Virus record (IMG/VR): IMGVR_UViG_3300035670_000395
Coordinates: 1 to 45,212 of that record
Source: a virus
DNA length: 45,212 nt
Direction: 5' to 3' (one strand)
Below the pieces are notes generated by a model. It was given only the letters and a program-made list of their open reading frames with translations. It did no database searches and was not told the origin of the DNA. Made by a program: the position numbers and the translations under genes. Shown one piece after another: positions 1-45,212 of the stretch. Positions within the stretch are counted from its first letter, which is position 1. Each line of letters opens with the position of its first letter.

Positions 1-480
1 CGCGCGGTCATCCTCAGCATTGGGGCAGTCCGTTTTACCGAAACGGAAATCGTCAGCAAGCTGTATCTCGAATTGGATATACAAGACCAGCTGGATCACG
101 GCACGCGCAAGATCTCCCCGCAAACGCTCGCGTGGTGGGTCGATCAAGGCGACGATGCCAAGCGTGTGTTCAGCGACGGCCCGCACAAACATTCATTGGC
201 TGTGGGGCTGTATGACTTGGGACTGTTCATCGGTAGCGATCAAGACACCGTGAACGTATGGTCCAATGGCGCAGCGTTTGATGTGCCTATTCTCGAAACC
301 GCGTACAACGACGTGCAGGGCGGCATTCCATGGCGCTTCTACAACGTGCGTTGTTACCGCACCGTCAAGGCGATGTACCCCGGGGTGCCTAAGCCCCAGA
401 TCGGTACCGCTCACAATGCGCTTGATGACGCACTGTCTCAGGCGCTTCACTTGCAGGCCATTTGGCAACAGGTACGATGA
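1..480 (+). CDS. DnaQ/DEDDh-type 3'-5' exonuclease (5'-truncated by window edge)
   Basis: The reading frame is open from base 1 and ends with TGA at 478-480. The visible 159 residues begin RAVILSIGAVRF, which follows the usual Exo I D-x-E motif in DexA- and RNase T-like exonucleases; that motif would lie just outside the window. NGAAFDVPIL fits Exo II and HNALDDALSQA fits Exo III of the DEDDh class, with H and D as metal and catalytic residues. Family members degrade single-stranded DNA or RNA 3' to 5'; a role in recycling host DNA is inference. The stop overlaps the start of the dNMP kinase gene (ATGA), so the two are probably co-translated and both serve nucleotide metabolism. Confidence 0.8.
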   Translation, partial: RAVILSIGAVRFTETEIVSKLYLELDIQDQLDHGTRKISPQTLAWWVDQGDDAKRVFSDGPHKHSLAVGLYDLGLFIGSDQDTVNVWSNGAAFDVPILETAYNDVQGGIPWRFYNVRCYRTVKAMYPGVPKPQIGTAHNALDDALSQALHLQAIWQQVR

Positions 481-1016
481 AGTTTCCTGTTATCGGCATT
501 GCCGGTCCCGCCCGCAGCGGTAAGGACACCGCTGCGGAGTTGATCATCGGGATGACAGGCGGCTATCGCTACGGCCTCGCAGACCCCATCAAGGACATGA
601 TTCGCGCCGGCTTTGGCATCGACCCGGCTGATCCATACTGGATCGAGCATAAGGAAGATCCGATTCCGGCGTTTGGTGGACGTAGCCCGCGGTACCTGTG
701 GCAAACGCTCGGCACCGAATGGGGCCGTCAGCTGGTCGCTCCTGATATCTGGCTTACCATCGCTCGCGGACGCTTATTGGAGCGCGGCGCAGGGATGGTG
801 GTCTCTGATATTCGTTTCGAGAACGAAGCGCACTGGGTGCGCAGCCTTGGCGGCAAAGTGATTCATCTACGTCGCATCAATGCCGCTTCCGTCAATGCGC
901 ACTCGTCCGAGAACGGCGTGCGGGTTTCCCCGCTTGATGTTGTAATCGACAACAACAGTTCCATCGAGGACTTGCAGGTTCAACTGCAATCCATCGTACT
1001 TGGCCGCAAAACCTGA
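477..1016 (+). CDS. Deoxynucleoside monophosphate kinase (T4 gp1-like)
   Basis: The protein has 179 residues starting at ATG 477, which overlaps the previous stop in an ATGA junction; this start places the beta-strand FPVIGIAG directly at the N-terminus. The P-loop GPARSGKDT near residues 10-18 is the form typical of phage dNMP kinases, which phosphorylate dNMPs to dNDPs for phage DNA synthesis. A second conserved segment, VVSDIRFENEAHWVR (about residues 105-120), matches the D-x-R-x-x-x-E region of the same family. The length is normal for the short phage form. It sits between a 3'-5' exonuclease and a predicted nuclease, in keeping with breakdown of host DNA and reuse of the nucleotides. 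Confidence 0.85.
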   Translation: MKFPVIGIAGPARSGKDTAAELIIGMTGGYRYGLADPIKDMIRAGFGIDPADPYWIEHKEDPIPAFGGRSPRYLWQTLGTEWGRQLVAPDIWLTIARGRLLERGAGMVVSDIRFENEAHWVRSLGGKVIHLRRINAASVNAHSSENGVRVSPLDVVIDNNSSIEDLQVQLQSIVLGRKT

Positions 1017-1455
1017 AAATACGTTCATCCGGTCTGTGAACCGGTATCTCTCCGATGTTCATGTGGAGAAGATGAACAATCCCTATCGCTCGGGCACCGC
1101 TGATACGTGGTACTCGGGTGACCGTGGGGATATGTGGGTCGAGTACAAATACATACCCAAGATACCGAAGGCAGCGCGGATCGTACCCGACCTATCTGAA
1201 CGCCAGAAATACTGGCTAGTGAATCGCCTAGCTGAAGGTAGGAACGTAATCGTGGTCGTTGGGTCGCCTGACGGAGCCGTCATCATTCCACCGGAGCGGT
1301 GGGAGGCAGGCGTAACACCGGCTGAATATCTGATGCACCTCCAATCGCGCCAAGGATTGGCGACTTGGATTCGTAGTCAAATAGGTGTACGCGCATGCCA
1401 TTCCCCGGCAACGTTTTTGTCGCAGCCAAAGTTGTCTCTGCTATCTATCGGATAA
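1000..1455 (+). CDS. PD-(D/E)XK-type nuclease-like protein
   Basis: The frame runs from TTG 1000 (151 residues); GTG 1036 is an alternative start, and ATG 1072 would remove conserved sequence. The core reads NPYRSGTADTWYSGDRGDMWVEYKY, then LSERQKYWLVNRL and NVIVVVG. D-W-Y, the E-Y-K triad and the following S-x-R-Q-x-x-W helix match the pattern of small phage VRR-NUC or Holliday-junction-resolvase-like nucleases, with D, E and K as likely metal and catalytic residues. The exact family is inferred from motif order, not from a database search. It overlaps the dNMP kinase gene by 17 bases. Confidence 0.6.
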   Translation: MAAKPENTFIRSVNRYLSDVHVEKMNNPYRSGTADTWYSGDRGDMWVEYKYIPKIPKAARIVPDLSERQKYWLVNRLAEGRNVIVVVGSPDGAVIIPPERWEAGVTPAEYLMHLQSRQGLATWIRSQIGVRACHSPATFLSQPKLSLLSIG

Positions 1456-1556
1456 CCACGACGTCGATTCTGATCGTCGCAATAGTGTCAGAGGCATACT
1501 TGTATGGACGAAAAAGATTTCGAACTAGCCGCGAAGTTGACCGACGCGGAGATTGA
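1395..1556 (+). CDS. Small membrane protein candidate (53 aa)
   Basis: ATG 1395 opens a 53-codon frame ending in TGA at 1554-1556. An AGGTG sequence lies about nine bases upstream. The frame overlaps the end of the nuclease frame and the start of the DksA/TraR-like gene. It encodes a hydrophobic stretch TTTSILIVAIVSEAYLYG followed by a basic tail rich in Arg and Lys, the pattern of a one-pass membrane peptide with a cytoplasmic positive end. I do not recognise a family. The overlap on both sides means chance cannot be excluded. Confidence 0.35.
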   Translation: MPFPGNVFVAAKVVSAIYRITTTSILIVAIVSEAYLYGRKRFRTSREVDRRGD

Positions 1557-1725
1557 AAGGGGAATATCTCTTGCTACCAAACGGAATCCTCCGCCCGCAG
1601 ACTGGAACGGTAGTAGTTGTTCGGACTGCGGAGACGAGGTATCGAAACCAAGGCTTCTACACGGGTACCATACCTGTATAGAATGTCAGACCCGGAAAGA
1701 GCATTTGAGCAGAATGAGACGCTGA
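1504..1725 (+). CDS. DksA/TraR-family C4 zinc finger protein
   Basis: A 73-residue protein starting at ATG 1504. A helical N-terminal half is followed by four cysteines, C39-S-D-C42 and C58-I-E-C61, with the sequence CSDCGDEVSKPR in between, the hallmark of the small TraR/DksA zinc finger family. Full-length DksA and TraR bind the RNA polymerase secondary channel and alter promoter choice together with or in place of ppGpp. Whether this phage copy acts in that way is inference, though the N-terminal helix-loop carries acidic residues (DAEIE) as in TraR. Confidence 0.85.
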   Translation: MDEKDFELAAKLTDAEIERGISLATKRNPPPADWNGSSCSDCGDEVSKPRLLHGYHTCIECQTRKEHLSRMRR

Positions 1726-1774
1726 TTGGATCGCTTGATCCTCCATTGGTCTGCCAACCACAGGGAGGTATCAG

Positions 1775-2203
1775 ATGGGCACCCTGCCTTCTGAGCGAAA
1801 TCTGTATCACGTACTGGAACGGGTTCTCAAAACCCAGACGCATCCCCAGACGTGTGTAACGTTGTTCGATGTACCCGAAGTGCGAGCTATCGCTGCAGAT
1901 GTCAACGCAGTATCCGATGCGCTTGGCAATCTGTGGCGGCGTGGCTATCTCTTTCGAGAGCCCGCGTTAAAGACGCCGCATAGCCAAGCCAAGTGGGCAT
2001 ACAGCTGGAAGCCCGCGAACTTCCGCCGTGTGTTGCACCCGGCTGAACTTGCCGAAATGCAAGCGCGCGCTTACGACGCGCAGCCGCGGCACTCCGTAGT
2101 CGCGGAACTTCCAATTGCGAAAAAGCCAGCGGTGCACGTCGAGGGCGATTCGGTAGTCATCGATCTACCCAACGTGCACGTCGTTATCACGTCCAAGCGA
2201 TGA
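1775..2203 (+). CDS. Predicted winged-helix DNA-binding protein
   Basis: ATG 1775 follows a strong GGGAGG ribosome binding site and gives 142 residues. Residues about 38-70 (VNAVSDALGNLWRRGYLFRE, then a beta-hairpin ending in WAYSWK) resemble a winged helix: a recognition helix in which DAL..L..RGYL is typical, followed by a wing. The C-terminal part is Val-rich and beta-like. This suggests a small transcription regulator, but no specific family is recognised. The leader just before it shares 16 identical bases with the leader at 42738. Confidence 0.5.
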   Translation: MGTLPSERNLYHVLERVLKTQTHPQTCVTLFDVPEVRAIAADVNAVSDALGNLWRRGYLFREPALKTPHSQAKWAYSWKPANFRRVLHPAELAEMQARAYDAQPRHSVVAELPIAKKPAVHVEGDSVVIDLPNVHVVITSKR

Positions 2204-2550
2204 AGATTGCAGAGCGCAACGGTTGGTCCGTGCACAACGTGCCGTTTTCAAACACCAGACGCCAGCTGTTTTTCTTCAACGACCAGACAGACGAGGCGTA
2301 TACCTTGTGGATCGCCGTGCGGACGCGCAAGAAGGTTGAAATACACGATTCCATAGAGCTGGAACAGTACGAAACACCTGTCTGGCTGAAAGCCGGGGAT
2401 GAAATGTGGTCCAACCCGCCCCTTTACCTTGTAGATATATTCAAGGAAGAGATCGCCGGATTCCTCGTTCATCAGCGCTTGACCGGGGCATGGCGGTACG
2501 GTCCAATTGAGCCTGAAAAATACGTAGACGGTCCCACATGCGCACCCTGA
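2200..2550 (+). CDS. Hypothetical protein
   Basis: A 116-residue protein starting at ATG 2200, overlapping the stop of the previous gene (ATGA) and ending inside the start region of the secreted protein gene. It is rich in aromatic residues and charged strands, for example RQLFFFNDQTDEAYTLWIAV. I see no signal peptide, membrane segment or known catalytic motif. The tight coupling on both sides supports its being a real gene in the same operon. Confidence 0.6.
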   Translation: MKIAERNGWSVHNVPFSNTRRQLFFFNDQTDEAYTLWIAVRTRKKVEIHDSIELEQYETPVWLKAGDEMWSNPPLYLVDIFKEEIAGFLVHQRLTGAWRYGPIEPEKYVDGPTCAP

Positions 2551-3179
2551 TCGCCGCCTTGCTTCTGATTGTTTGCACTGCAGCAAACGCCCAGCTGACG
2601 CCAGCGTGTTACCCCACGCTGGACCCCGACAAAGCTTATCCGACGAAGCTGCCGTTTCAGTTGTGGCGCTCCGACGGAACTGCGCTGTATTGGTACTGCT
2701 GGGACGGCGCGAAATGGGTTGGCTACTTCCGTAGCCTGCCTGCTTCCGCGATCCCAACGCTGCTGGCAAAGTCCGGTGAAGTCTCACTCGACGAGCTGCT
2801 GGCGAAAGCCACGAAAGCGATCACTAGCGCAGCCGACCCGCGGGCGAAGATCAACGAGATCACCGCTGCGTGGGCAGACACCGGACACACGTGTGCTGAA
2901 GCGATTGCGCAGAACGCGGCCGACAAACAGCTGTGCGAAGCAGTATTCGCCGCAATGGCGCTGAACACGCCGCCGTCGCGCGCGGTGTACGCGGTAGCAG
3001 GCACCGGGCTGCGGCCTACCTACGCAACGCGTAGCGGCGCGCTGGTGTCGCCATCAAACGGCACGGTGCAAGCCGGCACGCAATGCAATTGCATTACAAA
3101 CAGCGTTGGCAAAGACCCGTATCGCTATTGCAGCGTGAACGGTCGTATCGATACCGTAGCCCTCTGCAGGTTGCCGTAA
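2538..3179 (+). CDS. Secreted or periplasmic protein with signal peptide
   Basis: A 213-residue protein with a clear signal peptide: MRTLIAALLLIVCTAANAQ has a basic start, a hydrophobic core and an ANA-Q cleavage site. A cysteine inside the core could be mistaken for a lipobox but is not positioned as one. The mature part contains about nine cysteines, including the C-x-C pair in QCNCI near the C-terminus, so disulfides in the periplasm are likely. Two Trp-rich strands (LYWYCWDGAKWVGYF) lie near residue 50. I do not recognise the family. Roles at the host envelope, such as superinfection exclusion, are only inference. Confidence 0.6.
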   Translation: MRTLIAALLLIVCTAANAQLTPACYPTLDPDKAYPTKLPFQLWRSDGTALYWYCWDGAKWVGYFRSLPASAIPTLLAKSGEVSLDELLAKATKAITSAADPRAKINEITAAWADTGHTCAEAIAQNAADKQLCEAVFAAMALNTPPSRAVYAVAGTGLRPTYATRSGALVSPSNGTVQAGTQCNCITNSVGKDPYRYCSVNGRIDTVALCRLP

Positions 3180-3182
3180 TTC

Positions 3183-3253
3183 GGTTCCGTCAGGGTGAGT
3201 ATCGGGCTTTCAATCCCGAAATACAGTGGGTTCGACTCCCACCGGAACCGCCA
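3183..3253 (+). tRNA. tRNA-like element with 8-base anticodon loop and shrunken D region
   Basis: A seven-base-pair acceptor stem forms between GGTTCCG (3183-3189) and CGGAACC (3243-3249), followed by G and an encoded CCA. A perfect T arm, GTGGG-TTCGACT-CCCAC, occupies 3226-3242. The anticodon stem TCGGG/CCCGA (3202-3206 with 3215-3219) encloses eight bases, CTTTCAAT, where seven are normal. Read from the 5' side the anticodon is UUC (Glu); shifted by one it is UCA, which would read UGA. Only 12 bases lie between the acceptor and anticodon stems and no D stem is evident. It may be an unusual functional tRNA, a tRNA mimic or a decaying tRNA-Glu. Confidence 0.5.
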
Positions 3254-3289
3254 AGGACACACCATGACCTGAATGCATTAGAGCCCCGC

Positions 3290-3334
3290 CTATCTCCTAG
3301 ATGGCGAGATCATTCATTCACCACTTGGAGATAG
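3290..3334 (+). promoter_or_regulatory. Possible SD-masking hairpin
   Basis: CTATCTCC at 3290-3297 is the exact complement of GGAGATAG at 3327-3334, which contains the ribosome binding site of the gene at 3337. In an RNA covering both, the Shine-Dalgarno sequence would be paired, with a 29-base loop. The effect on translation is inferred only. Confidence 0.35.
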
Positions 3335-3336
3335 AC

Positions 3337-3702
3337 ATGCAAGACAAAGAAGGCAAGATGCTTGACCGCCGCGAAATGCTGCGGGTGAAATTGAAAACGC
3401 TGGTGGCCGAATCGCACATCATCCGTAAGGAAGAAAAGCGTTCATGGGGCCAGCTGCGGAACGATCTGCATCGCCATCGCGTGATCAACGTGCGTAAGGA
3501 AGCGCGTGACACGCACATGGCCTACGGCCTCATTCGCGGGCGCACGAGAGAGCGAATAGAAGCCAAGACGCAGAGCGAACCGAACTGGCCGAACGTGCAC
3601 AGCATGCTGATGCGCTACGGTCCGCCGGGAGCCGATTGGAGCTACCTGCCCGGGGCTCCGACAAAGTCAGTTACGAAGCGGCTGAAAGCCATCTTCGCGT
3701 AA
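3337..3702 (+). CDS. Small basic hypothetical protein
   Basis: I place the start at ATG 3337, seven bases after GGAG, giving 121 residues; an in-frame ATG at 3301 lacks a good ribosome binding site. The protein is strongly basic and helical (RKEEKRSWGQLRNDLHRHR, RGRTRERIEAKT), which would suit nucleic acid binding, but no known domain is visible. It is the last gene of the + strand arm before the convergent junction, and a strong hairpin follows eight bases after its stop. Confidence 0.6.
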   Translation: MQDKEGKMLDRREMLRVKLKTLVAESHIIRKEEKRSWGQLRNDLHRHRVINVRKEARDTHMAYGLIRGRTRERIEAKTQSEPNWPNVHSMLMRYGPPGADWSYLPGAPTKSVTKRLKAIFA

Positions 3703-3711
3703 GAAAAAAGT

Positions 3712-3738
3712 AAAGAGCCGGTGATCCCGGCTCTTTTT
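3712..3738 (+). terminator. Rho-independent terminator, probably bidirectional
   Basis: AGAGCCGG (3714-3721) pairs with CCGGCTCT (3727-3734) around a five-base loop and runs into TTTTT. On the upstream side the A-run AAAAAAG gives a U-tract for the opposite strand. It lies exactly between the convergent + strand arm and the minus-strand structural block. Confidence 0.85.
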
Positions 3739-3772
3739 CTCTGGCAGTAAGCCGGCTCGCCGGATTCTATGC

Positions 3773-4198
3773 CTAGTCATTCACCAGAAGTCTGCGCCAG
3801 TAGGCCACATCCCCGCCCTCCCAGCGCTTGTCTGGGCTGTATAAACGGAAGCCGCAAGCGATCAGGTTGTTGCCGCTCGGCGCGTTGTCCATCGTGTAGG
3901 AGATTACGGCGCGCTTCATCAAGCGGCGCGCCTTCTGCACCCGGACCCTGATCAGCCTGCGCTGCAGGCCCTTGCCGCGGTGTTCGGGAACTACGCCGGC
4001 GATGCAGAGAAACGCCGCTCCGGGCTCACTCTTGGCATCCCGCATGCCGGCGTAGCCGACGGCTACGTCACCCGCATAGGCGAGCCACCACCAACCGTCA
4101 GTGGTCGATGGCAGCTCGTCATGCGGCAGGCAGATACGATGCAGCTCCCCGATGACCTCGGCCTCCTCATCACCGTCGACTTCCCGAATGCAGTACAT
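3773..4198 (-). CDS. GNAT-family N-acetyltransferase
   Basis: A 141-residue protein. Motif A of GCN5-related acetyltransferases is clear at residues 68-83: GVVPEHRGKGLQRRLI, with R-G-K-G binding the acetyl-CoA pyrophosphate. The preceding strand (AAFLCIAGVV) and the later AVISYTMDNAPSGNNLIACGF (split here as motif B-like, with N-x-x-A-x-x-x-F) complete the fold. The substrate cannot be told from sequence. It is the last gene of the virion block, four bases after the 2039-residue protein gene, and so is expressed late if that operon is continuous. Confidence 0.85.
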   Translation of the reverse strand: MYCIREVDGDEEAEVIGELHRICLPHDELPSTTDGWWWLAYAGDVAVGYAGMRDAKSEPGAAFLCIAGVVPEHRGKGLQRRLIRVRVQKARRLMKRAVISYTMDNAPSGNNLIACGFRLYSPDKRWEGGDVAYWRRLLVND

Positions 4199-4201
4199 CG
4201 G

Positions 4202-7200
4202 TCAGATCCGGGCATCGATACCACGCAGGATTGGCGAAGCCGGCAGCGAGCGCAAGACCGCCTGTGACATGCTGTCCTGCGGGCTTCCGGCGATGGTTTG
4301 CAGCAGCTGAATTGCGTGACCTGCCGTGGGTCCGAGGAACGACGCGCCCGGCACCTGATTCTTGCCAAGGTCGTTCCACGCGTCGATGCCGAAGGTGCCA
4401 GTACCCAGCACGGCCGAATTGCGTACTGCGCTACCCATTAACCCACTTAGCGAGAAGTCGATTGGGCGTCCGACGATGGCCGACCGGGTAAGGTCGGTCA
4501 CCATCGCGAACGGCACGTACATCATCAGTGCGATGGCCGGGAAGCTGTTGCCGTGCTGCAGTTCCTTGCGGGTGTACTTCAGCACCACCTGCTGGAAGCT
4601 GTACGTGAACTGTTTCAGGTGGAACACCAGCATCCAGTGCGGATCGGAGCCCCAGATCGGCCGGTGCGCCGCGGAGGGCCGGATCACGGCACTGTCGACG
4701 AACAGGAACAGCGCCTTCTGCATGCGGTCAGCGGCGGCGATGACTTCCTTGCTGTCGACCGGCTTGTTCAGCTTCTGCGCCCAGTCTTCGCGCTTGAACA
4801 TCGGCTTGCCGTTGCTGTCGCGCCGCACGTCGCTCTTTTCCAGCCCCAGCTCTTTCAGCCAGCGGATCGACTGCTCGTCACCCTTCAGCGCCTTGTCGGC
4901 GTGCCGCTCGATGAAGCGCACCCCGGCCTGCGTCGCCGCCACGCGCATGCGCGTGTTCCACGTCGCCATGCCGTTCCAGCGGAAGAACTTGTCGCTGACC
5001 TTCTTCGCCATGCCGCCCATGAAGTGACCGTCGTACAGCATGCCGTAGCTGGCCAGCTCGACGTTCTCGTCGATCATGCCCAGCAAGCGCGAGAACTGCT
5101 CGGCTTCGTCCGGGCCCTCCCGCATGATCTGCCGCTTCAAGCCGATGACCCCCTGCTTCATGGCGTTGAATGACTCGGTCAGGTCGCCGGTACGCAGCCC
5201 GATCTGCAGCACGTCCATGAAGTTGTTCACCAGCGCCAGCGGCAGCAGCACGATGTTCTCGTACGCCATCAGCGAGGTCATCAGCTTGCGGGTGCCTTCA
5301 GTCATGTCGCGGCCCAGCGAGCCCAGCATGGCTTCGACGCCCTTGCGCGCGGTCGCCATCTGCTCGGGCGTAGCACCCTGAGCTTCGGCCTCCGCCAGCT
5401 TCTCCCTGATCCACTGCCCGTCATGGCCGAAGTAGCGGGTGAACTCCGCCCGGTGCACGGCCTGATAGGTGTACGTGGACAGGATCGCCACCATGTCCTT
5501 CTTCTGGAACTTGGCGAAGTCCTTGGCGTTGTCCTTGGTAATGAAGCGCAGCGCCCGGGTGTTGGCGCTCATCAGGTACGGCGTGAACGCCGCGCCGTCC
5601 GCGATCTCGTCCTGCTCGGCGCTGGTCATCGTGTCGAAGATTTCCAGTGCCCGCTCGCGCGTCACGGTCTTGTTGCCCTCGCGGCCCTTCTGCACGATCA
5701 GGTCCACGAACGCGTCCTTGTGGGCCATGATCTTCTCGCGGTCCCACGAACGCGGGAAGTAGTTCCCGACTTGCCGCTCGGCAATCGGGACCCAGCGCCG
5801 CGCTGCGTCGCCCGAGACCCACACGGTCTTGCCCTTCGAGTCGATCTTCTCGTACGGGCTGTCGTCCATGACCATCACGTCAGCCTTCGACAGGTACTCG
5901 TGAAAGCGCTTCAGGAAGGCGCGGATCTTGACCACCATCGGGTCCGTGCTGTCTTCCTGCGACTGCAGCGCTTCCAGCGCGTCGGCGATCTGGAACTTGT
6001 CGGCCCCCTGAAACAGGTTCAGCAGCTGCGAGTACCAGATACCGCTAGCGCGCTGCTTGGCGTCAAGGAAGTCGGTCTGCTCGGTGGGGTCGTTACGCCG
6101 GTCAGCTTTCGTAGCCCCCGGGCGGCGGTCGTCCCGCATGCCAGTCTGCCGACTGACATCCCGGTGCAGGCGGTCGGCGATTGCCATGATGGCCGGCACC
6201 TCAGTCAGCCGCATGCGGTCGGTGACGCTCGCCATGACGACGTTTCCGACATGCCACAGCGCAGGAGCCACGCGCTGCAGCTTGTCGCCGGCGGTTTCCA
6301 GCTTCATCTGGGCCACCACGCGACCGACGGTGCTGGCGTCAGTGAACTTGCCGGCGTCCAGCGCCAGCATCAGCTTCTCGCCCTTCTCTTCCAGCGACAC
6401 GATGCCCAGCACGTCGCGGAGGAACTTCAGCAGACGTTCGAACCAATTGCGCGCCGATGGAGCCAGATCCTTGATGAGGCCCGCCTTCCAGAACTGGAAC
6501 AGGTAGGCTGCGCGCTCTTCAGGGTTTTTGAGCTGTTCCAGCGCTTCCGGGTGCTTTTTCAGCAGCGTTTCGAGCTGTTTCCGGATGTGTGGTAATTCCG
6601 CAACACGCTCGATAGTCATGGCGATGTTGCGCATTTCCGGCGAGGAATCCGCACTGCGCAGCGCCGCGAAGAAGTCGTGCACCGCCTCGTGGTGCGCAAC
6701 CGACATCGCGTTGGAAAAGCCAATGTCGACAGCCAGCGTGATGATCTTCTGCGCGTGGGCAGCGGTCTTGTCCTTCGACCACTCGCCAGACGCACCCTGC
6801 CGCACCGGGTCGCCGTTGGCGTCAAGGATCGGGTTGCCCTTGGCGTCCAGCTTGGCCGGACCCATCTGGGCGAACTCCTTGAACGCGATCTGCAGCTGCG
6901 TGCCGCGCAGCCGCACGATCTCCTTGATCAGTGCCTGCCGTTCGTCGGCCGTAAGCTTCTGGCCGGCCCCGCCGGACAGATCCATCCGGCTGTATTCCTT
7001 GTTCGCCCGCTCTTCGAAGCGGCGACGGCCGAGGTCGTCCTGATCCTCGATCTTGAAGACGCCCTGCTTGTCCGTGGCGGCGCGGACGATGTCCCACGCC
7101 TTGTCGGTCTCGCTCTCGTCGGCGATGTAGCCGTTCTCGGCCATCCACTCGGCGAGCATGTCGACGCGCATGCCGGTCTTGGTGAACAGCCCCGGCATGA

Positions 7201-10200
7201 CCTTCACGCCGCGGGCTTTGCGCTCGCCAATAACGTCCATGACGTCCTGCAGGTTGACCCCGCCGGCCTTCTTCAGGTCGTTGATCAATTCGAGGCGGCG
7301 CGTCTCGCCGACCTCGTCTTCGGTCATGTCGTCTTTGATCTCGTAGCGGTAGCCCTTGGCTTTCTTCTTGGATTTCTTTGGAGCAGCCTTGGGTTTTTCC
7401 GCTGGCTCGATCACCTGTGTCTTGGTGACTTCCGCCATGCGCGTTTTCTCGGCCGCAGCCTCTTCCCGCTTGAGCGCACGGTTAGCTTCCTCGCGCGCGG
7501 CGGTGTCGGCTACGGATTCCTCCGCGGCGACGTCTTCCTTCGTCAGCTTCGTGCGCTCGGCTTCCAGCTCGGCCATGCGCTTGAGCAACAGGCGCATCGT
7601 CGGGGCCTTCGTCGGGTCGATGCCGCGCTGTTCTAGGTTGGCGCGGTACGCCTCGATGTGGTCCTTCAGCCCCTGCAGCTTCTCCAAGTTGCTACCGGTC
7701 GCAGCCTGCGGCTGCGCCAGCGGAGCGCCTGAGACACGGACTTCCTCGCCCTTGGCCTTGCGTGCGCCGCCCTTGGCCCGCTTGTCCGGAACCATGTATG
7801 GCTTGGCCAGCGTGTCTTCGAGGCGCTCGGGGGCGAAGTCGGGATTCGCGCTGTTGACGATGTTCTCGTCAAACAGCCGCGGGCCGTCCGGGTCCTGATC
7901 GCGCAGCGTGTTCAGCGTCGGGTCGAAGCCCTCGCCGACGTTGCCTTCCGGTCCCTGCTGGCTCTCGCGGTTCAGCAGATTCGTCTCGACCATGCGGTCG
8001 CCGCGGCCAGAACTCTGTTCTTCCGGAGCCACCGTCGGCGGAACCCAGCCCTCCGCTTTACGTGCCGCAATCTCCTGCGGCGACGCCTGCATCGGCTCGC
8101 TCAGGATGGCACGCTGGTCCGCCGCAGCGTCTGCGCCAAACTGTTCGTCGCGCAGCGCGTCGAATGTCTGGCCGCTTTGCGCCGTCTTCTCAACCAGCCC
8201 GCCGTAGGTCTCGCCGTCGCGCACGACAAGCGACGGACGGAACGCGCCGTTGCGCTCCGACTGATCCGGGACGTACCCGGCGTTCGTCAGCCGTGCGATG
8301 CCGTCTTCATACACGCGCCGCCAGTGCGCCGGGCCATCGACGAACTTCTGATCCGGGTTGCGCTTGCTCCACGACTTCAGACCGAGGTCGAGGATCTGCC
8401 GCGCGTTGAAGTTCTGCACCTTGCCGTTCGGCGCGCGGAACTTGACCATCGCGCCCTTGGCCCCGCCAAACGCCTCGCGCTTGTCAGCGTAGGCAGCGAT
8501 CTCTTCCGACGTGGCAGTCAGGTCGTCGGCCGGCAGAGCCTCGCCGCGCAGCACGAACAGCTTCGACAGCCGCTCGGTCGCGGAGTCCGTGATCTCGCCC
8601 GTGTCGGGGTCAGTTGTCGGGATCGCCTTGCGCAGCAGCGACACGATCTCGTTACTGCGTTGCAACAAGTCTTCGCGCTGCTCCTTCGGCATGTCGCGAT
8701 CCTGAAGCCGCTTCTGGATGTCGTTCAGGTCGTAGCGCAGTCCGCCGATCATGTCGGTCAGGGCCTTGTCCGGGTCCTTGCCACGCTCTTGGGCCCAGTC
8801 GAGCATCGTGCGCACTTTGACCTTCGAGCCCTCAGCCGCTCCCAGCGCGCGGCGGGCCGCACCAGCCTGTGCGCGGTTCTCGTACGGGCGCAGACGGCCC
8901 GTGCCGGCGAAGCGGTAGTTGGCCTTGGGCGTGTACTCCTGCCCGCCTTCCTCGATAGCCGGACCTTCCGGCGCAGCCGCGGTGTCGTCGTCTGCCTCGC
9001 GGTCGCCCCACGACGGCTCACGCGCCGTGTCGTAGATCGTGGTGCGCTCGCCCAGCGTGCCGCTGAAGTCTTCGACGGCCTTGGCGAAGTGTTCCATGAC
9101 GCCGTTGGCCCGCTCGACGTTGCCGTCGAACGCTTCAAGGATCGCCTGCTTGAACTTGGCGTCGTCGCCGCCCGGCGTGTCGCCACGTAGGTAGCGGTCC
9201 ATCGCCTTCGCCAGCGGCTCGGCCAGCCACGTGTGCTTGTTGCCCAGCTGCTGCCGCAGGAAGCTGTGCTTCTTCTTGATGTCGTCTTCAGCCGTGTCCA
9301 CGCCGGGGCGCATCAGGTTGAACTGCTTGCCTTCGTTCAGCGCGTCGACGTCGACCGGCTTGCGCAGGTTCTCCATCGTCTCGGCCGTGTCCTTGCCGAG
9401 GACCGGGTCGAACTTCTCTTTCAGCTTCGTACCGACGCTCTTCGTCGACTCGATGAGGTCGTCCAGCGCCGTCGGTTCGCCCTTTGCTGGAAACAGCTTG
9501 TCGATTGCACTCGACATTCCAACGCCCGCATCGCGCGCTGCGTGGCCGGCGAGGGACATGCCAGCGAACGGGGTTGCGCCCAGCGTGCCTTGCAGAAACG
9601 CCTCGCGCAACTCCATGTTGTCTTCGCTGGTGTCGCGCCCCGGAACCATGTAGTCCTGCGCAAGCTGTCCGACCCGCTGTTGCGCCAGCTCGGTGCCGCC
9701 TTCCGCCAGCATGTGTCCACCAGCGCGAGCGGGCATCGTTGCCGCTTTCATCAACGGGCGCAGCGGACCGCGACCAAAGATGTTCATGAACGGCACCGCC
9801 TCGATGGCGGTATTCACTGCGCCTTTAGTGGCCGCGCCACTCAGCATGGTCGCAGTGTCGGGCTGCTGGATGCTGGGGTCAAAGCGAGTCGCTGCAACTG
9901 ACTCGCCCATTTCCATCGGAAACATCGTGGCGAGGCCAACCCGCGGACTGCGAGTCAGCAGCGTCGCCGCTACGCCCGGAGCCGTCGATGCCAGTCCTTG
10001 TCCGGCAGCGCCCGCAGCGTAATCGAGAAAGTCGCCAACACCATTGACCTTGTCCCAGTTGTTGACGATGGGCGCGGCCTGTCCGGCGCGGCGCAGCAGC
10101 CCTCGCGACGTGTCGTAGGAACGCGTGGGGTCGCCGCCCATCGCTTCCTGAAAGGCACCCGCAGTAGCGTTGTAGCCGCCACCGAAAGCGCCAAGCAAGC

Positions 10201-10321
10201 CAGAAGTTACGCCCCGGCCGAACTCACCGCCCGAGGAATCGACACCGCGTACCGCCTGTTCGTACGGGGTAAGCGGGCGCTCCTCTTCAGGCGGAAGAGA
10301 GTAAAGCCGAAGCCCCGCCAT
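4202..10321 (-). CDS. Giant internal virion/ejection protein with polyvalent-type C-terminus (2039 aa)
   Basis: The first 270 residues are Gly/Ala-rich with amphipathic hydrophobic helices (LDYAAGAAGQGLASTAPGVA), as in proteins ejected with DNA. The middle is long, charged and partly coiled-coil (residues about 480-560 and 880-990). Around residues 1211-1215 lies H-E-A-V-H in an AHHEAVHDFFAAL context, a zincin-like HExxH motif. From about residue 1680 on, hydrophobic helices (NIVLLPLALVNNFMDVLQIG, SFPAIALMMYVPFAMVTDL) and HLKQFTYSFQQ resemble the C-terminal domain found at the end of large phage polyvalent proteins (LPD38-like, from memory). Such proteins are thought to enter the cell with the genome. 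Its stop lies four bases before the GNAT gene; its ATG overlaps the upstream stop. Confidence 0.75.
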   Translation of the reverse strand: MAGLRLYSLPPEEERPLTPYEQAVRGVDSSGGEFGRGVTSGLLGAFGGGYNATAGAFQEAMGGDPTRSYDTSRGLLRRAGQAAPIVNNWDKVNGVGDFLDYAAGAAGQGLASTAPGVAATLLTRSPRVGLATMFPMEMGESVAATRFDPSIQQPDTATMLSGAATKGAVNTAIEAVPFMNIFGRGPLRPLMKAATMPARAGGHMLAEGGTELAQQRVGQLAQDYMVPGRDTSEDNMELREAFLQGTLGATPFAGMSLAGHAARDAGVGMSSAIDKLFPAKGEPTALDDLIESTKSVGTKLKEKFDPVLGKDTAETMENLRKPVDVDALNEGKQFNLMRPGVDTAEDDIKKKHSFLRQQLGNKHTWLAEPLAKAMDRYLRGDTPGGDDAKFKQAILEAFDGNVERANGVMEHFAKAVEDFSGTLGERTTIYDTAREPSWGDREADDDTAAAPEGPAIEEGGQEYTPKANYRFAGTGRLRPYENRAQAGAARRALGAAEGSKVKVRTMLDWAQERGKDPDKALTDMIGGLRYDLNDIQKRLQDRDMPKEQREDLLQRSNEIVSLLRKAIPTTDPDTGEITDSATERLSKLFVLRGEALPADDLTATSEEIAAYADKREAFGGAKGAMVKFRAPNGKVQNFNARQILDLGLKSWSKRNPDQKFVDGPAHWRRVYEDGIARLTNAGYVPDQSERNGAFRPSLVVRDGETYGGLVEKTAQSGQTFDALRDEQFGADAAADQRAILSEPMQASPQEIAARKAEGWVPPTVAPEEQSSGRGDRMVETNLLNRESQQGPEGNVGEGFDPTLNTLRDQDPDGPRLFDENIVNSANPDFAPERLEDTLAKPYMVPDKRAKGGARKAKGEEVRVSGAPLAQPQAATGSNLEKLQGLKDHIEAYRANLEQRGIDPTKAPTMRLLLKRMAELEAERTKLTKEDVAAEESVADTAAREEANRALKREEAAAEKTRMAEVTKTQVIEPAEKPKAAPKKSKKKAKGYRYEIKDDMTEDEVGETRRLELINDLKKAGGVNLQDVMDVIGERKARGVKVMPGLFTKTGMRVDMLAEWMAENGYIADESETDKAWDIVRAATDKQGVFKIEDQDDLGRRRFEERANKEYSRMDLSGGAGQKLTADERQALIKEIVRLRGTQLQIAFKEFAQMGPAKLDAKGNPILDANGDPVRQGASGEWSKDKTAAHAQKIITLAVDIGFSNAMSVAHHEAVHDFFAALRSADSSPEMRNIAMTIERVAELPHIRKQLETLLKKHPEALEQLKNPEERAAYLFQFWKAGLIKDLAPSARNWFERLLKFLRDVLGIVSLEEKGEKLMLALDAGKFTDASTVGRVVAQMKLETAGDKLQRVAPALWHVGNVVMASVTDRMRLTEVPAIMAIADRLHRDVSRQTGMRDDRRPGATKADRRNDPTEQTDFLDAKQRASGIWYSQLLNLFQGADKFQIADALEALQSQEDSTDPMVVKIRAFLKRFHEYLSKADVMVMDDSPYEKIDSKGKTVWVSGDAARRWVPIAERQVGNYFPRSWDREKIMAHKDAFVDLIVQKGREGNKTVTRERALEIFDTMTSAEQDEIADGAAFTPYLMSANTRALRFITKDNAKDFAKFQKKDMVAILSTYTYQAVHRAEFTRYFGHDGQWIREKLAEAEAQGATPEQMATARKGVEAMLGSLGRDMTEGTRKLMTSLMAYENIVLLPLALVNNFMDVLQIGLRTGDLTESFNAMKQGVIGLKRQIMREGPDEAEQFSRLLGMIDENVELASYGMLYDGHFMGGMAKKVSDKFFRWNGMATWNTRMRVAATQAGVRFIERHADKALKGDEQSIRWLKELGLEKSDVRRDSNGKPMFKREDWAQKLNKPVDSKEVIAAADRMQKALFLFVDSAVIRPSAAHRPIWGSDPHWMLVFHLKQFTYSFQQVVLKYTRKELQHGNSFPAIALMMYVPFAMVTDLTRSAIVGRPIDFSLSGLMGSAVRNSAVLGTGTFGIDAWNDLGKNQVPGASFLGPTAGHAIQLLQTIAGSPQDSMSQAVLRSLPASPILRGIDARI

Positions 10322-13011
10322 TAACGACCCCCGTTACGAAGAATCCGTTCACGCTCTTCTTGTTGAAGCCGGTCAGCGCGGCGGGCCCCTTCCAGCGAAG
10401 GCGTCTGCCCAGTCCACACTTGCCAGCTCGGACCGGCCTTGTCCGTACCGTCGCCGACGACTTGCTGATACGACTGCTCGCCGGTGTTGGAGTAGTACGT
10501 GTCGCCGAAGCGCCCGCGCTCGAAGCGATTCGGCTCGTAGTCCAGCACGTTGTCGCTCCGGAAGCTGCGCCCGCGTACGCCAACGGATTCAAGCAGCTGG
10601 TTGATGAGCGCTGCGTTTTCGCCGTCGATCTTCTCTTTGCGGTCCGCAAGCTTGTAGATCTCAGTACGAATGTTCGGGTCGAGCTGCGACAGGTCGATGC
10701 CGTTTTTGCCGACGGTTGCTGCAGCCGTGCGGTAGATCCGGTTGAACCGCTCTTGGTTCTCGGCCGTGTTGCCGTCTTTGACGTTAAGGCCCACGAAGTC
10801 CTTCAGCTCATCGCGCATAACCGTGGCACGGCGGTCGCCCGTTTCCATGTTGGCTTTGGCCGCATCGAGCCGCAGGCGCGCGCGGTTGCTGCCCGCAACG
10901 GAATCCACACCGTATCGTTCGGTGTCGTCACGGCGCATGCCGAGGTCGTACGTCATGTTCTGGCCGCGCTGCTGCGTGCGGTCGCCGCGCAGGCCGAGGT
11001 CGTAGGACAAATCCTGCCCGCGGGTACGCGTCTGGTTGTCCAGCGCGTTGCGCTTTTCTTCGGACTTGTTGTTCAACATGGCCGTTTGCTGCGCGCGCAA
11101 ACCGGCGGGGATCGGCCCGCTGCCGGCGCGCGTCATCGCCAGACGCAAGTTGTAGTCGTCCGACTCTTCCTGCCGCTGCGCTGCAGTCTTGCCGAAGGCG
11201 TCGGTCTCGGCTGCTGCGGACGTGTCGCGAAACTCGCTCGGCGAGCCTTGCGGCTGGGAGTCGATCATCGATTGTCGAATCGCGTTGGCGCGCGCCATGG
11301 ATTCGAGGTTGCGCTGCATGTCGTAGCCGGGGCCGTTGCCCGGGCCACCCGAGGCCGCGAAGTTGTTGACCCGACCGCCCGGGCGCGACGCCGTGCCGTA
11401 CACGTCGGCGTTGCCGCCATAGTTGCCGAAGTTGATGTACGCACCCGGATCAGGACGTGCGCTGCGCAATATGTCACCGCGCATGTTCTGCGGCACCGGC
11501 GGACGCGACGGATCGTCCACGCCCATATCAATCAGCGCCCGACGCACGTCAGGATTCGCACCGGCAGGACCAGCCGCGGCAAGAGCGGGACCGGCGGGTT
11601 GCGCGCCTTCGGGCGGGTTCAGCCGCGGCGCTTGATCGACCAGACCGAACGAGGCGTTGCTGGCGATGTTGCGCAGCGCGCCAGCGCCGCGGACGTAGAA
11701 CTCCTTGGCCATGTCCCACGCGCTGTTGTCGCGGTCGAGCGTAACACCCATGTTCCGCGCTTGCGCGTCCACGTCCATGTCGGCGGTGGCAGGAATTGCG
11801 GAGCCAATAGCGAGCGGAGCGCCGAGTTTGCCGGCCGCACCGACGAGCTTGGTCGACGCCTTGGCACCGAAGCCCGACGGCTGATACCACTTCGGCGCGC
11901 CGCCTACCGGGGGCTTGCCACCACCTCCGCCACCTCCGCCCGGGGGCGACGGCGGGGTTCCGCCACCACCACCGGGGGCCACAGTCTGCGTCGAAGACGC
12001 AATCGAGCCCGGCATCCGCGCGCGATTCGCCGCGGCGCGCTGTGTAACGTCCTGATACGCCGGGTCGCTGGCAGCACGTGCCTTGGCGAAGTCATTCAGC
12101 GTGGCGTCGGCCACGGTCACGCCCTTCACCGACGGGGCGACGCCGGGGATTTTCTCCACCGCACCCTGTACTGCGCCGAGGGCCGGACCCACACGCCCGC
12201 CGACGTTTGCCGCGGCGGCTCTTCCAGCAGCTGCGCCGTCCTCTGCGCCAACGGAAGCAGCACCACGCAGGTCGCCGACGACTTCTCTCACCTTCGGCCC
12301 AGCGACGTCGATGCCACGGCGCAGAGCGCTAGTGGCCTTGTTGCGCCACGCCTCGTACCGGGAACCGAGGTTCGACGGCGCAGCGGACTGCACCGGTGTC
12401 GCCGGCTTGGCGGGCTTGGTGCCGCCCGCCGCTTCGAAATCAGCGGCAGTCGCTTCCACCACGTCGGTGTTGCCAAGCGCCTTCTTCAGACCCCAGCCAG
12501 CCGCAGCGTGCGGCACGCCGCCAATGACTTTCGGGCCGGGCTCGCGGCCCGTGGTCTCACGTACCAGCTCGTCCAGCTCTTCCGCGCCGCCAAGCGCGTC
12601 GACGGTCTCCCACGGCAGCACATATTCGCCGTTCGACAGCTGCACGCGCTCGCCTTGCGGGCCCTTCGCCGGCACTTTGTCGTCCCGCGGACCGCCGGGG
12701 CCCTTCACCTCGCCGCCGTCCTTCATGCCCAGCTTGCGCAGGGCGCTGCCGACCGGGCCACCGATAGGGACGCCGAACACGCGAGCGGGCTTCTCGATGG
12801 GCTTTGCGGGGGCCGGCGCAGGAGCGGGCGCTACAGGCTTCGTCGCCACCGCGGGCTGCGCCGTAGGCGCGCCGTTCACCGCAGCGTCGATCTGGTTATG
12901 CCGGTTGCGCAGACCCGTGGCAGCGGTGCCGACGAGCCCGCCATCCGCGTACATACGCAGACCGCGCTTGGTGTTGAAGTCCTGCGTGACGTTCGATTTG
13001 ACCTTCTTCAT
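10321..13011 (-). CDS. Large Gly/Pro-rich virion protein (896 aa)
   Basis: The N-terminus carries MYADGGLV and later GERVQLSNGEYVLPWETVDALGG (two parts of a motif seen in many phage internal proteins with 'DGEYVLP'). A Pro/Ala run (PVAPAPAPAPAKPIEKPA) and a poly-Gly stretch near residue 350 form flexible linkers. The C-terminal third is helical and charged, with near-duplicate segments RGQDLSYDLGLRGDRTQ and RGQNMTYDLGMRRDDTE. No enzyme motif is seen. It is coupled to the 2039-residue protein gene by a one-base overlap (TAATG), so the two probably form part of the same internal or ejection complex; that role is inferred. Confidence 0.65.
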   Translation of the reverse strand: MKKVKSNVTQDFNTKRGLRMYADGGLVGTAATGLRNRHNQIDAAVNGAPTAQPAVATKPVAPAPAPAPAKPIEKPARVFGVPIGGPVGSALRKLGMKDGGEVKGPGGPRDDKVPAKGPQGERVQLSNGEYVLPWETVDALGGAEELDELVRETTGREPGPKVIGGVPHAAAGWGLKKALGNTDVVEATAADFEAAGGTKPAKPATPVQSAAPSNLGSRYEAWRNKATSALRRGIDVAGPKVREVVGDLRGAASVGAEDGAAAGRAAAANVGGRVGPALGAVQGAVEKIPGVAPSVKGVTVADATLNDFAKARAASDPAYQDVTQRAAANRARMPGSIASSTQTVAPGGGGGTPPSPPGGGGGGGGKPPVGGAPKWYQPSGFGAKASTKLVGAAGKLGAPLAIGSAIPATADMDVDAQARNMGVTLDRDNSAWDMAKEFYVRGAGALRNIASNASFGLVDQAPRLNPPEGAQPAGPALAAAGPAGANPDVRRALIDMGVDDPSRPPVPQNMRGDILRSARPDPGAYINFGNYGGNADVYGTASRPGGRVNNFAASGGPGNGPGYDMQRNLESMARANAIRQSMIDSQPQGSPSEFRDTSAAAETDAFGKTAAQRQEESDDYNLRLAMTRAGSGPIPAGLRAQQTAMLNNKSEEKRNALDNQTRTRGQDLSYDLGLRGDRTQQRGQNMTYDLGMRRDDTERYGVDSVAGSNRARLRLDAAKANMETGDRRATVMRDELKDFVGLNVKDGNTAENQERFNRIYRTAAATVGKNGIDLSQLDPNIRTEIYKLADRKEKIDGENAALINQLLESVGVRGRSFRSDNVLDYEPNRFERGRFGDTYYSNTGEQSYQQVVGDGTDKAGPSWQVWTGQTPSLEGARRADRLQQEERERILRNGGR

Positions 13012-13019
13012 CCACCCAC

Positions 13020-14903
13020 CTACGCGTAGTTGTAGTTGTAGTTGTAGTTGAGAGAGTCAGAGCCCTGACCCTGCCCAGATACACCCATACTGATATTCCG
13101 CGCGCTCATCGCGCCCGCGGCAAGCTGCGCCGCGTACTGCGCCATCGTCCGCAGGCTTTCCAGATTCAGCCGTGCCAGCTCGATGATCCGGCTGGTCTCG
13201 CCGTCGTACTTCTTCAGTTCTACTTCGTACCGCGCAATGGCGTTGCGCAGGCTCGCCTCAAGCCGCTTGACGTCCAGCTCGCGGGTGGCGACGTTGTTCT
13301 GCAGCTCGGTGCCATACGACTGCACATCAGCTGCGTACTTCGACACCAGCGCGCGGAACTGCTCCGCTTGGGCGGTTATGCGGTCTCGCTCGGCCGTGAC
13401 CTTCACCGCGAACTGCTGCGTATCGAGCTTGGCCTTCTCGATCTTCGCGTCGATCTTCTTCATCGACAGCGTGCCGGCTACGTCGAGGGCTTGTACGCGG
13501 GAAGCGTAGGCCCGGGCTTCAGCTTCGAGGATTCCGGCCTTGGCCGACTCTCCCTTGACCTGTGTTTCGTACGCTTCGAAGCGGGTCTTGTCGGCGTCGA
13601 GGCGAGCGGCATAGGCTTGGATGTCTCCCCGGTAAGCGTCGATCTGTGCCTTGACGATCTCGGTCTGCACTTTCGCGCCTTCCATGGTCGCGACGTAGGC
13701 TTTGACCTTGGTCTCGACAGCGCCCAGCTGCGCGGTGTAGATGTCCACGACTTGCTGGTTCAGCTGGCCGATGGCTTTCTGCGCCTCGATGCGCGCCCGG
13801 AACTCTTCGAGCTTCGTAAGTGCGGCGTCGATCAGGATCTTGAACACCTGTGCCGCTACGTTGTACGCCTGCGTGCGGATGTTGAACGCCTGTACTTCGG
13901 CGTTGAACACAGAGATCGCGGACTCCACACGGAATTTCGTAATGTCCAGCAAGCGGGTCATCACGTTGGTGAAGGCTTGGAAATTGATCTGTTCCAGCGC
14001 CAGCCCGCGCTCGATAGCGACGTTCAGCTGAGATATCAGCAGTTCGTGGCTCTTGATGTAGATCTCGCGGTTGGTCGCGTTGGCCTTTAGCTGGCTGTCC
14101 TCGATGACCGCGTTGACCTGTTTCACCAGCATGCCGGGCGGCATGGAGTAGCCGCGGCCAGCAAACGCCTCGTACGCTTCCTTTACAGCCGTCGATGCAG
14201 CGGTCGCATCGCGCCCGCGGGTGCGTTCGAACAGGGCGGCTTCGACGGCCGGGGGCAAGCCACGCGAGCCCGCCATCATTTCCTTGACGCGCAGCCAGAT
14301 CTCGTTGAACTGCTCGCTGTCGTAGGCAGGCTCGGCCCACGCCACATTCGTGTCCGGCGCTTGCGCCGTCAGCACCGGCATGGTCTCGGTGAACGTCGGC
14401 AGCGTCGGGAACACGAACTCCGGAATGACGATGGGGGTGAGCGCACCCATGCTCGGCAGGCTCAGATCGGGAGCCACCGGCAGGGTAATAGCGCCGTCGA
14501 CGTCGGGGCGCAGCGGCAGGCCGCTGGTGTCGATGGGGGCAGGCGCGTTGGGGAGATTCAGCCCGAGAACGCTCGGATTGAATTCCGGCACCGAGGTGAT
14601 CAGCGCCGCGATATCCGCCGCCAGATCCAGCGTGGCGGGATCGGCCGGCATGTTCATGCCGACCAGATCGATTGCCGGGCCAGTCGGCTTGGTGACGTTC
14701 AGCAGCGCCGACGCCGGTAGCGCCGCCGGGTCCGAAAACGAGCTGATCGGCGGCAGCACCGGCAAAGGCGCTGCGGCCAGTGACCCCAGCACGGACTCGA
14801 AGAGGGCCTTGTACTCGTCGGTGTCGGTATTGAGGCGCTCAAGCTCGTCTACGACGCCGTCGTAGACCTTGTCGATGAAGAATTCTTGCGGGGGCAACGG
14901 CAT
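13020..14903 (-). CDS. Coiled-coil virion structural protein with NY-repeat tail (627 aa)
   Basis: Residues 1-190 are Pro/Leu-rich and low in charge (PLPVLPPISSF). From about residue 195 to 600 the protein is a long helical, heptad-like region (EFRARIEAQKAIGQLNQQVV, KTRFEAYETQVKGESAKAG). It ends in LNYNYNYNYA, encoded by a run of six-base repeats (13024-13047). The size, helical content and position before the ejection-type proteins suggest an internal virion or tail-core protein. I do not recognise a named family. It sits eight bases upstream of the 896-residue protein gene and directly after the stop of the 365-residue protein gene. Confidence 0.6.
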   Translation of the reverse strand: MPLPPQEFFIDKVYDGVVDELERLNTDTDEYKALFESVLGSLAAAPLPVLPPISSFSDPAALPASALLNVTKPTGPAIDLVGMNMPADPATLDLAADIAALITSVPEFNPSVLGLNLPNAPAPIDTSGLPLRPDVDGAITLPVAPDLSLPSMGALTPIVIPEFVFPTLPTFTETMPVLTAQAPDTNVAWAEPAYDSEQFNEIWLRVKEMMAGSRGLPPAVEAALFERTRGRDATAASTAVKEAYEAFAGRGYSMPPGMLVKQVNAVIEDSQLKANATNREIYIKSHELLISQLNVAIERGLALEQINFQAFTNVMTRLLDITKFRVESAISVFNAEVQAFNIRTQAYNVAAQVFKILIDAALTKLEEFRARIEAQKAIGQLNQQVVDIYTAQLGAVETKVKAYVATMEGAKVQTEIVKAQIDAYRGDIQAYAARLDADKTRFEAYETQVKGESAKAGILEAEARAYASRVQALDVAGTLSMKKIDAKIEKAKLDTQQFAVKVTAERDRITAQAEQFRALVSKYAADVQSYGTELQNNVATRELDVKRLEASLRNAIARYEVELKKYDGETSRIIELARLNLESLRTMAQYAAQLAAGAMSARNISMGVSGQGQGSDSLNYNYNYNYA

Positions 14904-16001
14904 TTAGATGCGCCTCGTCGAGACGTCCGCGTCGATCAACGCGGTGTCGATGTAGAAATAACCACCGCCCGTGTTCTCCACTTGGTACTTGAAGTACCGG
15001 CTACGCAGGCCCCGACCTAGCATCAGCCGCCCCGGAAGCATGGAGTCGGCCAGCTGCGCGGGCATGACGTACGGATAGCCGAAGTCTTGCCCGCTCTTCG
15101 TGACGAACATTGTAACAGTAAGTGGTTGCTCACTTGTATATCCCAGATAGAGGGATCGGGGCAGTTTGAGATGGTCATCGCCAAGATCCGACCACAGGGA
15201 CGTGAACGTGGCCCCGGACACCGCCACCGCTTGGTCAAACTTGGTAAGCCCCGTCAGAGCCCCGGTGTACCGGTAGCCCCCCAGCGCAGCCAGCGACGCC
15301 CCCATGGGGAGCCGGTCGTACTTGCTCATCTGCCAGCCGTCGGTGTTCGCCGTCCACGCTTCGGAAGACGTCGGGACCAGCGAATCCTCAACGTACAAGA
15401 GATCCTCGGTCACGCTGGACGAGGTCTGGGCGCTGGGCAGCGCCGCGTCGGTGATTTCCAGCTCGTCGTCCAGCTCGATGCCGACACGAGCGGCTTGGGT
15501 AACCACCTCCGCCGCGGCCAGAGCGTCAAAAACCTGCCGCAGAATTTGGGAGCTGAAGGTTACGGAATCCGTGATCTGGGCGGCTTCCAGTAAGGTTGCC
15601 TTCTTACTGACATAAGCCGCGTCCAGCGCTTCGAGCCCGTCCAGCAGTGTCTTGGTGGCAATTGTCTTGGGGGTAACCGTTTCCGTGGCGCTGCGCGTGT
15701 CCTGCACCAGCAGGTAGCGGCTGATCTGCTGCGTTTCGGCGTACTTGGGCGTTTCGCTGATCAGCACCCGCGCAACGGACTGCACGGAGTCCGTAATCTT
15801 CGGTGTTTCCGTCAGGTGCGACGTAAGCTTGAGGGCCGGGACGGAATCCGCAGCCGCGCGAACTTCATATAGCCACGAGGCAATACGCCCAACCGTTGCC
15901 GCGTCGGACATAGTGCCGAGATGGTCGATGAAGAACGGACCAGCGACGTAATATTCTACGAGGTTGTATTCGTCAGCAATTTCTTCGAACTCAGTCGCCA
16001 T
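14904..16001 (-). CDS. Virion protein with degenerate ITDS repeats (365 aa)
   Basis: Residues about 60-215 hold imperfect repeats of roughly 16-17 residues around I-T-D-S and S-E-T (ETPKITDSV, EAAQITDSV, ELEITDAAL), separated by hydrophobic positions. The C-terminal 150 residues are beta-rich with many aromatics (GGGYFYIDTAL) and may be a globular binding domain. The stop directly abuts the next start (TAAATG) and its own start overlaps the previous gene by 11 bases. An appendage or tail location is inferred from context; no catalytic motif was seen. Confidence 0.55.
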   Translation of the reverse strand: MATEFEEIADEYNLVEYYVAGPFFIDHLGTMSDAATVGRIASWLYEVRAAADSVPALKLTSHLTETPKITDSVQSVARVLISETPKYAETQQISRYLLVQDTRSATETVTPKTIATKTLLDGLEALDAAYVSKKATLLEAAQITDSVTFSSQILRQVFDALAAAEVVTQAARVGIELDDELEITDAALPSAQTSSSVTEDLLYVEDSLVPTSSEAWTANTDGWQMSKYDRLPMGASLAALGGYRYTGALTGLTKFDQAVAVSGATFTSLWSDLGDDHLKLPRSLYLGYTSEQPLTVTMFVTKSGQDFGYPYVMPAQLADSMLPGRLMLGRGLRSRYFKYQVENTGGGYFYIDTALIDADVSTRRI

Positions 16002-18612
16002 TTACCACCCCCACAAACGCCACGCGTTGCTGCTGAATGTATGTGTCCATCGGACTGCCGATCTGCAACCCGGGGCCCCAGCCGTTAGGGCCCGTCTGAG
16101 ATACAACCGTAGTGCCCGACCCGAAACTATTATGCGTCGTCGAGCACTGCTGCCGCCCGTCAAACGCGTTGAATGCAAAACGCTGCCAGATATTGATCGT
16201 ATTCATGTCGGTCGTCGTTCCGGAGTGAATCTCCTGCGTTACCCCGCCGTTGACGAATTCGAAGCTCGCATACAACTTGTAAGTCGCCGTCGGCGTCAAG
16301 TTCTGATAATCCTCGATCAGCGGAGAGTTGCCGCTACCAGTTAGCTGGGTGCCGCCCGGCTGAAAAACGTCGCACTCTGCAAACCATAGCGTATTCCACA
16401 CGCCAGACGTAGGAATCTGACAGCTGGTATCGCCGCCGTTATCTTCCGGCGTATCGTGCCGCCACTCGTCTTGGTCCATCGCACATGCAGGTGCGCCGTT
16501 AGCAGTAGCAAGTGCCTTGTCGCCCTCGGGAGTATCCGCCGGAATGCGCCACAGCGCGCTGCTCCAACTATTTCCGAAAGCTTCAACGTCGTAGAAAAAC
16601 TCCTCTCGGTAGTGCTGGTCAAAAGCATCGATAACACAGATGAAGCAGCCGCTTCGCGTCCCCTGCGGCACTACTGCATGCGTAGTAACTTCCCGGTTCC
16701 ACTTCTCTTCGTACCAAGTAGCGCGTGACTTGTAGTGCGTTCGGTTCGCATATGACTTCATCCCGAACAGCTCGGTCGGCGACATATAGGTGTACTCGCC
16801 CAGATAGGTCGCCGTGACAGTCTCCTCATACCAGCGTCCGGGGGAGCCAGTAAAAGTAACCACGCGCTCATCCACATCCGACGTGTAGATACGAGAGCGG
16901 GCCTGTCCGTAACCGTCGCCGCCGCGTCGCCATCCCGTTCCGATTAACACGCGCGTCAACGGGTTGTATCCGCAAGTCTCCCCGTTCGGCATGTTTGTCT
17001 CCGGTATGTACGGAGTAGCGATGCCGTAGAACGTTCCTTGCTGCCAATAGAAGTTAACGTACTTCAGCGTGTCGCCGACGAAGTACACAAAGATGGGGCA
17101 GTCGGTAACGGCGGGGTTTGTCGCGTGAGGAGCCGTAGATACGCCGCCGCTAAACGTGTCGCCATCAAAACTGATCAAGCCGCCGACGAGCGGCTCGTGC
17201 ATCTTGAACTCTGCCCCTAGCGCCGCGTTGTCGACATCCACTAGATAGTAAAACGCATTCTTGGACATAGCGTCGACCGTACCGCTGGCCGTCACTCGTT
17301 CGACTTGCACCGAATCAATGTAGTCAAACGCTGCTTGGGCTTCCATAGCCGCAGCAGTGCCGAGATCGCCGCTCGTCATGTAGCGCAGTTTGGAGCGAAT
17401 GATCCGCTTGTACTGCGCTTCTTCGTCGATGGTGACGCCGGGCGGCGGCGTTGCAGCCTCGATCTTCGGCAGCAAACTGGCAAAGATCGGACTGTCCGTG
17501 GGCTGCTGCGGATCAATCGGCATCCCGATTGAAAACGTCACTTTCCAATGCTCGGTTGCTAACTTACTGGACGCATTTGTGCCGAAGCCGATGTTGTGCG
17601 CTTCCGTGCCGCTGTCGTTGAACACCCAGCCGCACGCAGAACTCATGGGGCTCAGATCGTAGAACGCCTCCATCGCAGAAGCCGGCTGCAGCTCTTTAAC
17701 GATCCCTGCGCGCTTCATGGCCCCAAACAATTCAGTGTCGAGCGAGATTGCCTCGCCCGTGGGCAGTCCGCCAAAGGTCGAAAGCGCCAGAGCAACTTCG
17801 GCGTCAATCGTCGAAGCCACTGCTATGAATGAGGGCGATGTGGTGTAGCGGTAGTACTGCAACGGCATGGCCAGAAGCCCGCGCGCAGACACCTCTATCA
17901 GCCACCAACTATTGTCTGCGCCCTGTGCCAGTCCATGCGTACGGTAGAAGCGACTGTCGTAGTCGATCTGCACGCCGGTCGTGAACGCTTTCGTCGCAGC
18001 AACGTCGGGCTCGGGTGCTTTGACCCCGGATGCTTTCAGAACTTGCTGCGCGACGGTAAGAAACTTGTTGGGTCCTTCGGGCGGACGCCCGAAGCCCATA
18101 AGCAACTGCACAAGCTTCCGCATCTTTCCGGAAAATTGCGAAGCGCGCAGGGCCTCGTACTGCGTGTCGCCCGCGAACAAATCGTCACGGGTTTCGACGT
18201 TGGCGTTTACTGCGTAGCGGGCAAGTTCCTGCTCGCCGGCCACTGCTACATCCACGAGCCGCTCGACCGTGGCCGCAGTCGGCACAAACGTAACGGTGTC
18301 CGGATCTTCCGGCGTAGCGCCCGGGGTCCGCGTGCCGTCGACAACCCAACCACTGCCGAAGTCAGGGATGCGGAGAAAGATGTACTGATCCTTGCCGGGC
18401 CGCGAAGGCACGACATGGACACCGACGAAATCGCCCGCCTTTATGGAATAGGCGTAGCCCCCACCGGGCAGCTCTAGATACTTGCGGAACTGAAACAGCC
18501 CGCGGGCTTCTGCTTCTAGGCGAGTGTCGAGGGCGAGCTTCTTCGCGATTGCAACTTCAATCGCTGAAAGCTCGCCCGTCGCCGAAAGACGAAAACCGTC
18601 AAATACCTTCAC
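15991..18612 (-). CDS. Large virion protein, unknown (873 aa)
   Basis: GTG at 18612 is the apparent start, with a weak ribosome binding site. The N-terminal 190 residues are mixed helix and strand; the remainder is rich in Tyr, Trp, Gly and Thr and looks largely beta (SFIAVASTIDAEVALALSTF, RSRIYTSDVDERVVTFTGSP). Around ten cysteines are scattered in the C-terminal half. I recognise no known family. Its location between nozzle-like and coiled-coil virion proteins suggests a tail or baseplate-like component. The last 11 bases overlap the next gene. Confidence 0.55.
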   Translation of the reverse strand: MKVFDGFRLSATGELSAIEVAIAKKLALDTRLEAEARGLFQFRKYLELPGGGYAYSIKAGDFVGVHVVPSRPGKDQYIFLRIPDFGSGWVVDGTRTPGATPEDPDTVTFVPTAATVERLVDVAVAGEQELARYAVNANVETRDDLFAGDTQYEALRASQFSGKMRKLVQLLMGFGRPPEGPNKFLTVAQQVLKASGVKAPEPDVAATKAFTTGVQIDYDSRFYRTHGLAQGADNSWWLIEVSARGLLAMPLQYYRYTTSPSFIAVASTIDAEVALALSTFGGLPTGEAISLDTELFGAMKRAGIVKELQPASAMEAFYDLSPMSSACGWVFNDSGTEAHNIGFGTNASSKLATEHWKVTFSIGMPIDPQQPTDSPIFASLLPKIEAATPPPGVTIDEEAQYKRIIRSKLRYMTSGDLGTAAAMEAQAAFDYIDSVQVERVTASGTVDAMSKNAFYYLVDVDNAALGAEFKMHEPLVGGLISFDGDTFSGGVSTAPHATNPAVTDCPIFVYFVGDTLKYVNFYWQQGTFYGIATPYIPETNMPNGETCGYNPLTRVLIGTGWRRGGDGYGQARSRIYTSDVDERVVTFTGSPGRWYEETVTATYLGEYTYMSPTELFGMKSYANRTHYKSRATWYEEKWNREVTTHAVVPQGTRSGCFICVIDAFDQHYREEFFYDVEAFGNSWSSALWRIPADTPEGDKALATANGAPACAMDQDEWRHDTPEDNGGDTSCQIPTSGVWNTLWFAECDVFQPGGTQLTGSGNSPLIEDYQNLTPTATYKLYASFEFVNGGVTQEIHSGTTTDMNTINIWQRFAFNAFDGRQQCSTTHNSFGSGTTVVSQTGPNGWGPGLQIGSPMDTYIQQQRVAFVGVVNGD

Positions 18613-18618
18613 TCACGG

Positions 18619-19209
18619 TCAGACGCCAGACAGGGTCAGCCGGTAGCCGATCTGGAAGACGTCTGCGGCGTACAGCGTGCGCGGCGTGGCAAAGCGGCCT
18701 GCGGACAACAGCGTGCCTGAAGCGCCGCCGCGTACGTTGCTCGACAGCAGCGCCGCGCCGTACACCTCAACCGCCGTAGCCGTTGCAATCGTGAACGATG
18801 CCAGCGACGAAAGGTTGTCGATCTGTCCGCCGCTGATTGCACCCGGGGTCCACGTTTGGCGCACGGCTTCGGAGTAGCCCTCGGTCAACGACGTGATCTC
18901 GCCGGCGGTCGCAACGAAGTTCGCCGCGGTCCAGTTACTTGCCGGGGTGACGTTGGTGTTCCACAGCGCGAGATACCACGTGTTGATTTTCGCCGTTGCG
19001 CCGAGTGACACGCCCAGCAAGTATGCTAGGCCCTCGTCGACTACGAGGTTCTTGTCGATCTGCAGATCGCCGCCGTTAACGGCGTGGAAGTATTGGCCGG
19101 CAACGGTCGCGCCGATCTTCGGGAACAGGAGTCCGCTGGGGGTGAGTTCGTACGCGCCGTCCTGCAAGTCCCGCGCGAACTCCCGTTTGTGCTTCAGGAT
19201 GTCATTCAT
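18619..19209 (-). CDS. Virion structural protein (196 aa)
   Basis: I choose ATG 19209 (MNDILKHKREFARDL) because GAGGT lies six bases upstream; a TTG six codons earlier is possible. The sequence is Gly/Ala/Thr-rich with beta-type segments, for example KINTWYLALWNTNVTPASNW and SFTIATATAVEVYGAALLSS. Similar small proteins are common in short-tailed phage structural blocks (from memory), without assigned function. It lies between the nozzle-like and the 873-residue protein genes. Confidence 0.6.
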   Translation of the reverse strand: MNDILKHKREFARDLQDGAYELTPSGLLFPKIGATVAGQYFHAVNGGDLQIDKNLVVDEGLAYLLGVSLGATAKINTWYLALWNTNVTPASNWTAANFVATAGEITSLTEGYSEAVRQTWTPGAISGGQIDNLSSLASFTIATATAVEVYGAALLSSNVRGGASGTLLSAGRFATPRTLYAADVFQIGYRLTLSGV

Positions 19210-19223
19210 CTTTACCTCGGGGT

Positions 19224-20411
19224 TCAAGTTACTAGGGTGGTCAGGCGGCGGTTATGCACGACTGTGACGCCGCGCTGCCCGACAGGAACGGCAAGCCGCT
19301 TACTCTGCGGCTCCACCACGTCGCCATTTGGCGTGCCGATTGCGTACCCGCGCTCGCCAAGCCAAACTGCGTACTTCTGTCCGCCCTGCGCCCAGTCGCC
19401 CGACATGTCCTCGCCGTCAATCTCGGTGGAGGAACCGGGGACCGGCACGGCTGCGCCCGTAGCTTCGACTTTCAGCTCGGACGGAAGTGCGCCGCGCAGG
19501 AATACAACACCATCACGCTGACCAATGAAGATCCCGCCAAGTACCGGCTGGATGAACGTGATGACGTTCGGAAACTGAATGAACCCGTGGCGCGGGTCAT
19601 GAAGCCCGTAGCGCATCGGCTCGCTCATGTAGAGGTTCGGCCCGCGGGCCACAAGGACACGGCCTCGCCAATACCGCAAGTACTTGCCGCCGGGCATGCG
19701 CACCGTGTGCCGCGTAGTGCAGACTTGCCCGCCCGGCGCGCCCTGACTCAGCAGGAAAGCCTCGGCGTGCGGCAGAACGACATCTTGCGCAGCGTAGAAC
19801 GCGTCGCCGTCGGCCGTAGTGCGGTAGATGCGGATCTTGGTGACCTTCGCTTCCAGCGGGATCGGCAACGCCTGAATCTCGATGCCGCCGCCCTCGACAA
19901 CGTCGAGAAAGATCGCAGGGCTGGCACCGCTTTCTTCGCCGTTGCTGGCTACGAAAGTGATCAGCACGCCGTACCGGCCGGCAGTGAAGCCGCCAACCTG
20001 TGTAGTCGCAACGAGCGGGGGCGGGGGCGTTTCCACGCCAAGCCCCTGCACTTGACCGCTGCGCACCACCACCAGCGTATTCAGCCCGCCGACCACCAGC
20101 TCGCTGTTGACTTCGACGTACTCGACTTCCGTATCAGTGACGGCACCAAGCGTCGTTGCGACACCGGTGGCGGGGTTCCACAGCTTCAAGCTCCCGCCGG
20201 ACACGTAGCACAGCCGGTTCTGGTTGCGCCAGCCGTAGACACCGGACACGGGGTCCGTAACTGCGGTGGCCTGTAGCCCGTCACGCCGTCCAACGCCACC
20301 GTCTCGGTCGATGTCCACATTGACGGCGTCACGCAGCAACCCCGGGGTCGCGGACGGCTCCGGGGTGTGGGTGTCGATACCGCCAAACGGGGCGATCTTG
20401 AAGTCAGTCAT
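19224..20411 (-). CDS. Tail nozzle/stabilisation-like protein (395 aa)
   Basis: The start MTDFKIAPFGGIDTHTPEPS is followed by LLRDAVNVDIDRDGGVGRRDGLQ, a pattern typical of tail tubular protein B and P22 gp10-type proteins, in which 'A-x-N-x-D' and 'R-R-x-G' open a beta-propeller. Later blades show repeated G-x-x-Y/W strands (RIYRTTADGDAFYAAQDV, YLRYWRGRVLVARGPNLYMS). These proteins form the tail tube below the portal and adaptor. The assignment rests on pattern and context, so the family name is tentative. The upstream neighbour is an HNH gene that probably inserted here. Confidence 0.5.
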   Translation of the reverse strand: MTDFKIAPFGGIDTHTPEPSATPGLLRDAVNVDIDRDGGVGRRDGLQATAVTDPVSGVYGWRNQNRLCYVSGGSLKLWNPATGVATTLGAVTDTEVEYVEVNSELVVGGLNTLVVVRSGQVQGLGVETPPPPLVATTQVGGFTAGRYGVLITFVASNGEESGASPAIFLDVVEGGGIEIQALPIPLEAKVTKIRIYRTTADGDAFYAAQDVVLPHAEAFLLSQGAPGGQVCTTRHTVRMPGGKYLRYWRGRVLVARGPNLYMSEPMRYGLHDPRHGFIQFPNVITFIQPVLGGIFIGQRDGVVFLRGALPSELKVEATGAAVPVPGSSTEIDGEDMSGDWAQGGQKYAVWLGERGYAIGTPNGDVVEPQSKRLAVPVGQRGVTVVHNRRLTTLVT

Positions 20412-20449
20412 CAGACGGAGAGACGGAAATTAGACGGATTATAGGAGTT

Positions 20450-20860
20450 TCAGGCGTCGGGGTCGCGTTCTTTGATGATCTGCTCGGCCAATTCGGGGTG
20501 CTGGTGGATCATTTCCCGCAACAGGTCTTCCACTCGGACGCCATGGGGGTCCTTTCGGCCCAGCGTCCACAGTTCCAGATTCTCGATCCGGTTGTCATCC
20601 CGCTGGCCGTTCTTGTGGTGTACACGCTCGCGGGGGTGCAGGAACCGACCGATGTGCTTCTCCATGATGAGCCGGTGCTGGGCCACGTAGCTGTTGACTG
20701 CGTGGGGGTGATCCGGCGCATACTGCCGTAGGTAGCCATTGACTCTAGTCAGCCCGCCTTTCCAGCCCGGGGGGCCCAAAACCCGGTGTTGGAGCGTCGC
20801 AGCGCAAGAGTGAGAGCAACATACTACTGATCGGCGATGTTCGAATTCCTTCGAACACAC
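20450..20860 (-). CDS. HNH homing-type endonuclease, 5' end uncertain
   Basis: The 136-residue frame from GTG 20860 contains the HNH_3-type core: YVAQHRLIMEKHIGR, then VHHKNGQRDDNRIENLELWT, in which H-H, N and the final N-R-I-E-N-L-E-L are the nuclease signature. An N-terminal zinc knuckle is present, but its first cysteine pair (I-C-P-V-C, encoded just upstream and across the GTG) is only complete if translation begins before 20860. No ATG, GTG or TTG precedes it before an in-frame TAG. It is free-standing between lysis and nozzle genes, as homing endonucleases often are, and may be a slightly damaged copy. Confidence 0.8.
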   Translation of the reverse strand: MCSKEFEHRRSVVCCSHSCAATLQHRVLGPPGWKGGLTRVNGYLRQYAPDHPHAVNSYVAQHRLIMEKHIGRFLHPRERVHHKNGQRDDNRIENLELWTLGRKDPHGVRVEDLLREMIHQHPELAEQIIKERDPDA

Positions 20861-20901
20861 AGGGCATATCTTCCGGATAGCTGGCCTCGTGCAAAATAGG
20901 T

Positions 20902-20984
20902 GGAGGAATCGGCGCGGAGCAACGCCGACCCTCCGTGCTGCGGTTACGAGAGCCCTGCCAAGCTCGCACCGAGGCCACCGCAGC
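20902..20984 (-). ncRNA. Structured leader upstream of the HNH gene
   Basis: On the minus strand, GCTGCGGT and ACCGCAGC (20977-20984 with 20937-20944) close a domain with an inner GCGAG/CTCGT stem. A second hairpin follows, GGAGG plus CGGCG paired with CGCCG plus CCTCC (20902-20934). There is no U-tract, so it is not a plain terminator. It fills most of the 142-base gap between the endolysin stop and the HNH frame. It could be a regulatory leader or a relic of the element that carried the endonuclease; I could not fit a group I intron core. Confidence 0.35.
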
Positions 20985-21002
20985 TAGGCACTACCGGATG
21001 TG

Positions 21003-22106
21003 TCACTCCTGCTTCTTGTCCTCTTTCATCTTGGAGCCCAGCGAGCTACCAAGCCAGAAGTTCTGCACGCCGGTAAAGCCGCCGATCAGGATCAGCGTAA
21101 TCACCGCGCCACGCATCTGCTCCCCGAAGGACTCATCGGTCAGCACCATGTAAGCGCCCCCGGCGCTGATCACCACGAACACCAGCGACAGGAACTCAAG
21201 GAACGTGATCCGGAACCACTTGCCGAACAGTGTCCGTACGTTCTTGATCTGGGCGTACTCAACCGCGTACTTGCGGGCGGTGTCGACGGACTTTTCAGTC
21301 GCTTGCTGCAGCTGGAACCACTCACTCTTGACGGCCTCGCGGAACGCCTCTTGGCCTTCCGGCGACTGCACCGCGGGAATGACCTCTTCAACGGTGGTCG
21401 CGCCCGTAGCTTCCTTGGCGATCTCCAACACCTTGACGGCCAACTCGGCGTCGCGCTCGCGGCTGGTCTTGTCCGGGTTGTCCGGATCGTTGAAGATCTT
21501 GAGAAGATCCGGCGCGGCTTGGATCAGGGAGGGCAGCACAGCGGCTGCAATGCCAAGAAGGGGAAGGGCCACAGCAGCCTCCGATTTCGGAACAGGGGCG
21601 GCGGGAGCGAACTCCCCGCCAAACGATACGTAAAGCTGGCGCGCCTTTTCGATGGACATCATCGGCTGTCCGTACGGACTGCCGGGGAGACTTGCCCACT
21701 CCAAAGCGCATTTGCGCACTGCAACATCAAACTTCCCGGCCAGCACGTCGTCGAGCGCCTTTCGGCCCTCGATCAGCGCAACCGCGCCAAGGTCCTGATT
21801 CTTGGGGCTGAAGTCGGAGAAACCGTAGAGCGCCACCAGCGACGTCCACGTCCGCTCCAAAAACTGATAGGCCCCGGCCGCGGAACTCGTTATGGGCTTG
21901 CCGCCCAGCGGCTTGGTGATCTTGCGGCGGGGGTGATCGGCGAAGCTACCCTCAAACAGCTCACCACCGAACATCATGCGGTAAGCGTTGTCAGTCTGGT
22001 TCGACTCGCCTTGGCGAATGACGCGAAGGAATGCCCGAACATTGGGATGGGCTAGCGCCTGCTCCCAACGCGGCATCCGACTAGTCACGGCACGCTCCGC
22101 ACACAA
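21003..22106 (-). CDS. Endolysin (lambda R-type, GH104) fused to a 3TM holin-like domain
   Basis: Residues 20-150 follow lambda R closely in order: RQGESNQTDNAY with the probable catalytic Glu34, GGELFEGSFADHPR, SSAAGAYQFLERTW, FSPKNQDLGAVALI and WASLPGSPYGQ. This is the lytic transglycosylase-type muramidase that cuts peptidoglycan. The remaining 200 residues are not part of lambda R. They hold hydrophobic segments near 177-197, 301-323 and 333-353 with a helical charged linker, matching the layout of the three-TM holin family known from gene transfer agents (GTA holin). The start is TTG 22106 after AAGGGG; ATG 22076 is an alternative that still keeps the enzyme. Confidence 0.8.
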   Translation of the reverse strand: MCAERAVTSRMPRWEQALAHPNVRAFLRVIRQGESNQTDNAYRMMFGGELFEGSFADHPRRKITKPLGGKPITSSAAGAYQFLERTWTSLVALYGFSDFSPKNQDLGAVALIEGRKALDDVLAGKFDVAVRKCALEWASLPGSPYGQPMMSIEKARQLYVSFGGEFAPAAPVPKSEAAVALPLLGIAAAVLPSLIQAAPDLLKIFNDPDNPDKTSRERDAELAVKVLEIAKEATGATTVEEVIPAVQSPEGQEAFREAVKSEWFQLQQATEKSVDTARKYAVEYAQIKNVRTLFGKWFRITFLEFLSLVFVVISAGGAYMVLTDESFGEQMRGAVITLILIGGFTGVQNFWLGSSLGSKMKEDKKQE

Positions 22107-22159
22107 TTACCCCTTGGCGAGTGAACGCCCACTCCGATTCTAACAAGAGAATGAGACGG

Positions 22160-22273
22160 TTAGAAAATCCAAAATGCCAGCAACATGCCGATCAGAAAAG
22201 CAACGGTATGCACCGCCATTCGGAGCCAAAAGTCCCGATGCCCTTGCAGGTCGTCAAGAGACGCCTTTTGCAC
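22160..22273 (-). CDS. Small one-TM protein in lysis region (37 aa)
   Basis: GTG 22273 opens a 37-codon frame that overlaps the end of the 117-residue gene by 20 bases and ends in TAA 54 bases before the endolysin start. A GGGG sequence lies four bases upstream. The protein has a short soluble start (QKASLDDLQGHRDFWLR) and a C-terminal membrane segment, MAVHTVAFLIGMLLAFWIF. The position between a TM protein and the endolysin suggests a holin, antiholin or spanin-related role, which is inference. Confidence 0.5.
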   Translation of the reverse strand: MQKASLDDLQGHRDFWLRMAVHTVAFLIGMLLAFWIF

Positions 22274-22607
22274 GAAGCCCCACTTTCAGGCCCTCCCACA
22301 ATAGAAAGCAGAGCGCACCTAGGAGGGCGATGAAAACGCTCTTGCCGGATTCCGCCAAGATCTTGTCAAGGATCTCTTGGCGCTTCTTTTGACGCATCAG
22401 CCAAAGCTCGATGGCGTCATGGTGTTGCCGGTGCGTCTCCATACTGGGCAGAGCCTCGCGGATCTCTGTCACAAGCTTCAGGATCTTCTCGTCCCGAATG
22501 TCTTCGTCTGTAATGTGATTCCCCAATGTGTTCTTCATGCCGGCGAGTTCCGCGGCCAGACCGCCGAGTTTTCCGGCGACGTCGAGGTCGTGTGACTCTA
22601 AGCTCAC
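22254..22607 (-). CDS. Helical protein with C-terminal membrane anchor (lysis-associated)
   Basis: GTG 22607 follows AAGGAG by seven bases and begins two bases after the upstream stop, giving 117 residues. Residues 1-85 are helical and charged (DEDIRDEKILKLVTEIREAL, MRQKKRQEILDKILAES). Residues about 90-110 form one membrane helix (VFIALLGALCFLLWEGL). This layout resembles XhlA-type haemolysin/holin accessory proteins or inner-membrane spanin-like proteins, without a specific match. Together with the 37-residue TM protein and the endolysin-holin fusion it defines the lysis cassette. Confidence 0.6.
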   Translation of the reverse strand: MSLESHDLDVAGKLGGLAAELAGMKNTLGNHITDEDIRDEKILKLVTEIREALPSMETHRQHHDAIELWLMRQKKRQEILDKILAESGKSVFIALLGALCFLLWEGLKVGLRAKGVS

Positions 22608-22608
22608 T

Positions 22609-22926
22609 CTACCGCTCCTTGATCTTCAACCACACCGAGCGATCATCGACCCGCCCATCAACTGTGGTAATGCGACACACAACGCGCTCCGTTGTGCCGG
22701 CAGTGCCGCCGGACAGCCAAAAGGTAACGCGGGTGCCGCCGACGACGGCGCTCTGCTCTACTACCAAATCGGTATCGGCTTGGAGAATGACTTGGTGAAT
22801 TTGGATGGTGTCGTCTGGCGCAGCCGCCAGTAGCCAGTCTGTCCAGTCGATGGAATAGTCAAGAACTGCGTTGGGGTCCTTGGTGATGGTCGGCTTCCCG
22901 ACTGTAACGACGAACGTGTCTGCCAT
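22609..22926 (-). CDS. Fibre-tail adaptor-like protein (105 aa)
   Basis: The pattern is typical of the small phage fibre-tail adaptor family: ITKDPNAVLDYSIDWTDWL near the N-terminus, a central all-beta part with IHQVILQADTDLVVEQ, GGTAGTTERVVCRITT and the ending GRVDDRSVWLKIK. Such proteins link receptor-binding appendages to the tail. The gene begins three bases after the long repeat-protein gene and precedes the lysis cassette, in line with that role. Confidence is high for the family pattern, lower for the precise partner. Confidence 0.7.
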   Translation of the reverse strand: MADTFVVTVGKPTITKDPNAVLDYSIDWTDWLLAAAPDDTIQIHQVILQADTDLVVEQSAVVGGTRVTFWLSGGTAGTTERVVCRITTVDGRVDDRSVWLKIKER

Positions 22927-22929
22927 GGG

Positions 22930-25900
22930 CTACACCTGTTGATTCCGAGTTTCTCCGTTCACCACATAGAGGCGGTCTTCGGCAGTCGCCTCGTGCGTTC
23001 GATACTCCTCGGGCACGATGTATCCGCGCCGTTCCGCCGGCACCATATACACGTGGTCCGGGGTGTACCCCTCGAAGGGATACGACCCCTCCGCCGTGCC
23101 CGGGATCAGCGCCTTCGTTACTACCAGCAGCGCGCCGTTGGCAAGTGCAGCGCCGACCGCCGTGCCGCTGACCAGCGAGTTAGTGACTACTAACGTAGCC
23201 CCCGAAGCCACGACCGAAACACTGGCCGCGCCGGGAATCAGCGACAGTTGGTAGTTTACGACACTACCGGCCGCGACGGCTTGACCGGTAGCACTACCCG
23301 GCAGTAAGCCACCACTTACAACGAGGGTCGCGCCGCTGGCCTGTGCCGCGATCTGGTAGGAATCCACCAGATCTTGGGTGACTGTAGTCCGGACGATGTA
23401 AGAGTCGTCAAGACTGGAAGCGACGCCTTCGCGGACGACGTACTCGTCGGCGAGGTCGCTGCTGACCCGGCCAACTTCCTCGACGTTGTATGAATCAGAC
23501 AGGTCGCTGCTGACCCGCGCATTGACGACGTACTCATCGACGAGGTCCGACGCGGCGCTTGTACGGACAATGTACGTATCGTCGAGATCTGACGTAACGA
23601 CGTTGCGGACGACGTACTCATCAGCGAGGTCGTTGCTGACTTTGCCGACTTCCTCGACGAGGTACGAGTCATCGAGGTCGCTGCTGACCCGCGCAATTAC
23701 GAGGTACTCGTCAGCCAGATCCGACGTGACGACGTTGCGGATGGCGTACGAGTCGTCGAGATCGGACGTGACGCTGGTGCGAACGACATACGAGTCGTCG
23801 TAATCAGAAGTGACAAGCCCGGCGACGCCATAGCTATCCGCCAGATCGCTGGTGACAGACGAAGCAACGAGGTACTCGTCAGCGAAGTCCGACGTAACGC
23901 CGTTGCGAACGATGTACTCGTCAGCGAGGTCGCCGGTAACGCGGACAGCAACGACGTACGAATCATCGTAGTCGCCGGTCGCGACGCCTGCGATTCCATA
24001 CGAGTCGTCGTAGTCGCTAGTAACGCGACCCGTGACTACATATTCATCCGCGTAGTCCGACGTAACGACGTTGCGGACTACATATTCATCCGCGTAGTCG
24101 GACGTAACCGGCGCATTGACTACGTACTCATCTGCGTAGTCGGTCGTGACTGCCGCGCGGACTACATATTCATCCGCGTAGTCAGTCGTGACCAGCGTCG
24201 TGATGAAGTACGAATCGTCGAGATCCGACGTAACGACGTTGCGGACGACATACGAGTCGTCGTAGTCGCTGGTAACCTTTCCAGCAGCCTGCTCGACGTT
24301 GTACGAATCAGCGAGGTCTGACGAGACTCGCCCAATGACCACGAACTCATCGTTCAGGTCTTGCGAGACCCCCTGACGGAGGACGTACAAGTCGTCGTAA
24401 TCGGCGCTGGTCCGCACATAGACGAGGTACTCGTCCAGCAAGTCCTGATTGACCAGCGCATAAACAATGTACGAATCCGCAAGATCGCTGTTGAGCGACG
24501 TCGCAACGACGTACTCGTCCGCGAGATCCGCCCACACCGGCGCGCTAACAGAGTAGGAATCCGCCAGATCGCTCGACACGCTCTGCCGCACCACGTACTC
24601 GTCGGCCAGATCGCTGGTGACGCGCTCGTTAACGACGTACTCGTCGGCAAGGTTGTTTACGACGGGGAACGTAGTCGCCGCAACGTCGACCTCGATCCAC
24701 GAGATCCGCGCTTCGAAGGCCGGCGCACCGATGCGGTCCGCTTGGAACTCGACTACGAACTTCTTGCCGGGGTTGTTGTAGTCAGTAATCAGCGACGACT
24801 GCGACGTCGGCACCGTAAACCGGAACGTCGCAGGGTTTTCCGACAGCTCCACAACCTCGCTCGTCAGCAGAGCGGGGCCGTTCTCCTGATAGAAACTGAC
24901 AACGAGGTAAACCGGCAGCGTTGCGCCGACCGCGGCCCACGCCCGGACCGACAGCACGTGTGCGAAGTCGGACCCGGGGTCCGACATCCCGTCGATGTAG
25001 ACGCTGCCGAGGACTTCGCCGGTGGTGTAGATGTAGTCGACGTCATCCGGCGTGACTTCATCAATACAGGCATACAGCTGCCCGCCGGTGGACGGCAACC
25101 ACCCGCCGTCGGACTTGGGCGCGTTCGGGCGACCCTTGTAAGCGACGACATTGAACGTGTCGGCGTAGTCGCTGGTGACGCCGGTGCGGACCACATACTC
25201 GTCCGCGAGGTCGTTCGTGATTTGCGAATTGAGAACGTACGAATCGGCGTAATCCGACGTAGCCGCTACGTGAACGACGTAGGAGTCGGCGTAGTCACTA
25301 ACGACACTAGTACCGACGGCGTACGAATCATCGTAGTCACTAGTAACGCTAGCGCTAACAACGTAGGAGTCAGCGTAGTCACTAGTGACACTGATACCAA
25401 TGGCATACGAATCGTCGTAGTCACTAGTAACGCCAACGCTAACACCGTAGGAGTCGGCGTAGTCGGACGTAACTGCGCCGGAAATTTCATACGAATCTGC
25501 GTAGTCGCTGGTTACTGTCTGGTTCGATGAGCCGTCGTATATGTTGTACTGATCTGCGAGGCTCGAAGTAACGGCGGTTACGTTGGCGTCATAGTTTGTC
25601 GCAAAGGAAGCCGAGTAAATCCGTACCGTCGTGCCCGTTATGTACGAGTCCGACAGGTCAGAGACAACTTTCGTGTCCGCGACGTCGAACTCGATCCACG
25701 ACACCGCCGCGCGTTGTGGCTGGAAAATGCCGTACGAATCGGCGTAGTCCGTCTTAACCGCGCCAGTGACGCCGTACTCGTCCGACAGATCCGAACTGAC
25801 GACTTTGTACTCACGAAACCGAACGAGCACCAACGGGCCGCGCACGTTCGTCGTCGTGCCGCCCGCAGTTGCGGTGTAAGTGGGGTCGCCAATAACCTCG

Positions 25901-26559
25901 CTGTTCGTAGCGGCGGTAACCGATCCGTACGTGACGAAGCCACCAATGTCCTGACCGGCCGACGAATCCGGCTCGACGACCTCCGTCACCGAGCTAAACG
26001 TGACGTTCGTCAGCGAAATGCTGTGCGCGGAGAACTGATTCGGCGTCGAAGCATCGGTCGGAATACACATCCCGACGACGAAGAAGTCGCCGGGCCTGTA
26101 GCTGATACCCCCAATGCCATCCGCATCAAGCAGTACCGAAACAGCCGTGCCAGCAGTGGTATCTTGGCCCCACGTGCCGTCCCAGTCCCAGTTCCACTCT
26201 GTCCCGGCCGTCTTCGTGAAGCGCAACATCACGCCCCACGCGATGTTGCTGTCGCTTACGGAGACCGTGAGGTTGCCGGTTTCCGTCCCGTCGCACGGGC
26301 GGAAGTACGCAACGGCGTTAGTGTTGCCGGTATCGTTCCCCTTCGTAGTCCCGTACCCGCCCGCGGCGTACAGTGAGGCAGCTACGGAGAAACCGGTCAA
26401 CGTCGGGAACGTGCCGCCGTTCGCCGTCGCCGGCTTCATGCCGCAGATCAGAACAACGCCGTCTCCATTCGCAATGTTCGCCGGATACGGAACAGAAATG
26501 CTCGAGCCGTTCTGACTCGTGTAGGCTACTGCGCCAGCGGAGACGAAACTGATCGCCAT
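22930..26559 (-). CDS. Giant acidic repeat appendage protein (1209 aa)
   Basis: Residues 1-250 form a beta-rich head. The rest is dominated by a 14-residue unit of the form V-T-S-D-Y/L-A/D-D-S/E-Y-V-V-x-x-x. I count about 44 copies in two blocks, 13 before and 31 after a non-repeat module at about residues 475-630. The module (GWLPSTGGQLYACIDE onward) is shared with the two upstream proteins. After the repeats come about four 22-residue units of the type ASGATLVVSGGLLPGSATG, then VYMVPAERRGYIVPEEYR, a Y-V-P-E-x-R motif common at the ends of phage appendage proteins. Its start overlaps the upstream stop (TAATG). Likely a fibre; regular Asp spacing suggests ion binding, which is inference. Confidence 0.7.
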   Translation of the reverse strand: MAISFVSAGAVAYTSQNGSSISVPYPANIANGDGVVLICGMKPATANGGTFPTLTGFSVAASLYAAGGYGTTKGNDTGNTNAVAYFRPCDGTETGNLTVSVSDSNIAWGVMLRFTKTAGTEWNWDWDGTWGQDTTAGTAVSVLLDADGIGGISYRPGDFFVVGMCIPTDASTPNQFSAHSISLTNVTFSSVTEVVEPDSSAGQDIGGFVTYGSVTAATNSEVIGDPTYTATAGGTTTNVRGPLVLVRFREYKVVSSDLSDEYGVTGAVKTDYADSYGIFQPQRAAVSWIEFDVADTKVVSDLSDSYITGTTVRIYSASFATNYDANVTAVTSSLADQYNIYDGSSNQTVTSDYADSYEISGAVTSDYADSYGVSVGVTSDYDDSYAIGISVTSDYADSYVVSASVTSDYDDSYAVGTSVVSDYADSYVVHVAATSDYADSYVLNSQITNDLADEYVVRTGVTSDYADTFNVVAYKGRPNAPKSDGGWLPSTGGQLYACIDEVTPDDVDYIYTTGEVLGSVYIDGMSDPGSDFAHVLSVRAWAAVGATLPVYLVVSFYQENGPALLTSEVVELSENPATFRFTVPTSQSSLITDYNNPGKKFVVEFQADRIGAPAFEARISWIEVDVAATTFPVVNNLADEYVVNERVTSDLADEYVVRQSVSSDLADSYSVSAPVWADLADEYVVATSLNSDLADSYIVYALVNQDLLDEYLVYVRTSADYDDLYVLRQGVSQDLNDEFVVIGRVSSDLADSYNVEQAAGKVTSDYDDSYVVRNVVTSDLDDSYFITTLVTTDYADEYVVRAAVTTDYADEYVVNAPVTSDYADEYVVRNVVTSDYADEYVVTGRVTSDYDDSYGIAGVATGDYDDSYVVAVRVTGDLADEYIVRNGVTSDFADEYLVASSVTSDLADSYGVAGLVTSDYDDSYVVRTSVTSDLDDSYAIRNVVTSDLADEYLVIARVSSDLDDSYLVEEVGKVSNDLADEYVVRNVVTSDLDDTYIVRTSAASDLVDEYVVNARVSSDLSDSYNVEEVGRVSSDLADEYVVREGVASSLDDSYIVRTTVTQDLVDSYQIAAQASGATLVVSGGLLPGSATGQAVAAGSVVNYQLSLIPGAASVSVVASGATLVVTNSLVSGTAVGAALANGALLVVTKALIPGTAEGSYPFEGYTPDHVYMVPAERRGYIVPEEYRTHEATAEDRLYVVNGETRNQQV
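23341..24663 (-). repeat. Tandem 42-bp coding repeats, block 2 (about 31 copies)
   Basis: Units of 42 bases encode the 14-residue D-x-x-D-x-Y repeat, with occasional 48-base units where two residues (G-K or G-R) are inserted after the V-E-E/V-E-Q variant. Copies are diverged at the DNA level but several neighbours are nearly identical, as expected from unequal exchange. This is protein-coding repetition, not a CRISPR array. Confidence 0.85.
25138..25803 (-). repeat. Tandem 42-bp coding repeats, block 1 (about 13 copies)
   Basis: The same 14-residue unit occurs here, irregular near the upstream end and regular from about 25530 down to 25138. Within 25260-25490 the units alternate between a Y-A-D-S-Y-V-V form and a Y-D-D-S-Y-A-V/I form, making an 84-base higher-order repeat with long identical stretches around ACTAGTAAC. 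Confidence 0.8.
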
Positions 26560-27842
26560 TACAGGGACTCGATCCTCACCACGAGCAAGCCGTAGTCGGT
26601 AATTGCGTCAATCTGCGCGCCGGACAGCGGGAAGAAGTGCGTAGTCCATGAGTCCGACAGCGCTTCCGTCCACTGTGCAATCTGCGTGGTGTCCTGTAGC
26701 AACGTTACGCGCAGATTTTTAGGCAGCTGATCCGAACGCGCACGCACGCGCAACGAATGCCCGGAGCTAGTCGCCGGGTCCGTGATCGGACTCAATACCA
26801 CTTCGCCCGAAGTTGCGGAATATGTATATACGAGGTCCGCGTCGTCTGCCGATGTCTCATCTAACATAGGCGACAGCGTTGACCCGGACGTCGGCACCCA
26901 GCTTCCCTTCGCCACATCTTCCGTCGGACGCCCGTACCGAGCATCCGGCGTAATTGTGTCCGTGAAGTACCCGATGCGGTACATGATCGGCGTAGCGCTC
27001 TGGCAGTACGTGTCGAACTTCCGCAAAGCCGTAGTCTGCACAATGCCACCGGACAGGCCGGCGTTACCGAACCCCGTGCCATGTGCAGCCGTCGTGTACG
27101 TCGAGCTGGGGCGAATTGCCCCGCTGCCGCCGGCGTAATTCGTGTCTATCTGTATTGCTACCGCGCCGCGAGCGGGGGCGGTCTTCGTACCATACGTGCT
27201 GTTCGTCGACACATCTACGGGCGCGTTTGCCGTGAAGCCGGTCTTTATGTAGCCCGTGATCATGAACGTATGCGCAGTGTTTGCAGTGTAGATATCGAAC
27301 TGCTTTGAACCGTCGCACGGAATGATGAACGTGGCGCTGCCGCTGGTTCCGATAGGCGTATACGTTTCGCCGGTGCACCGGAAACCAAGGTTCGTCGGGG
27401 ACGTGTTGCCCGTGCCGCGGTTGTAGCCCATGACGGCCAACACTGGATCAGCGCCGGTCGAACCGTTAATATTTTTCGTTTCCCATGTATCGACCGCGGT
27501 CGCCGCGACTGAAACGGCGTCGGTGAAGAACACCGCTTCGTCGGTACTGAAATACCCCACGATCCACGCCCGCCCGCCGGAGCTAACGTAGGTCTGAACT
27601 TCGCGGTTGGCGTTCAGCGCAACGAAGTAGTGGTGCTTCACCCCAGCCCGCTGCCATAGCAAGCCGTTGGTGGAACCAACGGGGCGAATCCCACAGTTCG
27701 TGTAGTCGAAGCTGCCGTCGCCCGCAAGCACCATGTGAGCCCCCGCCGCGCCAGCAGGGATGTGCGCCGACAGGTCGTGGGTCTCCCACACCCCGCCGGA
27801 AACCGGCGTGAGCTGGATGGGGGTGGGGAGAAACGTCGGCAT
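26559..27842 (-). CDS. Appendage/fibre-like protein sharing C-terminal module (427 aa)
   Basis: The N-terminal 300 residues are beta-rich with repeated HTFMITGYIKTG and RAWIVGYFSTDE type strands that suggest two copies of one domain, and with recurring W-E-T and V-G-Y-F/I motifs. Residues 305-427 form a module also present in the two neighbours: GSWVPTSGSTLSPMLDETSA, DPATSSGHSLRVR and LSGAQIDAITDYGLLVV. It looks like a jelly-roll or carbohydrate-binding fold, but this is not shown. The ATG directly follows the stop of the upstream paralogue and the stop overlaps the start of the repeat protein. Confidence 0.6.
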   Translation of the reverse strand: MPTFLPTPIQLTPVSGGVWETHDLSAHIPAGAAGAHMVLAGDGSFDYTNCGIRPVGSTNGLLWQRAGVKHHYFVALNANREVQTYVSSGGRAWIVGYFSTDEAVFFTDAVSVAATAVDTWETKNINGSTGADPVLAVMGYNRGTGNTSPTNLGFRCTGETYTPIGTSGSATFIIPCDGSKQFDIYTANTAHTFMITGYIKTGFTANAPVDVSTNSTYGTKTAPARGAVAIQIDTNYAGGSGAIRPSSTYTTAAHGTGFGNAGLSGGIVQTTALRKFDTYCQSATPIMYRIGYFTDTITPDARYGRPTEDVAKGSWVPTSGSTLSPMLDETSADDADLVYTYSATSGEVVLSPITDPATSSGHSLRVRARSDQLPKNLRVTLLQDTTQIAQWTEALSDSWTTHFFPLSGAQIDAITDYGLLVVRIESL

Positions 27843-29171
27843 TTACGCCATCAATTCGAATTTAAGCCGCAGCGCGGCGTAATCGGTGATCGAGTCCGCT
27901 TGCGCACCGGACAACGTAAAGGTGTACACAGTAGCCGTCGTCGTGACCTCCTGCGTCCACGACGCCTTCTCAGTGGCCCCCTGCATCAGAAACACCTTGA
28001 CGTTGCGGGTGCCTGCGTCGACCCACATACGACACTGCACAGTGTGCCCCGTGCTGCTGGCAGGATCGACAAACGGAAGAAGAAGCACCTCGCACGTAGT
28101 TGGCTCGCGCGCATAAATGTACTTGTCGCCGTCGTTGTCCGCCAACATCACTGCCAAATCGGCACCGTTTTCGGACGGCAACCATCCGCCGTCAGTAACG
28201 TCTTCTGCCGGGTACTGCTTCGGCGGCGGAGGCTCCGCTACATCTTCCAGCATTGCGATGTAATAGATGCCGAGGTTGGCGTTGCAATACGGCGAGTAAT
28301 ACAGCCCGTTGGACGGCTTTGGTCCGGCGAAGACGGGTGCAATAGCCCCCGGCTCATAAAGATTGGCCCCACCCCACGGAAACGACGTGTAGTCCTTATG
28401 GTACAAAATCGCACTTCGATTTGTAGTAGCGGGGCCGTCGATGTTCTTTATCAGTGCGATTCCACTGCGCCCCCGCGCCGAGAGCGGTATCGCAGGAGAG
28501 GTGTACGTATTCGACGAGTTCAGTGGGGTAACAGTAAGCTCCTGCGCAGTAGTGAACGCAGTCACGCCCGTTTTCAAATAGCCGACGATGTATGCAGAAA
28601 CGCCGGAATCCATTTTTAATTCGAATTCGCCACTGGCATTAACGGGAACAATAAAACTATCGCCGCCACCTTCGAGCGTCCCCGATATGTCGATACTTGT
28701 GCCCTTGTACCGAAACGCAAACGCCGTCGAGCCAACGACTTCCAACAGCACCGCGCTGCACGGATCGCCGTTAGTGGGGGAAAAAGAATACGTTTCCCAC
28801 TGCTGATTCAGCGTAGCGGTAAGCTGCGTCGCCGGATGGAGCCAGCCAGCTTCGTGGCCAAAGTATCCAAAAATATACGGATTGCAGAACGTCGTCTGCG
28901 TGATGTACTGCTGAATTTTCCGCGTTGCGGGGTCAATCTCAACAAAGAATCCGCGCTGCGAATACCCCCACATGGTGCTAACTGGCGACCACGACTGCCC
29001 AATACGACGCACACCGATGGTGTAGCCGCCGGAACTGTTGCTACCCTGACCAGTAATGTATAGCCCAGTAGCCCACGACGGCACCTGAGAAATGACCGCT
29101 ATTTCCGACCACACGCCTGCGCCGGACGGATTACTCGCTGGCTGGCGGTTAAGAGAAGTTTCTAGCAGCAT
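27843..29171 (-). CDS. Appendage/fibre-like protein, paralogue of the next gene (442 aa)
   Basis: Domain order mirrors that of the 427-residue protein: beta-rich duplicated N-terminal part (NPYIFGYFGHEAGW, SAYIVGYLKTGV) and the shared C-terminal module (GGWLPSENGADLAVMLADND, DPASSTGHTVQCRM, LSGAQADSITDYAALRLKF). A Pro-rich linker (EPPPPKQYP) separates the two. The ATG lies only 12 bases after the U-tract of a terminator hairpin and no Shine-Dalgarno sequence is visible, which is unusual for this block. It probably forms the receptor-contact apparatus with the next two proteins; that is inferred from order and shared module. Confidence 0.6.
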   Translation of the reverse strand: MLLETSLNRQPASNPSGAGVWSEIAVISQVPSWATGLYITGQGSNSSGGYTIGVRRIGQSWSPVSTMWGYSQRGFFVEIDPATRKIQQYITQTTFCNPYIFGYFGHEAGWLHPATQLTATLNQQWETYSFSPTNGDPCSAVLLEVVGSTAFAFRYKGTSIDISGTLEGGGDSFIVPVNASGEFELKMDSGVSAYIVGYLKTGVTAFTTAQELTVTPLNSSNTYTSPAIPLSARGRSGIALIKNIDGPATTNRSAILYHKDYTSFPWGGANLYEPGAIAPVFAGPKPSNGLYYSPYCNANLGIYYIAMLEDVAEPPPPKQYPAEDVTDGGWLPSENGADLAVMLADNDGDKYIYAREPTTCEVLLLPFVDPASSTGHTVQCRMWVDAGTRNVKVFLMQGATEKASWTQEVTTTATVYTFTLSGAQADSITDYAALRLKFELMA

Positions 29172-29183
29172 CGAAACGCCTAT

Positions 29184-29219
29184 AAAAAAGGGCCTAGGGC
29201 TATGCGCCGAAGGCCCTTT
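29184..29219 (-). terminator. Rho-independent terminator within the structural block
   Basis: On the minus strand AAAGGGCCT pairs with AGGCCCTTT (29211-29219 with 29187-29195) and runs into a U-tract. It separates the head/adaptor genes from the appendage genes, so the latter may be expressed less or need read-through. Confidence 0.75.
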
Positions 29220-29238
29220 GGGTTCCCACCCTCAGCTA

Positions 29239-29655
29239 TCAGATCACAGCAGGCGGCACTGCAGTCGGGTCCAGCGTGCCGGCCGTCACCATCGCGCGCC
29301 GCGCCTGAATGCGACGGAAGATCTCGCCGCCGAGGCGGAAGCCGTCGTTGATCACGTCGTCCATCGTGCTTTGCGTGGTGGCAGTGGTCATCGACTGCTT
29401 GCGAATCTCAAGGCCCTGCATCACGCAATTCGAATACAGCCGGTCGTGGTCATCGAACAGTTCAGGCGGAAGCTTGCCGTACTCCGTCTTGAACCACGTC
29501 ATGTACTCAGTCATGGCGGCGCGAAATTCCGCCAGACGCTGGCGCTCTTCGTCCCACTTGACCGTGTTCAGCCGCGAGTCCTCGATGGCCTCCGCGTACA
29601 GCTTCTCCATCGCCGTCGGGGTCGACCCCAGTGCAGCAACAATATCTGCGTCCAT
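29239..29655 (-). CDS. Hypothetical helical protein (138 aa)
   Basis: ATG 29655 is preceded by AGGAG and overlaps the stop of the 39-residue gene in a TGATG junction, so I prefer it to the codon before. The protein is helical throughout, with KWDEERQRLAEFRAAMTEYM and FRLGGEIFRRIQARRAM. No known domain is evident. As the last gene before a terminator in the head-adaptor group it may be a small virion or assembly factor, but nothing in the sequence proves this. Confidence 0.6.
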   Translation of the reverse strand: MDADIVAALGSTPTAMEKLYAEAIEDSRLNTVKWDEERQRLAEFRAAMTEYMTWFKTEYGKLPPELFDDHDRLYSNCVMQGLEIRKQSMTTATTQSTMDDVINDGFRLGGEIFRRIQARRAMVTAGTLDPTAVPPAVI

Positions 29656-29774
29656 CACAGCTCCTGTTTAGCCACGATTGACCGCGGCACAGCTATCTTC
29701 ACGGGCTTGCGCCGAAGCTTTGCAAGGAAACGAGCAAGGCGCTCCCTGAGCGCCTTGATGCCGCCCCTCTTCAC
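29655..29774 (-). CDS. Small basic protein (39 aa)
   Basis: GTG 29774 overlaps the upstream stop (GTGA) and the TGA at 29655-29657 overlaps the next ATG (TGATG). Such coupling at both ends is strong evidence for translation. The product is very basic and helical: KRGGIKALRERLARFLAKLR, then KPVKIAVPRS. It could bind nucleic acid or membranes; no family is recognised. Confidence 0.6.
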   Translation of the reverse strand: MKRGGIKALRERLARFLAKLRRKPVKIAVPRSIVAKQEL

Positions 29775-30064
29775 CCCTGCGTCACCACCATGCTGATCGG
29801 AACGAGGATCTCCGTGGTGCTGGGATTCACCACGAACTCCACGCTCACGGCGTCGCCGAGACGAACGCCGCCTGCGTCAGTACGCTCTGCCGACACCGTG
29901 TAGGTGCCGACTGCGACGTCCGAGAACACGAACGGGCCGACGTCCTGTTCAAGAAAGACTTCCTCGCCGGTCGCGCTCTTCAGCGTGACCTTCAGGGGGC
30001 CGGCGACGGTGCCGAACGGGAACGGCCGAACGGCCGTGTTCAGTACAACGGTAACGATAGCCAT
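29771..30064 (-). CDS. Small Ig-like virion protein (97 aa)
   Basis: A Val/Thr-rich all-beta protein following AGGA. Segments such as FPFGTVAGPLKVTLKSATG, FVFSDVAVGTYTVSAERTD and a final strand TTEILVPISMVV look like a single Ig- or transthyretin-like sandwich, in which V-x-x-G-x-Y-T-V is typical. Phages often use such domains as decoration or fibre-attachment proteins. The position among head and adaptor genes agrees, but the location on the virion is inferred. Confidence 0.5.
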   Translation of the reverse strand: MAIVTVVLNTAVRPFPFGTVAGPLKVTLKSATGEEVFLEQDVGPFVFSDVAVGTYTVSAERTDAGGVRLGDAVSVEFVVNPSTTEILVPISMVVTQG

Positions 30065-30082
30065 GTCAGATCCTGTTCAGAG

Positions 30083-30583
30083 TTACGGAGCGGTGTCGCC
30101 TTCGACGCGCAGAGTGTACGTGTCGGTCGCGGCGGAAGTGCCCGCGTTGACTGTACGACGAATCCACACGGCGCGGTGCGAGCCGGCGTTCAAGCTAGTC
30201 AGCGCCACACCGGTCGCGTAGTTCGTGGCGTTGGTGACCCACGTCAGGCCGGTTGGCGCGGTGATCTCGTCCGCAATGGTTTGCTCGGTGCCGTCGACAG
30301 CCGAGGAGCCAAGCGCCAGATCGATGGTCGTAGTGCCGGACGGCGTGTTGGCCTGCACGTAGATCTTCGGGTTCTGCAGCTGCAACGTACCGTGGTTGTT
30401 GTGGATGTACACGCAACGGTACTCGACCGTGCCAGCGGCCGACTCAGCACCCGACACGTCGTCGAACAGCGAGTTGGTCGTAGCCGAAACAGACGACTTG
30501 GCCCCGCCCAACGAAGCGTTGTGGTCGGAGTTAGCGGCACCGCCAGAGAGGCGGTAGTGGATATCACCAGATACGATGGGCAT
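30083..30583 (-). CDS. Virion structural protein (166 aa)
   Basis: Starts at ATG 30583 after a strong GAGGGAGG site. The protein is Thr/Ser/Ala-rich and beta-like (IVSGDIHYRLSGGAANSDHN at the start; RCVYIHNNHGTLQLQNPKIY in the middle; a C-terminal strand TYTLRVEG). The GDI.Y.LSGG start and Y-I-H/K-N motif recur in small phage proteins near the head-tail adaptor (from memory), without a settled function. No enzyme motif is seen. Confidence 0.55.
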   Translation of the reverse strand: MPIVSGDIHYRLSGGAANSDHNASLGGAKSSVSATTNSLFDDVSGAESAAGTVEYRCVYIHNNHGTLQLQNPKIYVQANTPSGTTTIDLALGSSAVDGTEQTIADEITAPTGLTWVTNATNYATGVALTSLNAGSHRAVWIRRTVNAGTSAATDTYTLRVEGDTAP

Positions 30584-30594
30584 TTACGCCTCCC

Positions 30595-31020
30595 TCAAAT
30601 TGCGGTGTTTTGGAAACGAAGGGTCGACGCAGTCAGCGTCCATTCTGCGCTGGAACTCGAAACATCCTGCGCAAACTCGATGCAAGCGATTATCTCATCA
30701 GCGCTCGCCAAACCGCCACGCGATTTGTAGTAGACGGCGCGACGCGCGGTAATCGTGGCGGGGTTCCAGACATGGCCACCCAGCGTGATGTCGACGCGGT
30801 CGTTGGCGGTGTCTTTCGTGATCGTGACCACCACCGTTTCGCCGCCGGCCACGTAGCCCGAACCGACCACCTCGTTGGTGATGTCCGAGCGCTTGGTGTG
30901 CGTGTCGATGTTCGGCACGTACGTCGCCTCGACCAGCATCACCTTGATCGTGTCGGTGTCGAGATCAATCGCGCCGCGGGCGAGGTCTTCAGGAAAGCTG
31001 TTGTAGATGACACTCGCCAT
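30595..31020 (-). CDS. Conserved phage structural protein (141 aa)
   Basis: ATG 31020 overlaps the stop of the adaptor gene (TGATG), so this start is preferred over the TTG before it. The N-terminus ASVIYNSFPEDLARGAIDLD, followed by DTIKVMLVEATYVPN and THTKRSDITNEV, is a widespread phage pattern that is often annotated only as a virion protein. The rest alternates beta-strands, ending in a GWTL-like ASTLRFQNTAI. Context suggests attachment at the head-tail interface or tail surface. Confidence 0.65.
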   Translation of the reverse strand: MASVIYNSFPEDLARGAIDLDTDTIKVMLVEATYVPNIDTHTKRSDITNEVVGSGYVAGGETVVVTITKDTANDRVDITLGGHVWNPATITARRAVYYKSRGGLASADEIIACIEFAQDVSSSSAEWTLTASTLRFQNTAI

Positions 31021-31700
31021 CAAATACCCCCGTACGCAACCTGCCGCGGTTTGTGTTCGCGCCGCTCGCGTTCCTGCCGGACCTGATCGCAGTACTGGCG
31101 GAAGGCCAGCTCGTTAGCCGCGGCCTGCTTGTCGTTGCGCGTCTCGGCGTCCTGTTTGCTGAACGCCAGCTTCTTCATCCAGTACAGCAGATACTCGTGG
31201 TGGACCTCGTCCACTTCGAACTGCATGTCCGTGTCGTTGACCGTCACCAGCGGCAGGCGGTACACCGCCAGCTGCAGCGTGTCGTTCGCTTCCGGCACCT
31301 TGATCAGGCGCACCTTCTTCGCTTCGAGGTTGGTGACGATGGCCTCGACGGGGCCGGTCGACAGGTCGAACTTGTACGTCCGGACCACGCCGTAGTCGTC
31401 GCTGCCGCCCATGCGGTCCAGATCCTCGACGTTCAGCACGTCGACCTTCTTGAAGTCCGACAGGCGGTTGGCGCGCGTGATCTTCAGGATGCGCGGGTCG
31501 TAGGAGACCCACGCTTCCGTCGCAACGATGGGGATCTGCGTGATCGTCGACGTGTAGTCGGCGATTCCGCCAGTGAGCCGGCACAACATCTTCTGCGCGG
31601 CGTCCATGTACTGGAACACCTCGACGTCCGACCACAGATACGGCGAGGCCGTATCGTAGACGTCGCTGCGGAAGCGGTCGTACAGCTCGCTGGAATCCAT
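31020..31700 (-). CDS. Head-tail adaptor (tail accessory) protein
   Basis: A 226-residue protein. SSELYDRFRSDVYDTASPYLWSD followed by EVFQYMDAAQKMLCRLTGG (together the start of helix-rich adaptors), a central beta part with WVSYDPRILKI, and the helical VHHEYLLYWMKKLAFSKQDA with D-A-E-T near the end fit the family of phage adaptors that bind below P22- and T7-type portals. Acting as the ring between portal and nozzle is known for that family; here it is assigned by pattern. The C-terminus is basic (RQERERREHKPRQ). Confidence 0.65.
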   Translation of the reverse strand: MDSSELYDRFRSDVYDTASPYLWSDVEVFQYMDAAQKMLCRLTGGIADYTSTITQIPIVATEAWVSYDPRILKITRANRLSDFKKVDVLNVEDLDRMGGSDDYGVVRTYKFDLSTGPVEAIVTNLEAKKVRLIKVPEANDTLQLAVYRLPLVTVNDTDMQFEVDEVHHEYLLYWMKKLAFSKQDAETRNDKQAAANELAFRQYCDQVRQERERREHKPRQVAYGGI

Positions 31701-32117
31701 TTAGACCGGCATGCCGTTAGCCGTAAGCTGCCCCGCGGCGATCAGTTCCGAGCGCTTCATCCACACCGCCATCACTTCGCTCTTCTGCACTCGGTATCCA
31801 ACCAGCCCGGACACTGCCTTGTCCTTCGGAATGCCGCCGGCGGTAAACGACTCGCGGTCGTTCTCCATCACCAGCGCGTTGATCGCGTCAAGAATCTGCT
31901 CTTCGCGAACTGCTGCTTCCGCAGGACCCGCATTCGGCTTCGGCGCGTCCTTCGGGGTTACATCGAATTCTTCACCATCCACGACAATCGCGCCAATCGC
32001 GATGGCTTCCGCCACTACTTCATTCGGCACATGCGTCGGCGTGTTCTTTTCGAAACGCACCGAGTGGCCTTTCAGGGTCGCGAGACGAAACGACCGGTGC
32101 AACTGCATCATCGGCAT
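31701..32117 (-). CDS. Small hypothetical virion-block protein (138 aa)
   Basis: ATG 32117 follows GGAG by seven bases. The N-terminal half is strand-rich (HSVRFEKNTPTHVPNEVVAEA), with an I-x-x-G-A segment followed by an acidic linker; the C-terminal half is helical (REEQILDAINALVMENDRES) with TAGGIPKDKAVSGLVGYRV. Proteins of this kind often lie between capsid and adaptor genes and carry a helical wing like a recombination or connector factor, but no family name is justified. Its stop abuts the adaptor start. Confidence 0.55.
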   Translation of the reverse strand: MPMMQLHRSFRLATLKGHSVRFEKNTPTHVPNEVVAEAIAIGAIVVDGEEFDVTPKDAPKPNAGPAEAAVREEQILDAINALVMENDRESFTAGGIPKDKAVSGLVGYRVQKSEVMAVWMKRSELIAAGQLTANGMPV

Positions 32118-32135
32118 GGGCTAGCTCCAAGGGTT

Positions 32136-32166
32136 AAAGGAAAGGCCGGGGGCCGAAGCCCCCGGC
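32136..32166 (-). terminator. Terminator after the capsid and decoration genes
   Basis: On the minus strand GCCGGGGGC (32158-32166) and GCCCCCGGC (32145-32153) enclose a stable TTCG tetraloop, followed by CTTTCCTTT. The U-tract is interrupted, so leakiness is likely. It would limit expression of downstream genes relative to the capsid genes. Confidence 0.7.
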
Positions 32167-32176
32167 TTTACTGCAA

Positions 32177-32620
32177 CTACGACGGGTAGACCTCGTCGGC
32201 ACGTCCGGCAATGACGTAGTCGACACGCAGTTTGGCGGCACCGGTGGTGCACACGTCAGCGGCGACGACGGTGATCTGGACGTTCAGGCCACCGGCGTTG
32301 ACGTAGCCGGTCGGAACCAGCGCGGTCGTGCCTGCGCCCTTGACATCGGTCGCACCCAGATAGCGAGTGGCCGAACCCGAATCGCCGACCGACACCGTGT
32401 ACGTCGCGGCGTCGAAGGCCGTCGAGCGGGTGATTGCCCCGCCAACAACCACGGCGTTGATCGGAAGGTTGATAACTTCGAAGACCGTCGACGCGATGTT
32501 GGTCGCGCCGAAGTCAACCGCAGCGCCACCAGCGGCCGGAACCATGGTGTCGTTGAAGTTGAAGTCGAACTCGGCCGACAGAACGCGCTGGGCGGTCCGG
32601 CTAGCTTTCTTGAGAGCCAT
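32177..32620 (-). CDS. Capsid decoration-like protein (147 aa)
   Basis: Starts at ATG 32620 behind GGAGG, 12 bases after the capsid gene stop. After a basic start (MALKKASRTAQRVLSAEFDF) the protein is all-beta and Ala/Gly/Thr-rich: FEVINLPINAVVVGGAITRS, TYTVSVGDSGSATRYLGATD and GGLNVQITVVA. This composition and position directly behind the major capsid gene, before a strong hairpin, are those of head decoration or head fibre base proteins. The assignment is by context and composition. Confidence 0.6.
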   Translation of the reverse strand: MALKKASRTAQRVLSAEFDFNFNDTMVPAAGGAAVDFGATNIASTVFEVINLPINAVVVGGAITRSTAFDAATYTVSVGDSGSATRYLGATDVKGAGTTALVPTGYVNAGGLNVQITVVAADVCTTGAAKLRVDYVIAGRADEVYPS

Positions 32621-32632
32621 GTGATTCCTCCG

Positions 32633-33733
32633 TTACTGAGCGACGTACACGGAGATCACACCGAAGTCCTGCGTGGTGTTATCCGCATAGATGCTGTTGA
32701 ACTTCGGCTTGAGGAAGCCGAGCATCTTCGCCACCGAGATACCTTGCTGGTTCTCGTAGTCGAAGCCTTTCTCGACCCACTCGGGGTTGCCGATGTCCGC
32801 CATGCCAAGAGCCTGCGCGCCGCAGAACAGGATCTGGCAACCCTCCACCGAGCCGCCGCCCCACTTGGAAGCGGTACCGGACGTGTTGTACACGTGCCGG
32901 AACTCGTGGAAGTACATGCCGTCGATCTTGATCGTCGAGCCGGTGAACAGGGGGTTACCCGAACCGCGCTCCATGGCGTGACGCACGTTCAGCATGAACT
33001 TGTCTTCAAGTTTCAGCTTGGCCATGGCTTGCGGCGTCAGGAAGACGTGGAACGTCTCTTCGCCGTCCTGCTTGATGCCGCGGATGTACTGATCCTTGGC
33101 ATACGCTTTCAGCTGCACGAACAGTTCCCACGACGGGGTGTCAGCCGTGGCAACGTCGGTGGTCGCGCCACCAATCGCCAGCGCCTTCGTGGTGCCGTTC
33201 CAGCGCGCGACGCGCTTGGCGGACGGAGCCGCCACATCAGCCGCGAACTCAAGGAACGGGAAGTCCGAACCGACGCGGTCCGCGCCGTTGTTCTTCTTCG
33301 CGTACGACACGCCGGACAGCGTCAGGAACGCCAGCTGGTCCATGCGGTCCGCCAGCCAGTAGGCCAGCACGTCGCGCGAATTGCCGCGGAACTCGACGAC
33401 CGACTTCTGATCGGCCATGCGACCTTCGTGCCGGTTGGCATGACGGAGCTGGTCAATGCGGATCACTTGATCCGAAGTCTGCATCGCCTCTTCGTTGCCT
33501 TCCAGCGTGCGGTCACCCGCAACGCCGTCGCCGGTCAGATCCGACAGCAACGTGAGGACGGCACGGGCACCCTTCTCGGTCTTCTTCAGCTCAGTGACGT
33601 GCTGAATCAGCGAGTTGGCATCCTTGCCAAGGAATTTGTTGACGAAGCTGTAGTTGCGAGCCTGCTTCCACAGGTCCATCGACCAAACGGTCTTCTGTTC
33701 CGTGGTGAGCGCGGCGAAGTTGGTAAGTGCCAT
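32633..33733 (-). CDS. Major capsid protein (N4 gp56-like)
   Basis: A 366-residue protein with good GAGG seven bases before ATG 33733. The sequence LKKTEKGARAVLTLLSDLTGDG, then GDRTLEGNEEAM and RIDQLRHANRHEGRMADQKS, is typical of the N4-gp56 (DUF4043) capsid family with the HK97 fold. DVLAYWLADRMDQLAFLTLSG forms the spine-like helix and RGSGNPLFTGSTIKIDG with FHEF a later beta-rich part. The protein forms the shell. A promoter candidate sits about 135 bases upstream and a decoration-like protein and terminator follow, so this pair can be transcribed strongly on its own. Confidence 0.88.
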   Translation of the reverse strand: MALTNFAALTTEQKTVWSMDLWKQARNYSFVNKFLGKDANSLIQHVTELKKTEKGARAVLTLLSDLTGDGVAGDRTLEGNEEAMQTSDQVIRIDQLRHANRHEGRMADQKSVVEFRGNSRDVLAYWLADRMDQLAFLTLSGVSYAKKNNGADRVGSDFPFLEFAADVAAPSAKRVARWNGTTKALAIGGATTDVATADTPSWELFVQLKAYAKDQYIRGIKQDGEETFHVFLTPQAMAKLKLEDKFMLNVRHAMERGSGNPLFTGSTIKIDGMYFHEFRHVYNTSGTASKWGGGSVEGCQILFCGAQALGMADIGNPEWVEKGFDYENQQGISVAKMLGFLKPKFNSIYADNTTQDFGVISVYVAQ

Positions 33734-33867
33734 TCGGCTACCTCATTCGAGAGTTGAAAACGGTCAATTCAGGTCGGCGGCAATCACGCTGCGGCCACGC
33801 GTGTGAATCGACTTTTCCCGAGGTCGGTACTCGCTCTGGGCTGTCGGGCCAGATTCCGATAAGAGAA

Positions 33868-33896
33868 ATGATAGAGAGTAAGAGTCAACAACGCAA
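33868..33896 (-). promoter_or_regulatory. Sigma70-type promoter candidate for the capsid gene
   Basis: On the minus strand TTGCGT (33891-33896) and TATCAT (33868-33873) are separated by exactly 17 bases. The -10 matches five of six consensus bases. The 171-base gap 33734-33904 before the capsid gene is the largest in this half of the block and otherwise shows no gene. Confidence 0.5.
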
Positions 33897-33904
33897 GTGG
33901 GCGC

Positions 33905-34075
33905 TCACAACAGGTTCCAGAAAGCCCGCTTGGCCTCCTCCACTTCCGCCTGTGTGGCGGGGCGGACGCGGCTACCGTTGACATACCACCACGGCTCCGT
34001 GCCGTCGCTGTACAGCCGCAGCTGCTCCTCGACCCCGTTCAGGGTGCGGGTCATGCCTAGGTAGGGGGCATCCAT
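33905..34075 (-). CDS. Small hypothetical protein (56 aa)
   Basis: I start at ATG 34075 (MDAPYLGMTRTLNGVEEQL), one base after the stop of the 58-residue gene; a longer frame to 34111 would overlap that gene in another frame. The protein contains TEPWWYVNGSRVRPATQAEV, a strand-turn-helix unit. It is the last gene before the capsid promoter region. No function is recognised. Confidence 0.5.
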   Translation of the reverse strand: MDAPYLGMTRTLNGVEEQLRLYSDGTEPWWYVNGSRVRPATQAEVEEAKRAFWNLL

Positions 34076-34076
34076 G

Positions 34077-34253
34077 TCAGGTCGCCATCCGGTGGACGCA
34101 GCGAATACCAATCGGGATGAATCCGTGGTCGCGAATGATGTCGGCGGCGCGCATGGAGCGCATGTAGCACGACGCTACGCTCTCAGTCTCTACTTCCTGA
34201 AACTGGATCTTGCCGCCCGCCAAGTAAAAGACGACCAGCAAGACCTTGCTCAT
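34077..34253 (-). CDS. Small hypothetical protein (58 aa)
   Basis: ATG 34253 overlaps the upstream stop (TAATG) and the stop lies one base before the next ATG, which supports translation as part of the operon. The product starts with a hydrophobic strand (MSKVLLVVFYLAGGKIQFQE), followed by a helix with a cysteine (SVASCYMRSMRAADIIRDHG) and the ending IGIRCVHRMAT. No membrane topology or family is assigned. Confidence 0.5.
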   Translation of the reverse strand: MSKVLLVVFYLAGGKIQFQEVETESVASCYMRSMRAADIIRDHGFIPIGIRCVHRMAT

Positions 34254-34597
34254 TACACCCTCTGTTCCTCGTCACACTGTGCGCCAAGGGTGAAGGAATT
34301 GGCGGTGGTATTGGTGTCACAGGTGACCCAGACCGGATTCATCGGCGGGGGGTCGCCGGTGGTGAACGGCATTGACGGATAGCTGGGTGGCAGCGGCCAC
34401 GTCTTGGCCGATTCCCGCTCGTCGGGCTTCAGAATCCAGCTAGACCCGCCCAGCAGCTTGCGCTTGACGATCCGGCCCACCACGATTTCCAGCTGGGCCT
34501 TGATGGCGTCGTCCGCCGCCTCGGGAGAGCCGGCCAGATAGCCGGTCAGCCAGACGGCGAACTCTTCCGCCCCCATTTCGTCGTTGAAGACGCTCAC
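34253..34597 (-). CDS. Hypothetical protein (114 aa)
   Basis: GTG 34597 overlaps the stop of the scaffold-like gene (GTGA). The first half is helical and acidic (GAEEFAVWLTGYLAGSPEAA, ending in a basic R-I-V-K-R-K), the second half Pro-rich with little predicted structure (PLPPSYPSMPFTTGDPPPMN). The W-L-x-G-Y/F motif in an acidic helix is common in small phage proteins of unknown role located next to portal and capsid genes. No domain is recognised. Confidence 0.55.
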   Translation of the reverse strand: MSVFNDEMGAEEFAVWLTGYLAGSPEAADDAIKAQLEIVVGRIVKRKLLGGSSWILKPDERESAKTWPLPPSYPSMPFTTGDPPPMNPVWVTCDTNTTANSFTLGAQCDEEQRV

Positions 34598-35607
34598 AGG
34601 TCGTCTCCGCGCAGCTTCGCCAGCGTCTCTTCGTCGAGCTTGGCGAACTGATCCTGCGTCATCTTGGCGATCTGGCCCGAATTGGGCAGTCCGCCGCCGG
34701 CCTTGTCGCTGTCCCGGCCGTGCTTGTTCAGGTCAGCCGGCTGCTTCTTGACGACGTCCGCGGCCTTCTTGCGCGCTTCCAGCTCGCGCTCTTCCTTGGC
34801 CCGGCGCAGGCCGTCCTTCTCGATGTCGCGCTCCGCCTCGGCGGCGGCACGCTCGACTTGGCGCGGCGGGCCCAGCACGTAGCGCACGGCGCGCTTCAGC
34901 GCCACCTCGGGGCTGTTGCCCCGGCGCTTCAGGGCGTCGATCAGGTCGGCGACTTCCTCGGCCTTGTCCTTGTCGAAATCGTTGACGTCCGGGTTCAGCT
35001 CCGGGTACTCCATTTCGATCTGGGACAGGGCGAGGTCGTAGCGGTACTCCGCCAGCGCTTCCATCTTGGCCTGCACCGCCGCCTGAGTCGCCTCGGCGCG
35101 GTTCATCTGGCGCTCAAGGGTGCGCATTTCGGCCTTGATCAGCTTGGCCTTGTCCTTCTCGCCGTCGGCAATGGCGTCGTCGTACTTGTCATCGAGTTCC
35201 TTGATCTTCTTCTCGATGGCCTCGACGTCAGCGTTCTTCTGCTGCGCTTGGATCTGACGCTCAAGCTCCTGAATCCGCTCGCTGGCGCGCTGCTCGATGG
35301 CCCGGCGCTTGGCGATCTCCTGATCCAGCCGCTCTTTCGGAATCCGGATCTTCTCCTTCTTCTCGTCCTTGTCGGCGTCTTCGTCCTCGTCGTCGGCTTC
35401 CGCCAGCTTCTTGGCAGCTGCCTCGGCTTTTTGCGCCGCAGCATCTGCCTCGGCGTCTTCGATCTCCTTGTCGTCCTTGTCGACGGTCGCTACGTCACCG
35501 CCGGTGGGGGCGAAGTCGTCGCCGCGGTCAGCCACGGCGGCAGCGTCATCCGGCACCGCGTGCAGCGGCAGGACCGGGAAAAACAGGCGCTTCAGAATTT
35601 CAGGCAT
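34594..35607 (-). CDS. Scaffolding-like protein (337 aa)
   Basis: The start MPEILKRLFFPVLPLHAVPD at ATG 35607 overlaps the portal stop by eight bases and is preferred to a longer frame inside the portal gene. The protein is extremely charged: acidic and Ala-rich to residue 95 (ADDEDEDADKDEKKEKIRIP), long coiled coil to about 210 (RIQELERQIQAQQKNADVEA), then PELNPDVNDFDKDKAEEVAD and a basic Lys-rich end. Highly helical charged proteins between portal and capsid genes are the internal scaffolds that guide capsid assembly. The C-terminal basic segment would contact the capsid. Assignment by context and composition. Confidence 0.7.
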   Translation of the reverse strand: MPEILKRLFFPVLPLHAVPDDAAAVADRGDDFAPTGGDVATVDKDDKEIEDAEADAAAQKAEAAAKKLAEADDEDEDADKDEKKEKIRIPKERLDQEIAKRRAIEQRASERIQELERQIQAQQKNADVEAIEKKIKELDDKYDDAIADGEKDKAKLIKAEMRTLERQMNRAEATQAAVQAKMEALAEYRYDLALSQIEMEYPELNPDVNDFDKDKAEEVADLIDALKRRGNSPEVALKRAVRYVLGPPRQVERAAAEAERDIEKDGLRRAKEERELEARKKAADVVKKQPADLNKHGRDSDKAGGGLPNSGQIAKMTQDQFAKLDEETLAKLRGDDL

Positions 35608-37813
35608 CAGGTTTAGCTCCGTCGTTGGCGGGTTTCTCACCGTCGGCTGCGCCACCCTTGGCGGCAGCTTCCGGTGCTTGCTTCATGGCCTCGGCTTTCG
35701 CGTCGGCCGTCTTGATCGTCGCGGCGGCTTGCGCCTCCGTGGCGGTGACTTGGGCGTCTTGCAGGCGCTTCTTGCCGGCCATCAGCTCCTGCTCCATCTG
35801 CAGCTTGGCCTGAACCTTCATGCGTTCAAGTTCAAGCTCCATTTCCAGCTTCTGGCGCTCAAGCTGCATCTGGTGTTGCATTTTCGCAACTTCCAGCTCG
35901 TACTCCTGCTGCAGCTCCTGCATCTTGGCGACGAACTCGGCGTTCTGGTCGTTCGGCTGATTCGCCTCGGACATCTTCTTCTGCGCGTCGGCGTGCTTCG
36001 CCGCGGCTTCGCCTTCGACCTTGGCGACTTCGGCTTCCTGACCGCGCTGTTCCAGCGCCTTCTGGGCCAGCGCTTCTTCGCTTTCCGCCTGCGCCTGCAT
36101 GTCCTTGATGATGTCGGCTTTGTCCTTGAGCCGGCTGGACTGGATGATGTACTTGTCCGGAATCATGATCTGCTGCTCGCGCAGCGCCAGCGCTTGGTCG
36201 AACTGGCTGTCTTCCAGCTGGTCGCGCTCGGGCTGGGTCGTGACGACAACGTCGTACTCGCCGACGGTCAGGTCGTTGTAGATCTGGCCCGACTCCGGGT
36301 CGACCTGATTGATCGTCACTTCCTCGGAGCGGTTCGTCATCCGGTCGGTGACGATGTGCAGCACGCGCTCCTCGGTGTAGTACTCCTGCACGAGGTCGAG
36401 GATGTTGCGGGCAAGAATGTAGTCAGTCCGCATCAGGTTGTCGAGGACCTTGGCGGTCGTCACGCTGGACGCGGCTTGGTTGCTCTTCACCGCTTTGGCC
36501 GAAACGTCCTCGCGGGCGTTGCCCATCCGGTAGTCGGTGACCCCGGAAATGTTCTTGATGTGTTCTTCGGCCTTGTACGTGATGCGGTCGAGCCCGGTCG
36601 GCGTCGCGTTCGGCGTGATCTTCTCCGCCGCGTCGATGTCGTCCAGCTCCATCACCAGCCCGGTCTGCGAGCCGCGTTGTTCCAGCTCGGCAAGGCTCAT
36701 GTTCTTGAGCGAGCCGGTCTTCACCTTCCAGCCGCTATTGGCGGTGGTGTTGACGACGTGCAGCTCCTGCGAACTGACCTTGTTCAGCAGCTCCTGCGGG
36801 CCCAGCAGGTTCTCGACCAGCCCCACGGTCCGGCCGCGGCGAAAGTACGGGAAGTACGGCACCACTGTAAAGTGCTTGTACGGCGACCAATCGTCGTGCA
36901 GCACGTGCTTGTCGGCGATGACGGTCCAGCGGATGCGGGGCACCGCCTTCGTGATAACGACGACGTCGCCCTGCGAGTCCGCAAGGTACTGCGCGATCTT
37001 GTTGTCGTCCCAGCTGGCCGGCACCGGGCGCAGATCGCCCATCCGCAGGTTGGCGAAGTGCTCAACCTTGTCGATCTTCTTCCACTGGCGCTCGATGACG
37101 CGCACGTTGCGCACCGACGGCAGCAGCACGCCGGCTTGGCCGTAGGTCACCGCGCGCGGGGTGCCGAAGCGATCCCGGTCGCGGTCGATGGAGTCGTAGC
37201 CGTACGGCCAGAACGATTCCGTGATGTTGCGCAAGTCGTCGGCGGCTTCCTTGTTGTAGAGCAGCTCGATCTGATCCGGGCTCATCCACTTCGTGACGAA
37301 CACGTCGGACCACTTGTCCGGGTCGTACTCCTCACCGTCGGGATCGACCAGCACGTTCTTCGGGTTCAGCTGCTCGATCTGGATTTCGCCCATAAGCGAA
37401 TCCGTGAAAGCGAGCCGAAGGTCGAAGAAGCCACGCGAAGTGACGACGCCGTCGGCGAACACGTCGCTGCGCTTCCATTCCAGCTGGTTGTTGTCGCTGA
37501 TCTGGCGGAACACCTTCGTCAGCGTGTCGGCCAGCTCCTGACCGGCCGGGCCCTTGCGGGGGCGGAATGCGATCTGGGTGCGGTTGTATATCTGCTCGCC
37601 CAGCACGTTGCTGATGGTCGACAGGATCTTGTTGATCGTGAGCGCCGGGCGCTTCTGCGCCTTCAACAGCGCCAGATCGCTCGTGTCCCACTGCAGGCCG
37701 GCGAAGAAGTCTTCGCACTTCTTGGCCTTGTGTACGTAGTCCAAGTGCCCGTTGTCACGGATGTACTGATAACGAAGCCAGACTTCGTTCGCGAGCGCGG
37801 CGTTAACGGCCAT
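35600..37813 (-). CDS. Portal protein (P22-like)
   Basis: A 737-residue protein. The N-terminal part (FFAGLQWDTSDLALLKAQKR, PALTINKILSTISNVLGEQI, then YNRTQIAFRP) is the classic beginning of P22-type portals. Further conserved elements are LNPKNVLVDPDGEEYDPDKW, SDVFVTKWMSPDQIELLYNK and GPQELLNKVSSQELHVVNT. The dodecameric ring forms the DNA entry vertex. Residues 540-700 form a long charged helix (MQLERQKLEMELELERMKVQ) that matches the barrel seen in such portals, ending in an Ala/Lys-rich disordered tail. The gene overlaps the 69-residue gene by 11 bases and the scaffold gene by eight. Confidence 0.9.
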   Translation of the reverse strand: MAVNAALANEVWLRYQYIRDNGHLDYVHKAKKCEDFFAGLQWDTSDLALLKAQKRPALTINKILSTISNVLGEQIYNRTQIAFRPRKGPAGQELADTLTKVFRQISDNNQLEWKRSDVFADGVVTSRGFFDLRLAFTDSLMGEIQIEQLNPKNVLVDPDGEEYDPDKWSDVFVTKWMSPDQIELLYNKEAADDLRNITESFWPYGYDSIDRDRDRFGTPRAVTYGQAGVLLPSVRNVRVIERQWKKIDKVEHFANLRMGDLRPVPASWDDNKIAQYLADSQGDVVVITKAVPRIRWTVIADKHVLHDDWSPYKHFTVVPYFPYFRRGRTVGLVENLLGPQELLNKVSSQELHVVNTTANSGWKVKTGSLKNMSLAELEQRGSQTGLVMELDDIDAAEKITPNATPTGLDRITYKAEEHIKNISGVTDYRMGNAREDVSAKAVKSNQAASSVTTAKVLDNLMRTDYILARNILDLVQEYYTEERVLHIVTDRMTNRSEEVTINQVDPESGQIYNDLTVGEYDVVVTTQPERDQLEDSQFDQALALREQQIMIPDKYIIQSSRLKDKADIIKDMQAQAESEEALAQKALEQRGQEAEVAKVEGEAAAKHADAQKKMSEANQPNDQNAEFVAKMQELQQEYELEVAKMQHQMQLERQKLEMELELERMKVQAKLQMEQELMAGKKRLQDAQVTATEAQAAATIKTADAKAEAMKQAPEAAAKGGAADGEKPANDGAKPDA

Positions 37814-38012
37814 CAGAACCCTCTAACGTAAAGTGCTCCGCGAACTGCTTCGCTGACATATACCAATGGTGTCCCAGTCCGGGCATCATCACGATGTAAT
37901 CCCCAAAGTGCAGCGTGCGACCGTTGACGTGCAATGCGGGATCTTCGATCCGCATGGCGACGAATTCGGCAGACTCGCGCAGCTGAACTTTCTTCCAGCC
38001 ATCATCGCCCAT
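37803..38012 (-). CDS. Small hypothetical protein (69 aa)
   Basis: ATG 38012 lies three bases after the upstream stop. The protein contains RIEDPALHVNGRTLHFGDYI followed by VMMPGLGHHWYMSAKQFAEH, a strand-rich fold with a His/Trp/Tyr cluster. Its end overlaps the portal start by 11 bases. A pattern of H-F-G-D-Y-I and 'S-A-x-x-F-x-x-x-F' is seen in small phage proteins coded with portals; function unknown. Confidence 0.55.
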   Translation of the reverse strand: MGDDGWKKVQLRESAEFVAMRIEDPALHVNGRTLHFGDYIVMMPGLGHHWYMSAKQFAEHFTLEGSDGR

Positions 38013-38015
38013 GCT

Positions 38016-38369
38016 TCACGACAGGAATTTCAGTTTGTAGATCGTGCTGTCGATCAAGCCGAGTAACGTGTCAATCTCGTTCTGCACTTCGCGGCAGTCG
38101 CAGATATCGGTGCGGTTCGTCTCGATCCACTTGCGCAGGCGCAGCAGGTACGGCACTGCGTCGTCGCTGTACTCGTAAGCCATGCTCGGGCACTCGATCA
38201 GCCCGTAGCGGCCTTGGTACATTTCCGCGATGGTGTCGGCGTGGCCGACCACCGCGTCGTAGAACCCGCCCAGCGCCACATGCGCGGCGTAGCTGCGCGT
38301 CTTCAGGTGCATCACATGCGTGACTGTCCGCGCGTGGAACAGCCGCATCAACAACTCGCCAATCTTCAT
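38016..38369 (-). CDS. Ferritin/Dps-like-fold phage protein (117 aa)
   Basis: ATG 38369 overlaps the stop of the preceding 47-residue gene (ATGA) and gives the conserved start MKIGELLMRLFHARTVTHVM; the longer frame upstream belongs to another gene's region. It continues HLKTRSYAAHVALGGFYDAV, ADTIAEMYQGRYGLIECP and ends in DTLLGLIDSTIYKLKFL. This matches from memory a common phage family (DUF5856-like) that resembles a four-helix Dps/ferritin bundle. The typical iron ligands are only partly visible (H in first helix, D and E in the others). The role in the terminase-portal region is unknown. Confidence 0.7.
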   Translation of the reverse strand: MKIGELLMRLFHARTVTHVMHLKTRSYAAHVALGGFYDAVVGHADTIAEMYQGRYGLIECPSMAYEYSDDAVPYLLRLRKWIETNRTDICDCREVQNEIDTLLGLIDSTIYKLKFLS

Positions 38370-38509
38370 GGTTTCAGCTCGCAGCGGACGCAAAAACACA
38401 GAAAACGCCACTCCTCGATGCGCGGCCAGCGCGTGCGATCTGCCCGGTAGGTGAACCACCGCCAGTCGCGCAGGCGCGTCATCAAGGTGAAGCTCCACAC
38501 TTCCGTCAT
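38366..38509 (-). CDS. Small basic protein (47 aa) downstream of terL
   Basis: ATG 38509 overlaps the terL stop (ATGA) and the TGA overlaps the next ATG (ATGA). The 47-residue product is rich in Arg and Trp: LMTRLRDWRWFTYRADRTRW, then PRIEEWRFLCFCVRCEL. Three cysteines at the end could hold a metal together. Coupling at both ends strongly suggests translation. Function unknown. Confidence 0.6.
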   Translation of the reverse strand: MTEVWSFTLMTRLRDWRWFTYRADRTRWPRIEEWRFLCFCVRCELKP

Positions 38510-40365
38510 GCGCTCATGTGGGTGCCTTCAAGCACCAAGGTATCGTTCAATTTGTCTTTCCACGAAGCCGGCTGCTGGGGCTCGACGGGACGAGGAGCGG
38601 CTTTCCCGACCACGAGGTTCGTAGCCCACGCCAGCGCATCGACGATGTCGTCGTGTACCCCGCCGGGGAAACGAAGTAGCTCATGCTCGGCGTCTGCGCG
38701 CCATGGCGCGTTCTCCGGAAAGAACACACGGCCCTGCTGCATCCGTCCTTGCAGACTTCGAGCGCGGGCCATCTTGTCTGTTAACGGTCTGAGTATCTCA
38801 TAAGACGGGAATAATAGCCGCTCCTGCATGCGTTTCTTCAGCAGCGGCTCAATAGCGCGCCAGATCTGTCCGTCTTCGAAGCCGATCAGGTACGGCGCAC
38901 GCGGCTCCGTACCCCAGCGCTCGGCCACATCCAGAATCGACTCCACAATCGTGAAGCTGTCGCCCTTGAAGCGCACGAGGTCGATGACGTACAGGTTGTC
39001 GCGCTCGTCCTGCAGGATCGTTGCGCCGACCGTCCAGTCGTTGGCCTGCTTCTCGCCGATGGCGAAGTCCCACGCGGTGTAGACGTTCATGCCCCAGTAC
39101 TCGGGCACGTGAGGCACCGCCTTCATGTACTCCTTGCGGAAGTACAGGCCCTCGTCCGGGATCGGGTTCTGCTGGTACAGCGCCGACCAGATCCGCGGCG
39201 CTTGGACCGACTTGATCCGGTTCAGGCTGACTTCGTCGTAGCGGGCGCTGTGCAGCGCCTCGCCGGGGGTACGTAGTAGTTCGTACTCCGGGCCGGGCGG
39301 CTCAGGCGGCAGGTTCCGACCTGTGTCAACCTGCGGAGCAAGCCTGACGATCTCCAAGGTCTCTTGGTGGCGGAACTCGTACGCCTCCGCCAGTGCCGGG
39401 TACTTGATGATTTCGAACTGATCGGTCAGCGGGTCCTGCGCCATGGCGAGCTGCAGCCGGCCGGCGAGGTCGTCGTCGTTCCACCACGTCTCGATCACCA
39501 GCACGCCGCCGCCGGGCGACAGGCGGGTGTAGGCGGTTGACAGGTACCAATCCCAAAGTGTGTCCCGGATCAAGGCACTGTCAGCTTCCTGCATGTTCTT
39601 GATCGGATCGTCGACGATCAGGACGTGCGCGCCCTTACCCGTGATGCCGCCGCCCACGCCAGCAGCCTGAAAGCCGCCGCCCATGGTGGTGTTCCACGCT
39701 TCGACGCTCTGGCTGTCCGGGTCGAGGATCGTGGACGGAAAAACTGCCCGGTACAGCGGGTCGCGCAGCATTTCCCGCACTTTTCTCGAGAATTTCATCG
39801 GCAAATCAAGGTTGTAGCCGACGTTGATGATCTCGTGGTCCGGTGCCTGACCCAAATGCCACGCCGGGAAGCGGATTGACGCCAATTCTGACTTCCCGTG
39901 CCGCGGCGGCATGAGCAACATGAGCCGCGGGCTCTGCTTTTCTATCACCTGCCGCGAAAAACGCTCAAGCCGGGCACAAATGTCGGCATGCACCCACCCG
40001 GCTTGGTAGTCCGGGTGCGTTTTCTTGGTGAACTGCAGTAGGCTGCGACGGGCTAGAACCCGTGAGGCCAGTTCCTTGGCCAGCGGAGCCAGTTTGGGGT
40101 CGTCAAACTGGGTCGGCGGCTCCGGAGGAGCGGTCAGTGCCGCGACCGCAGCCCGAATTTCGGCCTTTTTCTCCGCCTTGGCGTCCAGCACGCCCCGTTT
40201 GTACGTGACTCCGCACTCGCGACAGCAGAATTTGGCCGCTTTCCACCGTTCCGCCGTCCACCGACCGCGCTGGAACTCAGTCTGGCACTGAAGGCACTTC
40301 TTCGTCTGCGGTTTCTTGCGACGAGTGCTCGATGGGGACGAGGTCGATGATGTCTTTTTCGGCAT
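38506..40365 (-). CDS. Terminase large subunit with N-terminal zinc ribbon
   Basis: A 619-residue packaging motor. Walker A is LMPPRHGKSE near residues 152-160, Walker B is HVLIVDDP near 243-250, with a coupling segment GGVLVIETWWNDDDLAGRL. The nuclease domain shows AWDFAIGEKQANDWTVG, FEDGQIWRAI and the C-terminal GGVHDDIVDALAWA with the last Asp pair. In front of the ATPase, residues 24-51 carry C-L-Q-C and C-C-R-E-C in a zinc ribbon pattern, which most large terminases lack. The ATG is the only start in the frame, so the first 89 bases overlap terS. Confidence 0.9.
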   Translation of the reverse strand: MPKKTSSTSSPSSTRRKKPQTKKCLQCQTEFQRGRWTAERWKAAKFCCRECGVTYKRGVLDAKAEKKAEIRAAVAALTAPPEPPTQFDDPKLAPLAKELASRVLARRSLLQFTKKTHPDYQAGWVHADICARLERFSRQVIEKQSPRLMLLMPPRHGKSELASIRFPAWHLGQAPDHEIINVGYNLDLPMKFSRKVREMLRDPLYRAVFPSTILDPDSQSVEAWNTTMGGGFQAAGVGGGITGKGAHVLIVDDPIKNMQEADSALIRDTLWDWYLSTAYTRLSPGGGVLVIETWWNDDDLAGRLQLAMAQDPLTDQFEIIKYPALAEAYEFRHQETLEIVRLAPQVDTGRNLPPEPPGPEYELLRTPGEALHSARYDEVSLNRIKSVQAPRIWSALYQQNPIPDEGLYFRKEYMKAVPHVPEYWGMNVYTAWDFAIGEKQANDWTVGATILQDERDNLYVIDLVRFKGDSFTIVESILDVAERWGTEPRAPYLIGFEDGQIWRAIEPLLKKRMQERLLFPSYEILRPLTDKMARARSLQGRMQQGRVFFPENAPWRADAEHELLRFPGGVHDDIVDALAWATNLVVGKAAPRPVEPQQPASWKDKLNDTLVLEGTHMSA

Positions 40366-40822
40366 ATTTCAGCAATTCCTCGTCGCTCATGGTCTCGAAT
40401 TTGTCGACGAGACGCTTCGCAGAGATCGAAATGTCGATCTTCTTGGTGTCGGGGGCGTAGTAGCCGCACATCTTGGCCACTTCGGTCCAGCCTTTGATCA
40501 TGGCCGTGGGGTCGGCCTGAATCCGGGCGATGTCGATGGCTTCGAGGAAGCCGTCCATCACCTTCTTGCGGCTCATGTCCGCCACAAGTTCGTTTTTCTT
40601 CTGCTCGGCAGCGACGATGGACATCATCCGGGGGTCGGTCTTCCAGACTGCGATGTTGCTGGAACCGGACGCGTACCCGGCTTTCTTGGCTGCGCTGTTC
40701 CAGCTCTCTCCCTGACCGACCAGCTTGGCGACTTTGCGCTGTTTGGGGGTCAGCGACCCGCCAAAAGTGCGGGCATCGCCGTCGGGCAGACCCTCAAGGG
40801 AAGTGAGTGCGGACTTACGCAT
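40277..40822 (-). CDS. Terminase small subunit
   Basis: The conserved part is GSLTPKQRKVAKLVGQGESW, then NSAAKKAGYASGSSNIAVWK, a helix-turn-helix of the small terminase (phage Terminase_2-like) type that recognises packaging DNA. A helical oligomerisation region (EAIDIARIQADPTAMIKGWT, EVAKMCGYYAPDTKKIDISI) and an acidic C-terminus follow. I place the start at ATG 40822 (MRKSALTSLEGLPDGDARTF); an in-frame ATG at 40930 exists but would lie in the dyad-rich control region. Neither has a clear ribosome binding site. It is the first gene of the minus-strand block. Confidence 0.8.
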   Translation of the reverse strand: MRKSALTSLEGLPDGDARTFGGSLTPKQRKVAKLVGQGESWNSAAKKAGYASGSSNIAVWKTDPRMMSIVAAEQKKNELVADMSRKKVMDGFLEAIDIARIQADPTAMIKGWTEVAKMCGYYAPDTKKIDISISAKRLVDKFETMSDEELLKYAEKDIIDLVPIEHSSQETADEEVPSVPD

Positions 40823-40868
40823 TGAAAAATTCTGCAGTTTTTTTGGAGAAAACGCCAGCGCCGAAGGT

Positions 40869-40885
40869 GGGGGGCCACTTCGGAT
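40869..40885. repeat. 17-bp direct repeat, copy 1
   Basis: The bases GGGGGGCCACTTCGGAT occur here and again at 41062-41078, 193 bases apart in the same orientation, flanking the operator-like dyads. The identity and placement are seen directly; a role as regulator or packaging site is unknown. Confidence 0.7.
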
Positions 40886-40910
40886 CGCGATTTTGTTCAG
40901 AAAAACGGTC

Positions 40911-40957
40911 TGTCCACGAAACGTGGACATGTCAGAAAAATGGACAATTTTTCTGAC
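40911..40957. promoter_or_regulatory. Two adjacent perfect inverted repeats upstream of terS
   Basis: TGTCCACG-AAA-CGTGGACA (40911-40929) is followed directly by GTCAGAAAAAT-GGACA-ATTTTTCTGAC (40931-40957). Neither has a T-run, so they are not terminators. They lie between the terS start and the divergent + strand arm and look like binding sites of dimeric proteins. Confidence 0.55.
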
Positions 40958-40965
40958 GCGGGGGT

Positions 40966-41003
40966 GTACCGAAATTGGGTACGAACGTACCTAAAACGGG
41001 TAC
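40966..41003. promoter_or_regulatory. Tandem operator-like dyads with 21-bp period
   Basis: GTACC-N7-GGTAC occurs at 40966-40982 and again at 40987-41003. The two start points are 21 bases apart, two helical turns, so bound dimers would sit on the same face of the DNA. The sequence between them (GGTAC-GAAC-GTACC) is itself a dyad. The binding protein is unknown; the winged-helix-like and zinc finger proteins of the left arm are candidates only by proximity in function. Confidence 0.55.
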
Positions 41004-41061
41004 GGCCTCGAAAACCCATGCATGTCCGTCTGACATACCCCTCCCCCTAACCAGCGGTGAA

Positions 41062-41078
41062 GGGGGGCCACTTCGGAT
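41062..41078. repeat. 17-bp direct repeat, copy 2
   Basis: Second copy of the repeat at 40869-40885, identical over 17 bases. Confidence 0.7.
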
Positions 41079-41081
41079 TCG

Positions 41082-41135
41082 GTTTGTCGTAACGGCAAAC
41101 ACTCCTTCGCGCGCGCAGAGTCACACGATCTCTGC
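41082..41135. promoter_or_regulatory. Further dyads in the divergent control region
   Basis: GTTTGTCG-TAA-CGGCAAAC (41082-41100, one mismatch) and GCAGAG-N9-CTCTGC (41115-41135, perfect). With the other dyads they make 40911-41266 an almost continuous set of inverted repeats. No gene longer than a few codons with a ribosome binding site is seen here. Confidence 0.4.
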
Positions 41136-41199
41136 CTCACTGCGTCGCGAAATTCCTTGTCCCCCCTACCGGTGGTGTACCCCGTCGCGATGCCAGCAA

Positions 41200-41266
41200 G
41201 GTGCGCCGTTGGCGCACCGCGAATCGCCGGGGGTGCGTTGAGGGCTGGGCTGTCCAGCCCCCGCAC
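41200..41266 (+). ncRNA. Two-hairpin leader element, copy A
   Basis: Hairpin 1 is GGTGCGCC-GTT-GGCGCACC (41200-41218). GCGAATCGC follows at 41219-41227. Hairpin 2 has an outer stem GTGCG/CGCAC (41233-41237 with 41262-41266) and an inner stem GGGCTGG/CCAGCCC. An AGGAG ribosome binding site and the ATG of the 106-residue gene follow within 20 bases. The constant core GCCGTTGGC and GCGAATCGC recur in copies B and C with different but still pairing flanks. Confidence 0.6.
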
Positions 41267-41282
41267 ACTAGGAGTCGCCACC

Positions 41283-41603
41283 ATGGCCGACCGTATCACG
41301 AAGAAGCAACTCGAAGAACAAGTCGCAGCTCTGCAAGCCGAGCTTGCGACCCTCAAGGCGGCTGCGGCCCCTGCGCCCAGCACCCCCGAGACGAACGACG
41401 AGTTCGTCCCCACCGCCGAAGCTCCGTTCCGGCGCAACTACTTCTTCCACCTCGTTGGCTGCGCCGCTCGCGGCGAGCACACCGAGATCGGCCGTGCCAT
41501 GGCTGAAGTTCGAACCAAGTTCGACAACGCTGCCGCGGTGCGGCTGCACTCGAAGATCTACGCGTTCGCCAAGAAAGGCAGCGCGCAGAAACCGCAGTCG
41601 TAA
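41283..41603 (+). CDS. Hypothetical early-arm protein (106 aa)
   Basis: ATG 41283 follows AGGAG; a longer in-frame GTG start would run through the hairpin element and is rejected. Residues 1-35 form a coiled coil (ITKKQLEEQVAALQAELATL), followed by an Ala/Pro linker and a compact part (FRRNYFFHLVGCAARGEHTE, then IGRAMAEVRTKFDNAAAVRL). It is the first gene of the + strand arm, directly downstream of a regulatory-looking region. No family is recognised. Confidence 0.65.
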   Translation: MADRITKKQLEEQVAALQAELATLKAAAAPAPSTPETNDEFVPTAEAPFRRNYFFHLVGCAARGEHTEIGRAMAEVRTKFDNAAAVRLHSKIYAFAKKGSAQKPQS

Positions 41604-41612
41604 CACCAACCC

Positions 41613-41633
41613 GGGGGGCCAAGCCCCCCATTT
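41613..41633 (+). terminator. GC hairpin, weak terminator
   Basis: GGGGGGC-CAA-GCCCCCC followed by ATTTCC. The U-tract is short, so termination is likely partial; it also shields the space between two genes. Confidence 0.5.
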
Positions 41634-41658
41634 CCATCCCACTCCGAAAGGACGCTTC

Positions 41659-42000
41659 ATGAAAACCCAACACGCCGTCTCCCTCGCCCTGTCCATCGCA
41701 TCGGCGATTATTAACATCGCGCTCTCGATCATGATGCTGATCGCGGCCGTCGAAGTCTTCGGCTGGATGCTCACCGTCGGCCTCTGGCTCGTGAGCGCCG
41801 TGCTCGCCCTCGCTGCCGCTTGGCTCGCGTACGACGAGCGCGCGGGCGAACGGATCACCGTTCGCATCAAAGGCTCCGTCGAGGCGTTCAACGCGTTCCG
41901 CAAGAACATTGCGGGCAAATTCAAACGCGAACCCAAAATCATCGCCACCATGAGCGACGGCACCGTCGTCCGCGAAGGCGACTTCGTTCCCCAGATCTAA
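41659..42000 (+). CDS. Two-TM membrane protein (113 aa)
   Basis: ATG 41659 follows AAAGGA. Two hydrophobic segments, SIASAIINIALSIMMLIAAV and TVGLWLVSAVLALAAAWLAY (about residues 11-33 and 38-58), form a membrane hairpin; the last 55 residues are basic and cytoplasm-like (ITVRIKGSVEAFNAFRKNIA), ending in a small SH3-like strand motif (MSDGTVVREGDFVPQI). The role is unknown. Several small membrane proteins occur side by side in this arm. Confidence 0.6.
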   Translation: MKTQHAVSLALSIASAIINIALSIMMLIAAVEVFGWMLTVGLWLVSAVLALAAAWLAYDERAGERITVRIKGSVEAFNAFRKNIAGKFKREPKIIATMSDGTVVREGDFVPQI

Positions 42001-42015
42001 CCCTCGCAGTTCTAG

Positions 42016-42042
42016 GCAGGCCCGGTATATCGGGCCTGCTTT
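42016..42042 (+). terminator. Hairpin terminator
   Basis: GCAGGCCCG-GTATAT-CGGGCCTGC with TTTC after it. It lies 15 bases after the preceding stop. The U-tract is short. Confidence 0.55.
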
Positions 42043-42093
42043 CACTGCGGAGGCCCGGATCACACGGGACAACTCACACTAGGAGCAAACCGC

Positions 42094-42393
42094 ATGATCA
42101 TTGAATCAGGCGTCATCATCTTCTTGGGCTTCTGCTTCCTCTTCTGGAAGCTGCCCCGCAGCACCATCCTGTATGCGCTTGGCTGGCCACTCGTCCTTGA
42201 CGTGGCCGCGAGCGTTATCGCCTACATCCTGCATTGGGGCACATTCAGCGGAATCATGGCCGCTGCCGTTGCAGGCTTCATGGTCTCCGCCATGACCAGC
42301 GCCGCACGCTGGTCGGTGGGGTACATCGACAAAGGCAAGTACTACCCCGGGCACATCGCCGACTGGCGGCAAGCCCTAGTGAGGATCAAATGA
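42094..42393 (+). CDS. Multi-TM membrane protein (99 aa)
   Basis: ATG 42094 follows an AGGAG site within CACACTAGGAG, which is identical to the leader of the first gene of the arm. Three hydrophobic helices are visible: IESGVIIFLGFCFLFWKLP, LYALGWPLVLDVAASVIAYI and GIMAAAVAGFMVSAMTSAA. The C-terminal 30 residues are soluble (YIDKGKYYPGHIADWRQALV). No signature of a holin or transporter is evident. Its end overlaps the next gene. Confidence 0.6.
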   Translation: MIIESGVIIFLGFCFLFWKLPRSTILYALGWPLVLDVAASVIAYILHWGTFSGIMAAAVAGFMVSAMTSAARWSVGYIDKGKYYPGHIADWRQALVRIK

Positions 42394-42671
42394 TGAGCAG
42401 CCTAGCCACCACTCGCGAAATCGCGATCAGCATGATTCGCCTTGTGCTGGATCGGCAACCCCCGTACACGCCGAGCCAAGACATGCACGACCTCGCCCGT
42501 GAAGGCAAGATCGTCCTCGACCTCGGCAAAGAAACGCTCGACCCATTGGTCGACGCCATGTACGACTACCGCGCCTTCAGTTGGCGCATCAGCCGCGTCG
42601 TGCAATACGGCCCGGCCCACAACCCGAATGCGCGCGACATTCGTCGCAAACTCGCATCCCTCAACCGCTAG
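42390..42671 (+). CDS. Hypothetical helical protein (93 aa)
   Basis: ATG 42390 overlaps the preceding stop (ATGA) after GAGG; an immediately following ATG could also serve. The protein contains SQDMHDLAREGKIVLDLGKE and LVDAMYDYRAFSWRISRVVQ, with a basic C-terminus (ARDIRRKLASLNR). It is likely a small globular protein. No function is recognised. The final base of its stop is the first base of hairpin element B. Confidence 0.55.
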   Translation: MMSSLATTREIAISMIRLVLDRQPPYTPSQDMHDLAREGKIVLDLGKETLDPLVDAMYDYRAFSWRISRVVQYGPAHNPNARDIRRKLASLNR

Positions 42672-42731
42672 CCTGCCGTTGGCAGGCAGCGAATCGCCGT
42701 GAGTTGGGTGGGCTCGCCCGCCCGCTCACGG
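42671..42731 (+). ncRNA. Two-hairpin leader element, copy B
   Basis: Hairpin 1 is GCCTGCC-GTT-GGCAGGC (42671-42687), then GCGAATCGC (42689-42697). Hairpin 2 has an outer stem CCGTGAG/CTCACGG and an inner GGGTGGGC/GCCCGCCC stem with one G-U pair. It is followed by GCCAACCACAGGGAGG (42738-42753), also found before the gene at 1775, and the ATG at 42762. Confidence 0.6.
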
Positions 42732-42761
42732 TTTAAGGCCAACCACAGGGAGGCATGGGAC

Positions 42762-43208
42762 ATGAACCCATTCGCCACAGTCATCGTCATCGAAGCCGTG
42801 GAACACGGGACGCTGGCACTACTCGCATGGCAATGCGAAAGGACTCGCATGAAAACCAAAGACAAGGACGTACCCAGCTTGTACGAGCTAGCAGCAGACG
42901 CCATCACCACCATGAACCCCACCGACATGCGGCTGACACGGATACTCCGCGTCCTTCAAGGCCGCATCATCCAGAAGGAGAAGCTGAATGCCCGTAGCCA
43001 ATACACAACGCAACAAAGCACGGCGGATAGCAGCGCAAGCCGCATTCCAGCAACGCAAGAAACAGAAGCGCGTCTGGTCAGCCCGCAAGCTGACGTCAAC
43101 ACGTCGCCGTCGGCGCGCGGACGTGCTGCCAAAGGCGTTGACCGACCGGCGCGCAGCCGAAAGCGTCCGCAACGTGATCGGAGTCGCGATCTACAAAATC
43201 CTGCCTGA
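42762..43208 (+). CDS. Hypothetical protein overlapping the next gene in another frame
   Basis: ATG 42762 follows GGGAGG by eight bases; an internal ATG at 42849 (MKTKDKDVPSLYELAADAIT) has its own AAAGGA site. The first part is hydrophobic (FATVIVIEAVEHGTLALLAW), then a helical region ending in RILRVLQGRIIQKEKLN. From 42988 on the frame runs inside the next gene and its product (RSQYTTQQSTADSSASR and so on) looks like an out-of-frame by-product. Either the protein truly extends there or the gene is damaged at its 3' end. Function unknown. Confidence 0.45.
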   Translation: MNPFATVIVIEAVEHGTLALLAWQCERTRMKTKDKDVPSLYELAADAITTMNPTDMRLTRILRVLQGRIIQKEKLNARSQYTTQQSTADSSASRIPATQETEARLVSPQADVNTSPSARGRAAKGVDRPARSRKRPQRDRSRDLQNPA

Positions 43209-43401
43209 CTACGAAGAGCCGGACGACTTGCACGACAACTATCGCGAATTCGAACGCGATGTGCTGACGCCCAAGCTCGAAGCCAAAGGCTTCGAGATCG
43301 TGCGCTGGCAAGACGGCGAACGCGACAGTTTCGGCCCGCTCTCGCGCTATGCCACGGCGTATGCGCCCAGCGGCATCCGCTGCGACATCGTGTATGGCTA
43401 A
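42988..43401 (+). CDS. Basic hypothetical protein (137 aa)
   Basis: ATG 42988 is preceded by AAGGAG at ideal spacing. The N-terminal 45 residues are extremely basic (QRNKARRIAAQAAFQQRKKQ, then RKLTSTRRRRR), followed by a folded part: ESVRNVIGVAIYKILPDYEE, RDVLTPKLEAKGFEIVRWQD, RYATAYAPSGIRCDIVYG. The arrangement suggests a nucleic-acid-binding tail on a small domain, without a known family. It overlaps the next start by eight bases. Confidence 0.65.
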   Translation: MPVANTQRNKARRIAAQAAFQQRKKQKRVWSARKLTSTRRRRRADVLPKALTDRRAAESVRNVIGVAIYKILPDYEEPDDLHDNYREFERDVLTPKLEAKGFEIVRWQDGERDSFGPLSRYATAYAPSGIRCDIVYG

Positions 43402-43627
43402 CAACCATATCAAGCTATTCTTCCACTGCGCCCAATGCATGGAAGACAAGCCAGCCAACATAAGCCCGCGCGATTGGGCGCAGATCGAAGCGGGCTGGAC
43501 TGACCACGGGCTGCAAGTCTGGTGCAAACGGCACGAGACCAACATCCTGCACATCGACTTCGAAGGCCAGCAACATCCGGCCAACACCAACAGAGGCAGC
43601 GGCGACCTGCCGCGCATCGTCAACTAA
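43394..43627 (+). CDS. Conserved small phage protein with cysteine motifs (77 aa)
   Basis: ATG 43394 overlaps the preceding stop region. C-A-Q-C near residue 15, then PANISPRDWAQIEAGWTDHG and LQVWCKRHETNILHIDFEGQ, make a pattern I know from many phage genomes; the cysteines and histidines may bind zinc. Function is not established. The gene ends three bases before a strong terminator. Confidence 0.65.
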   Translation: MANNHIKLFFHCAQCMEDKPANISPRDWAQIEAGWTDHGLQVWCKRHETNILHIDFEGQQHPANTNRGSGDLPRIVN

Positions 43628-43630
43628 ACC

Positions 43631-43655
43631 AAGGGGGCCACGTGCCCCCTTTTTC
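43631..43655 (+). terminator. Rho-independent terminator
   Basis: GGGGGC-CACGT-GCCCCC followed by TTTTTC, with AA at the base pairing into the U-tract. This is the best-formed terminator of the + strand arm. Confidence 0.85.
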
Positions 43656-43672
43656 ATGTGAGAGCCACCGCC

Positions 43673-43978
43673 ATGTCCACACTACTACTGCAATTTCACG
43701 CCGACCGCACGCACGACATCGAACAAGTCAAGGTCATCGCCGCGCTGCAAGCCATGGCCCAGATGTACCTCGAAACAGTGCAGTACCTGCCAAGCAAATC
43801 GCCCGAAATCTCGCGGTCATACGACATCGTGCTCGACAACATCGCTCGCGATATGCGTCGCTTGATTCGCAATGCAATGGGTAACAGCACCGATAGTCAA
43901 ATCATCCACCAGATCGATGGCTACGAGTTGTGCCAACTAATCTATCTGCTGTCAGGAAGAAACGCGGAGTTCGAATGA
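43673..43978 (+). CDS. Hypothetical helical protein (101 aa)
   Basis: ATG 43673 lies 18 bases after the terminator U-tract with a weak GAGAG site. The protein is helical: HDIEQVKVIAALQAMAQMYL, SRSYDIVLDNIARDMRRLIR and a last helix GYELCQLIYLLSGRN. No known domain is visible. Its stop overlaps the next start (ATGA). Confidence 0.55.
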   Translation: MSTLLLQFHADRTHDIEQVKVIAALQAMAQMYLETVQYLPSKSPEISRSYDIVLDNIARDMRRLIRNAMGNSTDSQIIHQIDGYELCQLIYLLSGRNAEFE

Positions 43979-44148
43979 TCAACTACCTCATTCTCATTCT
44001 TCTCTTCATCAGGAGAAGCTACGCCATGTGGGCAATGCAATACGTGCCCATGATGATCAATGGCCAATTCAATTCCGACTGGGAACGACTCCATGAATGG
44101 GCCAACTGCGAACGCTGCAAGCGTTACCTTGAACATGGAGAGTATTGA
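43975..44148 (+). CDS. Small membrane protein with C-x-x-C (57 aa)
   Basis: ATG 43975 after GGAG overlaps the preceding stop. An N-terminal hydrophobic segment (INYLILILLFIRRSYAMWAM) anchors a short soluble part ending in ANCERCKRYLEHGEY, in which C-E-R-C could bind metal or form a disulfide. A second ATG after AGGAG (44026) could give a soluble form. Function unknown. Confidence 0.5.
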   Translation: MINYLILILLFIRRSYAMWAMQYVPMMINGQFNSDWERLHEWANCERCKRYLEHGEY

Positions 44149-44153
44149 CCCAT

Positions 44154-44209
44154 GCCGCCGTTGGCGGCTTGCGAATCGCGGCGGGTGAGGTAGGCACGGT
44201 GCCTATCTC
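44154..44209 (+). ncRNA. Two-hairpin leader element, copy C
   Basis: Hairpin 1 is GCCGCC-GTT-GGCGGC (44154-44168), then GCGAATCGC (44171-44179). Hairpin 2 is GAGGTAGGC-ACGGT-GCCTATCTC (44187-44209) with one G-U pair. AAGGGG and the ATG at 44227 follow. The pairing partners differ from copies A and B but the layout is the same. Confidence 0.6.
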
Positions 44210-44226
44210 TAGACAAGGGGAGCTAG

Positions 44227-44439
44227 ATGGCAATACGGATTCTTTCCGACGAAATGGGTTTCAACGACGATGGGGAACCTGAACCCATGGAACTCATTAC
44301 CCCTGAAGATCGATGTGCCTGCAAGGAGGAAATGACCCAGCGACTGCTGTTACTAGGACTGACACAACTCGAAATCAACCTGTTCTTCATCCACACGCAA
44401 ACCGTAAACCAAAAGGAAATCGACGATGACCACCCGTGA
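44227..44439 (+). CDS. Hypothetical acidic protein (70 aa)
   Basis: ATG 44227 follows AAGGGGAG. The protein is acidic with a C-A-C motif near residue 30 (TPEDRCACKEEMTQRLLLLG) and a helical centre (LTQLEINLFFIHTQTV). No family is recognised. The last 14 bases overlap the next gene. Confidence 0.55.
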   Translation: MAIRILSDEMGFNDDGEPEPMELITPEDRCACKEEMTQRLLLLGLTQLEINLFFIHTQTVNQKEIDDDHP

Positions 44440-45212
44440 ACCACGCACAATCCAAGTCCCTGCCGGAACGATCAGCGGCGACTACCCCGCGCCCACCACC
44501 ATGGCAGCGGCGGTGCAATCCGCTAGCAAAAACCAGCCGGAAAGCTTCAGCGAAGAGCCGGCTCCGACGATCCACGCCAACTTCTTCGACTTGCTGGACG
44601 AGCACATGCACACCGAGGAAGGCCAACTGCTGGCCACCAAGATGTGCAACCAGCTCACCGGCCAGATGGTCTTCCAACTCGACTTGCATGTGAAGAACAA
44701 CATGCAGGAAATCCCGGGCACCGACCTCGGTAGCACCACCCGCACGCCCGTCAAGGGTAGCGTGCCCACGCTCGACCAGCGCAACGAACGCGATGAGAAG
44801 CACCGCGGCGAGGAACAGCACGACCACGCGACCGAAGACATGGGGTTCACCCCCGCGCTGAAGCCGCTCGAAATTGCCCTCGCCTGCGAGGAAGCCCGGA
44901 CATACCTGTACGAAGGGGTCGAAAGCCAGAACGCTCACCTGCCCCGCCGTCAGGACATCCTGTACCGCGGCATCCCCGACCTCGCGCTCAAGTTCGTCAG
45001 CGCTGAGTCGGCCCTGCGCAACCGCATCGAGAACAACAAGCTCCCGAGCGCGGCCAAGCAGACGCAGATCAAGGAAAACGCGAAGCAGTTCAATGCGAGC
45101 GAGGAAGAAGCGCTGGCCAACGAACTGCGCAAGCGGCAACGGTTCGCAGGCGAAGCCCTCAACCGCATGGCCGACGTGCTCTCCGAGATCGATGGCATGA
45201 CCATCGCCCCCA
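44426..45212 (+). CDS. Hypothetical protein, cut by the window edge (262+ aa)
   Basis: ATG 44426 follows AAGGA and overlaps the end of the preceding gene; the frame remains open to the last base. The visible part starts TTREPRTIQVPAGTISGDYP, has a helical NFFDLLDEHMHTEEGQLLAT, an acidic linker rich in His and Glu (RDEKHRGEEQHDHATED), then helices PALKPLEIALACEEARTYLY and SAESALRNRIENNKLPSAAK. The regular charged helices suggest a DNA-associated or scaffolding-like early protein, but nothing identifies it. Confidence 0.65.
   Translation, partial: MTTREPRTIQVPAGTISGDYPAPTTMAAAVQSASKNQPESFSEEPAPTIHANFFDLLDEHMHTEEGQLLATKMCNQLTGQMVFQLDLHVKNNMQEIPGTDLGSTTRTPVKGSVPTLDQRNERDEKHRGEEQHDHATEDMGFTPALKPLEIALACEEARTYLYEGVESQNAHLPRRQDILYRGIPDLALKFVSAESALRNRIENNKLPSAAKQTQIKENAKQFNASEEEALANELRKRQRFAGEALNRMADVLSEIDGMTIAP

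Follow-up and report, generated by a model that had tools for sequence, protein, structure and literature searches.

A covarying two-hairpin RNA element in early gene leaders of KPP25-like phages, a possible modifier of the transcribing polymerase

Organization of the early region

The window analyzed here is the whole 45,212-nt stretch of IMG/VR record IMGVR_UViG_3300035670_000395. The portal protein of this phage is of the P22 type, and by this protein its nearest cultured relatives are Pseudomonas phages KPP25 and phiR18 (Kochitakasuvirus). Structural genes fill a leftward left arm, and the rightward right arm opens with small early genes, followed by replication genes encoding a family A DNA polymerase, an SNF2-type helicase, AAA ATPases, and a VapE-like protein. 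The genes scanned yielded no phage RNA polymerase, so transcription of the early arm probably falls to the host enzyme. Three copies of a two-hairpin element lie within the first 3 kb of the right arm (Table 1), all on the plus strand and in the order hairpin 1, linker, hairpin 2, SD, and ATG; copies 2 and 3 directly follow the stop codon of the preceding gene and precede the SD.

The 23-nt motif GCCGTTGGC-N5-GCGAATCGC has exactly three exact occurrences in the window (41205, 42675, and 44157), compared to 0.18 expected (maximum 1) in shuffled sequence. The near-identical genome G001 (72,102 bp) carries the same three copies, and a search allowing ≤3 mismatches identified no fourth in either the window or G001. 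The original prediction of three recurring copies at 41200, 42671, and 44154 with one layout, and no fourth in the window, is thus borne out by the sequence. It had also stated that no copy has a U-tract; sequence inspection and a terminator check agree, and an intrinsic terminator fits the element poorly because no U-tract follows the hairpins.

Table 1. Features of the early region, in window coordinates
Feature	Coordinates	Strand	Description and basis
Upstream motif GGCCACTTCGGATTCGG	41062..41080	+	Conserved within the group, in the divergent late/early region
Copy 1, hairpin 1	41200..41218	+	GGTGCGCC-GTT-GGCGCACC; leader of first rightward gene; fold; covariance model R1, 37.0 bits
Copy 1, constant linker GCGAATCGC	41219..41227	+	Exact in 3/3 copies
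Copy 1, hairpin 2	41233..41266 (about)	+	Fold
SD AGGAG and start ATG (41283)	41270..41285	+	106-aa first early gene; sequence
Copy 2, hairpin 1	42671..42687	+	GCCTGCC-GTT-GGCAGGC; sequence, fold, covariance model R1
Copy 2, constant linker GCGAATCGC	42689..42697	+	Exact in 3/3 copies
Copy 2, hairpin 2	42697..42731 (about)	+	With U.G wobble pairs; fold
Gene for 137-aa protein	42988..43401	+	Arginine-rich N-terminus (NTQRNKARRIAAQAAFQQRKKQKR); weak candidate for an RNA-binding partner
Terminator-like hairpin and U-tract	43631..43655	+	Strong, intrinsic type; inside co-directional early operon, between copies 2 and 3
Copy 3, hairpin 1	44154..44168	+	GCCGCC-GTT-GGCGGC; sequence, full-leader fold, covariance model R1
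Copy 3, constant linker GCGAATCGC	44171..44179	+	Exact in 3/3 copies
Copy 3, hairpin 2	44187..44209 (about)	+	GAGGTAGGCA-CGG-TGCCTATCTC; fold
70-aa gene behind copy 3	44227..44439	+	Two-hairpin leader also present at its orthologs in four other phages

The divergent region between the late and early arms has conserved features of its own. CCCCACTTCGGATTCGG is strongly conserved there (window 40869-40885 and 41062-41080; loci L140-L205 of related phages) and in many phages is followed by an AGGRRYCCCT-like palindrome; its exact 17-mer occurs in 69 IMG/VR stretches. This could be an early promoter/operator region or a packaging site. Short inverted repeats at 40905-40995 (GTCCACGAAACGTGGAC, GTCAGAAAAATGGACAATTTTTCTGAC, and GGGTACGAACGTACC) look like clustered operators. 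Further along, right-arm gene leaders repeatedly contain a CATGGGAC-like motif, in many cases preceded by GGCC, in the window (42755) and four related phages (L096, 12052, minus strand; L098, 5764; L100, 3627 and 6369; L101, 6872). An Rfam tRNA match at 3183-3250 (30.4 bits, just over threshold), close to where the leftward arm ends, was not called by ARAGORN and is perhaps a degenerate tRNA.

Small early proteins with arginine-rich stretches are encoded in the window (42988-43401), in L101 (4928-5170), in L021 (1503-1709, minus strand), and, less markedly, in L100 (4637-4939). These stretches resemble lambda-type N peptides, and NKARRIA is common to the window and L101, the rest of the proteins being little alike. 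Neither Pfam nor PHROG yielded an N protein match for them; the NKARRIA stretch is suggestive, but basic small proteins are common in phages, and the link to N is weak.

Structure of the three copies

Hairpin 1 consists of a constant apex on a variable base. Pairs 1 to 3 from the loop are identical in the three copies, and pairs 4 to 6 read C-G/T-A/C-G, G-C/C-G/C-G, and T-A/C-G/G-C, respectively, across copies 1, 2, and 3, all of them Watson-Crick. Pair 7 holds in two of three copies and is T-T in copy 3, so that the claim that outer pairs change with complementarity kept is correct for pairs 4 to 6, where both sides change, and fails at pair 7 of copy 3. The stem measures 8, 7, and 6 bp in copies 1, 2, and 3, and the distance from loop to linker is constant. 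Hairpin-2 stems had been described as unrelated, but their 5′ arms align as a repeat family (D1) with 69-74% identity over 42 nt; G-U pairs occur in hairpin 2 of copies 2 and 3 and of most relatives. The leaders fold better than shuffled sequence, with z-scores of -2.1, -6.0, and -2.2 (copies 1, 2, and 3). Folded alone, the copy 3 leader adopts a competing lowest-energy fold in which both motif halves pair together, while prediction on the whole leader, up to the start codon, recovers both hairpins as drawn.

Homologous leaders in related phages

Early regions of relatives were fetched using a conserved 99-aa protein (MIIESG...) as the anchor, and their leaders were scanned for the order hairpin-linker-hairpin-SD-ATG; matches were many on the strand of the gene and few on the opposite one, with almost none in a reversed control. 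The anchor itself, a membrane-like protein encoded at 42094-42393 of the window, is conserved across the group, including KPP25, and marks the early region well. The portal and early-gene relatives, all KPP25-like (Kochitakasuvirus), have early leaders composed of hairpin, fixed linker, hairpin, SD, and ATG. Some of these leaders belong to orthologous genes: the gene behind copy 3 has orthologs in L098, L100, L101, and L102, every one with the two-hairpin layout in its leader, and the L098 ortholog of the first gene, behind copy 1, has this layout too.

Nine copies in four phages (the window, L098, L100, and L101) were aligned across hairpin 1 and the linker. All 62 of 62 cells are paired, with none of the sliding controls above 56.5%, and five of seven pairs have changed on both sides; covariation is 0.571 versus 0.143 for shuffled and ≤0.139 for slid alignments. 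Searching with covariance model R1 re-found these nine copies and no other convincing one, and a scan of IMG/VR for the exact core gave, beyond this phage, coincidental matches alone, apparently inside coding sequence.

The same layout recurs with other loops and linkers. In a second family (L007/L107, L008/L104, L010/L108, L014/L111, L018, and L103), the loop is TTC, the linker is TGCCCTTTGT, and the second hairpin is often TGAGC-RATNTT-GCTCA; in a third, the loop is CAAG and the linker is CTGTGTGCGTTGT. Hairpin 1 is paired in 82 of 84 cells of the TTC set (covariation 0.931 versus 0.229 shuffled) and in 70 of 72 cells of the CAAG set (0.938 versus 0.193 shuffled), values that lean upward in pairing since both sets were collected by demanding good stems. 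Model R2 finds the TTC family at E values of 1e-6 to 1e-13, as well as weaker copies outside its training set in L106, L109 (two), L110, L116, and L117 (two); in loci oriented by an early gene, these extra copies are all on the early sense strand. In L098, a TTC loop occurs together with the window group's CGGATC linker, which joins that group to the TTC family. The two CAAG copies in L188 differ by compensatory changes in the stems of both hairpins, and a search of a genome collection gave a single match, a Janthinobacterium MAG with two CAAG-loop copies. L102 has three clear copies plus a fourth, divergent one with TTTCAGTCTYTTGTGTGTAGGTCAG; in KPP25, hairpins CGC-GGA-GCG and TGC-GGA-GCA precede the first two rightward genes; and L108 has tandem copies before one gene, the extra one about 160 nt upstream of that gene's start. 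Across the family, the conserved linker spans 9-20 nt. Most phages that carry multiple copies use one loop and one linker in all of them, and between phages both differ in concert.

The window copies owe their discovery to their core, so selection for good stems does not enter into them, nor does it affect the linker conservation or a test that took the upstream motif as its anchor. In the latter, at 43 distinct loci with this motif, the first 250 nt contained a hairpin of at least 7 bp in 20 of 43, compared to a shuffled mean of 2.85 (maximum 6). Windows further downstream still gave 14 and 7, indicating that hairpins occur frequently throughout these early arms. Covariance-model searching had been proposed as a check on the original prediction of selected RNA structure; the models match relatives with compensatory changes, which strongly supports that claim. 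None of the Rfam 15 covariance models matches the element. The family, as computed from its copies, layout, covariation, orthologous placement, and concerted change within genomes, is a real and so far unnamed phage control element.

Possible roles of the element

The reading tentatively preferred here, at somewhat short of an even chance, is that the element acts in cis within the nascent early transcript, as an RNA that modifies host RNA polymerase in an antitermination-like manner. The three sites are copies of one module in early transcript leaders, with hairpin 1 offering a fixed loop and upper stem on a freely covarying lower stem, followed at a fixed distance by the 9-nt linker and then by hairpin 2. 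The nascent RNA may be recognized through loop and linker by host RNA polymerase, the likely target given the genes scanned, or by Nus-type factors, possibly together with a phage RNA-binding protein; the modified elongating polymerase would then read through terminators of the roughly 31-kb early arm. The exact cores, compensatory changes, orthologous positions, and motif-anchored test count for such an RNA, and the tandem L108 copies before a single gene fit a transcript-level module. The intrinsic terminator at 43631 within the operon, with further terminator-like hairpins downstream along the right arm, is what processive antitermination would need, and terminators inside operons have served as an argument for antitermination in conAn operons (PMC8955417). 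However, those right-arm hairpins are as numerous in antisense as in sense orientation, three to four copies within 3 kb exceed the need of known antiterminators, and no sigma-70-like promoter was found. Also counted against antitermination are a window linker without a boxA match, a first hairpin that is itself terminator-like in L106 and at one KPP25 site, and the weak link to an arginine-rich protein. The wider proposal, that a large group of KPP25-like podoviruses uses this unnamed two-hairpin family as processive antiterminators, with loop and linker making up a recognition code that is specific to the lineage and shifts in concert across every copy in a genome, is possible but doubtful.

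Alternatively, the hairpins could be mRNA processing or stability elements, providing RNase cleavage sites or 5′-end protection for individual early mRNAs in the manner of T7 RNase III sites. Their intergenic or leader position, one per selected gene, upstream of the SD and, for copies 2 and 3, right behind a stop codon, suits such a per-gene role, as do several copies close together, but the stems of both hairpins (6-8 bp in hairpin 1, 10-15 bp in hairpin 2) are on the short side for RNase III, and a loop and linker fixed in both sequence and spacing exceed what a stability hairpin needs; this role seems fairly unlikely. Translational control, by a phage protein binding the hairpins or by linker-SD pairing that hides the ribosome site, would agree with an SD and ATG 55-95 nt downstream of all copies but one. 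In some TTC phages, the linker is complementary to the SD, and permuted pairings reach the own value in only 137 of 5000 cases. For the window family, in contrast, 1934 of 5000 permutations do as well, and the SD of the three window copies is at least as free as in shuffled leaders, leaving SD sequestration by the linker unsupported and a simple translation switch unlikely there. The distant extra copy in L108 also counts against translational control, which overall is considered unlikely.

The perfect palindrome of hairpin 1, with no G-U among its counted cells (the searches that yielded the relatives demanded perfect pairing), would also suit a DNA-level element, whether a protein-binding site, an N4-type virion RNA polymerase hairpin promoter, or a replication signal. 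Against this, hairpin 2 uses G-U pairs, the sense strand is the more stable in 14 of 20 copies (a modest excess), and the element always lies sense to its gene, between stop codon and SD, observations that together favor RNA over DNA. No common sequence that might serve as a per-copy promoter was seen by eye upstream of the copies, and no N4-type polymerase was found among the large virion proteins or replication genes; the two largest virion proteins gave no polymerase match in a sequence search, and an N4-type promoter was rejected. A DNA-level role is improbable. That the hairpins arose by chance or through recent, functionless duplication might be argued from the exact window sequence, which is present in this phage alone in IMG/VR, but orthologous placement and compensatory change in relatives make this very improbable.

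To our knowledge, few RNA elements act on the polymerase that transcribes them, namely put, EAR, conAn, nut, and rrn. The present phage-wide family comprises dozens of natural variants, with several copies per genome and cultured relatives in KPP25 and phiR18, and such variants would be ready material for dissecting RNA recognition and the drift of a recognition code. Even if its function should be processing or translation, this is a strongly covarying family of structured RNAs that has so far gone uncatalogued. Antitermination by put, the analogy drawn in the original prediction, acts through the beta′ zinc-binding domain.

Comparison with known systems

In the T7 early region, RNase III hairpins are repeated between the early genes and before the first. 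Repeated hairpins among early phage genes are found here as well, but with shorter stems and a fixed loop and linker sequence. The nut-like site of rrn leaders has the order boxB-boxA-boxC, i.e., hairpin, linear element, and further linear stretch (PMC6614801), an order also seen in the phage leaders. The linker of the TTC family, TGCCCTTTG, resembles boxA (consensus GYTCTTTAANA; PMC5725501) and fits six of eight boxA core positions, whereas no match to this consensus at ≤2 mismatches was found from 40900 to 45212 in the window, its linker included. Lambda nut (boxA then boxB, with N protein) likewise pairs a small hairpin with a phage-specific loop and a linear motif in early leaders, and an arginine-rich small protein is encoded nearby in some phages, a link to N that is one of resemblance. 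In the present element, however, the hairpin precedes the linear motif, and the lack of boxA rules out membership in nut or rrn.

HK022 put RNA (putL and putR) is about 70 nt long, forms two stem-loops, and is present in early leaders as two copies per phage (PMC9378689). The window element has the same size, two stem-loops, and early leader position, so that this part of the put analogy stands. In contrast, judged by its published description, put has stems that abut directly, with G35 at the fork (PMC9378689), and a sequence common to copies and phages, whereas the phage leaders have a conserved 9-20 nt linker between the hairpins and lineage-specific loops and linkers. The long conserved linker rules out membership in put, leaving the likeness an analogy. 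The element might accordingly be pictured as an antitermination or processivity element that would work like put or nut while belonging to neither.
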